This document shows, piece after piece, positions 1-64,000 of a stretch of 64,000 nucleotides of DNA. Position 1 is the first letter of the stretch, and each line of letters starts with the position of its first letter. The translations under genes and the position numbers were made by a program. The notes under the pieces are model-generated. The model ran no database searches. It worked only from the letters and a program-made list of their open reading frames with translations, and was not told the DNA's origin. The DNA comes from Capillidium heterosporum (lineage: Eukaryota > Entomophthoromycota > Entomophthoromycetes > Entomophthorales > Capillidiaceae): assembly GCA_016630905.1 (NCBI GenBank), contig WBMQ01000010.1, positions 496,001 through 560,000 on the forward strand. Direction: 5' to 3'.

Positions 1-526
1 ATCTCAACTGGTCACAGCCTTTAATGTTTTTGGTGCACAAGTTTGGTTCAAATTTCCAAACATTGCCCATAATGATGTCTGCAAAAAATTAGATATCTTT
101 AGGTTTAATTCCCAACATTACCTCCTTGCTCATATCACAACATCTCTCTTCAAAATCAAAGTAGCATGGTTGGACTAAGGCGTATTTACTATTTTCGTGG
201 TTTGGAAAAGCTTACTATTCTGAAAAATGATCTAGTATAGTTTTACTGTGTAAAGGTATGTACAGGAGCCATTAAGTTCACTTTATAAATTTGTCTTAAT
301 ATTATTGAATTCAATTTGAAGACGAGATATCTAAAACTAATTTGTACAACTTATAATAATAATCATACGTCAGCAGTTTTAAAAATATAACTAATTTAAA
401 TACATTTAAAAGTATTTTTATATAGCGAATACTTTAACTTTTGAATATATGATGGGTATTTATTGGATTGATGTATGAAGTAGCTAAAATCAGGAAATCG
501 CGATTGAGTAGGAAATTTGTGTCTAA
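1..526. other. Intergenic, no gene seen
   Basis: AT-rich sequence with stops in all frames. I see no convincing exon, RNA gene or repeat. The right part is downstream of the leftward proline-rich gene and would hold its 3' UTR. Confidence 0.5.
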
Positions 527-1033
527 CTAGGCAGTTGGGGCTTGTGCAGGAGCGTTTGCAGGTACAGGTTCTGGTTTGGGAACTGGGGTCGGGGCCGGAG
601 GGGGAGCTGGAGCCAAGATTTCCACAGAAGCGGAACCTGATGCCGGTGCTGGAGGGGGGACAGGTGCTGGTGCTGGGTTCGGGTTTGGATTAGGTCCCGG
701 TTGAGGAGGTGGGGGTGGAGTCTGTCCAACTGGAGCTGGGGCCGGGTTCTTGATGACCTGAGGTTTCTTAGGTTTCGATGGCACCTTGGGTTTCGTCCCA
801 GCTTTGGGAGGGGCAGGCTTTTTAGGTTTAGGTATACTCTTAGCCTTAGGTTTAGATGGAGTTTTGACAATTTTAGGAGGATCAGCACTAGCATTCTCAT
901 TAACGTTGACGTTAGGCAGGTTGGCAGCTACGTCTGGGCTATTGTTGGAGAAAGCATCGATCTCTTGAGAGGGTATAGCTAAAACGGTGGATACTAGTAA
1001 GAGCCCTATAAAGTACAAAGATTTGGGGATCAT
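527..1033 (-). CDS. Secreted Pro/Ala/Lys-rich low-complexity protein
   Basis: Single-exon ORF of 168 aa. It starts with a textbook signal peptide: Met-Ile-Pro-Lys, then a hydrophobic core (LYFIGLLLVSTVLA) and a plausible cleavage site near residue 19-20. A short Asn-rich stretch follows, then a Lys/Pro-rich block (about residues 53-95, KPK/PSKPK units), then a Pro/Ala block (about 96-168) with PPPPP, NPNPNP and PAPAP runs. No cysteines are visible in the mature part. The composition suggests an extracellular or wall-associated protein, with the Lys-Pro part able to bind acidic polymers; that is inference. The opposite-strand ORFs over it are compositional shadows. Not assignable to a named family. 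Confidence 0.7.
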   Translation of the reverse strand: MIPKSLYFIGLLLVSTVLAIPSQEIDAFSNNSPDVAANLPNVNVNENASADPPKIVKTPSKPKAKSIPKPKKPAPPKAGTKPKVPSKPKKPQVIKNPAPAPVGQTPPPPPQPGPNPNPNPAPAPVPPPAPASGSASVEILAPAPPPAPTPVPKPEPVPANAPAQAPTA

Positions 1034-1917
1034 GTTTTATAAATTTTAATATGCTTTTGTTGTAAGTCTTATACTTTAACTGTGGGTACCAAGGATTGTA
1101 TATATATACTATATTTATCTTTGACGTTAATTTGAAACTATAAGGCTCATTTAGTCGGCAATTTTTTGCAGTTGGTTTGATTCCAATAGTTTTGATAATC
1201 ATACTTCCGAGATCTATAGTTTCTATAGGGATATTTGCTTGACTTAAATTTACGGTAGATTACCTAACCTTCCTACCGGTATATGTGCCCTATACCTTAT
1301 ACACACTTCCTTTTCAATCCCTGTCAAGCAGTTTAGTTGTATCTACCATTTAATTGTCAACGGATTTTGCAAATCGTTCAAAGCTTAAACTTTTTCTAAT
1401 CCAAGTGATTTCTTGAAAAAGTGTATTAATTTGGAGAACAAGACATATGTGGGATCGAATGATATATGGTAGTAACTGATAGTATGAGATAATCATAAGA
1501 ATTGCCAAGTAGATATCATTAGAGTGTATTTAAAATAAAGCTACCTGAAATAAGATACTGTTCGCACTAATTGATAGGCTGGGCTTGTCCCAAAGACGCT
1601 GTAAATGTAATAGAGCACAAATATGTTGACTACAATCAGCTACAACAAAATCAATTAGTTTAGAAAAATTGATCTATATGCTTTGGTTATGTAGTAAAAA
1701 AAGATTATGTCGTGAAGGAAACAGGCTGTACATTTCCAAGACACCTTTATAAACTAACTTTACTATTCCATAAGCCTCTATAGTACATTTCGATTTGATT
1801 TTGAAAAGCTACACATGAAGTGTAAGCACCCTTTCATTTAGTATTTTGACATACTTTGAGATTCCTTGAAGCCCTAATTTGAGAGGATTAAAAAGTACAG
1901 TTCGAAGAAGCTAAGCT
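1034..1917. other. Intergenic, no gene seen
   Basis: AT-rich with frequent stops. The part next to 1034 includes a TATATATA run around 1099-1108, suitably placed for the promoter of the leftward secreted protein gene. Nothing else recognised. Confidence 0.45.
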
Positions 1918-2454
1918 TTGGTAAAGCCCAATTTCCCAAAAGATGCATCCAAAGCAACGTTATATATTTCAGTAAAAAGGCATATCAAGTTATCTAAGGC
2001 TTGTGGAGATATAAATGGTGGATTAGTTGCCAAACTGGTAAGGGTTTGGAATTTAATACCTTCTATCAAAAAGATGCAACATAACGACAGATACTTAGGT
2101 ACGCAATCGGTTGTCATAGCCAATATCAGTACTCTTTCAAATACAACTAAACTTTCAAGCCATAGCCTTAGTAGAATAGAACGTAAGAGGTCGTGTAAGT
2201 TTAGCTTGAAGTTGGCGTTGCTGTTGATAAGACGTCAGAGATTCTGGAGATGATTGATAGTTATGTTTGACATTACTTTGCTTGTAACCCAGTTAGTCTA
2301 CATTCAAGCTAAGTTTAGAGATGGAAAGAGCAAAGGGTTTTCAAGGCTGGAGGAAAGCATAGTATCTAAGCAGCAACAGTTAATATATACTTTATCTGCA
2401 AGTGTTTTTTATTGTAATATACTATATAGCAACCTTTCCATTATCGATTCCTGA
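1918..2454 (+). pseudogene. Long open frame with one internal stop, possible mobile-element relic
   Basis: The frame stays open from about 1918 to 2454 apart from one TGA at about 2251-2253, long for such AT-rich DNA. There is no ATG at the left end. The translation has a helical, Leu/Lys-rich middle with an RRQRFWR motif just before the stop. It loosely recalls the gag-like part of retroelements, but I could not match it firmly. It may be chance. Confidence 0.2.
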
Positions 2455-3228
2455 AATAAGGATCCTATATTGATACTCCTCAATCTGTACATTAAGCTAA
2501 TTATGAGTTGGCTTCCTTTCCTTTGACAGCTTCTTTTTGATATTTATCACTAAATACAAACAGCTGCCATCTCCAACAGCATAAAATGTAGTTTTAAAGA
2601 GATTAGATGGTACGATACAACCACCTGTACCCTCAAGTTAATCGGTGATTCCCATTTAGAAATTGATGGTGCAACATTCCGGCACTTTTATTTAAATTTT
2701 ATCAGGCTTGCCGAGTTTCCAAATGAGAAGGATTTAGGAACTACTTAAAATAGAAATATATAACACTTATTATAGATATGTTTAAGGATTTTGTTCGACT
2801 TTTCTTTAGGAATCGAGTTCATTATAGTTTTATGATGGAAACACAACTTTAATTAAAGCTATGGTGGGTTCATATTATCGGTATGTGGTAATTCTGGTTC
2901 TACTGTACTCAATCCATCCAGTGAAACTTGAAATTAATTGATTGAGTTTGGTATTGGTAGAGAACAGTCTTCTCCTAATAACTATAGGTTGTACAGTAGC
3001 TTTTATTTACTTATTCATCCTTAATGAAGATGGGTGATTTAGTTATGTACCAAAGTAGCTGATTGAAAAAAGGATAAGCTCTCAACTTTTAAACTTATAT
3101 CACAAAGTATCCACCTTTTATCAGTAAAATCTTAAGCTTAACAACTTTATTAAACTTAAGCCAGTAACCTGCTTTCAAACTCAAAAATCTTATCGACCTA
3201 TTCCCTTGGAATATTTTTACATACGGTT
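2455..3228. other. Intergenic, no gene seen
   Basis: AT-rich, no ORF of note and no splice-linked exons recognised. The region next to 3228 holds the 3' end of the sulfurtransferase gene. Confidence 0.4.
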
Positions 3229-4854
3229 TTAAAAGTCATGTTCCCGCTCCTCTCCCGTCTCCACTATAGCCTCAGGTCGATCCCTATAATCCTGCCAAGA
3301 ACCGTCATAAACACTAACGTTGAAGAATCGCGGTAAAGTTGTCTCAGTCTCCACCATATCTAAATCGTAATACTGGGCGTACCGTAAGATGTACCACATG
3401 GCGGTAGCTTGGGATCCATCCTCTAAAACCATTTGTTAAAAATGAGTTAAACTAAATTGAAAATATATATTAAGCACAAGCAAACTTACCACACATACAT
3501 ATGGAGGGGTACCGCATGTTAATGGGGAGCAAAATCTCTTGTAATTCGTTACTGATCTTGAACTTACCTACCCTACCAAAGAACTTGTCCTTATAGGAAA
3601 TGGGGTCACACAGCTTGGGGATGGGGAAGTTGAAGGCATTGGGGATATGACCTGATTTTATAACACCATCCTCATCACCTTCAAATCTAATTGCAATTAT
3701 AAATAAAGTTTACTTGATAAAATTTCTTACTGGATCTTGGGTCTAGAATCTACGATTTGTGTTTTAGGGTCGGACTCCTTGGCCACTTTGAGGACGTCGT
3801 TGAAGTTTTTTATGAGACTTAGTTCCAGATCTAAGGGGATGGGGTACGGCTCCTATTAAAAAAGTAAATTTAACAAACGTTGATATCTAATAAGTACCTT
3901 GGAAGTATACCTCAGATTACAATCTTCTTTACATATGCGATTCCCTAACTCCATAAACTCGATCATACCACCGTGTAGTAATGAGACCTTGTTGTGCTTG
4001 AAGACTTTGAAGATCCAGAAGGCTCGCGAACTACAGAAATTTCCCATATCGTAAAGTACTAGATGGTCGGTTGGTAGGATGCCAAGTTCAGCTATTGATC
4101 TTTTAAATTAAGACTTAAAGTAGGGTAAATTACTCATGTGACTGGCGAAGGTTTCGGGAGTGGGTAGCTTCAAACTCTTGTCAGAGACATCTGTTATTTT
4201 GGTTAGGTCAAAGTATCGAGCACCCTAATTTTAAATAAAAAAGGTTGTGAGAGTTAACATGATATAAATCTATCTCAATATTTACTTTGATATGGAACTT
4301 TTTATAGTTTGTCTTTCCGTCTAATTGGTTTAAAGGAGAGGTTATGGTAGTATCCAGTAGTATATGGCCGGTTAGGTTCGTCAACCTACGTTTCAGCCAA
4401 TTGATGGATACTAGAGGTGGAACTACCATTTAAAAATATAAGAACTAAGCTAGTTGAGAATGTATAAGTTACCACTTAAAACTTCGTTACCAACGGTACC
4501 CAGCTTAGGATAGCTCTCTACAACCATAATCTTGGACTTTTTGTTTGCCAACTGCTTCTGGTATCGATGGTTACGCTGCCACAGCCGCACCTGTACTAGT
4601 TCTGCTTTCAGCAGACGTTGCCGTTCAGCTTCGTATTCAGTATCACTTTCAGTTCTTGGGAAAAATGGTTGTGAATAAGTATCGATGGAATCATCGTGGT
4701 TTTTTTGGAGGTCTGGTGTTTGGGTTGCTTCTGTAGTTGGGGAAGCTTCCGGTTCGGATGTTCTGTCGGATTCATGTTTGAACTCCATTGCATTCATTAG
4801 GTTTAGATTGGATTTGTAAAACGTGAAAGTTAGCTGAACTTCTACTTTATCCAT
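3229..4854 (-). CDS. Two-domain thiosulfate/3-mercaptopyruvate sulfurtransferase with N-terminal extension
   Basis: Seven exons: 4854-4473, 4422-4286, 4224-4134, 4091-3898, 3852-3731, 3686-3490, 3422-3229 (438 aa). From VPPLVSINW onward the protein follows mercaptopyruvate sulfurtransferase along its whole length. The inactive first rhodanese domain has LLDTT and YDMGNF..RAFWIFKVF..VSLLHGG. The catalytic second domain has IVDSRPK, the GHIPNAFNFP motif and the active-site loop C-E-D-G-S-Q-A (family CGSGVTA), created by the last splice junction. Near the end, VSVYDGSW matches the family's IYDGSW. Known role: moves sulfur from mercaptopyruvate or thiosulfate to an acceptor, via a persulfide on that Cys. 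The first exon adds about 127 aa, Ser/Thr/Glu-rich and then helical, not found in usual family members. An ATG at 4429, inside the first intron, would give a normal-length 313-aa protein, so alternative starts are possible. Confidence 0.85.
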
Positions 4855-5015
4855 TTGACGTCAGTTTTATCTCGATAGAGTTTAAAGAATTGAGGCATAA
4901 AACTTTTTCAAAGAACAAATTTTAGCAAGGTTGTTCTATTGTTGAAGGAGAGAGCTGATTGAAACTTAAAACAACACCGCCAAACATTTACAACGGTATA
5001 TAGAATAAAGGTATA
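4855..5015. promoter_or_regulatory. Divergent promoter between sulfurtransferase and NAT10/Kre33 genes
   Basis: Only 161 bp separate the two head-to-head start codons (4854 leftward, 5016 rightward), so both promoters and 5' UTRs must lie here or overlap. A TATATAG stretch at 4997-5003 is very close to the right-hand ATG. No specific factor site was identified. Confidence 0.5.
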
Positions 5016-8000
5016 ATGGTAAAGAAGGCATTGGACCAGCGTATAAACAACCTGTTGAAGAATGGGGTCGCCAAACGGGAACGTAGTATGATAGTCATAG
5101 TTGGTGACAAGGGCAAAGACCAAGTAAACTTCCACTTCGAACTTCAAAAATTAAATGACAAATTTTTCAATAGGTAGTCAACTTACATTGGTTACTCTCC
5201 CAAAATCGAGTTACTGCAAGACCGAGTGTACTTTGGTGCTACAAGAAAGATTTAGGATTCAACAGGTAGAAAATTTTTGATTGTAGAAAATTTTATTGAA
5301 ACATAATAAAAATAGTAACCGTAAGCGTCGTGAGCAGAAGATAAGAACTGAAATAAAGAAAGGAGTACGTGAGGTAAACGAAGAGGATCCTTTCGAGCTC
5401 TTCATCTCGGTTACCAACATCCGTTACACCTACTACAAGGAGTCTCACAAAATCTTGGGTAATACTTACGGCATGTGTGTACTCCAGGTAACTTTTTTAA
5501 ATTGAACCTTTATATTGAAGCCAAAATGACTAGGACTTTGAAGCTTTGACACCTAATTTGTTAGCCCGTACTATTGAGACGGTAGAAGGAGGAGGTTTAA
5601 TTGTCTTATTGTTACGTACCATGAAATCACTGAAACAGCTGTACACGATGACTATGGACGTTCACTCAAGGTACCGAACCGAAGCCTACGATGATGTCAC
5701 CAACAGATTCAACGAGCGATTTATCCTATCCTTAGGATCTTCATCCTCCTGCCTAGTTGTTGACGATGAGTTGAACGTGCTTCCGATATCAGCTGCCAAG
5801 GACCTTAAAGCCCTTCCAGCCAACTTCACGGTAACTAATTTTTCACCCGATAATACTAACTTTATTAAGATGGAAGAATCAGTCCATGAGACTGAGCTGC
5901 AAAGTCTTAAAGAATCGATGGCCGATACCCAACCCATAGGTGCCCTAATCAACACGGCCAAGACCCTGGACCAGGCCAAGGCATTACTCACTTTCGTAGA
6001 AGGAATCTCGGAGAAGACTTTGAGATCGACCGTAACTTTAACTGCTGGTCGTGGTCGTGGTAAATCAGCTGCCCTAGGCATGGCCATAGCTGCTGCTGTT
6101 GCCTACGGTTATGCCAACATCTTCGTCACTTCCCCTCATCCCGACAACTTGAAGACATTGTTTCAATTCATTTTCAAAGGTTTCGATGCCTTAAACTACC
6201 AGGAACATCTCGACTACGATCTAGTACAGTCCACTAACCCCGACTTCAACAAGGCTATCGTCAGAGTCAACGTATTTAGACAGCATAGACAAACAATCCA
6301 GTACATTCAACCCCAAGACCATATGACCTTGGCTCAGGCTGAATTGCTGGTTATCGATGAGGCAGCTGCCATTCCCTTGCCGATCGTACGTAACTTACTT
6401 GGGCCCTACCTCGTGTTCATGGCCTCTACCGTAAACGGGTACGAAGGTACTGGAAGATCACTCACCCTTAAGCTATTCCAGCAGCTGCGAGAGCAGGCAC
6501 GTGGCTTCGTCGGTAAATCGGCCTCAACCGTAACTACTGAGCAGGGCCCTGTCGTCAATCGGACTGGTAAATTGGCCAAGTCGAGTGAGGTAAACACGAC
6601 TGCCTCGATTAGCTCCGGTGGCCGTAGCTTACGTGAAATTCAACTCAATGAACCTATCCGTTATGCACCCGACGACCCCATCGAAGCTTGGTTGAACAAG
6701 TTGTTGTGCCTCGACGTTTCGGTATCAAAGACCCCTCAGGGCTGTCCCCATCCAGACCAATGCCAACTGTTCGTAGTCAATAGGGATACCCTGTTCTCCT
6801 ATCACCCGGTCTCCGAGGCTTTCTTACAGCGGATGATGGCTCTGTACGTTGCCAGCCATTACAAAAACTCGCCCAATGACCTGCAGCTGTTGTCGGATGC
6901 TCCTGCCCATCACCTGTTTGTATTATTACCTCCAGTTGATCCCGAGGCTACTGTACTCCCCGATCCCTTGTGTGTCGTTCAAGTATGTTTGGAAGGTAAG
7001 ATCTCGCGACAGTCGGTCCTCAACTCGTTGAGTCGAGGTAACCGAGCTGCTGGTGATCTCATTCCTTGGTTGGTTTCCCAGCAGGTAAACAGATCTTAAA
7101 AGTTTTCACCATTTAACAGTTTTTATTCTTTAGTTCCAAGATGACGACTTTGCCAGTTTATCTGGTGCCCGTGTAGTACGTATTGCCACCCACCCCGACT
7201 ACGTCAAAATGGGCTATGGTGCTCGAGCTCTACAGCTTTTGAACGACTACTACTCTCACAAGATCACCAGCATCTCCGAGTCCCAACCTCAGCTACAGAC
7301 TTACAATCGTAAGGATGACTTGGCTGCCAAGAGCTTGAAAGAGGATAGACTTGCGGTGCGAGATCCTACTACGATGCCACCCCTCCTTCTACAACTGAGT
7401 GAGGCACCACCTCCGAAGGTTCACTACTTGGGTGTCAGCTACGGACTTACAGCCCAGCTACACAAGTTCTGGAAACGAGCCGGTTATCTACCTCTTTACG
7501 TGCGTCAGACCCCCAACGAGCTCACCGGTGAACACACCTGTGTCATGGTATCCCCACTGAACCGGGACGGTAAGGAAGAGTTCAGCGTGGGACTTCCCCA
7601 GTGGAGCACAACTTTCGCCTTGGACTTCCACAAGCGGTTCTTGAGCCTACTGTCCTACCAGTTCAAGAGCTTCCCCTCTATTTTGGCCTTGTCGGTGCTA
7701 GAGGCTGCCTCCAGCTCTAATTTGGACCAGCCTATCAATTCGACTACGTTAAGATACGACTTTAGTCCCTACGACCTCAAACGCCTCGAATCCTATGCCA
7801 ACCACTTGCTGGACTATCACGTCATTATGGATCTGGTACCCACCCTAGCCAAGTACCACTTCTCCGGTAAGATCAATCAAGTTAAGTTGTCGGGTGTCCA
7901 ATCCACGCTGCTGCTAGCCCTTGGGTTACAGCACAAGAGCTTCGAAGAGATCTCGGAGGAGTTGAACCTACCGGTGTCGCAGTTGCTTGCATTGTTTGCC

Positions 8001-8489
8001 AAGAGCATCAAGAAGATGGCTACCCACCTCAACGACATCGAGAAGCACAAGATTGTCGAGGAGAACCCCACTTTGAAATCCAACTCGGTAGCCACTTTTG
8101 ACAAACCAAGTGCCAAAGGCGTCCGCGACCTCGAAGATGATGCCCAGTGGGATCCTTTAAACCAGGATTTGGATAAAGATCTTGACGAAGAAGGTTTACA
8201 AAGATTGGAAGCCATCCGCGAGCGCCAGAAATTAATGTTAGGACCTCAGGAGATCAACAAGTTCAAGCTCCCTCAGTTAGATATCGATGACAACTTGAAG
8301 TTGATGGATGAAAATGCTAGCACTGTCGTCAGCGTCAAGAGTTCTAAGACTAAGGAAGGTGTCAAGGATTTCGCTGAGAAGTTGGCTAAGCGGGGCATGG
8401 AATTGGAAACCTACGGTGGTGACAAAGGTAAGGGTAAGATGAGTAAAATGTCTAAGGGTGTCAAAGGATCAAAGGGGAAGAAGAAATAG
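5016..8489 (+). CDS. KRE33: RNA cytidine acetyltransferase (NAT10/Kre33)
   Basis: Five exons: 5016-5123, 5174-5265, 5316-5487, 5534-7084, 7134-8489 (1092 aa; human NAT10 about 1025). Known role: makes N4-acetylcytidine in 18S rRNA and in some tRNAs, using acetyl-CoA and ATP, in the nucleolus. Evidence in order: N-terminal GDKGKDQ|VVNLHW and TARPSVLWCYKKDLGF; the near-invariant ILGNTYGMCVLQDFEALTPN spanning intron 3; the RecA-like helicase with Walker A TAGRGRGKSAA (about residues 295-305) and VIDEAAAIPLP; the GNAT acetyltransferase region around VVRIATHPDYVKMGYGARAL; and a Lys-rich C-terminus. The 5' exons are tiny and easily missed. The start at 5016 gives the conserved N-terminus. The introns are 44-50 nt. 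No missing key residue noticed. Confidence 0.97.
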
Positions 8490-9397
8490 ATATAGGTATA
8501 GTGCCTTAGTGGAGATCTTCTTTTGTTAGATGGATGTTAGTATAGAACTATATGCCTTTAGTAAAGTTTATATTTTTTAGCTTTCTACTTTAATTGTAAC
8601 CAATATATTTTAATATTTACCACACTACAAATAGTGCTGGAGTAGCGTCGTGAAAAGTTTTAGTTTAAAATGTCTTGCTATCCTGAACTATTTGATTTTC
8701 AAATGGATCTTTGATTCAAGCTAGCTATCTTTGAAACTTGATTCTATGGGTGCTACTATAATACCTAATATAACTAAATCTGGCTGTATTTTATTAAAAA
8801 TGGTAATATACAACTGGGCTTTAATGATGTACAAGCCAAATTTTAGCTATAGTAACTTTACATCAAAACCCAGCTATTAGTCCTAAGCTTTTAAGAAAAG
8901 GTATGTTAGCTCAATCTTATACTAAATTTCCTAAATTAATTTATTTTGGATGCTTTTTAGGAACATAGATATTACTTGACGGTTAGATTAATGCAAATAC
9001 CTTTCCATCATAAATTATATATAATCTGTCAACCAAGTATAATTAGTTAAACCTTGATGGATTATGGCATTTAGTTCTAGTATATCACATTTAATTTGAA
9101 AGGGACTTATAGAGTCCGTTAAGAATTGCAACTAGAACTAAACTCCCCATTTCTATCAATTCTCCAAGCAAATACTTTTAAATATAACATTCCAAAATTT
9201 AAAATGAAATCATGCACTTAAACTATTAAATTTTAATAAGTTGTGTAAATAAAAATTAATATATTTATTAGTAAGAAAACAAACAGTTGTACCCATACAG
9301 CATATTTGTTTAGCTTAAAGGTAGTCAACTAGTTTATGCCAAGAATTAGTCGCGACAGTTCATGAAATTATCCAAGTTGCCATAATTGAAGTACTGG
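8490..9397. other. Intergenic, no gene seen
   Basis: 3' flanks of two converging genes. AT-rich; no exon, RNA gene or repeat recognised. Confidence 0.45.
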
Positions 9398-10356
9398 CTA
9401 AAACTTATGTAGGCGTCTCTCAAAAGCGTAGAGAAAAGGCTGCAGCTGCATATTATCATAGTAAGTTGTATATATCACAAGCCTGATTTCGCTGTCATTG
9501 TAGTTACTTAATGTACTTTGATTGTACATGATGCTGAAGTCATCATTGACGCTATAGCTAATGGCCGGATTGGAAGGGGTAATAGCAGTTGCAAGATTGA
9601 AGTTCAAAGAATTGAAACTGAAGCCCAATAGAGAACTAGTTATTTTAGTATAGTAGCTGTTATAGGATGGATTGTAGTAGTTCGAAGGTAACTAGTAACT
9701 CATAGAGTTGAAGTTGTTGTTGGTGGAAGAGTGCAAGTAAGGGTTGTGATTAATAGTGAGATGCAGGTAGGTACTACTATTGGTTGTAGAGTGCAAGTAA
9801 GTGCTTCCAATAGCGCCAATGAAGTTAATTTTGACGTCCCTAGTTTCAGCAATGATAGTGATCTGTACGATACGCTTGTTCTCAGATTTATGGCTCTGGT
9901 ACCAGATGGATATGATCCTCCTGGACATGAAGGTTAACGATATCAGCTCATTTACAGGCATTCTGTTTCCTTTGGCCAAGAACTTCAAGTAGACCTGCTC
10001 CAAGACCTTGTTGATTTTGGTAGTAGGACTCCGTTTAGCCTTTATATTGGGATTGTATTTCTTAGTTCTGAACACATAAGTGGATTTTAGGAATAGCTTA
10101 GTCTTGGATGTCGTTATTATTATATCCTAGAAAGGGTAAATTTAGGCTATGTTAGTTAAAATGGTTTAAAGTGAATGTAATTGAACTTTTTATGGCATTT
10201 AGAACTGTCTATATTTTTCACTAAAGGAATAGGCTGCCGCACTTGTAGACTTTGTTCTAAATTTGAAAACTTCTGTAAGAGAAGTAGCTGATCACTGAAG
10301 TCTATACCACACACCAACACCTGGTTTGGAAGCACCTGGTCAGACTTAGCTGTCAT
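9398..10356 (-). CDS. Divergent homeodomain-like transcription factor with in-frame UAG
   Basis: Exon 1 10356-10222 starts with ATG; a 95-nt intron (GTGAAA..CTAAC..CTAG) joins in phase to an exon beginning at 10126. The second exon encodes a diverged homeodomain: basic arm KAKRSPTTKINKVLEQVY, a middle helix, and the recognition helix RRIISIWYQSHKSENKR, which corresponds to the usual VxIWFQNRRxKxKR. Trp is kept, the Asn/Arg contact residues are changed (QSHKS). Three imperfect TYLHSTTN / TYLHLTIN / PYLHSSTN units follow. A single TAG at 9692-9694 then interrupts a frame that is otherwise open to 9398 (about 98 more codons, Asn/Ser/Tyr-rich). The protein is 189 aa if it ends at the TAG. It could be a real short protein, readthrough, a sequencing error or an early pseudogene. 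Confidence 0.6.
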
Positions 10357-10389
10357 CGATATTATACGAAAACTGATTATTAGTCAAAC

Positions 10390-11060
10390 CAGCTGATATG
10401 AGAAGGTGATTTTTGGAACAACGCTTCAGCAGCTATGGACTCGTTGGATGTACAACCGTAGAGATAAGTCATGATCTTCACTATTATTTGCCTAGCACTT
10501 TGTAAATTTACGAGATTAGCGGACTCAAGGCTTCTAAAATAGGATGATGGTCGTCTTTTAATTAGTTATGGTATGGAGATGCTGTTGATAACTTACCTTT
10601 TCCAATATATCTATAGTTTACCTACACCTATCTTCAATAAAAGAATGTTGGATACTAATGTATTCCAGGTGAAGAAGCATAATTTACTTCAATAGATCAA
10701 TAGTTTATACTTTAGACCAATATATAATTAGGATAGATTGAAAATAAGCTAAACTAAATTTCTACATCTAAATTCCTTGATAATATCCAAAAAGAGTTAT
10801 ATCCAAGTTCAAACCAGTTGCTAAAATTGTGCCTAGAGCATCATTAGAAGCATAAGTGTAATTCGGGAGAGGAGCAATAAAGATATCCAGTAGCATCTCC
10901 CTCACAATATGTTTCCTTTCGTGCAAATGTTGACCTATCTGAACGAAAAAGTAAAATTTTGAGGATGCGATTTTAGCAACCTAACAGGGTGCCATCCTCT
11001 TCTAGCCCGTAGGTATCAAACTTCCTTTATGAGCCCATACTCCAGGTGACAAATTTAGGA
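10390..11060 (-). pseudogene. Degenerate multi-exon coding sequence, unidentified
   Basis: Three coding-like blocks lie in order on the minus strand. About 11060-10980 has KFDTYGLEEDGTLL, with stops beside it. About 10950-10790 carries IGQHLHERKHIVREMLLD and a downstream GTILATGLNLDITLF. About 10530-10376 has SLESANLVNLQSARQIIVK and ends in WFD-stop. A good donor/acceptor pair (GTAAGT..TTTTAG) sits between about 10605 and 10530, but the upstream exon frame is broken by stops. This looks like an old gene, not chance, but I cannot name the family. It may instead be a real gene whose exons I failed to join. Confidence 0.35.
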
Positions 11061-12177
11061 CTGCTGGTTGCAACTGCTCTATATGGAACTACATCTTTTA
11101 GTTATACGGTTAAAATATGACTAGTAGCAATCTTTGTAAAAATTTTACTAAATATAGCTGCAACAAACCCATAATAAACATCGTTTAAGATGGGAAATTA
11201 CTGCTTTATGCGTCTTTTTGTTTAAGGAAATACCTAGTAAAGACTTAGTCTATTAATTTATTGCTTTGCTTCAATATATACTTAAATTACTTAAGATTTA
11301 ATCAATACAAATACAGACTCCGAGGTATGAAGGATCGAAGCATCATATGAAGAGTTCAAATTTAAACAATCACAAGTCACGCCCACTCCCTATAAGGCAA
11401 GTTCTAGGATTTCAATGTTAGAATATAAAAGTATATATTTAAAAGGTTTGTTAAGCTTCCATTAGATTCAACCATTTCTTTCCATATAATAATTGTAGAA
11501 CATAGCGCTATTTAAACTATACTTTGCAGATAATAGTGCATAGAGGCTACTACATTTACATCCAATCGGTAGCTATCATTTAATGTTTTTTACTATGAAA
11601 GCATATAGAATTGATATATGTAATAGTTAAAATCATGATATAAATAGTAAATGATAATTAGTAATTAGGTGTGTCGTTTACTAGTTAGCTAATTTGTACT
11701 TTGATTTCAACTTACTTTTGTTACATATCAGGCTTTTTTGGGGTTTTGACGTATATTAAAAACAGGAAGCATCCAGTAAGCACTTTCATATAGAATTACA
11801 CTCCAATTTGATATATCTATACACTTTCAGTCAAATGATTATACTTCAGGATAAGTTTCTCAATTGATATCAAACATGAATCCATATCAAAGCTATTAAA
11901 TTTCTTCAAAGATAAAGGTATAAATATAATCTTTAAGAGACGCCCACCTTCATACAAACTTCATTGGCTTTCTAGACATAATTGGTCTTGATTAAAAAAT
12001 ATACGCATATATCAAATTAAAACGATATAATTGCTATCACATCAATAAAAGTCAAGGTTAAATCCAAATCATCTCTCTACTATTAAGAAAAAATATTCGC
12101 TGCAGGATGTTAAACCAACTAAACTTAGAATAAACCAAATGCTAAAGCAACTGTTTTTACTCTTTTATTAAAAAGGT
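11061..12177. other. Intergenic, no gene seen
   Basis: AT-rich with dense stops. No exon or structured RNA recognised. Confidence 0.4.
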
Positions 12178-15100
12178 TCAAACAACAAAGTTGATTAATT
12201 TGTACCCCTTAACTACAATTGCTTTCCTAACTTTCAACCCACTTAGTACCTTGGTGCCCATTTCCGTACTCTTGACGAACTCTATCAACTGCTCCTGATC
12301 TAAATTGGTCTCTTGTGAACTCAAACTCAAGTTAAACTTCTTCTTGCCGTTTACCTATTCAATAATTATAAATGTCATAAATCAAAGCTATTTAAAAATT
12401 TCAACGTACTTGTACTACACACTCGACTACTATACCCCCACCTTGAGCCCCATTCTCATTTTCCAATACCTGAGGCCACTTCTCCAAGAGCACTGAATCT
12501 AACTTTGGGTCCAGTTCCAACTCTTGATAAAACAGTTCAGCCGAGGAGGGTGCCATAGGTGAAAGCAAGACGCACAGGTTTTTGGTTGCTTCTCTATAAA
12601 TCTCCAAACTGCATGCATCACCAACTTCAACTAACAGGTTGGTAAGTTTAATCAAATCCGATACGACAACATTCAATTTGAAGGTTTTTGACAAATTGAG
12701 AGTTGAATTTGAAATAACCTGGGCCTGGAACTTGGCTAATTTCGAGTTATTTTGTTGCAGTAACGTCGTCATCGAAGGGGAAAGCTGAGTTGAAGTAGTA
12801 GGTTTATGACGTACCACCTTGGCAACTTTCTGTAGGAAGCGTTGCATACCGACGATGGACTGGTCATCCCAGTCCAAGGCATCTTCGGGGGCGGCCTTAC
12901 TCAGAATATATAGTCTAGTAGCGTCGACACCATACTTGTCGATAGTTTCCTTAGGATCGACACCATTGTACTTGGATTTGGACATCTTTTCGTAGCTGAT
13001 TTGCAACTTTTGATTATCCAGCTTGTACTTGGGTTCTTCAGGATCTACCAAAATTTTAAAAGAAAAAAGTAAAAGATATTAGTTGCAGGCTCAGTAATCA
13101 TCAATAAAAGTTACTGGATAGGTCAACCATATCGGGCTTCACAAACATACCGTTGGCTAACTTGAAAGTCTTGCCTTGGACCATACCCTATAGTACATTA
13201 AAAAATAAGCATCACACCAACAGGTAAAATGAAGATTAAAAAATACCTGAGTCACCAGCCTATTGAAAGGCTCTCCATCCCACTTATGAGCCTGCAACTC
13301 CTTCTTGATAAACCGAGCGATGAACCTCGAGTACAGTAGATGTAAGATAGCATGTTCAATTCCTCCAATGTAGATATCGACTGGCATGTTCTTATCGACG
13401 GTTTCCTTGGAGACAATCCTAAAAATCGAGAAATATAAACTTAAAATTCGAACGATACTATTTACATGTCGTTATCCTTAGGGTTAAGATACTTGAGATA
13501 GTACCAGGAAGAATCGACAAAGGTATCCATGGTATCGCAGTCACGTTCAGCATCTCCACCGCATCTAATCGAAATTCCAGTCAAAAAACGTAAAATGACA
13601 AAAACTTACTTAGGACAGGGGATCTCTTTCCATTCTTTGAAATTAGCCAACGGGGAACCCAACTCACCTTTCAAATCCTTGGTATCCTTCAACTCAGGTA
13701 ACTTGACTGGTAAATCCTCCTTAGCGACCGGCATTACCCCACAGCTTTTGCAGTGGATGAAAGGTAAGGGAGTACCCCAGTACCTTTGCCTGGAGATCAA
13801 CCAATCCCTTAGTTTATATTGGGTCGTTCGCGTACCATTATTTGTAGATTCCAACCATGAATTCAACTTCTGTTGAACTTCCGACTGATCTAAACTATCC
13901 AAACTGCTTAAACTTTGAACTAGCTTTAGATTTTCAGGGTTGAGGGTGGAAGAATTGGGAGTGATATCAATGGCATTAAGTTGGGGGTATTTTATAGTGA
14001 AGTTGAAGTCTCTAGTGTCATGCTCGGGGACTGCCATCAGACTACTGGTCGCATATCCTTCAATCACGTAGTTGGTGACCCAAACTGGGACCTCCACCTT
14101 AGTCAACGGGTTGACGACTTTTAACCCAGTATCGAATCCTGCTCGTCAAGTTAAAAACATCAATAAAAGTCTTGGATCAATGTGTTAAATTACCTAGTAG
14201 ATTATCGGCCGCATCGGTATTCGAAGAACTGTTGAACTCTTTTAGTTTATTGGCAAAGCCGATATCTTTAATGACTTTGGAAAGTATAGGATGGTTGGGA
14301 CCAACTGCCAAAAATTTGACTAAGGCTAAGGTATCGACTCGAGTTGTAAATACCTCGACAAAATCATTTAACTCTGAACCGATCAGTTGGAACTTGACGT
14401 TAGTACCCGTGTTGGGGCCGATCCAATTCTTTTGCATATTCTTAACCTTGGTTGGCCACAAATCTAAATTATCCAAACCATCGTACAACTCCTATATTAT
14501 TGAAAATAAAATGCTCAAATTAAGAACCTGCAATAGAATAAAGTTGAAGTAATACCTTACAGAACTCAGTAATTTTGATGTACCACTGGTTTAACAATTT
14601 CTGTTCGACCAGTGCCCCACTCCTCCAACTCCTCCCTTCCTTATCTACCTGCTCGTTGGCCAAGACGGTTAGGTCTACTGGATCCCAGTTGACTTTAGCC
14701 TCCTTTCTATACAGTAAACCACTTTCGTATAGTTGAATAATTAACATCTGGGTATATTTGTAATATTTGGGGTCACTTGTATTAACCATCTATCGTTAAA
14801 ACATCAAAGCAGAATATTAGTTTAGAAAAAAATTGAAATTTACCTTATCCCAATCGAAATTAGCATGGAACAGGTCGAACTGTTCTTTCATACTACCTAT
14901 ATTTTTGTGGGTCCACACTGAAGGTAAGGTATTCCGTTCGATAGCCGCATTTTCAGCTGGTAGACCAAAGGCATCGAAACCCATAGGATGCAATACCTTT
15001 TTAAAGAAAAAATAAACACAAAAACAAGAGTTCAGTTTACCTTATAACCTAGCAATCTGTTAAAACGAGCTAGAGTATCGGAGATAGTGTAGACTCGAAC

Positions 15101-15392
15101 ATGACCCATATGCAAATTCCCACTGGGGTATGGGAACATTGATAGTATATACTTTTCATTTTTGTTTTCAAAGTCATTGATGGTGGTAGTACCATTTTTT
15201 CGATCGAGCTCCTTCCACTTATCAAACCAATACTTTTCATTCTGTTTAAAATCTATGGGTTGCAACTTTGCTATTCCAAAAAGTTTAATGTATTTTAAAC
15301 GATAAAAGTTTACTGGAGTAACAGTTATATTTTAAAAAGTAGATTGGTGTACTAAACTTGAGTGGTCCATAGTTCTTTAGTATCCTTAGCAT
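12178..15392 (-). CDS. NAM2: Leucyl-tRNA synthetase, mitochondrial (bacterial type)
   Basis: Eleven exons: 15392-15314, 15270-15041, 14996-14844, 14789-14556, 14491-14194, 14138-13610, 13564-13466, 13418-13247, 13187-13115, 13044-12410, 12354-12178; 892 aa (yeast Nam2 about 894). It charges mitochondrial tRNA-Leu. Exon 1 supplies a basic, hydroxylated mitochondrial presequence ([13 protein letters not shown]). Class I signatures are present: [18 protein letters not shown] (HIGH box as HMGH) and [13 protein letters not shown] (KMSKS). Also present are [19 protein letters not shown], the zinc-like [25 protein letters not shown] segment and a CP1 editing domain with TTRVDTL and VPEHDTRD. The usual editing-site GTGAVM is replaced by ATSSLM. 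All eleven exons join in frame with GT-AG introns of about 38-66 nt. The short exon 1 and the 73-nt exon 9 are easy to miss. Confidence 0.96.
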
Positions 15393-16351
15393 GGTTGGAT
15401 TCTATCTCTATCGCTCTATGTGGATTGCAGTTTCTTATGAGGTTGGAAAACAGCTGATTTCGCTTGCTTTTCTAAATTCAAGTTGAAAAGAGTTTTGTCG
15501 TCATAAAGCTTGTCAGGAGCAGACTTCCTTAATTGGCTGATTTGGATAGGAATGATAAAGAATAATGGAACTGAAAATTTACAAAGAGTCGAATGAAACT
15601 TAACTAAATATTAAAATTAAACTCTAAGGTTAGTTAGCATTAGGTTCATCAACTTAACAGCGCTATATATACCTATAACATATCTTTTTACTTCAAGTCT
15701 CATATAGAGCCATTTATTTATTTTATATCGATGGGCAGGGATTGTAAACTATTAATCAGATGTAATGAAAAACTTCAAGTGAGACGTCATACTCAACTAC
15801 TATACCTAGCAAGAAACTTAGAGCCGAAGGTCGAGAAATTAATGTACATATGAAAGGGAAGTATAAGAGAGTGTAAAAGGTACTTATTTAATCATTTTAT
15901 ACAAAGATTCCAATATATATTATTAGAATATTATAAAGCTAGTATACTAAAAACAAAAATTACTTGAGCTAGCAGAATTTTAAGTTTTAAATATATACTT
16001 AAAGCTCATATACTTATTTGAAAGGATCGATACATCAGCTTACAAACTTCTACAACTTTTATACTATCAGTAAAATTTACATTCATTTTATTCAGATATA
16101 TCCATCTCGATATCAGTTGTGATTGAAACTGACAAACTCTAGGTGATCATCCTTATTAAATTTAGAAGAATCGAACCAATCTATACCACTTAATCAATGT
16201 ATGAACTAGCCACAAGAAGGAAATAATAGCATCTATGTTCGACTTTACCAATATATAAAAGTACTCCATATCCTTTCCCTTGTGGAAGTGGATCGACCTG
16301 AAGTTTATTGTTTAATCTTTTTAATTGTAGTTAGAAAGTTTTATATCTTAA
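15393..16351. other. Intergenic, no gene seen
   Basis: Promoter side of the leucyl-tRNA synthetase gene, then AT-rich DNA. No exon recognised. Confidence 0.4.
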
Positions 16352-16850
16352 TAAGCTAAAGTATAGTTAATCTTATTGCCTTGCAAAACAATTGAGATTC
16401 TATTGATGACTCTAATGAGCTCGTCGTATTTGACAGATACATCCTTGTAAATATCACGTGCTACAATGACGAACATGAGGATAGCGTCTTAGGTATACTC
16501 ATTACAAAATACGTAAATATTTTAAAGTAGGCGGTGTTAGTCATGCTTGTGGTTGGTGGAAAAGACATCGTGACTGAAGAAATCTCAAATGTAGAAAAGA
16601 AGGTTTCCTTTGTTGGTTAGAAATTTACTACTGTGAACGTCTTTGCTAAGGGCAGCTAAGAAATTTTAATTGTAAATAAATAGTTCGAAATCTACATATA
16701 TAAAGTCCTACAAAGGTATTAGGAATCACTATGAATCAAGGAGATCTTCCCAACATTGTCGTCCCCAACTATTTAAAAAGTCAAGGTAGAAGGTACTAAG
16801 TACTTAAACCCATTTTGGATTTGTACTTGACTTGGATGGAAAAGCTGATA
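16352..16850 (-). pseudogene. Ran-type small GTPase pseudogene
   Basis: Three blocks in the right order on the minus strand match Ran, the nuclear-transport GTPase. About 16770-16730 has VGDDNVGKISLIHS, a decayed P-loop (Ran VGDGGTGKTTFVKRH). About 16670-16590 has AALSKDVHSSKFLTNKGNLLFYI, corresponding to the switch I/II segment VATLGVEVHPLVFHTNRGP. About 16490-16352 has DAILMFVIVARDIYKDV followed by RISIVLQGNKIN, matching AIIMFDVTSRVTYKNV and IPIVLCGNKVD. Stops and frame changes lie between the blocks, the DTAGQE motif is gone, the P-loop Lys-Thr is Lys-Ile, and the base-binding NKxD is NKIN. No functional GTPase can be made. An active Ran gene must exist elsewhere. Confidence 0.72.
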
Positions 16851-18113
16851 TAAAGAGTAAGAGATATTCAAAATTAAACATTGATTTGAATTCAAACTAA
16901 AGATGTGATTGGATTTTTGTTGTGATAGTGGGAGTTGAAAATCATAAGTTCAAAACTTGGATTTTTAATTAACTAAAGGAAAATTTTATTTGAAATGTTT
17001 TTATAGCTTCGATACGACTGTGACAAGTTTTTACATAGGGCTAAAGCGTAAGATGGTTCAAAGTTAAAACTATAAGTAGCTTATATTTTCATCACAGCTT
17101 GAAAGTGGAACTGTCCGTAATAAGTATGCCATCAATTCTACTTGAAGTTTATTAGCTTTTAATTAATTGGTTTCTAATTTTAGTATATATTTATTAAGTA
17201 ATAGCTTCTAATTTATATTAGGAAAACATCAGTATAATTATAACTTTGGATATGTTAGCCTTATTTGATTATCCCATCCCAAAACTTTTGAAAATTAGAA
17301 AGCTTTATGTCGTATAAGTAAATTGCCTATTTCTATCTTCTAAATATGATTTTACTTTTGAAAATATGCGTACTTGTAATTTAGATGTCATTATACTATA
17401 TATCAAGCCTTGGTTTGTAGCTATCAATGTCATCCTATTAGTGCCATTTCGATTTCACCTTCAAAATCAATTTTTAGGATTACATCTGCTAAATCAAAGC
17501 ATTTACCTCAACTTATTAAATTGATTTCTTCAAATCTTGTTATAAAATAAATATATTATGCTAGCAATGTAGATATTCTGTAGTAAGCTTATCAACGGAA
17601 CAGCAACAAGGTTAACTTTCCAACAAGAGTAATACCAACCAACCTCAACCTTCATCGAAAGCTATCGCTTGTCTACATTTTACACGCTCTTCAAAGTCTA
17701 TCTCCAAAATAGTATTCAATATGAAACGGAACAGCATTCATAAATTTTATCTCCATCCATTACTTTTATCAATAGATATCCATTTTTTGGTTTATAGCAA
17801 TATATCATTTAATCTAATAAAATAGCCCCTTCACTTGATAATAAAGTTATTTAAATTTATTTGTTTTTGGAACATATCAAAAAAACTTGACTCAATCGCC
17901 AACTTCTTTCGGATCCATCGTCTAATAGATTTTCATCAAAGTTTCAATCTAATTTTGCATTTAGCATCTCGATTATCAAATTCAAATAAACTTGATCTCT
18001 ACCTTTCAGATTTATACATCTAGTTTCAGATCAATACTACAATAAACTCTACTATAAATACTAATAAAACTTTATACCCTCATCCCATAATATCAAGCAA
18101 ACAGCCTACAGTC
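16851..18113. other. Intergenic, no gene seen
   Basis: AT-rich; the right end is the promoter of the small secreted protein, with TATAAA-like sequence around 18053-18075. A short AT-rich ORF at 17835-18023 has no features and was not called. Confidence 0.4.
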
Positions 18114-18548
18114 ATGATAAATAAATCTTGCTTACTCTTTCTCCTAGCATCCACACTACCAACCCTTTACACCAGCATCCCAACCCAACCCGACAACCCT
18201 TTAATACGCAAAAGTTTCATCGATATAGGAGGTCCTCAAATCCCAAAGAAGATATGCCCCGAAGTAGGGGATAAATCCTTCAACTCCATCAAGAAGAATA
18301 AATTGACCAACCTCAACTACGTCAAAAGGGGTTTACCACAGTTTAACAACGATAGCTTGGAACCTAACCTGGAAGGGGAGAAGGTAGGTATAGTCAAGTT
18401 CGAGTTGGCTAAAAGGTCCATATGCTGGTTGAAAGTGGGTGCAAGTTTCGTCTCTGCCTTCCCTACTAGACTACCGGACTACACACTCAAATGTCCTCCC
18501 TCTCATTTAGATATTCGAACTTGCCCCGGGTACAAGGGTCTCAAATAA
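18114..18548 (+). CDS. Small secreted protein with four mature cysteines
   Basis: Single-exon ORF of 144 aa with an ATG and a clear signal peptide (CLLFLLASTLPTLYTS; cleavage likely near residue 20-22). The mature part is basic and has four Cys in short, recognisable contexts (KICPEV, SICWL, LKCPP, RTCPG), enough for two disulfides. It also has a KKNK stretch and a dibasic KR that could be processed. No transmembrane segment after the signal peptide. The family was not recognised. Coding GC is clearly higher than the flanks, supporting a real gene. Confidence 0.72.
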   Translation: MINKSCLLFLLASTLPTLYTSIPTQPDNPLIRKSFIDIGGPQIPKKICPEVGDKSFNSIKKNKLTNLNYVKRGLPQFNNDSLEPNLEGEKVGIVKFELAKRSICWLKVGASFVSAFPTRLPDYTLKCPPSHLDIRTCPGYKGLK

Positions 18549-19489
18549 AAATATATAGTAATACTTTTGTTACTACAGCTCCAAGTTTTAGCACCTACTT
18601 TAGAGTAGAGCAAGATTTATATATGCTTAATTTTTTGTGCATCGGACTTTAAGGTACGTAAACATACTAGACATCTTCTACAAAGACTTTCAATATAGAA
18701 ATTACATCGAGATGGATATGTACTTTGTAAAAAAGAATCGAGTTGTAACGCAATATCAATCGTGAAGCCCTCAATTTCTGAAATCGCAAGATATCCTTTA
18801 CGATTATTCTACTTGGGTGCTTGTATGGGTACTCAAAAATAGAAATGTGTTTTTAAATGAGTTACTTTTCCAAAATTTTGTCAAATTGCGATGTATAGCA
18901 GATCAATAGAAGTATAGGCAATTACATCTAAAGTTTATGGAACAAAAGTCAAATTAATTATTCCTTTTATAATTGCATCTTCCGATAGGATATCTGAATA
19001 AGCACTTACGACCTATATCATTCATCCTAAGCTAATATATTAGGTAGAGCAATTTACTATATTCATTACTTGGATACTAATTGAAATGTAGGTTTAGAAC
19101 TATTTCAGTATTTTTCGATTAGATGTAGTAAGAAAATATCCAGCCAATATTAGATCCAATCTCTATTCTAAAACCCATTTGTTAATCATAGCCAACCCTC
19201 TTTGTACTTTAAGATGATTTCCATTGCTAGCTCTCACCTACCTTTTTATGAAAATATTTAAAGAATTTAATTTAGTAAATTGAAGTTTGTAAATATTAAA
19301 ATTTCGATTTAGCATATAGAATTCTTAAAAGTTTTTAGGAAGCCCACTAAATAGAAAATTAAAGTTGCATCCAAATGTTATAGCTGCAGCTTATCGAGGT
19401 AAAAGCTCGGGAAGTTATAAAAGATACCCAGTTAGAAGGATACTAAACTTTGAAAATATCGATTTCCTCAAAAAGATAAATTAACCGAT
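18549..19489. other. Intergenic, no gene seen
   Basis: AT-rich, no exon recognised. Confidence 0.4.
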
Positions 19490-20950
19490 CTACTTATACC
19501 ATCTCAACCTTCTCAACCTTTCCAAAGCTTTCAGGTTAGGTTGACCAAATAAGGCCAACATTACCTAGATACTAATTGATCCTGCAACTCCTTCCTGGCA
19601 CCAGCTGAAGATTACAATTATTAGCTTTAGCAAACATATAATTTAAAAAGTAACAAACTTAAACCTAGATAGCTTTATATTCAAAGCAAATTGCTACTCT
19701 TCCTAGAAGGCACTACCTACGAATATGACTATTACATATTAAAAGAATCTTGTCAAGCCTTACAATATGTATGGATTTGACTCACTATAATTGGCGCAGT
19801 CAGATATTTTTATACATAAAAAGATATAAAATACAGAGACATATTGAAGATCAGTCAAATTTTGTATGTTATTGGATATGTATCTATATTAATCTAGAAC
19901 TGTAGGTAAACCAGCCTGTCAATTAAAGCTCGAAATATAAGTAAACCTTTTAGGATCATCAACTACTTGAATCAGCAAGTAAGAGTCTTGGGACACTTTA
20001 GCCAACCCTTTGTAGTTTTATAGCACCATCCAATTCGGTACACTTTTTCAGAAATTCAAAGTCATCTTTGACATAAATTTCTTCAATATATAGGCTCCCT
20101 CGTCGTTGTGAACCTTACCAACCTGCTATCTCCACCCCAGGTACAATCATGCGAGGAGCAAATCTTACCAAATAAACTAAATCCAAGTTACCAATAATGG
20201 CAGTCCACAGGCTTATAGGTTTATTTCACAAGTACCTATAATCCAATCCATATAGTAAATTGGCTAGGACACGACAATCATTAGCGACGTCATGACTAAA
20301 AGGATCCTGTTTGGTAATGTTTTCGAGGTAAAAATCCCTACTTGCATAACTAATAAATGCAATGGCATCTTCGAATTGGATACGACACTATAATGGTGAA
20401 CGAGATCGCTCTATCCTTTTACTACATGGTCTAGGATGAATTGGAACACATTTTTTCATTCTTATTCAACACGAGTAATAGTATAAACAATAGTGGTGAA
20501 CTTGTTTTTGGAGGTGTCAATTGCAATCTCTTCAAATAGAATTTGACCTGGGTCCTAAGTGTTTACAAAGAACTGTAGGAGGTCAAACTGGATAGTACCA
20601 CGTTAGATGATTATATGATCGATCTTCTTGGCTTAAGCGCCGCTATCAGTACTAGAAATTCCCTCCTGAAAACTCTTACCTCCATAGCTACTTCCACCCA
20701 CAGGCAGATTTGAGCCAAAAGGTAGTAAATGATTGATTCCTAATCGATTACAGAAAAGTCCAAAACCCCCCAACTTTATCTTAGGTTTATATAGTAAGCA
20801 GCTTGCCTTTATGGGTCGCGACTAAACTCTCAAATAAGGGCTCTAGTGCTTTTCTAAATTTTTTGAGGTCGGTATAACCTAATATTACTCCAGCCTTTGG
20901 GTTGTCAGTATCACTTTCTTCTATAAGTGCTATATTTGATTTTTGTAATA
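19490..20950 (-). pseudogene. Decayed multi-exon gene, unidentified
   Basis: A series of strongly coding-like minus-strand blocks, all broken by stops or frame changes. In order: IALIEESDTDNPKAGVILGY with a following LKKFRKALEPLFESL (20940-20800); FGSNLPVGGSSYGGKSFQEG (about 20730-20640); DPGQILFEEIAIDTSKNKF (about 20560-20470); FEDAIAFISYASRDFYLE and DPFSHDVANDCRVLANLLYG (about 20380-20240); PISLWTAIIGNLDLVYLVRF ending in VPGVEIAGW (about 20215-20125); DDFEFLKKCTELDGA and KVSQDSYLLIQVVDDPKRF (about 20070-19940); and ALFGQPNLKALERLRRL (about 19545-19500). Together they describe one long gene that has lost function. I could not name the family. Confidence 0.5.
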
Positions 20951-21509
20951 ATTAGATTGGCGACCTTTGAGCTTAATTGTTATTGATGAGGTAGATTTTT
21001 TGAAATATACCGTTTATTATAGTAGCTGTTTGCTATCCATATCTATTTTAACTTTTATCTTAAAAGCTTAGCAGTATTGTTAATTTCTTACTATTACTTG
21101 TTAAATATGCTTTTATATCAAAAATGGACTCCACTACAGATATATGTGTCAACACCATTTAAAAACCTCTATTGGAGCTAACACTTACAGTATATAGAAG
21201 CTCCAAAATTCTAATAATTACAGAAGCTTGTTTACCCTACCTGAATTTATACGGTAGCACTAACCATTCAACTCATTTTCTTATAGATAGGGATCTCTCT
21301 CATCCCTTCCTCTAGCATTACCACTATATTATTTTTAATTTCAACCAACTCATCTTGACTATCTACAAACCCATGTCAACCCTAAAGGTGATGATATAAT
21401 ATAAATTATAATGAATTCTGATACAAACTATCAAATATAAATATTAAAACCCATAATAAACCTTATACTCTTATGAATAAAGATAAAACGTAGTAAATTA
21501 TTTTATTAA

Positions 21510-22716
21510 TTAGTATTCTCTAGTTTCCTCAATCAACTGGGAGGTGGTAACTTCGTTGCTGATGGTCATACTGGCCCTCGAGGCCAATTCTACATCAGCT
21601 TCTTAAACAGTTAGCTAGGCGATTTAGAACAGAACTTACCATCTCGGATCTGAACATTCCTAGTACCGTAGAACTTTTCCTTACAATATGCGTAGCATTC
21701 CTTTACAGCTAACTGGAAGGTGGGGTCCAACAAAAAGGCGATGCAGTTGAGGGTACCGATGGATTCTATTAAATAAAAGTTAGTTGGAGCTGTCTACAAA
21801 AAGGGTTACCATTTCCGATGGCATTCCAGTATAGCACACTGTCGTTCTGAGTACCTGCCAAGTCATAGAAATTGTTGACAACGATACCAAGTAGACACAC
21901 AACACAGAATATGGGATACAAGCATCTAAATAAAGGTTAGTTGAATGAATTTCAGAGTTTAAAGCTACATTCTGAAAATCAACTTGCGCAAGAACTTTTT
22001 GAGCTTGTCACGGTTTCCCAGGATACCAGCTGGCTTATGAGCATTAGCGTCGATCAAGTTGATATCCTTCTTTAACATGAATATGACCAGAATGGAGATA
22101 ACTAGGCAATAGACCATGGTGATGAGCATAGGTAGAACGATGAGACCTAATTTGGCCTCGTACCGGTGGTCGAATTCAGCTCTGAATCCGCAAAACCCGA
22201 ATTCATCCTTACCGAATAGGTCCAGTCCTGCAAAAAAGTAAGCAAAATTGTGGAAATGGCAAGTATACCTAAAGGGATAAACCCACTTAGTAATGATATT
22301 ATGAGGGGCACCACCCAGTAGTAGAGCTCCCACTTGGGATCGAAGGCCTTGTTCTGCACAAAGATCAACTGTAAGTTGAGGGCAATAGCTATGTTTAGGA
22401 AACAGTACATCTGAATGCCAGACACACGCATAAACCCAACAAAGCTACAGCCGGGACCTGGTGGGGCTTTTCGGATGTACATCGTACACAGATGGTTGAT
22501 CAAGTCGAACAAAGCGACGCCAGCTTGCAACCGTAAGGTGATTCGATTGAGGAGACTTCTATTGAAGAAGACTAACTGTTAGTTGAATATCTTTGAATAC
22601 AAGTTACATATCAGAATCAACATGAGTAGTGGAATGATGGAGAAGGATATACTTATTCGGTTGAGGATCTGACCAACGTCGTAGACCTTTTGGTAGATCC
22701 CTGGTAGCTCGGACAT
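21510..22716 (-). CDS. Seven-helix GPCR, cAMP-receptor/Git3-like (paralog A)
   Basis: Six exons: 22716-22608, 22571-22269, 22227-21969, 21925-21810, 21765-21640, 21601-21510; 334 aa. Seven hydrophobic segments; a well-conserved core with FNRSLLNRITLRLQAGVALF, a Cys-Pro loop (PPGPGCSFVGFM), SGIQMYCFLNIAIALNLQLI, SGFIPLG and the extracellular-loop motif DLFGKDEFGFCGF (Cys likely paired with the loop-1 Cys). A long basic third cytoplasmic loop (KKDINLIDANAHKPAG) follows, and a Ser/Thr/Glu tail ends TREY. The organisation resembles fungal/Dictyostelium class-E nutrient or cAMP-type receptors; the ligand is unknown. All introns are 34-44 nt. Paralogs B and C follow. The intron at FRI|C (21926-21968) is shared with C but absent from B. 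Confidence 0.85.
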
Positions 22717-23993
22717 CGTCGTCGAAGAAATTTTGAAAGGAAAGTTTGCACCCACAATTGAGATTCCAAGTACTTTTATACCTAGTGGAATCTAATGTAG
22801 GGTTTTGCTGTTACTAAAACTATACTTGATTGGAATCGAAATTTATATTTAGCTTTCTAAATTACGTTTTCCATCAATAACTTGGGCCAAAAGCTTCATT
22901 CAACAAGATCCATCGTTGGTTGGAAGAGCCTATTGTAGGAATAATTTTGCTGAATCGTACCCTATTAGGCTGAAAGCAGAATCTTTTCAAAGGTTTAATC
23001 GATTGACCTGGGTACTTGAGCCATCAAATTACTGCTTTGTTCAAAATACATGTATGGTTTAGAATAGCTACACTTGTAAGTAATTGTACAGCTTTACTGA
23101 ACAGTATAGTATTTTATTCTGAAAACTTGGAACCTAGGTTAAATTAGGTGTTGAGCTACTGTTCCCAAAACCTTATATTGGACTGGGTACCCTATCCTTT
23201 AATTCTTACGAGTGAAATTGCTTTTGCTCAAACTTCACTTTAGTGCCGACTTGGAGTCTAAATCAAGTTTGAAAGCCCTACAAAGTTCGGTGTATTTTTT
23301 GGGCCACTTGGAGTGGAATGCAAGAAAAGCGAGCCAATCTAAACATCACAAAAATCAATAGTCTACCTTATATGACAATAATTCGATTGATATCCCATAC
23401 CTATATACCAAGGATTCATATACTTTCTCTTCATATGACCACGACATTGAATTTACATAATAAAATACACATTTTGTCATAAAGTAATGCTTAGTTGACA
23501 TTTAAAATAATATACTAGGAAACTCTAGTATATTAGAAAGCTATAGAGTATAAAAGGATCTAAAATACTATACCAGGTTATTATATATCAAGAACCAACA
23601 TATTGGCCAAATACTAAAAGTAAGAGATAAAATGTTGGACTGATGCTTGAATTTTGAAATAAAGGATACATAACTACATGTTTTTATATCGTCAACAAAT
23701 TCTATAGAAACTATTGAATTCAGTTGACTAAAAGATCTACCAAGGCTTATTTAAGAGTATATCCTTCCCAACTACTATACTATAAAATCAAAGTCAGTGT
23801 TAATAGATTTAGCCTGTACCAGTCTCAATGAATCCCAAACTCCAAAATAAATACACCATGACATAATCCTAAATTTTAGGTAGGACCCATTTAAATCGGA
23901 ATTCAAAGATTCTACGAAGCTAGGATAGATTCTGAAAATATAGGAAATTTAACAAACAGCAACTAAAATTAAACTGGGTAAGTACTTTATTAG
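22717..23993. other. Intergenic between GPCR paralogs A and B
   Basis: No exon recognised. The first 100 bp is the promoter of receptor A (a TATA-like TTTTATACCT at about 22774). Confidence 0.4.
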
Positions 23994-25176
23994 TTAGTAT
24001 TCCTTAGTCTCCTCGATCAACTCGGAGGTAGTAACCTCATTTCCAGTAGTCTGGCTGGCACTGGAGGTCAATTCGATCTCGGCTACAAAAGCTGATTAGT
24101 TAGTTGTTGACAAAATAAATTACAATTACCATCACCTAGTTGGGTACGCTTAGATCCATAGAATTTTTCTTTGCAGTAGATGTAGCATTCCTTTACAGCT
24201 AACTGGAAGGTAGGATCCAACAAAAAAGCGATGCAGTTGAAGGTACCAATGGTTTCTAAAATTAAAAAGTTAGTCAAGGTGATTCAAGAATTAGTAGACA
24301 TACCATTACCGACGGCGTTCCAGTAAAGGATTCCATCGTTCTGAGCGCCAGCTAGATCGTAGAAGTTGTTGATAACGATACCAGTTAGACACAGTACACA
24401 GAAAATGGGGTAGAGACAGATTCTGAAAATCAGTTTGCGCAAGAACTTCTTGAGCTTGTCACGGTTACCCAAGTTGCCAGCCGGCTTGTGGGCGTTGGCG
24501 TCAATCAAGCTGATATCTCTCTTCAGCTTGTAGATGACTAGGATTGCGATAACCAAACAGTAGATCATGGTGATCAACATAGGTAATACGATGAGACAGA
24601 ACTTGGCAATATACCTGTGTTCAAACTCTCCCTTGAACCCACAGAAACCAAATTCGTCCTTACCAAACAGGTTCAATCCTATATGGCAAAATTAGTGTTA
24701 TGGCTTAAAGTTATGGATCTACCTAGAGGGATGAAGCCACTTAGCAAAGCAATTATTAAAGGTACAAGCCAGTAGAAGATCTCCCACTTGGGATCGAAGG
24801 TCTTGTTCTGCAAGAAGATAAGCTGCAGGTTGAGAGCGATGGCTATGTTGAGGAAGCAGTACATTTGAATACCAGATACTCGCATAAACCCGACAAAGTT
24901 ACAGCCGGGACCGGGTGGTGCTGCCGTGATGAACATGGTGCATAAGTGGTTGATCAAGTCGAAGAGAGCCACTCCTGCTTGTAAACGTAACGTGATACGG
25001 TTGAGCAACTTTCGGTTGAAGAAGACTAATAATTGTTAGTTGATCGTCATAAAGGTAGTAAATCTACATATGAATATCATAAAGGCCAGCGGGATACAGG
25101 ACATGGATATGGATATCCTGTTGAGGAACTGACCTACAGCAGTGACCTTGAGGTAAATTTCAGGGATTTCGGGCAT
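23994..25176 (-). CDS. Seven-helix GPCR, cAMP-receptor/Git3-like (paralog B)
   Basis: Five exons: 25176-25068, 25025-24723, 24678-24304, 24255-24130, 24082-23994; 333 aa. Closest to paralog A, with the same exon phases, the same FNRKLLNRITLRLQAGVALF, FGKDEFGFCGF and DANAHKPAGNLGNRDK segments and a matching C-terminal tail (NEVTTSELIEETKEY versus NEVTTSQLIEETREY). Its third exon is exactly the sum of exons 3 and 4 of A and C (375 = 259 + 116 nt), so the intron at FRI|C is precisely missing. Tandem same-strand duplication with A is likely. Receptor on the plasma membrane coupled to a heterotrimeric G protein, by family inference. Confidence 0.87.
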
Positions 25177-25939
25177 GGTGGAAGTTAGGTTGTTGGTGAA
25201 AGTTAACTTGAACTTCGAATGCTAGTGGAAGGCTGGTGGTTTATATAGTAGTGTAAAGGTGATTTGAATTCTACTCAAAAAAGCAATTAGCTATCTATCG
25301 AAATTGTACTGGAATGAAAAGTCTAAAGTTGGTTTTAGTTTCCTTGCATTTAGATTTGGAAAAAGCCAGGTAAAAAAGTTTCCCAAACCAAATGTAAATT
25401 TTAGTTCGAGGTATAAATTTAGTAATAGCTTGGTGGTTAAATTATCCGAAGCTATTGATATCTGAACCTGTAGGTAATAAATCGATCTAACCTATAAAAG
25501 GCCTTTGCACACTTTGTGTTTGGTGGAACATAATCACTCGGCACTAGGTATATTATTTCGTTGGTAACTCTTTCCACATTTGATCGAGTTTGGTATTATA
25601 CCAATTAGTGGGATGGGGCCTTTTGGCAGAGTTTTAGTCGAAAATTTTAGTCTGGAATAACTTAATAAGGCAGTATTTGATTGCACGCCAAAGCCAAAAT
25701 AGTAAATTTTACTTTCCTAGTAGGTCTATAAATAACCTGTTAAGTGTTCCTGTTGGAGCGCCATACAATCTACCCAATATATTTGTAGTGTTCTTGATTT
25801 TGCGATAGGCGGGCTATAGTGGAGCAATTGAGGCCAATAAATATTCCCATCTATTTTTCAAAGTGCCTATAGAGATAGTAATGCGCGTATTCACCTTGTA
25901 CGCTACCGATACGACATTCAAATGTCGCTCCTAAGCTCA
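25177..25939. other. Intergenic, no gene seen
   Basis: Promoter side of receptor B, then AT-rich DNA. No exon recognised. Confidence 0.4.
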
Positions 25940-26176
25940 ATGCTGGTTGGAAAAGATAAAATCCATGGCAAGGACCTTGAGGCAATCTGGAATCAGAACA
26001 TGGAACCCAAGCTTAAATTGCAGTGGGCCCTCTTATCCTCCTTCTAAGTCGCATTTGTAATGAATGCAGATATCTTGTACCTTTCAACTAAGATGGAGCT
26101 GGGTAACCCAATCCACTAGAACGCTATCCAACTTTTGACAAGCAAATAAGCATACGAATCCGACCCAAAAAACTAG
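25940..26176 (+). pseudogene. Interrupted open frame, unidentified
   Basis: From an ATG at 25940 one frame runs MLVGKDKIHGKDLEAIWNQN, then on to KLKLQWALLSSF, a stop, VAFVMNADILYLSTKMELG, a stop, and a further open piece before the final TAG. Base composition is more GC-rich and codon-like than the surroundings. It may be a mobile-element or gene relic. No family named. Confidence 0.25.
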
Positions 26177-27170
26177 TTAAATCGTTTATACGTTCAGTCA
26201 TCAAAAGATGTCCAACTTATAAGAACAAAACCAGTATTTGATTTTAGATTGGAAAGGTAGGCGGTGTGCGAAGATGTATAAAGAACAATTGTAAAAAATT
26301 CAAATTTATTTAGGTTCGGAAATCTTAAAAAAAGTCTAATCCAAATTTGAAATAACCTATTACTGCCTTAAAGATTCCTTCAGGTTTAGGCTAGGGAGGC
26401 GTCCTATTTTACATGTAAAAGTTCTTTGGAAATTTCCTAGCACCCACATGGAGCTATTTAGCCTATTCTACCTTGCCAACCAATCTCTTTTTTTAGATTT
26501 CTTGAGCTGAATGCTGTCTATTTTGTATTCAATGTTATTTTGCTCTACCAAATTCTTGAGGCTGAATTGCCTTGAATGCTGCTTATCCCGCCAAATAATG
26601 GTTTTAGAAGTTTGTATGGTTTGAGTCCACCCGGACCATCTAAAACCATGTGCTCTTTATCGAACCTCTACCGAGCCTAAACCTGCAACACTACCACCAA
26701 ACTAATGCTGCTTATAAATTCCATAACCTGAATTGGTCAAGTTCCCATCTCTTGACGAATAGTAAAGCTATTGGTCATCTTCAAATCTTAGATTCGAAAT
26801 GCAAACTGGTGCTGGATACCAGCCCCAAATCTTGTCGGGACTTTCCTAAAACCCCAGCCACTCATTCGTTAGCGATACCTTTGCCCATATCAAAACTTGT
26901 TGGTGTAGGTCACTGGTCCAACCTATGACAGTAAACAAAAAATATTCTTAAAGGCAATCGGCCAGTTTGTCGAATAGCCTTCAGTCTAAAATGATAACAA
27001 TTTATGCTTATAAGGGATAAGGCAATTGAATTTTATAAGGTGATGCTGTAGGAATCGAAAGTTATAGCGAGCTAGTCCTACGATAAATAGGGTGACTTTG
27101 GAAATACAAGTGGACTCATCAAAAATATATTTCTACCAACTAATTTTTACAAGCTTTCAACTTTTCAACT
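26177..27170. other. Intergenic, no convincing gene
   Basis: A 92-codon open frame at 26650-26928 lacks an ATG and shows no domain. The right end is the promoter of receptor C, read rightward. Confidence 0.35.
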
Positions 27171-28397
27171 ATGGACGAGTCCCAGCTACCCCCCATCTTC
27201 GCCTACATCAAATGGCTGGCCGCTATCCTCAACAAGATCTCGGTCACCATGTCTTGTATCCCTTTAATTTTCTTACTAATCCTATGTAACTATTATTTCT
27301 AAAAGTTAAACCTAACATTTAAAAGTCTTCCACAATCGTAACCTAGTCAACCGCATCACGTTGCGCTTACAGTTCGGGGTAGCTTTATTCGATTTGATCA
27401 ACCACCTATGCACTATGTTCATCGCTACCGCCGCCGAAGGCCCCGGTTGTAACTTTGTAGGATTCATGCGGGTATCTGGAATCCAAATGTACTGCTTCCT
27501 AAACATAACTATCGCCCTCAACTTGCAGTTGATCTTCCTGCAAAACAAAACCTTCAAGCCCAAATGGGAGATCTATTACTGGGCCGTACCTTTAACCATC
27601 GCCTTATTAAGTGGTTTTATCCCGCTAGGTATGTTCAACAATTCTATCTGTATTTAACTTTGAATAGGCTTGGGTCTTTTCGGCCGTGACGAGTTTGGCT
27701 TCTGTGGATTCAGGAAGGAGTTTGAAGCTCGGTATATTGCCAAGTTCTGCCTCATTGTCCTAGTTATGATCATTACCATCGTCTACTGCTTGACAATCGC
27801 CATCATGGTCATGACCAAATTGATCAAAAACGCCGAATTTATCAGTTCCACCGCTACCAACACTCAGGGTGGTACCAATAGCTCGAACCAACAGAACAAG
27901 TTTATCAAAAAGTTGATTTTCCGAATGTAAAGTGCTTTGAAATTTACTTTTACTGACATTTGTGTATAGTTCGTTATATCCAATTGTATGTATCCTCTGT
28001 TTAACCGGTATCGTCATCAACAACTTCTTGGATCTAGCCGGTGTCTTGAATGATGGTATTCTGTTATGGAACGCTATCGGAAATGGTACCCTATTCTCCA
28101 ATATACTATATATACTAACTTTGCATTAGAAATGATCGGAACTATGAACTGCATCGCCTTCCTACTAGATCCTACCTTCCACATCGGTATTAAGCAGTGG
28201 TATCAGCACTTCAGAGGCTACTCCAATAATAATGCTGACAATAATATGGACAGTAAGGATTTAAACTTGAATCTGGGCTAATATAACTTTTAGTTGAAAT
28301 CAATGACATGAGCAGGACCCAAAGTAAAGAGGACTTGGAGCTCGATGACAAGCGGGTCTCCGATAGGGAACTGTTGGACAGTACCAAGCTATTTTAA
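27171..28397 (+). CDS. Seven-helix GPCR, cAMP-receptor/Git3-like (paralog C)
   Basis: Six exons: 27171-27285, 27326-27628, 27668-27926, 27970-28085, 28130-28252, 28294-28397; 339 aa. Opposite strand to A and B, so B and C are head to head across 2 kb. Core conserved: FHNRNLVNRITLRLQFGVAL, SGIQMYCFLNITIALNLQLI, SGFIPLG, GLFGRDEFGFCGF, and NCIAFLLDPTF at helix 7. It differs in loop 3 (Asn/Gln/Ser/Thr-rich in place of DANAHKPAG) and in the tail, which after the last intron is charged (SRTQSKEDLELDDKRVSDRE) and unrelated to the A/B tail. If the last intron is not spliced, the protein would end at 28281 with a short tail, so this intron decides the C-terminus. Confidence 0.85.
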
Positions 28398-28676
28398 TTA
28401 AAGTTTACGTTTTATCCTTAACGCATAGATCTGCAGTTGTTATATATTTAGTTTTAGCTGGATAGTTGGTTTACTTTTATGCTTGTACTAATTTTGTAGG
28501 CTACATCTATCAAAATTTTCATTGTTTTCACTAAATGAACTTACTAACTCTAGCAAAGTATCCCTATCTTACCTAGTTTAAGGCTTTGAAATTCTGTGGT
28601 ACTATTATCTCAACAAGCTAAAGTTCAATAAAAGTAAAAATAGTTTGACTCGAAAGACAAATAGGTGTTTAATTTA
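28398..28676. other. Convergent 3' flanks
   Basis: Short AT-rich spacer between convergent receptor C and the F-box-like gene. Contains an AATAAA-type sequence (about 28626) for one or other transcript. Confidence 0.4.
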
Positions 28677-29516
28677 TTAATTACTTTCGAGATCATACCT
28701 ATCGTAGTCCTTAAAGTCATAAGCACTAACCGAGGAATCCTCGCCATCTACTTTAAAAGCAACACCTACAAATGTTAGATTAGGAAACTTGGTATTTAGG
28801 TCCACATAGGTTTTCGTTTGGTCGAATTTGGCGATCCGTAGCTTTTTCAAGTTAAGATTCGGTATAGTAAAATGATGGAGGATTTCATTTAGCTCCAACT
28901 TGATATCCAATTCGAGTTGAACGAGTTGACATAGATGATGTGATATAGCCTCAACAATAGCTTCCAGATGCTCTAGATGGTAAGTATGCAACCGAAAAAC
29001 CGTCAAAACTTCAAAGTTGGTCATGCTAATAAGGTCTAAAACTTGGCTATCTGAAAACGAATAGTAGTTCAGCTCCAAGTAGGTGATACAATTAAAGTAT
29101 GGTTTCAAAACCGTAAAGTCGTACTTGCGTTTCAAGATGAAGTGGTTTATCGAGTTGGTTTCAAATATATGCTTTAGTAAAGAAAGGTTGCGAGGTCCTA
29201 TACCGTTCACATAAATGGTAGTTAGGTTGGCATAACTGGTAAGGAAATTTGTGCATCGAAGGGTATTGAAAGGTAACTTTCGGTTAAATGCAAGTCGTCG
29301 TACCAAAGATTTGTTTACCTTTATACCGTTATCTTCACCCAGCTTTAAGTTGAAGATGTCGGCTTTGAAACCAAAATATATAAATGGAGAAAATGAAGTG
29401 TAGAATAGTTTACTTGTTCGATTTAGTTGTCTGTCAGTAAGTGGACATAGATAGCTGAAGCATAAAAGTTGAATGGAGGTTGGTAGTAACGAGAATAAAT
29501 CTTTACAGTTTGCCAT
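28677..29516 (-). CDS. F-box-like / leucine-rich protein
   Basis: Single exon, 279 aa, ATG at 29516. The N-terminus (LFSLLPTSIQLLCFSYLCPL, then DRQLNRTSKLFYTSFSPFIYF) fits a diverged F-box. The rest has irregular leucine-rich repeats (for example ITYLELNYYS, NFEVLTVFRL, LVQLELDIKL, NLKKLRIAKF). Family role: the F-box binds Skp1 in an SCF ubiquitin ligase and the repeats choose the target; neither partner can be read here. The tail is acidic (Asp/Tyr/Glu). Organised like the longer F-box/LRR gene at 38099, but clearly diverged in sequence. No introns, unlike most neighbours. Confidence 0.7.
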   Translation of the reverse strand: MANCKDLFSLLPTSIQLLCFSYLCPLTDRQLNRTSKLFYTSFSPFIYFGFKADIFNLKLGEDNGIKVNKSLVRRLAFNRKLPFNTLRCTNFLTSYANLTTIYVNGIGPRNLSLLKHIFETNSINHFILKRKYDFTVLKPYFNCITYLELNYYSFSDSQVLDLISMTNFEVLTVFRLHTYHLEHLEAIVEAISHHLCQLVQLELDIKLELNEILHHFTIPNLNLKKLRIAKFDQTKTYVDLNTKFPNLTFVGVAFKVDGEDSSVSAYDFKDYDRYDLESN

Positions 29517-30133
29517 TTAAAATACCTCTATTAAAATATAGCTTAATTTAAAACCACTTTATTGTCTTATTATTTTTTTAAACTTTGATATCGAGTGGTA
29601 GTAGATTGGTACAAACGAATGCCAAATATATGTAGTTGCTAATATTCAAGTATTCAAAAGCTTGAGTGAGGTGAGTCCAATTTCTGGATGAAAACATCAG
29701 TTTGAACCGATCTTATCAATTAAAAGCTTAATCGAGAGGTGCTATTACTTGATTGGTTAGTGGAAACTCAGCTTGATAACAAAGGTTTGAAAATTGAAAC
29801 AAACTGCCTGCAGCAAGCTTTTGTAAATTTGCTTATACAGTCTATAAGTAGGCTGTACATTTGATTCCATACATATAAATACTTATTATTCCAATCTGAA
29901 TTAAACACATGATATTTCAAGAGTATATAGTAGCTTATCAGATATTTTCATACAAAAATAGCGTTGGTTTAATCTTCGTTTACATGAGCTTATATATGCT
30001 AACCATAATAAATCTCAATAGAAGCTATGTATAAGTGTTGGTTGCATGTAAAACTACATTTGGTTAACACTTATATACTTATGATGGAGTCCATTTTTAG
30101 ATGCAGTGGGTGTTCTAGATAATTTATAATGAG
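29517..30133. other. Intergenic, no gene seen
   Basis: AT-rich. Near 30080-30115 the sequence ATGGAGTCCATTTTT resembles the reverse of a stretch at about 21122-21137, possibly a short dispersed repeat. Confidence 0.3.
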
Positions 30134-30367
30134 ATGATTGCAAGGCTGTTAAGGTCCAACCAAAAAATTAAAAACTTATGGGCAAGAATGTTAATGGGAT
30201 ACATGCTATCGCAAATAGTTTATTATTCAAACTACTATCTTCCAAAACTAACTCTATTTGGAACTGTTAAGTTGAAAGGCTATTATTTCCAGCTACAGCA
30301 AAATCAATTCAGCTGCTATTCGAGTCGAAAACAGTGGAGCTTTTGTAAGATGGTACCGACGATCTAA
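30134..30367 (+). mobile_element. Possible non-LTR retrotransposon reverse-transcriptase fragment
   Basis: A 77-codon ORF with NQKIKNLWARMLMGYMLSQI followed by VYYSNYYLP. The spacing resembles the post-catalytic part of non-LTR reverse transcriptases (LKGRVLVINSLLLSQLWYxxYxLP type). No catalytic FADD box is visible nearby, so at most this is a 5'-truncated, dead piece. Similarity is judged by eye only. Confidence 0.3.
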
Positions 30368-30700
30368 AAATTGACGTAAAGTTGAAGAATGTCGATCTTA
30401 GAGAAAGTAGAAGGGCACTGCGACTCCTCTTTGGTTATGTAATCGTGGTCTGCCAAGACGGGCTTTTTATCTCCCAAACTTAAGCTAAGATCGAAAAGGC
30501 TGGGAATCTTGATGCAATCGACTAGGAACCAATCGTTAGATCCCTTTTTAGCCTCACTCTTTTTGTGGATGAAATTAGCCACCGAGGTAAGAGCTTCAAG
30601 AGGTAGTCTCTAGTGCTTATGAAGGTACTGGTACCATAGATGTTGGGCTTTCCATTACTTAATGTGGCATAATCCAGTTTGACTTCTCATGGCCCTTTGT
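30364..30700 (-). pseudogene. Frameshifted coding fragment, unidentified
   Basis: Two adjacent minus-strand blocks read as one protein only after a frame change near 30598. The first is LDYATLSNGKPNIYGTSTFI followed by STRDYLL (about 30690-30600). The second is ALTSVANFIHKKSEAKKGSN through WFLVDCIKIPSLFDLSLSLG to SKIDIL (30597-30380). The codon quality is good and the break is single, so this looks like a recently decayed gene end. No family recognised. Confidence 0.35.
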
Positions 30701-31019
30701 AGATGACCGAGATTTACAGCTCTTGCAATTTTGGAATATTCTGAAAAGCTGGAATTTGTGCTATCTTAAATACAAACCTTTCCCCATATGCCTTTATTTT
30801 TTTATTTTTTCTTTGGTGTTTAGGTGGTGGATATTACGTATCATACTAGCTTTGCCAGTTTGAGAGATAGAGTGAACGCTGTAGCCGATTATAAACCATT
30901 TCAGGTGATAGATTACAGTATGATTTTATCTGTATTGATGAAAATAATTTATAAAAAACTTTATTATACTATATATATAAATCAAAGCTGTCTATTATAT
31001 TAAAGTTTGAAGTTAAAAT
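30701..31019. other. Intergenic, no gene seen
   Basis: AT-rich spacer with T- and TATATA-runs; no coding signal. Confidence 0.35.
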
Positions 31020-32009
31020 ATGAAACGCCATCATCTAATCAGCAAACAGATTAACGAAATTCAATGACTAGTAAGACAGGACATATCCTTGAATGAGATA
31101 GTGATAAAAGTAAAGGCAATCTATATTTCGTTTGTAGTATATAACCGAAAAACTCCTAGAGTCTATAAAAATGTACTAAATATACCTTGATCAACTTTTT
31201 GAGAAATGATTAATCTTTACAATCAAGATAGATTCAATACTAGGATGAATGGACAACGCTAAGTCAACAAATATTCAAAATTCCAACTGAACAGCAGATG
31301 CATCGATTGTTGGGTAAGGTTAGTTTAAATACATATCATGGAAGTAAACGTCGTCAAACTACATCTAATGTCTGCTGGAAAAGATATATATTTATCAAGG
31401 ACTAACTTGAGAAAATTGAAAAGCGGAAAACAGTAGCATCTGTTTAGATTAATGTATATCTACTCAAATTCCAATTAGGGACAATATCATTATATATTAA
31501 AGCAATAGCACTTTAATATTCAATCCTGATGCTGACAACTATTATCACTTTGAAAGATTCAAAGTTCATGTTCATAATATGTTAAATATACTTGGCAAGT
31601 TTGAGGCTTATATGGGTCGATACCAACTACTATCGCTTTTTCTGAGAGTGCTTCACCAGTACTATATCAAGCTTACTGAGGAAACTCAATTGACATCAGG
31701 TAAGACCTAGTTTATATAAGATGATGCCCCATTCATAAAGTTAATGACGCAACTCAATTTTTAGCAAAATAAAGTAAATGTGAATTGGCCTGCATGGTTT
31801 CCCGATATAATCCTGTTGGGAATGTATGGGATTGTATAAAGCAAAAGCTAATACAATATATCATCTATCCTCAAAACGATGAAAACTTTTGGAATCGTGT
31901 AAAGGCTGTTTCCGATTCACTTAGTAAGGATAAGCTTTTACACGATACAAGTAACCTAGATCGAAGATACATGGAGTTGCAAATCCAAGGCTCTAGAATT
32001 TGTCATTAA
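31020..32009 (+). mobile_element. Degenerate Tc1/mariner-type transposase
   Basis: At the left end, HLISKQINEIQ-stop-LVRQDISLNEIVIKVK looks like the N-terminal helix-turn-helix. At the right end, 31785-32009 encodes MVSRYNPVGNVWDCIKQKL, then WNRVKAVSDSL and a conserved-looking tail. The first of these matches the transposase C-terminal SPDLNPIEHVWDxLKRKL signature. The block between is full of stops, so the catalytic DDE/D residues cannot all be read. No perfect terminal inverted repeats were found. The element is dead. Confidence 0.6.
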
Positions 32010-32311
32010 CTTTTTTATTACTAGAAATAAATATTATATTTGGATTTACTTTCGTATTTCATTAATTTAAGGTTATTCCAACACATATGAATTGATATTG
32101 TCTTAGAATATATCTACTTGTGTACTAATATAGTCTTTATATTGATATAAGAATTAGATTGAAAATGATCAAACTGATTATTAAGTTTTTCAAAAATTAT
32201 GTAATGAAAGTAATAAAACTTATAGAGCATATCTATAAATATATATACTATTAATATTCTATATACTGAAAACTTAACAGTTATTTAAGAAGTTTTTCTA
32301 ATAATCATACC

Positions 32312-32349
32312 ATAGCCTATCACTTGAAATATTTCAAGTGATCGGTTAT
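32312..32349. repeat. 38-bp palindrome (perfect-stem hairpin core)
   Basis: Two 19-nt arms meet without a spacer: ATAGCCTATCACTTGAAAT and ATTTCAAGTGATCGGTTAT, 17 of 19 positions complementary. It could fold as a cruciform or hairpin. It lies between the transposase relic and the protease pseudogene and may be the trace of an insertion with inverted ends. No function assigned. Confidence 0.6.
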
Positions 32350-32505
32350 GGGGTTCACTATCTTCAAATCAACAAAGCTAGCTTTGTGATTCTTATAATA
32401 CTTAATATCCGTTACCTAGATACTTCAAAGCAACAGCCAAAAAATAAAGATGTATGACGAAAGATTTATATTTAGGATCGCACAAGTTCCTATAATTTGA
32501 AACAT

Positions 32506-33216
32506 TCAGAAATTGCAAGAACTATAAATCAGTCTCCCTCCAGAATGATCAACGTTGATCTTTCCGAGTAGGAGCTCACCACCATTACTTGCACTATAAT
32601 CGGTTTTAAACCAGGAGAAGATGGGCTCTAATAGTCTTATATCTATAATCCTGTAGAAAGGAGGAAGGATTCCATTTACGGTCAACATACTATATTCTAA
32701 CCCGGGGATGTCGTCGAGCTTAGAAGAAGCATATGTAGGATTTCCTATCTCGGTAATTTCACTAATATTGATATTTTTAGTTACGGAGTCACCAGTAGTT
32801 ATTACATACTAACTATATTACAATTTAAAATTGGTGAAAGGTACTTGTGATACGAACCTAGGAGCTTTGGGATCGTAGTTGACTACAAGTTTGACAGGCT
32901 GGCGAGATGTACGATGAAGAAACCCACAAGTTGGAGGAATTACTATCAAAAATGTTCTTGAGTCTCTAAGTAGATATGCCAACTTGAATGGAGCTGTATA
33001 ACTATAAATTGTTAGCTGAAACTTACTAGGACTTTTACTTGCAAGTTCAAATAATTGGAAAGAGATATCCTATATTCAATATCTTCATTAGTTGATATAA
33101 AACTATTTGAGTATATGGGATGAAGTTAGAAGTACTTTTTAGAAACGAGCTTTTGGATGGCTCAGATAGTAAGCAGGAAAGTGGACAGTACGAGTAACAA
33201 GGATTTCTGAGCATTG
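32506..33216 (-). pseudogene. Pepsin-like aspartic protease pseudogene
   Basis: From right to left: a signal-peptide-like stretch (QKSLLLVLSTFLLTI, about 33205-33160); the first active-site region IFDSNSSNLWVSSS (about 32960), where the family has DTGSSNLW; ACQTCSQLRSQSS; then the mid-domain block with DSVTKNINISEIT, KLDDIPGLEYSML, NGILPPFYRIID and EPIFSWFKTDYSASNGGELL followed by LGKINVDHSGG. All match pepsins (GILGLGY, PVFSFYLS, GGELxxGG). Stops lie between blocks, the first catalytic DTG is DSN, and the frame ends at 32506 before the second catalytic Asp. Not functional. Confidence 0.72.
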
Positions 33217-35690
33217 AATTGAAGCTGTGGATAAGTAGCTAAAGAAAGGAATATATGTCTTGCTAAAGTTTGAGATCAGCTCTTTATATGAGCAGAAATT
33301 GTTTTTGTATAAGCCAAGGCAAATTCCAGATAATTTACTACTAGTATAATGTTTGCGATATGTTTAAGGCGCTAATAAAAACTATTTCTTTCTAGGATAT
33401 TGGCATCTTTCAGATAATAAAGTTTAATTAAGGTTAGGGATATCCAACTTATTGAAAATATACTGTTAGCAGAGATTGCTACCTTTTATAACTAAATTCT
33501 CAGGCACTACACCTTTTCATCAAATTAGTTCGAAATTTTTGCCTATATTTCAAACCTTGGTTAGCAGATTGGTTAGTCTATAACTATATACCAATGTAGG
33601 TGCTTATTCATTAATATTCAAAATTTTGACCGATTTTTAATATATTTATACATTGTATTTACATCTTTTTATGTAGAAAAGTAACTAATCGCACCAACTA
33701 TAGTAAAACAAATATATCTATATCGTAGGACCTACTAGAATTTTCTAATTAGCACATAAACTTATGCCTGTAATATTTATGATATTAAAGTTCAATCCGT
33801 CCTAAGCAACCCTTAGTTTACTTATATGAGTATAATCCACCATATACTCTAGTACTTTAACTTTAATCTTTCTAAACTCTTGAAATAGATATTTACTTAC
33901 CGATCTCTTCTATTAATCAATTTTAGATTGAAATATTTTAAAAAAACTCTTACATGCTTACCATCTTTTAGCTAAACATTCGTTTGCAACCGTCCATATG
34001 CTTAATAGAATACACACGTCTATTTGCAGTTCCTTCCTTACTCATTTCAACGGTATATAGAACTTCTACCTAGGAAGAGTGTCAGCTTATCACCACTAGG
34101 AGGCATCCCTAGCTGCAGAATTAGCTTTGACATGCTAAAAAGCTCGATTTGATTGATAATTTATGGCGAAAACTAATGAGATTTTTTATAATCTGGCTGT
34201 CAGAGTAATTAATTCTTCCTTGGAAACTTGCGTGTAGACGATGATAAAACAAATTTACCAATTATATTAATATATATATAGTGTAGATAAAAATAACAAC
34301 GTGAAAGATGACTTGATGATGACATTGTACTTAATTTTTGGTTATAACTCCAGCGGTAAGCACTGTCTATTTAATAGCAATAAAATATAGTCGCATTTGA
34401 CTCAGACAGCCATTCATTACCGGATGTTTTAATGCTCACTCTAAAAATATACATTTAAACTTCCATATCAATTCCACTATACAATAGTAAAACTAACTAT
34501 TTAGGGCACACCTGATACTAAACTTATTAAATACATCTTTTGAAAAAGGCTTCATCTTCTAATTCAAATTTAAACTTTGCAGCAAGTGTACTGAAGGCTG
34601 CAAATTGATCTTAGGCTTTGTAACCAGTTTGCAGCTCGGTTTTGATAAGGATTGGTATTTAGATCCAACTAATCTCAATACAAGTACTGAAGATAGGCCT
34701 TTACTATATGCAAGTTAGGCATAGGACCGAAGCTTTACTAAATTTAAAACTAGAAAGATAATAGAAATTTAAGTTCAATCGATGGAGGGAGTTTTAGCTG
34801 ACATTTAAAGTAATTGATATCTTTAGCACTAAAATTAAAATCTCATAAGCTTGTTAAAATCTACAATAGTTCTCAATATGAGATGAAGTTGTGTAGAATT
34901 CAAATACGAAAAACTTTGCAATTTAATTCTTACACATTTAGTTTGAAGTTTCAACCTTGCCTAGACTCTTGATGGAATTTAGTATTTGTAATAGAGTAAA
35001 AGCTTATCTATAAGTATTGAATAATTACAAGAACACCACGTAGTTTATACATATCTCTTTTTAAGCTTTCTGTCTCTAATATTAAAAGTTAGTTTAACAA
35101 TGGCTCTCTACATGTGGTTATTAATCAGTTTTATACAGATAGTTATTGAACTTCCGTTATATAAACTATTTAAGATGTAATACGGGCCCAAGTCCAAAGT
35201 TAACTAAACCTAAGTTTCTGTTTTGAAAAGCTTATCCAGTACAATATTCTAGATAACCCATCTACAAATAAATGATAATTTAAAAGGATATTTGACTAAA
35301 AGCACCACAACTTTGGATAAATTGTATAGATGTGGATTTATCTCTTAGAGTTGAATATATTACTATAACTATGTATATTTTTGAATATTTAAGGGTGTAT
35401 TTAATAAAAGTATAAAGCTAGCATCGTAGTAAATAGTGAGTTATACAAGTCGAATACATTTGCAAATGCTCAAACTTTAGCCAACCTTCATCCTATTACC
35501 ATCCCAACTTTTGCCTTAAAATCATAAATACTTTACCATCAATTTGGTGCCATCTATTTTCAGAGTTTCAATTGGTTAAAAATTTATTCCATACCTCAGC
35601 CTTGTCACAAATTGAGATGATCTAATCAAAAAATTCAAAACGCTTCCACCAAACTTTTCTCAAGACCGAATTTAGAACCAAGCTTACGAG
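33217..35690. other. Gene-poor AT-rich region
   Basis: About 2.5 kb with stops in all frames. I see no exon, RNA gene or clear repeat. The last 150 bp is the CLP1 promoter. Confidence 0.4.
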
Positions 35691-37400
35691 ATGGGAGATA
35701 CACAAGCAAAACCGACTTTGAACTTCAAGCTAAACAAAGGATTTGAGTTGAGGTTCGAAGTAGCTACCAACAAGAATTTCAAGTTGAAGGTAAACGACTC
35801 TTTCACCTCTCATTGAAATATTTATTGAATTTAGTTAGTTTCTGGTACCGCTGAAATCTTTGGCTGTAGTTTAGCGTTGAATGTAAGTTACCAATTCACC
35901 AGTATCAAGTTAGCCGTATTTACTTGGCACGGTTGTGAACTAACTATATCCTTTTTATATTTATTCTTTCAACTCTTATTTTTAAAACATAATTATCCTT
36001 AACCCTTAGTTTACGGTGAAGGCGATTTAGAAGTCGATTACATAGCGGAAGAAACCCCTATGTGCAACTACTTGAACCTACACTTAGGCTTAGAAAGCTT
36101 GCGTAAGGAAGCTAAAACCAATTCTTCTCTAGGTCCCAAATTGTTAATAGTAGGGTCCAAGGACAGTGGCAAGACTTCATTATCCAAAATCTTACTCAAC
36201 TACGCTATACGTACAAGTTGGAAACCAACTTACGTAGACTTGGATCCTAGCTTCGTAAATCCACCACCCTTTTGTCTCGACTAATATTCAACTAACTTTG
36301 ATGTAGGGTACAGTTACAGTTCCCGGAAGTATTTCAGCTACTACTTTGAGCACAATTATTGAACCCAATACCAACTTCACCGACCTCTCACAAAAGGATC
36401 AACTGGTAGGGTGGCCTTCTAGTTTGGTGTATTGGTATGGATATACCAGTCCAACATTAAACTGGAAGCTGTATTCGAATATGGCCCAACAACTCGCTAC
36501 CAACTTAAAGCACAAATTAGATTTCGATAAAGAAAGCAGTTCTTCCGGATGTATCTTTGATGGATTTGGTATCTCTGAAGAAGTAAATGTCGATAACTAC
36601 ACATTCTTAGTCGATACCTTTGATAGTAAAATATTATCCCATTCCATTTTAAATTAAATTAAATTATTTTAATTAATAGTCGATACGGTCGTCGTCGTAG
36701 GTAATGAGAAGCTTTACAACGACTTGATGCGCTCTATAGATCAATCCAAAACTCAGATTCTCAAAGTTGCGCGATCGGGTGGGGTAAGTTAGAAGATTTT
36801 TATAAACAATACTTAAATAGTACCTGATGATATATAAATTTTAGGTAGTAAGTAATGACACATTGACTCTGAAGCGGCACCATCTCAATACGATTCAACA
36901 GTATTTCTACGGTATACCTAATCTGCAGCTGTCTTTGAACCCGTCACCGGCTATCGTACAGTTCCAGGATGTCAATATCTTTCAGATCGGCCAAGGTATT
37001 TCTTATACGTTCCTTTATCTTCCTACATCTTATATTTTCTATTACTTAAATCTCATAAACAACTATATAGGATTGTTAGCCCCATCATCAGCCCTCCCTG
37101 TAGGTATGGATCGCAAATTAGATTTGCTACGAGTTACCAAAGTCAATTTGGATGAAAATTTGTTGCACGCCATTTTGGCTATAGTAGATACCGACGACTT
37201 GGATGAAAATAGTTTGGTCAAAGCTAATACATTAGGGTTTGTCTATGTGTAATTTTTTATTTCTTTAAAAATATTTAATGTTTTTTAATAGATCCGATAT
37301 TGACTTGGAAAAGTCGAATTTAACATTGTTGCTACCGTGCCCAGGTACGTTACCCAAGAGTACGTTGATTATGGGTGCCTTCAGATGGATCGAGACGTAA
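35691..37400 (+). CDS. CLP1: Clp1 polynucleotide 5'-hydroxyl kinase / mRNA 3'-end processing factor
   Basis: Eight exons: 35691-35789, 35835-35945, 36015-36254, 36307-36625, 36680-36783, 36845-36995, 37071-37248, 37292-37400; 436 aa (human 425, yeast 445). Known role: component of cleavage factor IA/II for mRNA 3' ends, and in animals also of the tRNA splicing endonuclease. N-terminal domain: GTAEIFGCSLALN and KLAVFTWHGCEL. Central ATPase domain: Walker A GSKDSGKTSL (residues 117-126), PTYVDLDPSFGTVTVPG and VDTVVVVGNEKLYNDL. C-terminal domain: SGGVVS, QQYFYG, LPVGM, GAFRWIET. The second intron is AT-AC and looks U12-dependent (separate entry); the other six are GT-AG. Lys in the P-loop is present, so nucleotide binding should be kept. 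Confidence 0.95.
35946..36014 (+). other. AT-AC (U12-type) intron in CLP1
   Basis: 69-nt intron beginning ATATCCTTTT (U12 5' consensus ATATCCTTT) and ending TTTAC. A branch-like TATCCTTAAC lies at 35994-36003 (consensus TTCCTTAAC), about 11-12 nt before the end, the distance typical of minor introns. Removing it joins HGCELT to GEGDLEVDYIAEETPM in phase 0 and at the same length as the Clp1 family. The nearest GT donor (35931) would delete the conserved Gly-Cys, and using the AG at 36008-36009 leads to a stop soon after. Confidence 0.85.
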
Positions 37401-38098
37401 TTGAAGTTGGATTGGTGTTGAAAAGTAAAGTTTAATTGAGTAGCTTGTTTAAATTATAGTACTATTTACTGTTATAGTTAACTAACTTATTTTTTCAATT
37501 GTTCAAACTTATATCTCTATAAATCATTTCAAATAACTTGAGCTTAGTAGATCAGTTTCAAAGTTAGTTTATAACTTTTATAATTTTAAAGTTTATACTA
37601 CAAGGTGATCGAGCTTGGCTCAAGTATATACAAGTAAAAGTTATATTTAGATAGAATCAACTATATCTAGTAGCTTTATTCAGCTTTAGGCCCTTCTTCC
37701 ATATAGTTGTATAGTAAACATAAGTTTGAAGTTATATTTATCCTTTTACTGATTGAAAATCCGATTGTATTAAATAGCGTTATAGCGTACGATATTTTAT
37801 CCAATAGATGGATATTTTTTCAAATTTATAGCAAACTACGAATCAATTGTTCTTCTAATTGCACCAAATCAATAAGTTTTATTGAGTTACTCTGCTTCTC
37901 AAACTCTTAGAGTTTATAAGCACTTTCTTTTATAGCAACCAGAGTTCAACAATAAGAACATTCATTTGGACACTGCGTATGAGTGGTAAAGGCAGTTATA
38001 TCCACCTATTTGTAATTATGAAAGCGCAGTTAGACTGATTGGTAGGTATTCTAGTGTATAAATACATTCAAATTGACATTAAGCCCTTTTTATTTACA
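37401..38098. other. Intergenic, no gene seen
   Basis: AT-rich. A 67-codon ORF at 37707-37910 shows no domain and was not called. TATAAATA at about 38058-38065 is well placed as promoter of the F-box gene. Confidence 0.4.
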
Positions 38099-39592
38099 AT
38101 GCAGTCTATTTTAGTCTTCCCCATTGAGGTACTTGAGGTGATAATAGGTATATTGGATTTTAAAGGGCGATACGTATTAGCTAGGCAGAACAAATTTTTA
38201 TACCAACTTGCACTTCCCTTCCTGTACTTTGAAGCAACCAGGTATAACCTTTTACCTAAACTTGTGAGACACAATTCAAATGAACATGAGCTTTGGTACC
38301 TGATGCGAAAGAAACTCAAGAAAGTCGAAAAGTACGTACGGAAAGCTAGATTTAGAATTTCAATACGTAATGTTCATATACTCAACTGTTTTAGCAACTT
38401 AGTAGACTATGGTGACTGTTTTAATAGCTTAGAAAGCTTCGAAGAGACGTTGAAAGTAGATCCGACAAAGTATCAAAGATTGATAAAGTATTCTTTTACA
38501 ATCAACTGGAATTTGAGTATAGATCTATCTAGATTAGCCGCCAACCTTTCCAGCTTGAAGTACCTATCGATTAATTCTTACGAACCTATCAAGTATACCA
38601 TTTTCAACTTCGTTTTAGAAAATCTATCTTCTTTAGACCTAGATTCTACAGCCTTGGATAACAACATCTTCCTTGCAGTTCGAAATTCTTTCCCAAACCT
38701 CAAATCTCTGGCTTTAGAATCAGTAGATGTGGTAACGGTAATTGGGCTCAAAATTCCAACTTTAAAGCGCCTACGATTGAATGGTAATAGGTTCACCGCC
38801 AATTCTGCCAACACCATAACCAAAATATTCCCCAACCTTATCGATTTAGTATTCCATCATTATGGGTATCGAGCTGAAGATGTGGATATCACCTGGCCAA
38901 CCTTCTTACAACTTTCGAAACTCAAAGCTTACTTGTATATAAAGGACCACTCTGAATACCATAGCTTAAGCGGGTTTTTTAAGCCATGTGTTGTACCTAA
39001 TTTGAAGGAGCTTACAGTTAACGGTACCATGCGAGGTAAAACTCCTCAGTTGGAGCTAAATCTATGGACCAAACTTGAAATGTTACAAGTTCGCAGCAAC
39101 TACTTTGCAAACGTTTCCAATGTCGGCAACCTCCTGAATCTCAAGAAATTACATATCAAAATGAATGCTGACAGCTGTTCTACCAGTGTGCCCATCATAT
39201 TTTCACAACTAGTCAACTTGGTTGACGTCAAGTTAAGAGGTAGCCTACTCAGCGAAGCTTTCGACTTTATCCCGACAGTAAAGTTACAGCGGCTGGAGTT
39301 ATCTATGGTAAATAGAATAACCAACCCTTTAATAAGCTTCTTAGCTACCTTGACGACCTTACATGAGCTGCAGCTTGGCGTGAAAAAGCTAATCAATAGC
39401 AACTGGGATACTGATGACTTTCACTACGCTAATTTAGATATACAGTATAAATTTGAGGATCTAATGTTCCCCTCAGCTACATTCCCAAACCTGATGGTGC
39501 TAAAGTTTTGGAATCTTCCCGACAGTATGAATAGTTGGTTTCAGCACTGTGCTCCTATACTCGTAAAGATAGAAAGGGTGGCATCAAAGTAA
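38099..39592 (+). CDS. F-box / leucine-rich repeat protein
   Basis: Single exon, 497 aa from the ATG at 38099 (the frame is open upstream but has no other ATG). An F-box-like N-terminus (VFPIEVLEVIIGILDFKGRY, LARQNKFLYQLALPFLYFEA) is followed by many leucine-rich repeats: LSSLKYLSINS, LENLSSLDLDS, FPNLKSLALES, IPTLKRLRLNG, FPNLIDLVFHH and more to the end. Family role: substrate receptor of an SCF ubiquitin ligase; the substrate is unknown. Organised like the 28677-29516 gene but longer. Intronless, as is common for expanded F-box families. Confidence 0.8.
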   Translation: MQSILVFPIEVLEVIIGILDFKGRYVLARQNKFLYQLALPFLYFEATRYNLLPKLVRHNSNEHELWYLMRKKLKKVEKYVRKARFRISIRNVHILNCFSNLVDYGDCFNSLESFEETLKVDPTKYQRLIKYSFTINWNLSIDLSRLAANLSSLKYLSINSYEPIKYTIFNFVLENLSSLDLDSTALDNNIFLAVRNSFPNLKSLALESVDVVTVIGLKIPTLKRLRLNGNRFTANSANTITKIFPNLIDLVFHHYGYRAEDVDITWPTFLQLSKLKAYLYIKDHSEYHSLSGFFKPCVVPNLKELTVNGTMRGKTPQLELNLWTKLEMLQVRSNYFANVSNVGNLLNLKKLHIKMNADSCSTSVPIIFSQLVNLVDVKLRGSLLSEAFDFIPTVKLQRLELSMVNRITNPLISFLATLTTLHELQLGVKKLINSNWDTDDFHYANLDIQYKFEDLMFPSATFPNLMVLKFWNLPDSMNSWFQHCAPILVKIERVASK

Positions 39593-40240
39593 TAAAGTTA
39601 TACACCTTGGTCTACTCGTTTTGGAGAATATATGCGCCTTTTAAAGTTTTCTATCGCTTTACTACAGGTTGCTAATAAAGTATCAACATCTACATATTTT
39701 TATTTTGTTCATGCCTTTTGAAAACGCCTCAATGTATAATCAATTTATTAAGCCTTTGAGTTACAATAGTGTCACTAATAATGATTTTATTATAGCTTGT
39801 CACTTAAGCTTGCTACACTAGCACTATTAAGAATCTTCAACCGTTACAATATCTTTCAATGTAATAGTAATTTAGCCTAGTCTACTATTAAGTCAAAGTA
39901 TTTGTAGAGAGTAAGGTTCAAAAAAAGCAACTGAGAGAATATATATAGCTTCATAGGAATGAAGGAGCCGTTCCTTTTAAGAAGATAAATGTATTCATCT
40001 TACAATCTGTGTCTAATATACCCTTATATACGTGCTATTTTTAACTAAATATGCATTCCTATTTGTATTAAAGTAACATTCAAATTCACTCATATATAGG
40101 GATGTCTTTTACCTCGAAAATTTCCGAAATTTATAACAGCCAATAATTTACTTGCAATTCGTCATTTCAGTTGGAAACTTTCGACCTTCAACTCCAACAT
40201 CAAGCCAAAATATCAGCTTTCCAACTTTCCAGAGCTCCAA
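39593..40240. other. Intergenic, no gene seen
   Basis: AT-rich. The right end is the ERG28 promoter. Confidence 0.4.
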
Positions 40241-40651
40241 ATGCTTAACCACTTCCTCCCCTTTTTACCGCCAGGTCTACTCCCAAAGTGGTTAGTCTTA
40301 GTCTCAGTAGCCGCTACCTTCAACACTTTGCAATGCTATATCTCCCCTTTTAAGTTTAATAGAGAAATCTACAGCTCCCAGCCTAACCAAGTAACTGAAT
40401 TATCAGCTCGTCTGTTTGGAACTTGGACTATATTGTCTGCAGCTTTGAGGTTCTACTGTGCTTTTAACCTCAACAACGAAGTTGTCTACAAGTTGACTTT
40501 GTTTTCTTTCGCTTTAGCCAATTTCCATTTTGTTAGCGAATGTTTGTACTTCAAGACGGTGAAGATCAACAGAGCTAGTATAAGCCCTTTTATTGTTTCA
40601 ACTTTGAGTATCATTTGGATGGGTATGCAGTACCCAACTGGTTACTTTTAA
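40241..40651 (+). CDS. ERG28: Erg28-like ergosterol biosynthesis scaffold
   Basis: Single exon, 136 aa (family about 130-150). Four hydrophobic segments with the family signatures: LPKWLVLVSVAATFNTLQCY, VTELSARLFGTWTILSAALR (the ERG28 xxLxARTFGTWT motif), YKLTLFSFALANFHFVSE and a last segment ending GYF. Known role: ER membrane scaffold tethering the C-4 demethylation complex (Erg25, Erg26, Erg27) of sterol synthesis. Start at 40241 is the only ATG that gives the full first helix. No introns. Confidence 0.93.
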   Translation: MLNHFLPFLPPGLLPKWLVLVSVAATFNTLQCYISPFKFNREIYSSQPNQVTELSARLFGTWTILSAALRFYCAFNLNNEVVYKLTLFSFALANFHFVSECLYFKTVKINRASISPFIVSTLSIIWMGMQYPTGYF

Positions 40652-41465
40652 TAAATAGGTGATGTGATAAGTTAGCTATGTTTAGTATTTTTATTTTTAA
40701 GGTAATTTGAAGTTATTGATTGAGCAGTTTCTATTTTAAATTAGTTTTAAGGTTGTTTTCTTTTGTCAGGACAATAGTTTCAATACATTGTCTTTATGGA
40801 GTTCTATTTTAGAGTTAGAAAACTTAGTAAAAGTTCACTATGAAGTTTAGAATATAATTATAAAGCAGATATTTTCTATTTTGACAAAGGCTGAAGTAGT
40901 ATAAATTTATATTTTAAGCGTATAGTATACAACTATATTTAATTTTCCCAAGTGAAAGCTTGAAAGTTACCTCCAAGAAATTTTATAAAATATCATCAAA
41001 AGTTGGATTAACTTGCAATACCTTACGAGACATTGCTGAAAGTATCAGCCGTTGATTAGAAAGCCATATATCTCAACATTAGGCTATTTTGAGCATGGCG
41101 ATCGATTGTTTTCAAGGTGTACCGTAACTAAAAGTATATCAATAAGGTCTACTTGACCACTGTTAGCTACAAATAAAAACATAAACTAAACTGAGATAGA
41201 ATTGTCCCATCGTACTTCAATATATGTATCTAAGAGTTAAATACAGCACCTTGGGTTTTAATAGATGTTAAACTGGGTATCCAAGTTCATAGCATTTTAA
41301 TAGCTAGGATTCCAACACGATATAGAAGAAATTTAAAATTAGATGTATATTTATAGAACGATCAAAGAAAAATATAAGGTGAAAAGTTGCAACTCAAGAG
41401 TCATTGTAGAACAACAACCCTACATAAAATTGATATATGTTACCCTTAGCTAAACTAAACGTAAC
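40652..41465. other. Intergenic, convergent 3' flanks
   Basis: No exon recognised. AT-rich, separating ERG28 from the leftward coiled-coil gene. Confidence 0.4.
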
Positions 41466-43247
41466 TCAATGATAATCAAAGACATCGGAGTCGGGTCCCC
41501 TATACATAGCCATACCGACAGCAGCTGTCAGCAGCGCCAAGACAGGGAACCAGGTCCAAGATGAAGTTAGACACTTACGCACCGTGTCATAGAACCCATC
41601 GGGTGGGTTATTTCGGTTCGAGTTAGGTCCACTAAGTTTACTGTTACGTAAGTTGTCCTTATGTAATCCACTATCCGACTTATTAGGTACATCTGTTTGA
41701 GCGATGTGAGTGTCTTCGGTCCAGTTAGCGGCTGTTAAGCCATCAGTTGAAGCGGCACTGAAGTGTTGGTAGAATTCCCCTTCCAACTCAGTCAGCAATG
41801 TGCGTGGTGTCGACGGATGGGCGACATGCGAAGCCAAAGACGAGATGGACCTGCGGCCTTCGTCGTCTGAACTGACTATAGAGCTGCTTTTGGCGACGCG
41901 GACCGAGTTATCCTGACTAGGTAGGTGGGATGGGGTGCTAAAATTGGAGCTAGATGAGTGGGTTAGAGGAGGCCTAGGTGTCACTAAGGAATTGGTGTCG
42001 CGTCGTCGTTCCAACTGAGCGCTAAGTTCGGCGATCTTTTGAGCCTGTTGGTCGATGATGGCATCCTTCTGTTCGGCTAGTTTCAAACTGCCTTCAAGTT
42101 CAGTCGCGTGCAGCATCAACGTTTTCAACTCTTTCTTTAACGCCTTGAGCTTGTCATCGGACTGGCGTCTTGAAGCCAAAAGTACACGGTTGGCCTTTTC
42201 AAGCTCTTTGATCTTGGCATTAAGTCGTTCAGTAATTTCCTTTTGTTCGTCGGGATCATATTCTTTCTCGTCGAACTTGGGACCAGGAATCTCGGTGTTA
42301 AAGGTTGTTCGTGGGTTGGGGGTAACGGTAGGAGGTATGCTAGTTGCATAATGTGGAGTTGGTGCCGGATAGACCATGCTGGAACGCCGTTCGACGTTTT
42401 TGGTGTTTACGATAGATTGGCTCTTGGTCCTTTCAATCAAGCTGCGATTGGACTTCTCGAGCTCACGTATCTTCTTACTGTAGTTCTCGTATCCGATTTT
42501 GTATGACTCCAGTTCGATGAGAAGCAGTCGCGTCTCCCGCCTGCCATTCTTCTCAAGCCGTTCTTTCTCAGCGACTACGCTGTCTAATTTGGTGCGCAAA
42601 GCTGAGTTGGCGACTTCCAACTCATTTATGTCATCTGAATCTTGACGCGACATAGTTCGTCGCATCAACCGATTGTGAGTAGGTGTCGAAGGCTCCTCCA
42701 CTTTATTGTGGAACTCCTCATGCGAATAACTGTTGCGAAGTGGTGGTGCTTGCGCCTTCTGTACTTGAGGCACCGGTAACGACGTCAGCTTGTCGCTGAG
42801 CTCCTCCAGTTGCGTCTTCAACTTTGCATTCTCATCTAAAATAGACCTTCGCACTTTGAAAGCTTGGTCCAACTCTACAATATTAAATAAAGTCTATAAA
42901 AATGATGTACCTTGTTCCTTTTCAGCAATTATGTTGTAGGCCTTGGAAAGTAAACTTCGTAGGTCCAATGATGTACTGGGGCCTCCGTTGATGGAAGCAT
43001 GTTCTGACATGGAGACCGAAACCTCACTCCTATTATCAAAGCTATATATCGAGTCGTTATCCCTGTCAATGTAAGGTCCACCCTCTAAAATACTACCGTT
43101 GGACTTTTTGGCTTTCAACTTGGGATTTTCTCGGAAGCTGACTGGAGAAGCTACTCTAGGCCGTTCATTAGTGGTAAACATGTTGTCCTTTGATGTCTCT
43201 CTCTGTAAAGGCTGAACGTCTATTCCAAGTTCTTCATCCATGACCAT
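41466..43247 (-). CDS. Tail-anchored coiled-coil protein (paralog 1)
   Basis: Two exons, 43247-42911 and 42874-41466; 581 aa. Order: an acidic N-terminus MVMDEELGIDVQPLQ; a Ser/Asp-rich disordered part; a helical segment (LLSKAYNIIAEKEQELDQAF) that begins a long interrupted coiled coil (about residues 95-420, heptads such as LDENAKLKTQLEEL, LESYKIGYENYSKKIRELEK, IIDQQAQKIAELSAQLERR); a Ser/Thr/Pro-rich linker with a conserved FYQHF..TDGLTAANWTED motif; and one hydrophobic segment with a short tail LLTAAVGMAMYRGPDSDVFD. The C-terminal segment suggests a tail-anchored membrane protein facing the cytosol, possibly an organelle-to-motor linker; this is inference. Paralog 2 lies 6 kb away on the same strand. 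Confidence 0.8.
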
Positions 43248-43336
43248 AACCTATAAACAACTTGATAACTCAGTTAAATACCCGTTGCTTGCAATTCTAA
43301 CCGAAACTATGCTGAACTCAATCAATTTATAGCTTG
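43248..43336. promoter_or_regulatory. Divergent promoter, coiled-coil paralog 1 and small membrane protein
   Basis: The two head-to-head ATGs are only 89 bp apart, so this stretch must hold elements for both genes. No specific motif assigned. Confidence 0.45.
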
Positions 43337-43549
43337 ATGGAGACTGATTCTGGTCTCGAATTCATTGATCAAAAGAAACCCAATCAAAAGCCTGTATATG
43401 GCTCTTTGTTGGCTGTGGTAACAATCTGGAAACTAACACAATTTGACAAAGTACCTCCAAAGGAAACAGTTTGGATAGCTATGGGCGTGGGATGTACAAC
43501 CTCGTTGCTAGTTAACCCTTGTTTGTGTATCGCTTATTTCCCCTTATAA
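43337..43549 (+). CDS. Small hydrophobic protein, unknown
   Basis: 70-aa ORF from ATG 43337 (a TTG one codon earlier is not needed). A polar N-terminus (METDSGLEFIDQKKPNQKP) is followed by two hydrophobic stretches (YGSLLAVVTIWKL and WIAMGVGCTTSLLVNPCLCI) with three cysteines. Likely a small membrane protein, organelle unknown. Codon composition is more GC-rich than the surrounding DNA, favouring a real gene. No family recognised. Confidence 0.5.
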   Translation: METDSGLEFIDQKKPNQKPVYGSLLAVVTIWKLTQFDKVPPKETVWIAMGVGCTTSLLVNPCLCIAYFPL

Positions 43550-44170
43550 TAAATCCTCTTATAAACCTGTCTACCACTTTGTTTTGAAAGTTTATATACT
43601 AAATACTACATAATATTATCATTTAGCTTTAGCTATATGACTTCCATAGGTCTTTACTTTTAACAAAATGACATAGAATAAATAAATTGATGAGATATAT
43701 TGGGTTTTCAAACAATATTTGCTATTCGAAATATAGTTCATTCGGAAAAGTTGAACTGTAGGTTCTGAATTAACTGCCTTATATATACTCTAGAAATTAT
43801 ATTGTAAGTATTTAATATGGGATTCTAAGTTCATAATTCCACATTCTCTATCTCTAATGAAAAGTTCACTTTACTTTCATAAACATTATTAGCAAATTAA
43901 ATAAGAAAGAATCATTCAGTTCAAGATGTTAATTTGCTAAAATATTCATAAAGAATTTCTGATAGTGAAAAATTGAATGCAATCCAAAATCAAAACTTAA
44001 TTGGCTAAAATTATCCCAAAGAAAACAGCTTCCAGAGAAATGTGAATTTTTCAGCCGAATCTAAGCTCAAAAGTATACGTAATCTAACAGAAGGTGAACT
44101 CAAAGTAAAAACTTCTAAACCAAGGTTAACAAGAGTAACAATTTTCTAGAGATAGTTCAACATCCAAATT
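43550..44170. other. Intergenic, no gene seen
   Basis: AT-rich; right end is the RPT4 promoter. Confidence 0.4.
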
Positions 44171-45609
44171 ATGTCAGCAGCAAAACCATCTTCAAGTTCT
44201 GATTCGAGACGTAACAAAGTTTTGGCCGACTACCGTAAGAAACTCTTGGAGCACCGTGAGTTAGATGCTAGACTTAAAGATTGTAACCATTTTCTACATT
44301 TCTGCCTTTTTGTTAACATTTATATTATTTATAGTACGTCTAGGTCTACGAGATCTCCAAAAGGAACACGACAAGACTGATGAAGACATAAAAGCGTTGC
44401 AATCAGTAGGGCAGATTATTGGGGAAGTTTTGAAACAGTTGGACGAGGAGCGCTGTAACTATATTATTTTTAACCTAAATTTTAATTGAGAATCATAGTC
44501 ATTGTAAAAGCTTCATCCGGTCCCAGGTACGTAGTAGGGTGCCGTAGCAATTTGAACAAGAGTCACTTGAAACTAGGAGCTCGTGTGGCTTTAGATATGA
44601 CTACTTTGACTATTATGCGTCATTTACCTACCGAAGTCGATCCCTTAGTTTACAATATGTCGTTGGAAGATCCAGGTAGCATTAGTTTTGCTGGTATTGG
44701 TGGCCTTAGTGAGCAGATTCGTGAACTTCGTGAGGTAAGGCTATTACTATAATATGCAATTTGTTTATTTTGTTGGGATGTAGGTTATTGAACTACCGTT
44801 GATGAATCCCGAGCTGTTCTTGAGAGTAGGTATAAACCCACCTAAAGGTGTTTTACTTTACGGTCCACCAGGTACCGGTAAGACATTGTTAGCCCGTGCC
44901 GTAGCTTCCAGCTTAGAGACCAACTTCCTCAAAGTGGTATCATCAGCCATTGTCGATAAGTATATCGGTGAGTCGGCTAGATTGATTAGAGAAATGTTTG
45001 GTAAATTTATTTATTTTCATGCATTCAATACTAACTTATACAATGAAGGCTATGCCAAGGAACATGAGCCCTGTATCATCTTTATGGATGAAATCGACGC
45101 CATCGGTGGCCGTAGATTCTCAGAAGGTACCTCAGCCGATCGTGAAATTCAGCGTACTTTGATGGAAGTAAGTTGCTCATCCAAAATCCAACCTTTAATT
45201 ATTTTTTATTATCCAGCTATTAAACCAGATGGACGGTTTCGACTACCTCGGTAAAACTAAGCTCATCATGGCTACTAACCGACCCGACACCTTGGATCCT
45301 GCCTTACTACGACCTGGCCGTCTCGATCGTAAGATCGAAATCCCCTTGCCCAACGAACAAGGTCGTATGGAAGTTCTCAAGATTCACGCCGCCCCCATCA
45401 CCAAGCACGGAGATTTGGACTATGAAGCCATCGTCAAGCTTAGCGATGGGTTCAATGGAGCTGATCTACGTAACGTCTGTACTGAAGCCGGTATGTTTGC
45501 TATTAGGGATGAGCGAGAGTTTGTCGTCCAGGAGGATTTCATGAAAGCAGCTAGAAAGGTCGCCGAAGCGAAGAAATTGGAATCCAAATTGGATTACGAG
45601 AAATTGTGA
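44171..45609 (+). CDS. RPT4: 26S proteasome regulatory ATPase Rpt4 (PSMC6)
   Basis: Six exons: 44171-44282, 44335-44454, 44499-44734, 44784-45000, 45049-45167, 45217-45609; 398 aa (human PSMC6 389). AAA+ subunit of the 19S base that unfolds ubiquitinated substrates. Order: N-terminal coiled coil ([36 protein letters not shown]); OB domain ([16 protein letters not shown]); pore-ring ATPase with Walker A GPPGTGKT (183-190), the pore-loop segment [11 protein letters not shown], Walker [13 protein letters not shown], the arginine-finger region [15 protein letters not shown] and the lid [10 protein letters not shown]-terminus LDYEKL. It lacks the gate-opening HbYX tail, as expected for Rpt4. Intron 4 (45001-45048) is 48 nt without a stop, so retention would keep the frame. 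Confidence 0.97.
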
Positions 45610-45746
45610 AGTAGTTTACTTTGCTTGGATTAAATTTGACCTTTTCGAATGCGTGTTTATATTTTTTAGGTGTAATAATTAATGAATGTTGAAGTAATGA
45701 TAATGAAATATAATGCAACAAAGTAAAGTAAAAGATAGTGAATTAT

Positions 45747-46857
45747 TTAATTCAACTTAATATTTGCCAGATATCTCAACAAGTTGATTTTCAAATCTAA
45801 CAATGGAGGTTTCGGTATCCTTTCTTTGACTTTTTCCGCTAAATTATCCAGCCATTTCCTTCTCTCCTCCTTACCCTCTAAAACCAACAGATAATTATGC
45901 ACTAAAAGTTTTATGGAGTAGTTGACACTGTCAAAGTCGTACCTACTAAACAGATCCAATAGTTTTTTCTCCATGTTGTGTAGGATATATAGCTTAGTAT
46001 TAGCATCAGCATCGATAAGTTGGAAGCAAAAGAACAAGTGGTAGAAGAAACTGGTGGATGTAGCGTAAAAAGTCAACTTCTCTATAAAGCTATCAGCTCT
46101 GAATATTAGAAATTTGTTGCGAGTTTCTACATCGTCCTGTAAGGCTAATTTTCAACTTTAAAAGTAAGTGGTTCAAATAGTTGTAAGGGTAGTACAATTT
46201 GACTCCATTGTTAACGAACCTATCGACTAGTTCAACTTCTTTGAATAGGATCGGTGCCAAAGGTTTGAAATTACGCCCCATCAGCTTTTCAATCAGGAAG
46301 GCTCTATTATAAATCACTATATTAGTTACAGATATAGAAATCTTTGTAGTTACCGGTGATAGAACAGGTGGCTTTGTTTCAGACTAGGTTTCAGGTGAAA
46401 TAACAGCTCGGTAGCCTTCAACTCTTCCATGTACATATTTGTCTTCACTACGGTTTCCTTCCTAACATATATCAAAATGAAAATATATCTTATACATAAT
46501 TTACCTCTTGTTGTAAGCCGGAAAAAAAGTTGGGTTACAAAGTAACAACGGTAAAGTTAACTTATCGATATTTTCACAACCACTAGTAAGAAAACGACGT
46601 TTCAATTCTAAAAAGACGTATTTGATATAGTTACTCGGTAAACCTAAATTGTTATCTAATAGAATGAAGGGTAGATGGATATCTTTATCTAAGACTTCTT
46701 TTGAATAATGTTGGCTAAATTGTAATGAATTAATGAATTTTACATGCTAGAAATAGACTTACTCGTTTAGTATAATTCCACAGCTTGCTAAATTTTTATT
46801 AATGTCGACTATATCTATTAGTTTGTCAGTTATTAGAAGTATCGTTTCGTCTTCCAT
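45747..46857 (-). CDS. Protein prenyltransferase alpha-subunit-repeat protein (PTAR1-like)
   Basis: Exons 46857-46763, 46714-46505, 46461-46354, then about 46303-45747; ATG at 46857. Repeats of the prenyltransferase-alpha type can be followed: LPLLLCNPTFFPAYNKRKET, ELKATELLFHLKPSLKQSHLFYHR, VKLYYPYNYLNHLLLKL and FYATSTSFFYHLFF. They match PTAR1, the alpha subunit-like partner in GGTase-III that prenylates some SNAREs. Relation to family is by repeat pattern only. Within the last exon the frame must shift by one base at an AAAA run (46149-46152) to keep KLALQDDVETRNKF, or a 58-nt intron with a weak GTTGAA donor deletes that part. Sequencing error, unusual intron or early decay are all possible. 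Convergent with RPT4, 137 bp apart. Confidence 0.55.
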
Positions 46858-47027
46858 CTTTTTTGTTCTTGGACTTGTGAGTTGAGAAGTGTTGGAGATG
46901 AAATTTAGGTTGGAAGCCTTATTTGTTTATTCAGCCTGAGATGTCGTCAATAGGTGTTATATTGGGGTCCAAATGAATCTGCAATCTACAAAAAATGAAC
47001 TTTAAAGTAATATTTATTAGCCAAATT

Positions 47028-47249
47028 TTAATCCCTAATGGTTGTATATTTAAGGAAGCCAGATGATTTAGACCAATAATAATCTATTATAGCTTGATTT
47101 TTTTCAAAATCTATTTTACCCCCAAGTTGGACGTCATTAGCATATATTGCTTTTGAAATTTCAACGAGACCATAATTTATCGAATGCGTAGCCCAAAGTC
47201 TACCCAATCTAAAGATTCCAGATTCATGATCAATAGCCACTTTACTCAA
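47028..47249 (-). CDS. Short conserved-looking ORF, start unresolved
   Basis: Open frame of about 73 codons with a coding-like translation (KVAIDHESGIFRLGRLWATH, then VEISKAIYANDVQLGGKIDF and IIDYYWSKSSGF). There is no in-frame ATG; a 5' exon may lie in 47250-47340, but I found no convincing junction. It vaguely resembles small BLOC/BORC-complex subunits in length and helix pattern, not enough to name it. It sits about 130 bp from the divergent HNH gene. Confidence 0.4.
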   Translation of the reverse strand: MSKVAIDHESGIFRLGRLWATHSINYGLVEISKAIYANDVQLGGKIDFEKNQAIIDYYWSKSSGFLKYTTIRD

Positions 47250-47380
47250 GAAATCACATACGCTTTTTTAATCTATTGAGGTGAACGACTTTGCAACTTC
47301 GCATTTGAGATGCATATATAAGAGCTGAAGAGACAGTTTTTAAAGTTAAGCATTTGCATCAACTACCAATTTTTAGAACT

Positions 47381-48043
47381 ATGACCAAGTTAAGCGCCCT
47401 AATCAAGCAAGCGATTATAGACAGCGACATTGACTACTTCAGTCGGAAAGTCGAAGTGGAAGGAATAATTGATTTTATAGGTCAAGAGCTGGACACATTG
47501 CAGACGCAAAGTTACGACGTAGAGCAATTGAAGCAAAATCTGTTGGAAACTTTGACCGATTTCCAACTCTTTCAATCGATTGAAACAACTCCCCTACCCA
47601 ACTCAAGTGACAGTTCCGACTTTGAGGACAGTGAAGAAGACATACCTGACCAATTCTTTAGGCTATTAAGTCAGCGACTACACGACGCCAGCTACTACGG
47701 CGAACTTATCGAAGAAGAGGACGATACCTACCAAGAAAGTAAATATACATGCGAACTATGTAATCGACAAACACCTTTAACCTTCCACCATTTGATACCT
47801 AAACAGTGTCACGCTCAATGTCTAAAGAAAAAATTGTTTACCAAGGCATTTATGCGGACCCACGGTATTAATATATGTAGACTTTGTCATTCGGCTATCC
47901 ATAGGTTATTTAGCAACAAAGAGCTGGCATTAAACTTGAATAGTTTGGAGAAGTTGAAGGAGCAGGACAAGATCCAAAGCTGGCTGTCATTTGCTAAGAA
48001 ACAAAAGGTACGTATCAAGTTTTATAATCCCAACCATAGGTAA
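47381..48043 (+). CDS. HNH-type zinc protein
   Basis: Single exon, 220 aa from ATG 47381. An N-terminal helical part (ALIKQAIIDSDIDYFSRKVE..) is followed by an acidic Ser/Asp/Glu stretch, then a zinc module CELCNRQTPLTFHHLIPKQC with a second pair ICRLCHSAIHRLFS about 50 residues on. This CxxC...HHLIPK...CxxCHxxxH layout belongs to a fungal and plant family annotated as HNH endonuclease-like. The HH pair and the last His would be the catalytic/metal ligands. Whether it cuts DNA is unknown. The C-terminal helix LNSLEKLKEQDKIQSWLSFA is also family-typical. Confidence 0.8.
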   Translation: MTKLSALIKQAIIDSDIDYFSRKVEVEGIIDFIGQELDTLQTQSYDVEQLKQNLLETLTDFQLFQSIETTPLPNSSDSSDFEDSEEDIPDQFFRLLSQRLHDASYYGELIEEEDDTYQESKYTCELCNRQTPLTFHHLIPKQCHAQCLKKKLFTKAFMRTHGINICRLCHSAIHRLFSNKELALNLNSLEKLKEQDKIQSWLSFAKKQKVRIKFYNPNHR

Positions 48044-49070
48044 TTTTTCGAGTTAATAAAGCTTTATGATAGGATTGTAAGTTTATATCTGTAACCAAGT
48101 ATTTTAGTTGAAGGTGGGAGCGGATAGTATCAATTTTTCATACTCCAGCTACAGATATTAATTTATAAATAATTGGAATATACTTGAATTGAACTTTGAT
48201 AGGTTTGAAAATGACTACAGCTGGCTTGATGCCATTGAAGCCAATATTCATATTTAATAAACTATAAAGGCGATCAAGTCAAAATAAGCAACACTACTAG
48301 CATTGAGATTCGGATATATTTGTAAAGTAGGATGATGTGAGGTATATTCTAATAAACTTTTATCAACAGGATGATAACTAAGAAAACTTGATGCACAAAT
48401 CCATTAAACAAGCAAGCTGTTCAATTGATCTTTAAATAAGTCGTAATTTTGCAAGTTATATTTCCTTTAGCTAATAAATGACATGTAGTTACAGATAGTT
48501 ATTAAATTGCTAAAATGTAATGTTTCCTACTTTTGACTTGTGGAACTTGCTTCTACCTTCAACCTTTGGTTCTACTCAACTTATAAAGCATCTCCAAATC
48601 CAACTTATCTTTAACAACCATTAGCCCAGCAAATATCTTGGGATATTTTCTCCATTATAAAAAGGTATCATTTCTTTAGATTGGAGCATAATAAATGTGA
48701 TACTCTTTGCAAAGTTGAAAGGGAAGCTTGCAACCGTCTAGAGTAATAAAGCTTGATAGTTTTGCTTTTAAAAGTTCTTATAGTATGGGTATATATATAA
48801 AGTATGAGGTTAAGCAACTTTTAACAATTTAAAAATCTAAATAGTGAAAGCATAAAAGTTTAAAGTAGAGTTAAAGATAATAAGTAGCTGGGGTTAAGTT
48901 AAGGAGAGTAAAGGGGGAGCGGAAGAGTTCAATGTAGCTCAGTTAAAAAGGTATGGAAAGCCATTGGATGTACAGGGCAACTGAATTAAAAACTCTTGGA
49001 AATTTAGGTAGGGGTACCTTGATCGTGGCAGAAGGTAAGGTAAATGGCACGTTTCGATACATTATCTAGC
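48044..49070. other. Intergenic, no gene seen
   Basis: AT-rich convergent 3' flanks of the HNH and coiled-coil genes. No exon recognised. Confidence 0.4.
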
Positions 49071-50957
49071 TCAGTAGTAATCAAAGACGTCGGAATCAGG
49101 ACCGCGGTACATAGCCATACCTACAGCCGCCGTCAAAAGGGCAACGAATCTACACCATTTCCAGAACCCGGCCAGGCAGCGTCGAACGGTATGTACGAAA
49201 CCAACAGGAGGGCTGATTCTACGCGCGTTGGGTGGGTAGAGTGGTGTGTTTTCATCGTGGCTAACTGGTTCGCCACTTACAGTCTCCAAATCATCTTCAG
49301 AATGTGTGGGAGAGGTTGTCCGATTGATAGCTTGCACAGTACTGCTAGATGGGTTATCTAAATCATCAGGGCCCCAGTCATCGTTGAACTGGGTGGGTAC
49401 ATCTAAAGGGGAGAAGTGGGCATCCTCGGTCCAGTTAGCGGCTGTTAAGCCGTCGGTAGTTGTTGTGTTGAAGTGACGGTAGAACTCGCCCTCTAGCTCG
49501 GTCAGCAACGTACGTCGAGCGGGGCGGTGTACAGTCGACGAGGCAGAGGCCGACGCTGACCTCTTGTGCGAGTTCTCGGGGTTAAACCTGGGGTCGTTGT
49601 GAACCATGCGTACCGATGTGTTGTGGCTGCGCAAATTGTGGGTCCCATTGTAGTTGGAGTTGGATACGGAGGACACCGACGACCTAGGGCTGAAAAAGGA
49701 TGAGAAGATGCTACCGCGCTGATTTTCCAAGCGTGCGTTGAGCTCGGCGATCTTCTGAGCCTGCTGGTCGATGATAACGCTGTTCTTTTCGGCCAACTTA
49801 AGGCTACCCTCCAGCTCGGCGGCGTGTAGTTTGAGTGTACGCAGCTCCTTCTTCAATGCCTTGAGCTTGTCGTCGGTTTGGCGCTTGGAAGATACCAATT
49901 CGCGGTTAACTTTCTCCAACTCTTTGATGTTATCTAGCAATCGGAAGGTTAGCTCCTTCTGCTCATCAGGGTCGTCGTCCTTCTCTTCAACGATGGGGTT
50001 ACTCAGTTCATTGTTGAACGTCGTTCGCAAGTTGGGAGTCATGGCCAGTGGCAAGCTAGATGAGTAAAGTGGGGCTGGTGATGGGTAGACTAAACTTGAA
50101 CGTCGCTCCTGATTCCTATTACCTTGGATTGATACACTCCGCGACCTTTCGATCAGATTCTGGTTGGACTCCTCCAGTTCTTTGATCTTTTTGCTGTAGT
50201 TCTCATAGCCCTTCTTGTAGGACTCGAGCTCCTTGAGCAATACCCTGGTCTCTTTCCTCCCATTCTTTTCAAGGCTCTCTTTTTCGGCTAGTACCGAGTC
50301 TAACCTTGCTTGGAGGGCTGAGTTCAAATTTTCCAACTCATTTATGTTATCAACTTCCTGTCGCATCATGCTTCTCCGATGGAATCTGGCTTGAGTAGGT
50401 GTTGGAGGCTCGGCAGATTGGTTGTGGGAATCTTCACCTACATAGCTGTTTCGAAGTGGTGGAGTCTGCGCCTTGGGTGCCGAAGGTATCGGTAAGGCCA
50501 TTAGGTTGTCACTCAGCTCTTCGAGCTGTGCCTTCAACTTTGCATTTTCATCTAAAATAGTCCTTCGGACTTTAAATGCCTGGTCCAGTTCTAAGAAATG
50601 AATATATATTTATATAATAAATGTACCTTGCTCCTTTTCAGCGATGACATTGTAAGCTTTCGAAAGCAAGCTCTTTAGATCCGATGAAGAGTGTGAAGAG
50701 CCTGTTATTGAGGTGGTATCGGATATTGAAACGGCGACATCACTTTTGGTATCGAAGCTAATTAATGAGTCGTTATCCTTATCTGTATAAGGTACCCCTT
50801 CCAATATACTGCCATTGGACTTCTTTGTTCTCAATTTGGGTTTATCTTTGAAGCTGACTGGTGAAGCTACTCTGGGCTTGCCCCCGTTGATAAACAAGTT
50901 ATCTCTAGATGCCTCCTTCTGCAGTGGTTGAACGTCTATTCCAAGCTCTTCGTCCAT
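49071..50957 (-). CDS. Tail-anchored coiled-coil protein (paralog 2)
   Basis: Two exons, 50957-50627 and 50590-49071; 616 aa. Same architecture and same intron position and phase as paralog 1 (Q|E after AEKEQ). Conserved: N-terminus MDEELGIDVQPLQ; VASPVSF and KSNGSILEG; the coiled coil starting at SLLSKAYNVIAEKEQELDQA; GYENYSKKIKELEESNQNLI; the ALKKELRTLKLHAAELEGSL and AQKIAELNARLE blocks; TELEGEFYRHFN and TDGLTAANWTED; and the membrane tail LLTAAVGMAMYRGPDSDVFD. The Ser/Pro-rich regions between are poorly conserved and differ in length. It is more GC-rich than paralog 1. Function unknown; a dimeric membrane-bound tether is inferred. Confidence 0.8.
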
Positions 50958-51383
50958 CTTTATAAGCTAATTGCCATCAACTTTCACTGTTAAAAATCCG
51001 TTACTTGATAACCTTGATAGATTCTAAGCTTTGATTTTCCTTCAGCTGAACGTTTATACTTTTTGGGGAAAGGGGCATGTTTATATTTTAACTTCAACTT
51101 CGATTAGTTTATTACACAACAAGCTCCAAGAATTCTAACAACCAATAAACCTTGCTACCTCCAGTTCTACTGCCTCTAATTTGTACCCTTTATTTCCAGA
51201 GTGGGGTAGATAAATTAGTATCGCCGCATTTACAGTACCCAGACGATCTATTATTATTCCTGTTATTTTACATAGTACTCATTAAATATGTTGCTATATT
51301 CGTACCCCTACATGGTCCGATTTTTCCAAGTTAAGAAATGGAAACCAGGCCATATAAGAGGGGTGGAAGGGATGCTTGTGTTT
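50958..51383. other. Intergenic, no convincing gene
   Basis: Promoter of paralog 2 and flank of the next small gene. An open frame at 51152-51334 has no ATG and no domain. Confidence 0.35.
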
Positions 51384-51606
51384 TTAATTGAAATCGGGGT
51401 AACGGCGGACCTGTTTACCTACATCCTTGTTAGATAAAGTGGGTCCAGAAGTTTCAAAATTGTAATACAGCGGTACTCCACCCAGAATCATGGGCCTAAA
51501 AAGGATGGGAACCCCTACTCTAGTACTTGTAAAAATAACTCACTATATATAAATCTAGCATATATTGGTCTTTTAAGCTATATATTTTACATACCTTTTC
51601 AGACAT
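51384..51606 (-). CDS. Tiny two-exon gene, unknown product
   Basis: ATG at 51606 (MSEK..), a short intron ending near 51512, then an exon reading GVPILFRPMILGGVPLYYNF followed by about 25 more residues to the TAA at 51384; roughly 50 aa. One hydrophobic patch and a Lys/Arg-rich end, the size and style of a small mitochondrial inner-membrane subunit. The exact donor is uncertain (GTATGT or GTAAAA) since only the second keeps the frame with the CTAGAG acceptor. No family identified. Confidence 0.4.
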
Positions 51607-51669
51607 GATCGAAATTTAGGATTGTTGAATGAGTTTCCTTCTAATCTTGCCTTCAAGATGAAATTAAGT

Positions 51670-51865
51670 TCAAACTTCAAGCTGGGTTCTTTGGAGTTTG
51701 AAGATCAGGATCCAAATTCCGAAATAGCCCGAAATAGACACAAAAGCAATGGTAGCACCAGTCCCGGCTTTCAAATATTAGCTTGTTAGTAGTTGATAAG
51801 TGGAAGTTACCTTCAATGTACATATAAGTAATTGCCTTTAAAATTGAAACTAATAGAAACAGCAT
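51670..51865 (-). CDS. 50-residue single-pass membrane protein
   Basis: Two exons, 51865-51811 and 51767-51670, joined in frame by a 43-nt GTAACT..AAG intron containing CTAAC. Starts MLFLLVSILKAITYMYIEA and continues with a second hydrophobic segment (TIAFVSISGYFGIWILIFKL) and a polar end QRTQLEV. Resembles small respiratory-chain or ER accessory subunits in size only. Its upstream neighbour at 51384-51606 is also tiny and on the same strand, just 63 bp apart. Confidence 0.5.
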
Positions 51866-51949
51866 TAAGACTTTGTATGTAAAAATATACAGGTGAAGCT
51901 GATTAGAATACTATATACTATGGATTTATTTAACAATATGTACAAATTT

Positions 51950-52583
51950 TTACTTCATGTAAGTCCAGTACCGATAATCACTCTGCGAGTTTTTAAATAT
52001 CTTTGACTGTATGAAGCTAATAGTAATAATATAAACCAATGCTTCCAGCTTAGAAAGCTCGGTAAAGACCAGCATCTTGCCTACCTTGTGCGAACATACA
52101 CCTTTCGTCTTAAACTTTACAGCTTTGCTACCGGAATTCTTCTCTCTCAAGTCAACTAACTTCCAATTTGTGGACGGGAAGGTATCCAACTTCCAACTTA
52201 AAGTGACGAGCTCTTCGTTGCGTAGATAGGTTAGCTCGTACTTGAAGTTTCCGTAGGCTTTCAAAACGATATCCTTCAAAATTTGGTTGCCAACGTCTTC
52301 CTTGCGTTCCAAGTAGACTCTCCACTGTAAGTTACCGTTGCCGTCCTTCTCACCCCTTTCGATGCTTAAAAATTTTCTTCCAAAGTTATCCATCAATGTG
52401 CCTTTATCACAGGCTCCATGGACGTACTGCAATTTACCGTACTGATTGGATAGATTTGTGATTTCTAATGTCGGACCTACCTTATCAATTCGAGTAAAGG
52501 TGAAGGATTCTTCAGTAGAGCGGGAACTGGATTTCTTCTTGAGGAAGTGGATGCAACGAACACTTAGTTAGAACTTTGTACAT
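51950..52583 (-). CDS. Tubby C-terminal/LOR-like domain protein
   Basis: The frame is open from about 52560 to the stop at 51950. It reads like a beta-rich tubby-C/DUF6593-type domain: ESFTFTRIDKVGPTLEITN, YGKLQYVHGACDKGTLMDNF, FLSIERGEKDGNGNLQWRVY, YELTYLRNEELVTLSW, VKFKTKGVCSHKVGKMLVF, and a final hydrophobic helix (LEALVYIITISFIQSKIF). A probable start ATG at 52583, 46 bp downstream of TATATATA, is not in the same frame, and CTAACTAAG just after it looks like an acceptor, so the first exon is unresolved. Family call is tentative. Such proteins sense or bind membrane lipids in other organisms. Confidence 0.45.
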
Positions 52584-53560
52584 ATTTAGCTTGATATTTG
52601 TATTTAATTTGATATCTAAATGGGAAATTTTGGAGCATATATATACCCTTTGAAAAATCTCGATTTAATCCCCTTTCTATAACGAGCTATAAAAAGAAAC
52701 TCGATTTTTCCGATATTTGTATTAAGCTTTGTGAATCCATGGAAAGAGGCTGAATTTCCAAAGTTGGGCAAAAGACGTTTGAGTTTGTTTGGTATTGATT
52801 TATTTATTTATAATCTAAGAATACTCATAATTTGGTTTAATGTCGAACAAACAGTTTAATTTTAGCTTCGCATCTAAACTATATAGAACCGAAGCGCAGT
52901 TCTATAATTGCTACAGTTTAAATAGATCTTTGTTGGAATTAATAATATGTTTGAAATAAAACACATTAGTAATTTACTGCAAAGTAAACCCCCATTAATA
53001 ATGTATATGTTGAAGATGAGACAATACTTTCATGCTTTTACGATGTCTTTATACCAAAAGGGACTAGTCTATTCAAGATCTCTATATATCATGGTTAGTC
53101 AGAATTACTGGCTTATTTTCTTAGGGTGGAGTAGACTTTGAGTATAGTATAATACATCTTAAACCGGTAGTGTGGTGAGCTTAAAATAAGAATTGTTGAA
53201 GCTATGCTTTGGTATACCTGTTTGAGATGTATCGCTTTTAGCTATCCGAAGGGTAGATGTTGCATAGGCTAAGGATCTTGGTAAAAGCTAATTAAAACCA
53301 AAGACAGCATCTTACAATGGTAATACATCATCAACATAGCCTGTGAAAAAGATCTAGATCCCTTCAACGCTCTTATACATACAAATATGCATACAAATAA
53401 CATATCAAAATTCAAGATAAAAGTGATTGGTACACCATTAGGTTTACAAAATTTTAGTAAGATTATCATAGTAAAAAGTATTAGATCTGCAGCTTTAAAT
53501 TAATTAAATCATAAGCTGGGCAGTAAGGTAATCGTAGTTGAAGTTTGGCCCACAATCAAA
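52584..53560. other. Intergenic, no gene seen
   Basis: AT-rich; TATATATA at 52637-52644 marks the promoter of the tubby-like gene. Short ORFs here show no features. Confidence 0.4.
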
Positions 53561-54871
53561 TCAAGCCGATGGAGCTTTGAGCTTCTGGATCTGCTTGAGT
53601 AAGAAGGCCTTCTCGTCATGAAACTGTTGGTCATCTAAGCACATAAATATAAATAAGGCCACTCAAGTATTTTAAAAATTACCAGCACGGTCGTTGTGGA
53701 AGTTCGTCAAGAAGCTTTCCAACTTATCTTTGTTCTTATAAAGAATATTTTGGACCGGCTCCGTCTTGTTGGGGTTGGCCACGAAAACCTAAATTAAAAG
53801 TTGGTATAAAGAGTTAAAATAGAGGTACCTTGAAGACATGGAACGCCTCGAACTGGATGCTACGCGACTTATCGCGCAACAAGTTCATCATCAACTTCAA
53901 AGTGTCACCGACACTGATATAGCGGGTCATTATGGTAAAGTTGGCCCGTTCCAGTAAGATTTCGTTGAGTAGCTAGATATATTACAAGTACTTAGGCAGA
54001 TGTTAAATAAAATAGACTTTACCTTGAGGGACTGACGTTTAGTCACGTAATTGGAAGAAACCAAGAATTTCTGGTACTCATCAAAGAACTAGTAGATATT
54101 AATATAAAAGGGACTGTTTAAAAATATACTCTAGTGTAGTTGGCCTCCAAAAATTCGGCTACCATGGGTTTGTGGCGGGTAAGGCATTCCTAAAAGTAAA
54201 AGTTAGTACCAAATAAAAAGTAAAAATATACTCTAAATGAGGCGAAAGCATCGGAAGCAATGTCGAAAGTTCCCGTTTCGACATAAGCAAAGAAGTTGAA
54301 GAAGAGGGGCGAGTACAGCAGACTACGGGCCAAAGGTTCGTGGCGTAAACTTTCTCTCAGCATCATACCGCAGTTCAAAGCAATTTCACTAGTCTCGTAC
54401 CCACGCATCAACATGAATATGATATTCTCTCTGGAGCTAAGATACTCAACAGTTGGTAATCTAGAGCCTACTTTTCTGCGTAATAAATTGTTGAAAACTT
54501 GCGTTACATCCTTTCTGGACTATAAAAAATTAAGCATTAGTAAAAAATGCTAAGCAAATAAATTACTTCAAATTCGAGCAAGGAAATGTTTTGGATAAGT
54601 AGAGCTAAAATTTCGTTGTTGTAGATCTCTTGTGAAAGCTGGGCAACTTGGTCGGGAGAAGGCTCGCTGTCTTTTCCAAGTTTAAAAATTGATCTTGAAC
54701 AATAAAGTTACCTCCGTCGCCAAATAAGATAATCTTCATACTCGCCAACGTCTTGGCGACATCCTCCTTAGCTTTCCGCTTATCGTTCCCCTCCAACCTA
54801 GGGATGTAGTCCTTCAATGAGCGGATGAGCTCAGTTGGTGACTTGGTCTTTGACTTGAATAAAAAGTTCAT
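53561..54871 (-). CDS. Mo25/Cab39/Hym1 scaffold protein
   Basis: Eight exons: 54871-54712, 54670-54567, 54519-54232, 54189-54130, 54088-54023, 53972-53829, 53788-53683, 53634-53561; 333 aa (human 341). Armadillo-like scaffold that activates STRAD/LKB1 and GCK-family kinases; Hym1 in fungi acts in the RAM network for morphogenesis. Signatures: [40 protein letters not shown] with [59 protein letters not shown] with [11 protein letters not shown], and [19 protein letters not shown]. The frame is open further upstream without an ATG; 54871 is the family start. All joins are in phase, with some exons as short as 60-66 nt. Confidence 0.96.
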
Positions 54872-56587
54872 GGTTTTTATGGAGCTGGTAAATTTGGATA
54901 GCCTGCGTCTTAACTTGTCCTTGGTGGGTTTAACCGTTAACTCACTTTCCTCGTCTGCAGTTGAAGTTGGGATGGGTAGAGGAAGCGACGTCGGCCTCAC
55001 TGTGTTTGCTAAAAACTCGGGAATCTTGGATATTGAGTAACTTTACTAGTTGGGCTATGTTTCACCCCAAGCGCTAGAATTTCTATTGGCTAATTTTGTT
55101 GATTTGACCAGTATAATTGCGAGGTATGGGAATTTGAAGCCACCTCTCCTTTGTAGTTAACCTTTGTTAATTATAATAAAACAGCTGCTGTTGGAACTAT
55201 TGGAGGCAACAAAAAATATATTGCACTAGTTGCTTCCTAGAAACTTTAGTAAAAGGGTTATATATAACGCTACCACCTAAGTCCAACAGATAAGTTCAAA
55301 GTCGGAATAGCTTTCACCAGCTGACCTGCCATACAATTTCATCATATTAGCCCGGCTTAACTAGGATCGAATGGAGTTCGGGTTTTGCCACAAATCCCCT
55401 TACTTACCGAAAGGTTATTTACGTAGTCCTAAATTTAGAATCTTCTTAACTTATGGGCCAATCCTCTTATCCACTTGAATTTATAAATAAAGTTGCACTA
55501 ATTGCCTAGAATATATCTAATGTTGAGGTCGTTCCATTTATATCTGAAGGAATTAGATTGATGTGCCAAGATATACTTTCTGAAAACCTGAATTGATGCC
55601 ATCCAACTTGTAGAGTTTTACTGCTAAATTCCTATGAGTAGCATGTAATTAAGGGTTTGAGGGTATGGTAAATCAGCATTTTATGATAGAAACATTAAAG
55701 GAAATATAGCCACAAGACATATATATGGTGCTATTGATTAATGTATTAAACAAATTACAGTATATCACATGTTTCTTTTAATGATAAGAAGTGATTTTGG
55801 AGTCCTTTGTTATTAAGCGATTAGGAAATATCTGTTGCAATATTTACATAGTTGACTTGCATTTTAAGTTCTTTGCTAGCCAACATCTATATTGTTAAGC
55901 TAAAGCTTTTCATAACAACTTTGCCAGCATTCGATTCTGAAAAGTTTGGAAGGTGGGAATTTACTACCTTCTGGGGTAGATTGATTTGAAAGTATTGATA
56001 TAAAATATAACTTACATAGCATTCTATTATTAACATTACTCTCAACAGAATCTTGGATTTCTTATTCTAATAAATATTTTTGAAAGTATTGATCAAAGAA
56101 AACACCTTTGCCATACAATTGCAATTTTCAATATATTGGATACAGTTTAAGTATATGTATATAGAAATCAAATATACTCTAAGTGTTTAGTCACCTAGTT
56201 GTACTTGGCTTTAGGCTTCGATAGGAAAAATCTATCCTATATAAAAGAATACTTGACAGTGTAATATAGTTTGGAACTTAGCGTAGTAAAAGACAATATA
56301 TATAAACATATGCTTAAAACTACTAATGAAATTAAACGATAAGAAAAGGACCATTATTCAAACTTTATGTTTCAACAGCCAAATTTAAAAAATAAAAATA
56401 TAGGATTTAAAATTTTAATAATAGTCCTGTAAGTTAGAAGGGTAAAGCTTCCCAAAGAAAACAAGTAGGTAAGGGATAGTAGGCGAAAACGTAGGATTAG
56501 TTACTATACGATAAAAGGTACTAGAACGTCTTGATAAAAAGAAGAGGGAAGGAGGGAGGTTGAAATCAACATCAAAAAATACAAAAA
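54872..56587. other. Intergenic, no gene seen
   Basis: AT-rich 1.7 kb, with stops in all frames. No exon recognised beyond the Mo25 promoter at the left. Confidence 0.4.
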
Positions 56588-56989
56588 CTACCGTTTTAAC
56601 TTGTTTTTGATGGAGTTCTTGATCTTAGTGAGCTTAGAAGTTGAGCTCTTAGGTTTCAACCTATCCTCCTTCCTATCCTGGAAGCTGCTGGAGTAACTTT
56701 GGACCATACCGTCGTCGTCCTCTTCATCAAACTCATCATCGTAGTCGTCAACTACGTATAGCGATTTAGAACGATTCTTTTTATCGCTAGGTAGCTCCGT
56801 TGAGCTACTTTTAACTTCATCTAAAAGTTTCTGGGCTTGCTCTTGGTTGCTTAAAGGTGGTGAACGACTAGCTGACAGGCAGGCTTCTAACTTCTCGGCA
56901 CTGGGGATGAACCCGTGATCTAAAGAGGAGGGCAATATGCCTTTCTCTAACTGTTGGTTAGTCTTCTTTATCGTGATGAATTTGGCCAT
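56588..56989 (-). CDS. Short acidic/basic disordered protein, unknown
   Basis: Single exon, 133 aa from ATG 56989. A Lys-rich N-terminus (MAKFITIKKTNQQ), a Ser/Pro/Glu-rich middle, an acidic run (DDYDDEFDEEDDDG, about residues 81-94) and a strongly basic C-terminus (SKLTKIKNSIKNKLKR) that could form an amphipathic helix or a nuclear signal. No transmembrane segment or known domain. Codon composition supports coding. Function not assignable. Confidence 0.6.
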   Translation of the reverse strand: MAKFITIKKTNQQLEKGILPSSLDHGFIPSAEKLEACLSASRSPPLSNQEQAQKLLDEVKSSSTELPSDKKNRSKSLYVVDDYDDEFDEEDDDGMVQSYSSSFQDRKEDRLKPKSSTSKLTKIKNSIKNKLKR

Positions 56990-58135
56990 TGTTGCTTTTA
57001 AATTTAAAAGGGGTTGGGAAAGGAATTTGAGCTTCGTTACTAAGAAAAGTTGATGTTTTCAGATTTCTTAGTTTTTAGTCCAAGTTTGAAATTTTTCCAA
57101 TGAGCAGCAGGTAGGGCTTGTGGATTACTTTATTGGGGAAGAATGGGCATGGTTCGTTAAAATGCTGGGTGATAGGTTCCCAAGCTATCTTTTCATCAGA
57201 CAACAGCTAATTGAATCAGGGTCTACTGGTATGTTCACATTCTTGGACAAATAAATTCTCCAGATTTCAATTTATGGGTGGGAATTTGATTGAAAATTGA
57301 GTGATTTCAAAGGTTCTATTTTATAACCAAGAAGGGTAAGTTGTACCAAGCTATACGCTATTGTAAGGATGAATGAATAGGCTCTATACACTGTAGTGAT
57401 GGTATAGCTATGCCTCTAATTAACTTATTTATATTTGATGGATATAGTGTATTACAAAGTAAAGGTCGGATATTCCTAAGAGCTGTCAGTCCACCCCCAC
57501 TAAAATCTGCAGCTTCAAATCTAAACGAATTTATAAAATTGAGCGGGAACAGGTGGCGCAACATTTAGGACCAATTTGAAACAATATCTCCGATATTTGT
57601 AAACAACTCAATTCTATAGACATCTGAGAGCATATCTTCTCTTTGGAAATGTCAAGATAGATACTTACCATTTTCCTATAAACAATGGTATGTTTCACAA
57701 AATAGGAACGGGTCTTGATGGAGCTTCAAAATATCTCCCACTTGAATTTTTTTTCTATAACAGCTCTTCACTGTACTTTGATTTGGAATCGAAGGAATCG
57801 ACCTTGTTAGCACTTTATTTAGCTGAAGATATAACACTATTTACAAGTTTAGTTTGGAAGGTCAATACTAGTGGTGGTAAGCTGAATTAATCCCTCAGTA
57901 AACTAAGCTTTTGATCAAAATATATTTGGCTTTGCAAGTTCATGTTATATCTCAAAATTCCAACTACTTATAAAGAGTTTTAAAAGGGAGTATCAACAAT
58001 GCTATTGGAACATTTGATAAGAAAACTATAGTCTTTCGTGAAGATACTTAGCAATGTACTTGAACTAAAGATGGCGGCTCTAAAGACTGATAAAGTTACT
58101 AGAAATGCTTTTACTATCATTATTATATAGGCTAT
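56990..58135. other. Intergenic, no convincing gene
   Basis: Two 66-68 codon ORFs on opposite strands (57358-57564 minus, 57690-57890 plus) show no domain or splice partner and were not called. Confidence 0.35.
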
Positions 58136-59818
58136 TTAGATATTGTAAATTTCACCACCCCACATCTTACTCAACTTCCTAGCTTCATCGACATGACCAT
58201 CCCTAACCAAAATCTGTAGTACACCTCTCAACCCCCCAAATAATGCCCCATGGATCCATCCCGCGTTGTGATCAGTAGACTCAACTGTAAAGACAGTGTT
58301 CGCTTCCATCCTATTGAACTTGGGTAGATCCCGTATCTTTTCCTCCAAAGTCTCGTAGTATCCTACCCCACCCATACTAAAATGATCCAGCTGCCAACAT
58401 TGACGCTTCATGTTACCTTGCCTATAGCTAGAGCGCACCACTTCCCCATGAATTTCAACTAGTCGATCAATAGCCAGCATCTCGACTTCGGAATCAGTAG
58501 CCCCCTCATGGATCTCAAGTTTGTCGAAGGCATACGAAAAGGTGATAACTTTTGAGTTTCCGTGGCTCGGATAAATAATAGTTTGTTCGAATGAGTTAAA
58601 ATCAGATAGGCCTTGCCCCGCGTACTTCTTGGAATCCCAGAACTTGGTTTCAAACTTGAGTAGGATTTTACAGATTGGAAGGTGATACTGGTTTTCTATT
58701 GTATCTGAAAGTTCGTTCGATAATTTTGGACAGTTTCCAGTGGCGTACCATAGTCAACGGGGCAGCTACTATAGCGTAATCATAATTCACTTCGTGATAA
58801 GGTGCGTTCAAGGCGATTTTTTCCTTGTACTTCAAAGTTACTTGGTCGGTAAAGCTGAGAGCGTAGACCTTACCGTAGCGTATTGGTACTTGCCGAGTAG
58901 TCAAAATCTTACGTAAAAGCTGTGGGAATCGACTCATACCACCATCTATTTGCCTCCAATTGTGGTACTTGGTGTAGTAGGAGATCTGGGTTGTACCGAA
59001 TACGTATGGAATTAAGTGGAGTTTATCAGCAATATCAGGTGCTTCTTTCATTCAAGTAATCGATGAGCTTGAAGACGGTCTTACATGCTGGATCGGGTCT
59101 GACTATTCCATCTGGAAATGTTAGGTTTGTGTAGAAGCGCATAGCACCCAGTTCGTAGTAGTCGTACTTGCCTCCATCTGGGAAGTGGTAGGTCCAAATC
59201 CTACCACCTATTCGTTCGCGGTTGGCTTCGATCATCTCCACCTTGTAGTTTAGTTGGGTCATATTCAATAATAAAGCACTGAACATACCCGACATACCGG
59301 CACCCACTATACCAATCGATTTTGGTTTCTGGTTAGCTACAAAGGATCCTGAGTTCTTGAAGTCTTGAACAGCATTGTACCTCCAGGCGTTGTTCTCGTC
59401 ATTCAAATCGAAGGTGGATGGAATGAAGTTGAACTTTTTACTTTGACCTAATAAACAAGTCCCTTGCCATACCTTTATGCAGTAATCCTTATCGAGTATA
59501 GCATCTTTCTTAGAAGGAGTCGCCCATACGAATTTAGTAGGGCCTTTGCGTATCTAAAGTAGCCTCTCCTACTAGTTGATCATTCAGATGGTAGCTGCAC
59601 CTCCCGTAAGTAAACTTTATAGCCTCAATAGAATTATTTTCATCGGTAAAGCGTATGTTGATATTAACTAAGGAATCTTGAACAACTTGGTTTCTTTCGA
59701 ACTTCAATATTTCAATTTGATTGGGAAGACATAGTGGAGTTGATGGCTGCCAAAAGTAATCAACACTGTGCTGTATAGTTAGCCCAGTTATAAAGTTGGG
59801 AAGGTTGAAGAACTGCAT
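58136..59818 (-). pseudogene. L-amino-acid/monoamine oxidase pseudogene (copy 1)
   Basis: Starts with ATG 59818 and runs to TAA 58136, collinear with the intact copy at 62094-63776. Three single-base insertions relative to that copy break it: near 59540 (after the N-terminal domain), at about 59041 (after the FAD-binding segment) and near 58725. Between the breaks the frame is otherwise open, so decay is recent. The Rossmann GIVGAGMSG motif and the C-terminal STDHNAGWIHGAL survive in separate frames. The 58981-59530 part is about 98% identical to copy 2, the rest only about 80%. Confidence 0.88.
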
Positions 59819-61200
59819 CCTACTAGCACTCTAAAAGGTAGAAGTGAGCTTATCTGATTATATATTTGCAATTTCCCTTTCTAAAACTTGAATTGGACTG
59901 AGAGCTGACTACGTATAGTCTCTATCAGCACAAGCTTTGTGGGGACAAGTGGGTGGCACAATCCAGACAACTTGATTTAGGAATAACCTAATGTACTTGT
60001 GCCTTTTAAGTCAACTAATCCATTCTAACTACTCTATATGCTTCAAAATGGAGAGGAGTGTTTGACTTATTAGCAATCCTATACCTCCAAAATTTATTTA
60101 TAGGGTGAATTTCTATTAAACCAGAAAACATATTTCTATAGAGAAAATAAAATATGTATGATTTAAATGTTTCTCCCCAAATGTGAGCATTATGTGCCAA
60201 AATAGGAGTGATGTAGCTGACCCGACATGTGCTCTGAAAAAACTGGTATAGTCGGAAAATACTTAATGTAATCGGATGTTAAAAATACTTGTTGCCTCTC
60301 TAAATGGTAAATTAAGGATATAAAGTACATGCGTACCAATTTCTTACTATAGCTATGTTGTAAACTTTGGGGTAAGCTCTGAATCTAAGTGAGATGATGA
60401 AAGCAAAGGCTTTATTAATATGTTCTAAATTATCAGTCCCGTAGTCCTTAAATACAATACATTTTAAAATAAACACTAAAATCACAAATTAATTATACGT
60501 TAAAACAGCAAAATTTATTAGTTATAGTATAATGAAATCAAGTTTTATACAATAACCGCCATGTCTCCTGGCTTTTTAAGGATCATAGTGCAGCCCGACC
60601 AGCTTTACCTGAACCAAATCAATATGCCAAAGGTATGAGCTTTAAGATGAGGCAGTGCGAACTTTATATCGAACTGCTGAAGTGTTACTGATTAACCTTT
60701 ATTTCCTGATAATCAACAATCATAACGGAGTTTAAAATTACAACCTACTATACGATGTCTAATAGGCTATCGAATAAACGATTATTAAAAAAATTGTCTC
60801 AATATATTTCTCGACTACTTGAGTTCAAGTGGCAGGAGTAGTATTCCAAATAGGCAAGGTAAAACGGGCATTCATTAATAAGCTATCCTTTACAGCTCAA
60901 GCTGCAGAAATTGCATGTCTACCAATTTTTCGCTTGCAATTTAACAAGTAGGGTTAACCTATCAGTTTAAAATGGTACGAAATAGCTAGAGAAATTCGCT
61001 CAATTTTAAACCAGCTAATCGAAAAGTTCACTCAATGAAAATTGATTTAAGCTTCCGGATCCAGCATGATTTGCCTATCTTGGTTAACTCAAATCGATTT
61101 GATTTCATAGAAAATCAATATTGAAGTATAAAGGCTTGTAATGCTTTCACTACAGAAGCCATAATTTGAACAGAGTTTAAAAGTCGTAGTTATCAGGAAG
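59819..61200. other. Intergenic, no convincing gene
   Basis: Promoter side of copy 1, then AT-rich DNA. An open frame at about 60015-60245 minus (HIWGETFKSYIFYFLYR, INKFWRYRIANK) reads somewhat protein-like but has no ATG and no recognised family; it may be a mobile-element scrap. Confidence 0.35.
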
Positions 61201-61743
61201 ATGCAACTACCAACCGATCTATCGCTATTTGCAAGCATTGCCTTCCCCCTACTTTACGGTATGTTCAAAGGTATAGTTTTCGGACCCGATCGAGTTTTAT
61301 TCAAAAGAAAACCCTTCTACCGAAAGTTGGTCAAGTCTCCATACTCACCACCCAATTGGATATTTGCACCAATATGGATAGTTCTCTATATATCAATGGG
61401 AGTTGCATACTATCGAATCCAAACCATATACAACAATTCCTTGGATGAAGATTTGAAGCACGTTAGTTTAATAGCCATGAATTTGTATTGGGTACAGTTA
61501 CTTATCAATCTAATGTTCCTTCCCATAAATTTTGGGCTGAAGAATTTAGGATTGGCATTTATCGACATCAGTGTGCTTTTAGTTTTGGTGACTGCATTGG
61601 TTGCAGTTACTTGGTATGTCGATTTGGTATCGACTTTGCTGTTAATACCTTATTTGATTTGGGCTTTTTACGCTGCCCATCTACAGTATTATGTTTGGAA
61701 GTATAATACTGGTGGTAGTGAGTCGGAGCCAATCCTTCCATAA
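61201..61743 (+). CDS. TspO/MBR (peripheral benzodiazepine receptor) family protein
   Basis: Single exon, 180 aa (family about 155-190). Five membrane helices with family signatures: YRKLVKSPYSPPNWIFAPIW (the PPxWxFxPxW motif), LYISMGVAYYRI, MNLYWVQLLINLMFLPINFG (the LNxxWSxxFF segment is altered), and the last helix with LIWAFYAAHLQYYVWKYN (WxxYAxxLNxxxxxxN). Known relatives bind tetrapyrroles and sterols in outer mitochondrial or other membranes. The N-terminus is slightly long. Flanked by the two amine oxidase copies, with no evident functional link. Confidence 0.93.
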   Translation: MQLPTDLSLFASIAFPLLYGMFKGIVFGPDRVLFKRKPFYRKLVKSPYSPPNWIFAPIWIVLYISMGVAYYRIQTIYNNSLDEDLKHVSLIAMNLYWVQLLINLMFLPINFGLKNLGLAFIDISVLLVLVTALVAVTWYVDLVSTLLLIPYLIWAFYAAHLQYYVWKYNTGGSESEPILP

Positions 61744-62093
61744 AATTGGCTTGTCAAATAAATTCACTTTGTAAGTTTAGATTATACATTTTAGTATGTA
61801 AATATTTAGACTTAAAGTTTCAGAAGCTTAAATTATAAACACCAATATAGCCTAAACTATATATTTTTAGTTGATAGATAGATAAGTAGTTTATAAAACC
61901 TAGGCAAAAGAGAAAGAGAAAAGCAACTGTAACATGAATATTTAACAAAGGGTTTATAACTTTGAATGGAGATGCTTTAAAATGCTACTGAGCTGGAAAA
62001 TATGCTAGCTTTAGAAAAGATCATGAATATTAGCGATGCTATTGCTTGAATAATTTGGCTATAAGATATTATAGTATATCATATAGAAACCGT
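61744..62093. other. Convergent 3' flanks
   Basis: AT-rich spacer between the TspO and oxidase genes; AATAAA-like sequence at about 61757. No exon seen. Confidence 0.4.
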
Positions 62094-63776
62094 TTATATA
62101 TTATATATTTTACCGCCCCACATCTTACTAAGCTTCCTAGCTTCATCGACATGACCGTCTTTGACCAAAATCTGCAAGACACCTCTCAACCCACTATACA
62201 AAGCACCATGAATCCAACCCGCATTATGGTCGGTCGATTCCTCCGTAAAGACAGCATTAGCCTCCATTTTATTAAATCTAGGTAGATCTCGCACTTTATC
62301 CTGCAAACTCTGGTAGTAGCCTACACCACCCATACTATAAGAATCCATCTGCCAACATTTACGCACCATATTGCCCTCTTTGTAGCTATCTCGAACCATT
62401 TCTCCATGGATTTCGACTAATTTGTCAATAGCCAGCATCTCAATTTCATCATCGGTAGCCCCTTCATGAACTTCCAAACGATCACCAAAGATGTAAGAGA
62501 ATATAATGACCTTGGAATCACCATGACTTGGATAGATGATAGTTCGTTCGAATGAATTAAAGTCGGAGAAGCCTTGGCCGGCATAAACTTTAGGGTCCCA
62601 GAACCTAGTTTCGAACTTGAGTAGGACCTTGCAGATGCGGACGTGAAATTGATTTTTGATGACATTCGAAAGGCCATCCGATAATTTAGGAAGTTTCCAA
62701 TGGCGTACGACGGGTAGTGGTGCAGCTACTATAGCGTAGTCGTAGTTGACTTGATGGAAAGGTGCATTCAGCTTAATCTCCTTTTTATACTTCAAACTTA
62801 CTTTGTCGGTAAAGTTCAAAGCATAGACTTTACCGTAACGTATTGATACCTGTTTGGTAGCTAAAACTTTACGTAAAAGTTGGGGGAGCCTGCTCATACC
62901 ACCATCTATTTGGTTCCAGCCATGATACTTCGTGAAATAGGAGATCTGGGTTGTACCGAATACGTATGGAATTAAGTGGAGTTTATCAGCAATATCAGGT
63001 GTTCTTTCATTCAAGTAATCGATGAGCTTGAAGACGGTCTTACATGCTGGATCGGGTCTGACTATTCCATCTGGAAATGTTAGGTTTGTGTAGAAGCGCA
63101 TAGCACCCAGTTCGTAGTAGTCGTACTTGCCTCCACCTGGGAAGTGGTAGGTCCAAACCCTACCACCCACTCGTTCCTTGTTGGCTTCGATCATCTCCAC
63201 CTTGTAGTTTAGTTGGGTCATATTCAATAATAGAGCACTGAACATACCCGACATACCGGCACCCACTATACCAATCGATTTTGGTTTCTGGTTAGCTACA
63301 AAGGACCCTGAGTTCTTGAAGTCTTGAACAGCATTGTACCTCCAGGCGTTGTTCTCGTCATTCAAATCGAAGGTGGATGGAATGAAGTTGAACTTTTTAC
63401 TTTGACCTAATAAACAAGTCCCTTGCCATACCTTTATGCAGTAATCCTTATCGAGTATAGCATCTTTCTTAGAAGGAGTCGCCCATACGAATTTGGTGGG
63501 CCTTTGATCACCTAAAGTGACCTTCCCTACTAACTTATCATTTGAATGGTAACTGCATCCTCCGTAGGTAAATTTTAGAGTTTCGACGGAGTCGATGTCG
63601 TTAGTAAAGTGTATATTTATGTTGGCTAAGGAGTCTTGAGTGATTTGATTGGCTTCGAACTTCAATATCTCAATTGAGTTGGAGAGACATAGTAGATTTG
63701 GTGATTGCCAAAAGTAATCGACACTGCGTTGGATGGTTAGCCCGGCCATAAAGTTGGGGAGGTTAAAGTACTGCAT
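62094..63776 (-). CDS. L-amino-acid/monoamine oxidase, FAD-dependent (copy 2, intact)
   Basis: Single exon, 560 aa from ATG 63776. Order: an N-terminal beta-rich region of about 150 aa (QYFNLPNFMAGLTIQRSVDY..., with YGGCSYH and CLLGQSKKFNF) not found in standard oxidases; FAD-binding GIVGAGMSGMFSALLL with EANKERVGGRVWT; YYELGAMRFY and an aromatic substrate-domain stretch (QIDGGMSRLPQLL); NYDYAIVAAPLPVVRHW; and the C-terminal FAD contact STDHNAGWIHGALYSGLRGV. Family role: oxidative deamination of an amino acid or amine to the keto acid or aldehyde, ammonia and hydrogen peroxide. No obvious signal peptide. Intronless, unlike most genes here. Confidence 0.9.
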   Translation of the reverse strand: MQYFNLPNFMAGLTIQRSVDYFWQSPNLLCLSNSIEILKFEANQITQDSLANINIHFTNDIDSVETLKFTYGGCSYHSNDKLVGKVTLGDQRPTKFVWATPSKKDAILDKDYCIKVWQGTCLLGQSKKFNFIPSTFDLNDENNAWRYNAVQDFKNSGSFVANQKPKSIGIVGAGMSGMFSALLLNMTQLNYKVEMIEANKERVGGRVWTYHFPGGGKYDYYELGAMRFYTNLTFPDGIVRPDPACKTVFKLIDYLNERTPDIADKLHLIPYVFGTTQISYFTKYHGWNQIDGGMSRLPQLLRKVLATKQVSIRYGKVYALNFTDKVSLKYKKEIKLNAPFHQVNYDYAIVAAPLPVVRHWKLPKLSDGLSNVIKNQFHVRICKVLLKFETRFWDPKVYAGQGFSDFNSFERTIIYPSHGDSKVIIFSYIFGDRLEVHEGATDDEIEMLAIDKLVEIHGEMVRDSYKEGNMVRKCWQMDSYSMGGVGYYQSLQDKVRDLPRFNKMEANAVFTEESTDHNAGWIHGALYSGLRGVLQILVKDGHVDEARKLSKMWGGKIYNI

Positions 63777-64000
63777 TCTACTAACCACAGAGCCAAACTA
63801 CGAAACTATCTGTTTATATACCTGATATTACAAATTTAAAAGTGAGCTTATCCAAGTGTTAGCGATGTAAAGTTTTATCGATTTATAATTTACAAGACCA
63901 ATTGAATTACGCAAGATATATAAAATGATTTATAAGTTCGCTTATATGAGTGATCATTTTTCAACGATAAACTATTCCAATTGTTTTCTGCACTTAAATG
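63777..64000. other. Promoter side of oxidase copy 2, window edge
   Basis: AT-rich; a TATATA element near 63813 and TATATAA at about 63917. No exon seen before the window ends. Confidence 0.4.

Follow-up and report, generated by a model that had tools for sequence, protein, structure and literature searches.

The CLP1 locus and its introns

The window, by which we mean the whole 64-kb stretch of Capillidium DNA that was analysed, carries CLP1, a core RNA-processing gene that we modelled as a series of spliced exons (Table 1); the position of its stop codon was counted from the exon lengths of the model together with the sequence. The gene is flanked by two ORFs that we take to be F-box/leucine-rich-repeat-like (28677-29516 on the - strand and 38039-39592 on the + strand). 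In a PDB search, the first 254 residues of the model matched the solved CLP1 chain 8hmy_E (E 1.6e-49) and chain 4c0b_A (E about 2e-23), presumably human and yeast CLP1, respectively. Among the best 120 of 330 public homologues, identity reached 48% over 98% of the length, the top two being unnamed proteins (48% and 47%) and the next being named early-diverging fungi (39-46%). Outside the AT-AC segment discussed below, the spliced model reads as an intact CLP1. The initial annotation had held that every other intron resolved in the window is of the GT-AG type and free of U12 motifs; taken at the scope of CLP1, this proved accurate for the other six introns of the gene (45-75 nt).

Table 1. Features of the CLP1 gene in the window
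Feature	Positions	Strand	Basis
CLP1 gene, 8 exons, 432-aa model, stop codon at 37398-37400	35691-37400	+	Spliced model
CLP1 intron 1, GT-AG, 45 nt, ordinary	35790-35834	+	Spliced model
CLP1 intron 2, AT-AC, probably U12-type, 69 nt, phase 0	35946-36014	+	Best of 232 splicings; sole motif match in the window
Intron 2, predicted U12-type 5' splice site ATATCCTTTT	35946-35955	+	Sequence; can pair with the U11 5' end and the U6atac candidate
Intron 2, predicted branch site TATCCTTAAC	35994-36003	+	Sequence; can pair with the U12 candidates
Intron 2, predicted 3' splice site TTTAC	36010-36014	+	Sequence
CLP1 intron 3, GT-AG, 52 nt, ordinary	36255-36306	+	Spliced model
CLP1 intron 4, GT-AG, 54 nt, ordinary	36626-36679	+	Spliced model, donor picked by eye
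CLP1 intron 5, GT-AG, 61 nt, ordinary	36784-36844	+	Spliced model
CLP1 intron 6, GT-AG, 75 nt, ordinary	36996-37070	+	Spliced model
CLP1 intron 7, GT-AG, 55 nt, ordinary	37237-37291	+	Spliced model, donor picked by eye

Motifs and reading frame of intron 2

The segment that forms intron 2 reads ATATCCTTTTTATATTTATTCTTTCAACTCTTATTTTTAAAACATAATTATCCTTAACCCTTAGTTTAC. Its first bases, ATATCCTTTT, match the U12-type consensus RTATCCTT perfectly. Near the 3' end the motif TCCTTAAC (35996-36003), an equally perfect instance of the branch consensus TCCTTRAC, is separated by 11 nt from the end of the intron, which closes with TTTAC; the branch base is likely the A at position 36002. These AT-AC ends and U12 motifs are as the initial annotation had described them. 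Phase-0 splicing of the segment yields HGCELT-GEGDLEV, and the further claim that this join is in frame at the exact Clp1 length agrees with an alignment of 121 rows (the 120 listed homologues plus the window's own protein), in which the junction shows the usual CLP1 spacing: the stretch measures 15 residues in 92 rows and 14 residues in 14 more.

The two-motif pattern ATATCCTTN{25,55}CCTTRACN{7,16}AC had a single match in the 64-kb window, namely CLP1 intron 2, compared to a mean of 0.01 matches per dinucleotide shuffle of the window (one of 100 shuffles contained a match). The sequence RTATCCTTTT occurs twice in the window, at the CLP1 5' splice site and at 35291 on the - strand.

Sister minor introns in the genome

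A strict AT-AC pattern was applied to the genome (29.5 Mb in 44 contigs), yielding 23 matches at 21 places versus 5 for the reversed control. Twelve of the 21 places, corresponding to 11 distinct introns including that of CLP1, were judged real on the basis of reading frames open on both sides, a partly subjective sorting that used loose limits (12 residues before and 8 after the junction). At four of these 12 places (L001, L005, L018 and L020) the intron has no in-frame stop. One identical intron sequence was present at L010 (C22:15907) and L014 (C23:3056318), on contigs of 38 kb and 3.1 Mb, respectively, and was counted once; either the assembly contains it twice or it was duplicated recently. 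The other nine places (L003, L006, L008, L011, L012, L013, L016/L017, L021 and L022/L023) were dropped as coding sequence or chance matches; L006, L011, L012, L013, L016 and L021 still left a frame partly open under these limits, and L008, which has a T-rich core yet no open frame at the same limits, is a borderline case.

Pfam was searched with the joined peptides of nine AT-AC introns and of one GT-AG intron, with L020 left out. Four of the nine AT-AC peptides matched a family across the junction, these being AAA (7e-7), ChAPs (8e-11), XPG_N (6e-24) and LplA-B_cat (1e-13), and a fifth matched IF-2B across the junction at 0.006, which falls under the Pfam cut-off. The joined peptides of L004, L007, L009 and L010 gave no Pfam match; L004 may lie in an NR2C2AP gene and L010 in a transportin gene. 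An equation of the XPG intron with a known human AT-AC intron was dropped, being unsupported by the literature among the matches listed.

An equally strict pattern for GT-AG minor introns gave 4 matches at 3 places genome-wide, versus 2 for the reversed control. One of these, L033, lies in a TCP-1 chaperonin gene and is good (Cpn60_TCP1 match in Pfam, 3e-35), L032 is doubtful, and L034/L035, which represent one place, were rejected. The strict set therefore comprises ~11 AT-AC to 1-2 GT-AG minor introns, a lower bound; weaker minor introns would escape both patterns.

Minor-spliceosome RNAs and proteins

Searches with Rfam models identified a U11 gene at C32:604887-605085 (E 4e-9, its 59.5 bits clearing the cut-off of 39), whose 5' start is AAAAAGGG; U11 exceeded its cut-off in none of 14 control genomes, all of them prokaryotic. 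A U6atac candidate (C6:224221-224337, 28.7 bits against a cut-off of 33, E 4e-4) aligns the AGGAGAGA box, GCAUCUCCCC and GGACGGAA with the Rfam family. The U12 model returned nothing in the genome at E 0.001, and two U12-like candidates lie below its cut-off of 53, namely L036 (C12:2620866-2621013, 27.6 bits, E 0.02) and L037 (C41:1204507-1204606, 22.6 bits, E 0.3). These two compete for the role of U12: at the 5' end L037 is slightly ahead, agreeing with the Rfam model in 20 of 23 columns compared to 19 of 23 for L036, and over the full length L036 scores higher. Since weak matches at E 10 were also found in the prokaryotic controls (U12 in 7 and U6atac in 11 of the 14), we rely on the motifs of the U6atac and U12 candidates more than on their scores. 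Two copies of ordinary U6 were also found, scoring about 81 bits.

Pairing with the 5' splice site ATATCCTTTTT could extend over 9 bp for the 5' end of U11 and over 7 bp for the U6atac box; pairing with the branch site is possible by 8 bp for L036 and by 5 bp for L037. A U12-U6atac helix I (10 bp in L037) was discarded as support, as it was equalled by 147 of 2000 shuffles for L037 and 178 of 2000 for L036.

The Rfam model of U4atac had no match at E 10 in the whole genome, a search of low sensitivity that a divergent RNA could escape. Three pattern searches for this RNA, as a partner of the U6atac candidate, yielded only rejected candidates. The pattern TTGGCA...CCCC...RRACRR gave 7 rows versus 3 for the reversed control, none with an AATGA..GAGG K-turn. 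AATGA...GAGG...TGCYAA gave 11 versus 6, none convincing by its U6atac/U6 duplex, and also missed plain U4, thus failing its own positive control. TTCCGTYYY...GGGG gave 14 rows, two of them the opposite strand of the U6atac gene, versus 27 in the control. The best-pairing row, L062, showed by eye neither a K-turn nor a U4-like hairpin. Low-sensitivity searches with profiles of PDCD7 and zf-U11-48K, which cover two U11/U12 protein families, likewise gave no candidate in the genome.

The initial annotation had predicted that U11, U12, U4atac and U6atac RNAs, as well as U11/U12 proteins, would exist in this genome, and had named an snRNA search as a check. That search substantiated the prediction for U11 and supplied U6atac and U12 candidates that carry diagnostic motifs at scores below the cut-offs; for U4atac and the two protein families, the low-sensitivity searches described above found no counterpart.

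CLP1 proteins of related fungi

We built a tree from 33 CLP1 rows, consisting of the window protein and 32 others hand-chosen from the 120 homologues. The window protein grouped with Entomophthora, Massospora and two unnamed proteins, as their sister (100/99 support); a long branch (1.09) and a deviating composition leave its exact place in the tree uncertain. This grouping is consistent with a host fungus of the Entomophthorales lineage, related to insect-killing fungi.

The public CLP1 of Massospora cicadina reads HGCELT-ISFLVTSLYHVISLSLTRFAFY-AEGSCT, with its 22-residue insert sitting exactly at the position of CLP1 intron 2. By back-translation, the insert could begin with ATATCCTT, carry TCCTTAAC at base 43 and end in AC; when the insert was shuffled 20000 times, no shuffle permitted all three features together, with the branch motif allowed a range around its observed place. 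Judged from the protein, the insert looks like an unspliced minor AT-AC intron left in the gene model.

Breaks at the same site recur among public proteins. Among the best 120 of 330 homologues, 10 of the 23 rows from named early-diverging fungi were broken at CELTGE (at least 5 of its 6 residues missing, or at least 12 inserted), versus none of the 97 other rows, named or not; the early-diverging group was defined after the breaks had been seen, and includes every row with such a name (23) in the list of 120. The broken rows are those of Massospora, two Gigaspora, Cetraspora, Dentiscutata, Acaulospora, Entrophospora and one Syncephalis, together with Entomophthora and Blyttiomyces, in which the protein starts downstream. 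Along the length of CLP1, the median number of early-diverging rows broken at a place is 1, with 6 at the next-highest separate place, and the 97 other rows have break peaks of their own elsewhere, of up to 18 rows. Some of the CELTGE breaks may have other causes, such as fragments, missed ordinary introns or a real deletion in Zoopagales. As a whole, the pattern suggests that public CLP1 models of early-diverging fungi are systematically misannotated at a hidden intron.

Splicing options and alternative readings

We scored 232 splicing options for this region (127 AT-AC, 76 GT-AG, 28 GC-AG and one with the segment retained), with donors at 35870-36000, acceptors at 35960-36109 and lengths of 25-220 nt. 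The scoring profile was derived from the 105 of the 120 listed CLP1 homologues that are regular at the site; it excludes the window's protein, yet its underlying alignment was first built including that protein. The AT-AC intron at 35946-36014 ranked first of the 232 with 461.8 bits. Second was another AT-AC option (35959-36003, 451.5 bits) whose ends lack U12 splice-site motifs, and the best of the 76 GT-AG options stood only 15 bits below the top.

Were the transcript spliced through an ordinary GT-AG (U2-type) intron that overlaps the segment (donor 35935 or 35932, acceptor 36021 or 36009), the AT-AC motifs would be incidental. Four such options stay in frame (446.5, 445.3, 440.9 and 437.6 bits), and public Gigasporales models appear to use a donor in the same Gly codon. 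However, these options change or remove residues of HGCELT/GEGDL, score 15 to 24 bits under the AT-AC splicing and leave two perfect U12 motifs unexplained, and we consider such an intron very improbable here. Even less probable, in our estimation, is a real AT-AC intron that is spliced by the major spliceosome. Some AT-AC introns elsewhere are indeed removed in this manner, but these lack the ATATCCTT/TCCTTAAC pair, both members of which are perfect in CLP1 intron 2, and the U11 gene together with the U6atac and U12 candidates of this genome also speaks against it. The length of the segment, being divisible by three, would be compatible with coding sequence, and the motifs might alternatively have arisen by chance within a pseudogene; yet retention places an in-frame TAA within the branch motif and brings the product down to 83.1 bits, while the rest of CLP1 is intact, leaving a reading of this kind with a negligible chance of being correct.

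Because the two diagnostic motifs, the best fit among all splicings, the introns of the same type, the U11 gene, the U6atac and U12 candidates and the Massospora insert all support U12-type identity, we conclude, with a probability of roughly 0.95, that 35946-36014 is a genuine minor-class (U12-type, AT-AC) intron of CLP1, which on the sequence evidence would be removed by the minor spliceosome of the same genome. This agrees with the identity first proposed for the segment.

Proposed splicing mechanism

In the minor spliceosome, U11 reads the 5' splice site and U12 the branch site, U4atac/U6atac/U5 join, and U6atac replaces U11. By analogy, for CLP1 intron 2, the 5' end of U11 RNA would pair with ATATCCTTTT and the GUAAGG of U12 with TCCTTAAC, bulging the branch adenosine at 36002. 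With the arrival of U4atac/U6atac/U5, U6atac would displace U11 from the 5' splice site, and 35945 would be linked to 36015 in phase 0 by two transesterifications, producing HGCELT|GEGDLEV. If the intron were instead kept, the TAA within the branch motif would close the reading frame. Within this scheme, the motifs, the in-frame junction, the sister introns and the U11 gene are read directly from the DNA, U6atac and U12 enter as candidates, and the order of the pairing steps, as well as splicing itself, is what we infer.

Relation to known minor-intron systems

According to the main text of PMC10639083, minor introns number 205 in Rhizophagus irregularis, for which the four minor snRNAs are reported, and 249 in Basidiobolus meristosporus. 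They are also described there for Spizellomyces and Neocallimastigomycetes, with Ascomycota and Basidiomycota lacking convincing support, and Zoopagomycota, the wider group to which the Entomophthorales lineage belongs and of which Basidiobolus is the one member named in the accessible text, are reconstructed with a low ancestral minor-intron density. Basidiobolus and Rhizophagus belong to other fungal lineages than Capillidium, and the ~11 AT-AC and 1-2 GT-AG introns found here with strict patterns are a lower bound that is not like-for-like with their counts (PMC10639083). Capillidium resembles Rhizopus oryzae and Phycomyces, zygomycete fungi with few minor introns of both AT-AC and GT-AG types; however, the two types are about equally frequent in Phycomyces (8-9 AT-AC versus 8-12 GT-AG by two methods), whereas the strict counts in Capillidium are dominated by AT-AC (accessible text of PMC2846911). 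Blastocystis shares an AT-AC-dominated set (196 of 253), but is a stramenopile with shorter minor introns, averaging just under 42 bp (main text of PMC10639083). Beside the species treated in the accessible text of these two sources, Blastocystis apart, the AT-AC/GT-AG ratio of Capillidium is unusual.

The words Conidiobolus, Entomophthor, Massospora and CLP1 are absent from the main text of PMC10639083, whose supplements may list this species. Literature searches combining minor introns with Conidiobolus/Entomophthor, Entomophthora muscae, CLP1 or Zoopagomycota returned, among the matches listed, nothing evidently on this intron. As far as the accessible text of the published sources goes, minor introns are already established for Basidiobolus, Rhizophagus and others, and the CLP1 case would add a fungal lineage to a known intron type. 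It would point to a minor spliceosome, likely a working one, in a small Entomophthorales-lineage genome, whose compact complement of roughly a dozen introns would allow the loss of minor introns and the retention of AT-AC ends to be traced. Public fungal CLP1 proteins, for their part, seem often to be wrong at this site, which would hide minor introns from annotation-based surveys.

We give roughly even odds to a broader proposal, in which the CLP1 minor intron is old in fungi and common to Entomophthorales and Glomeromycota (perhaps also Zoopagales and chytrids), would still be AT-AC in living species, and has stayed hidden as gene callers rarely allow AT-AC ends. On the same proposal, this lineage would retain a nearly pure AT-AC set of minor introns, perhaps since minor introns of the GT-AG type drift into the major class, a shift that AT-AC introns do not easily make.

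Other features of the window

A long ORF on the - strand (62094-63788) resembles, as we take it, a flavin amine/L-amino-acid oxidase. Also on the - strand, 41466-42872 and 49071-50537 encode coiled-coil-like proteins that are related to each other and nearly identical at their ends (MYRGPDSDVFDYH/Y); by eye, the pair appears to reflect a local duplication.
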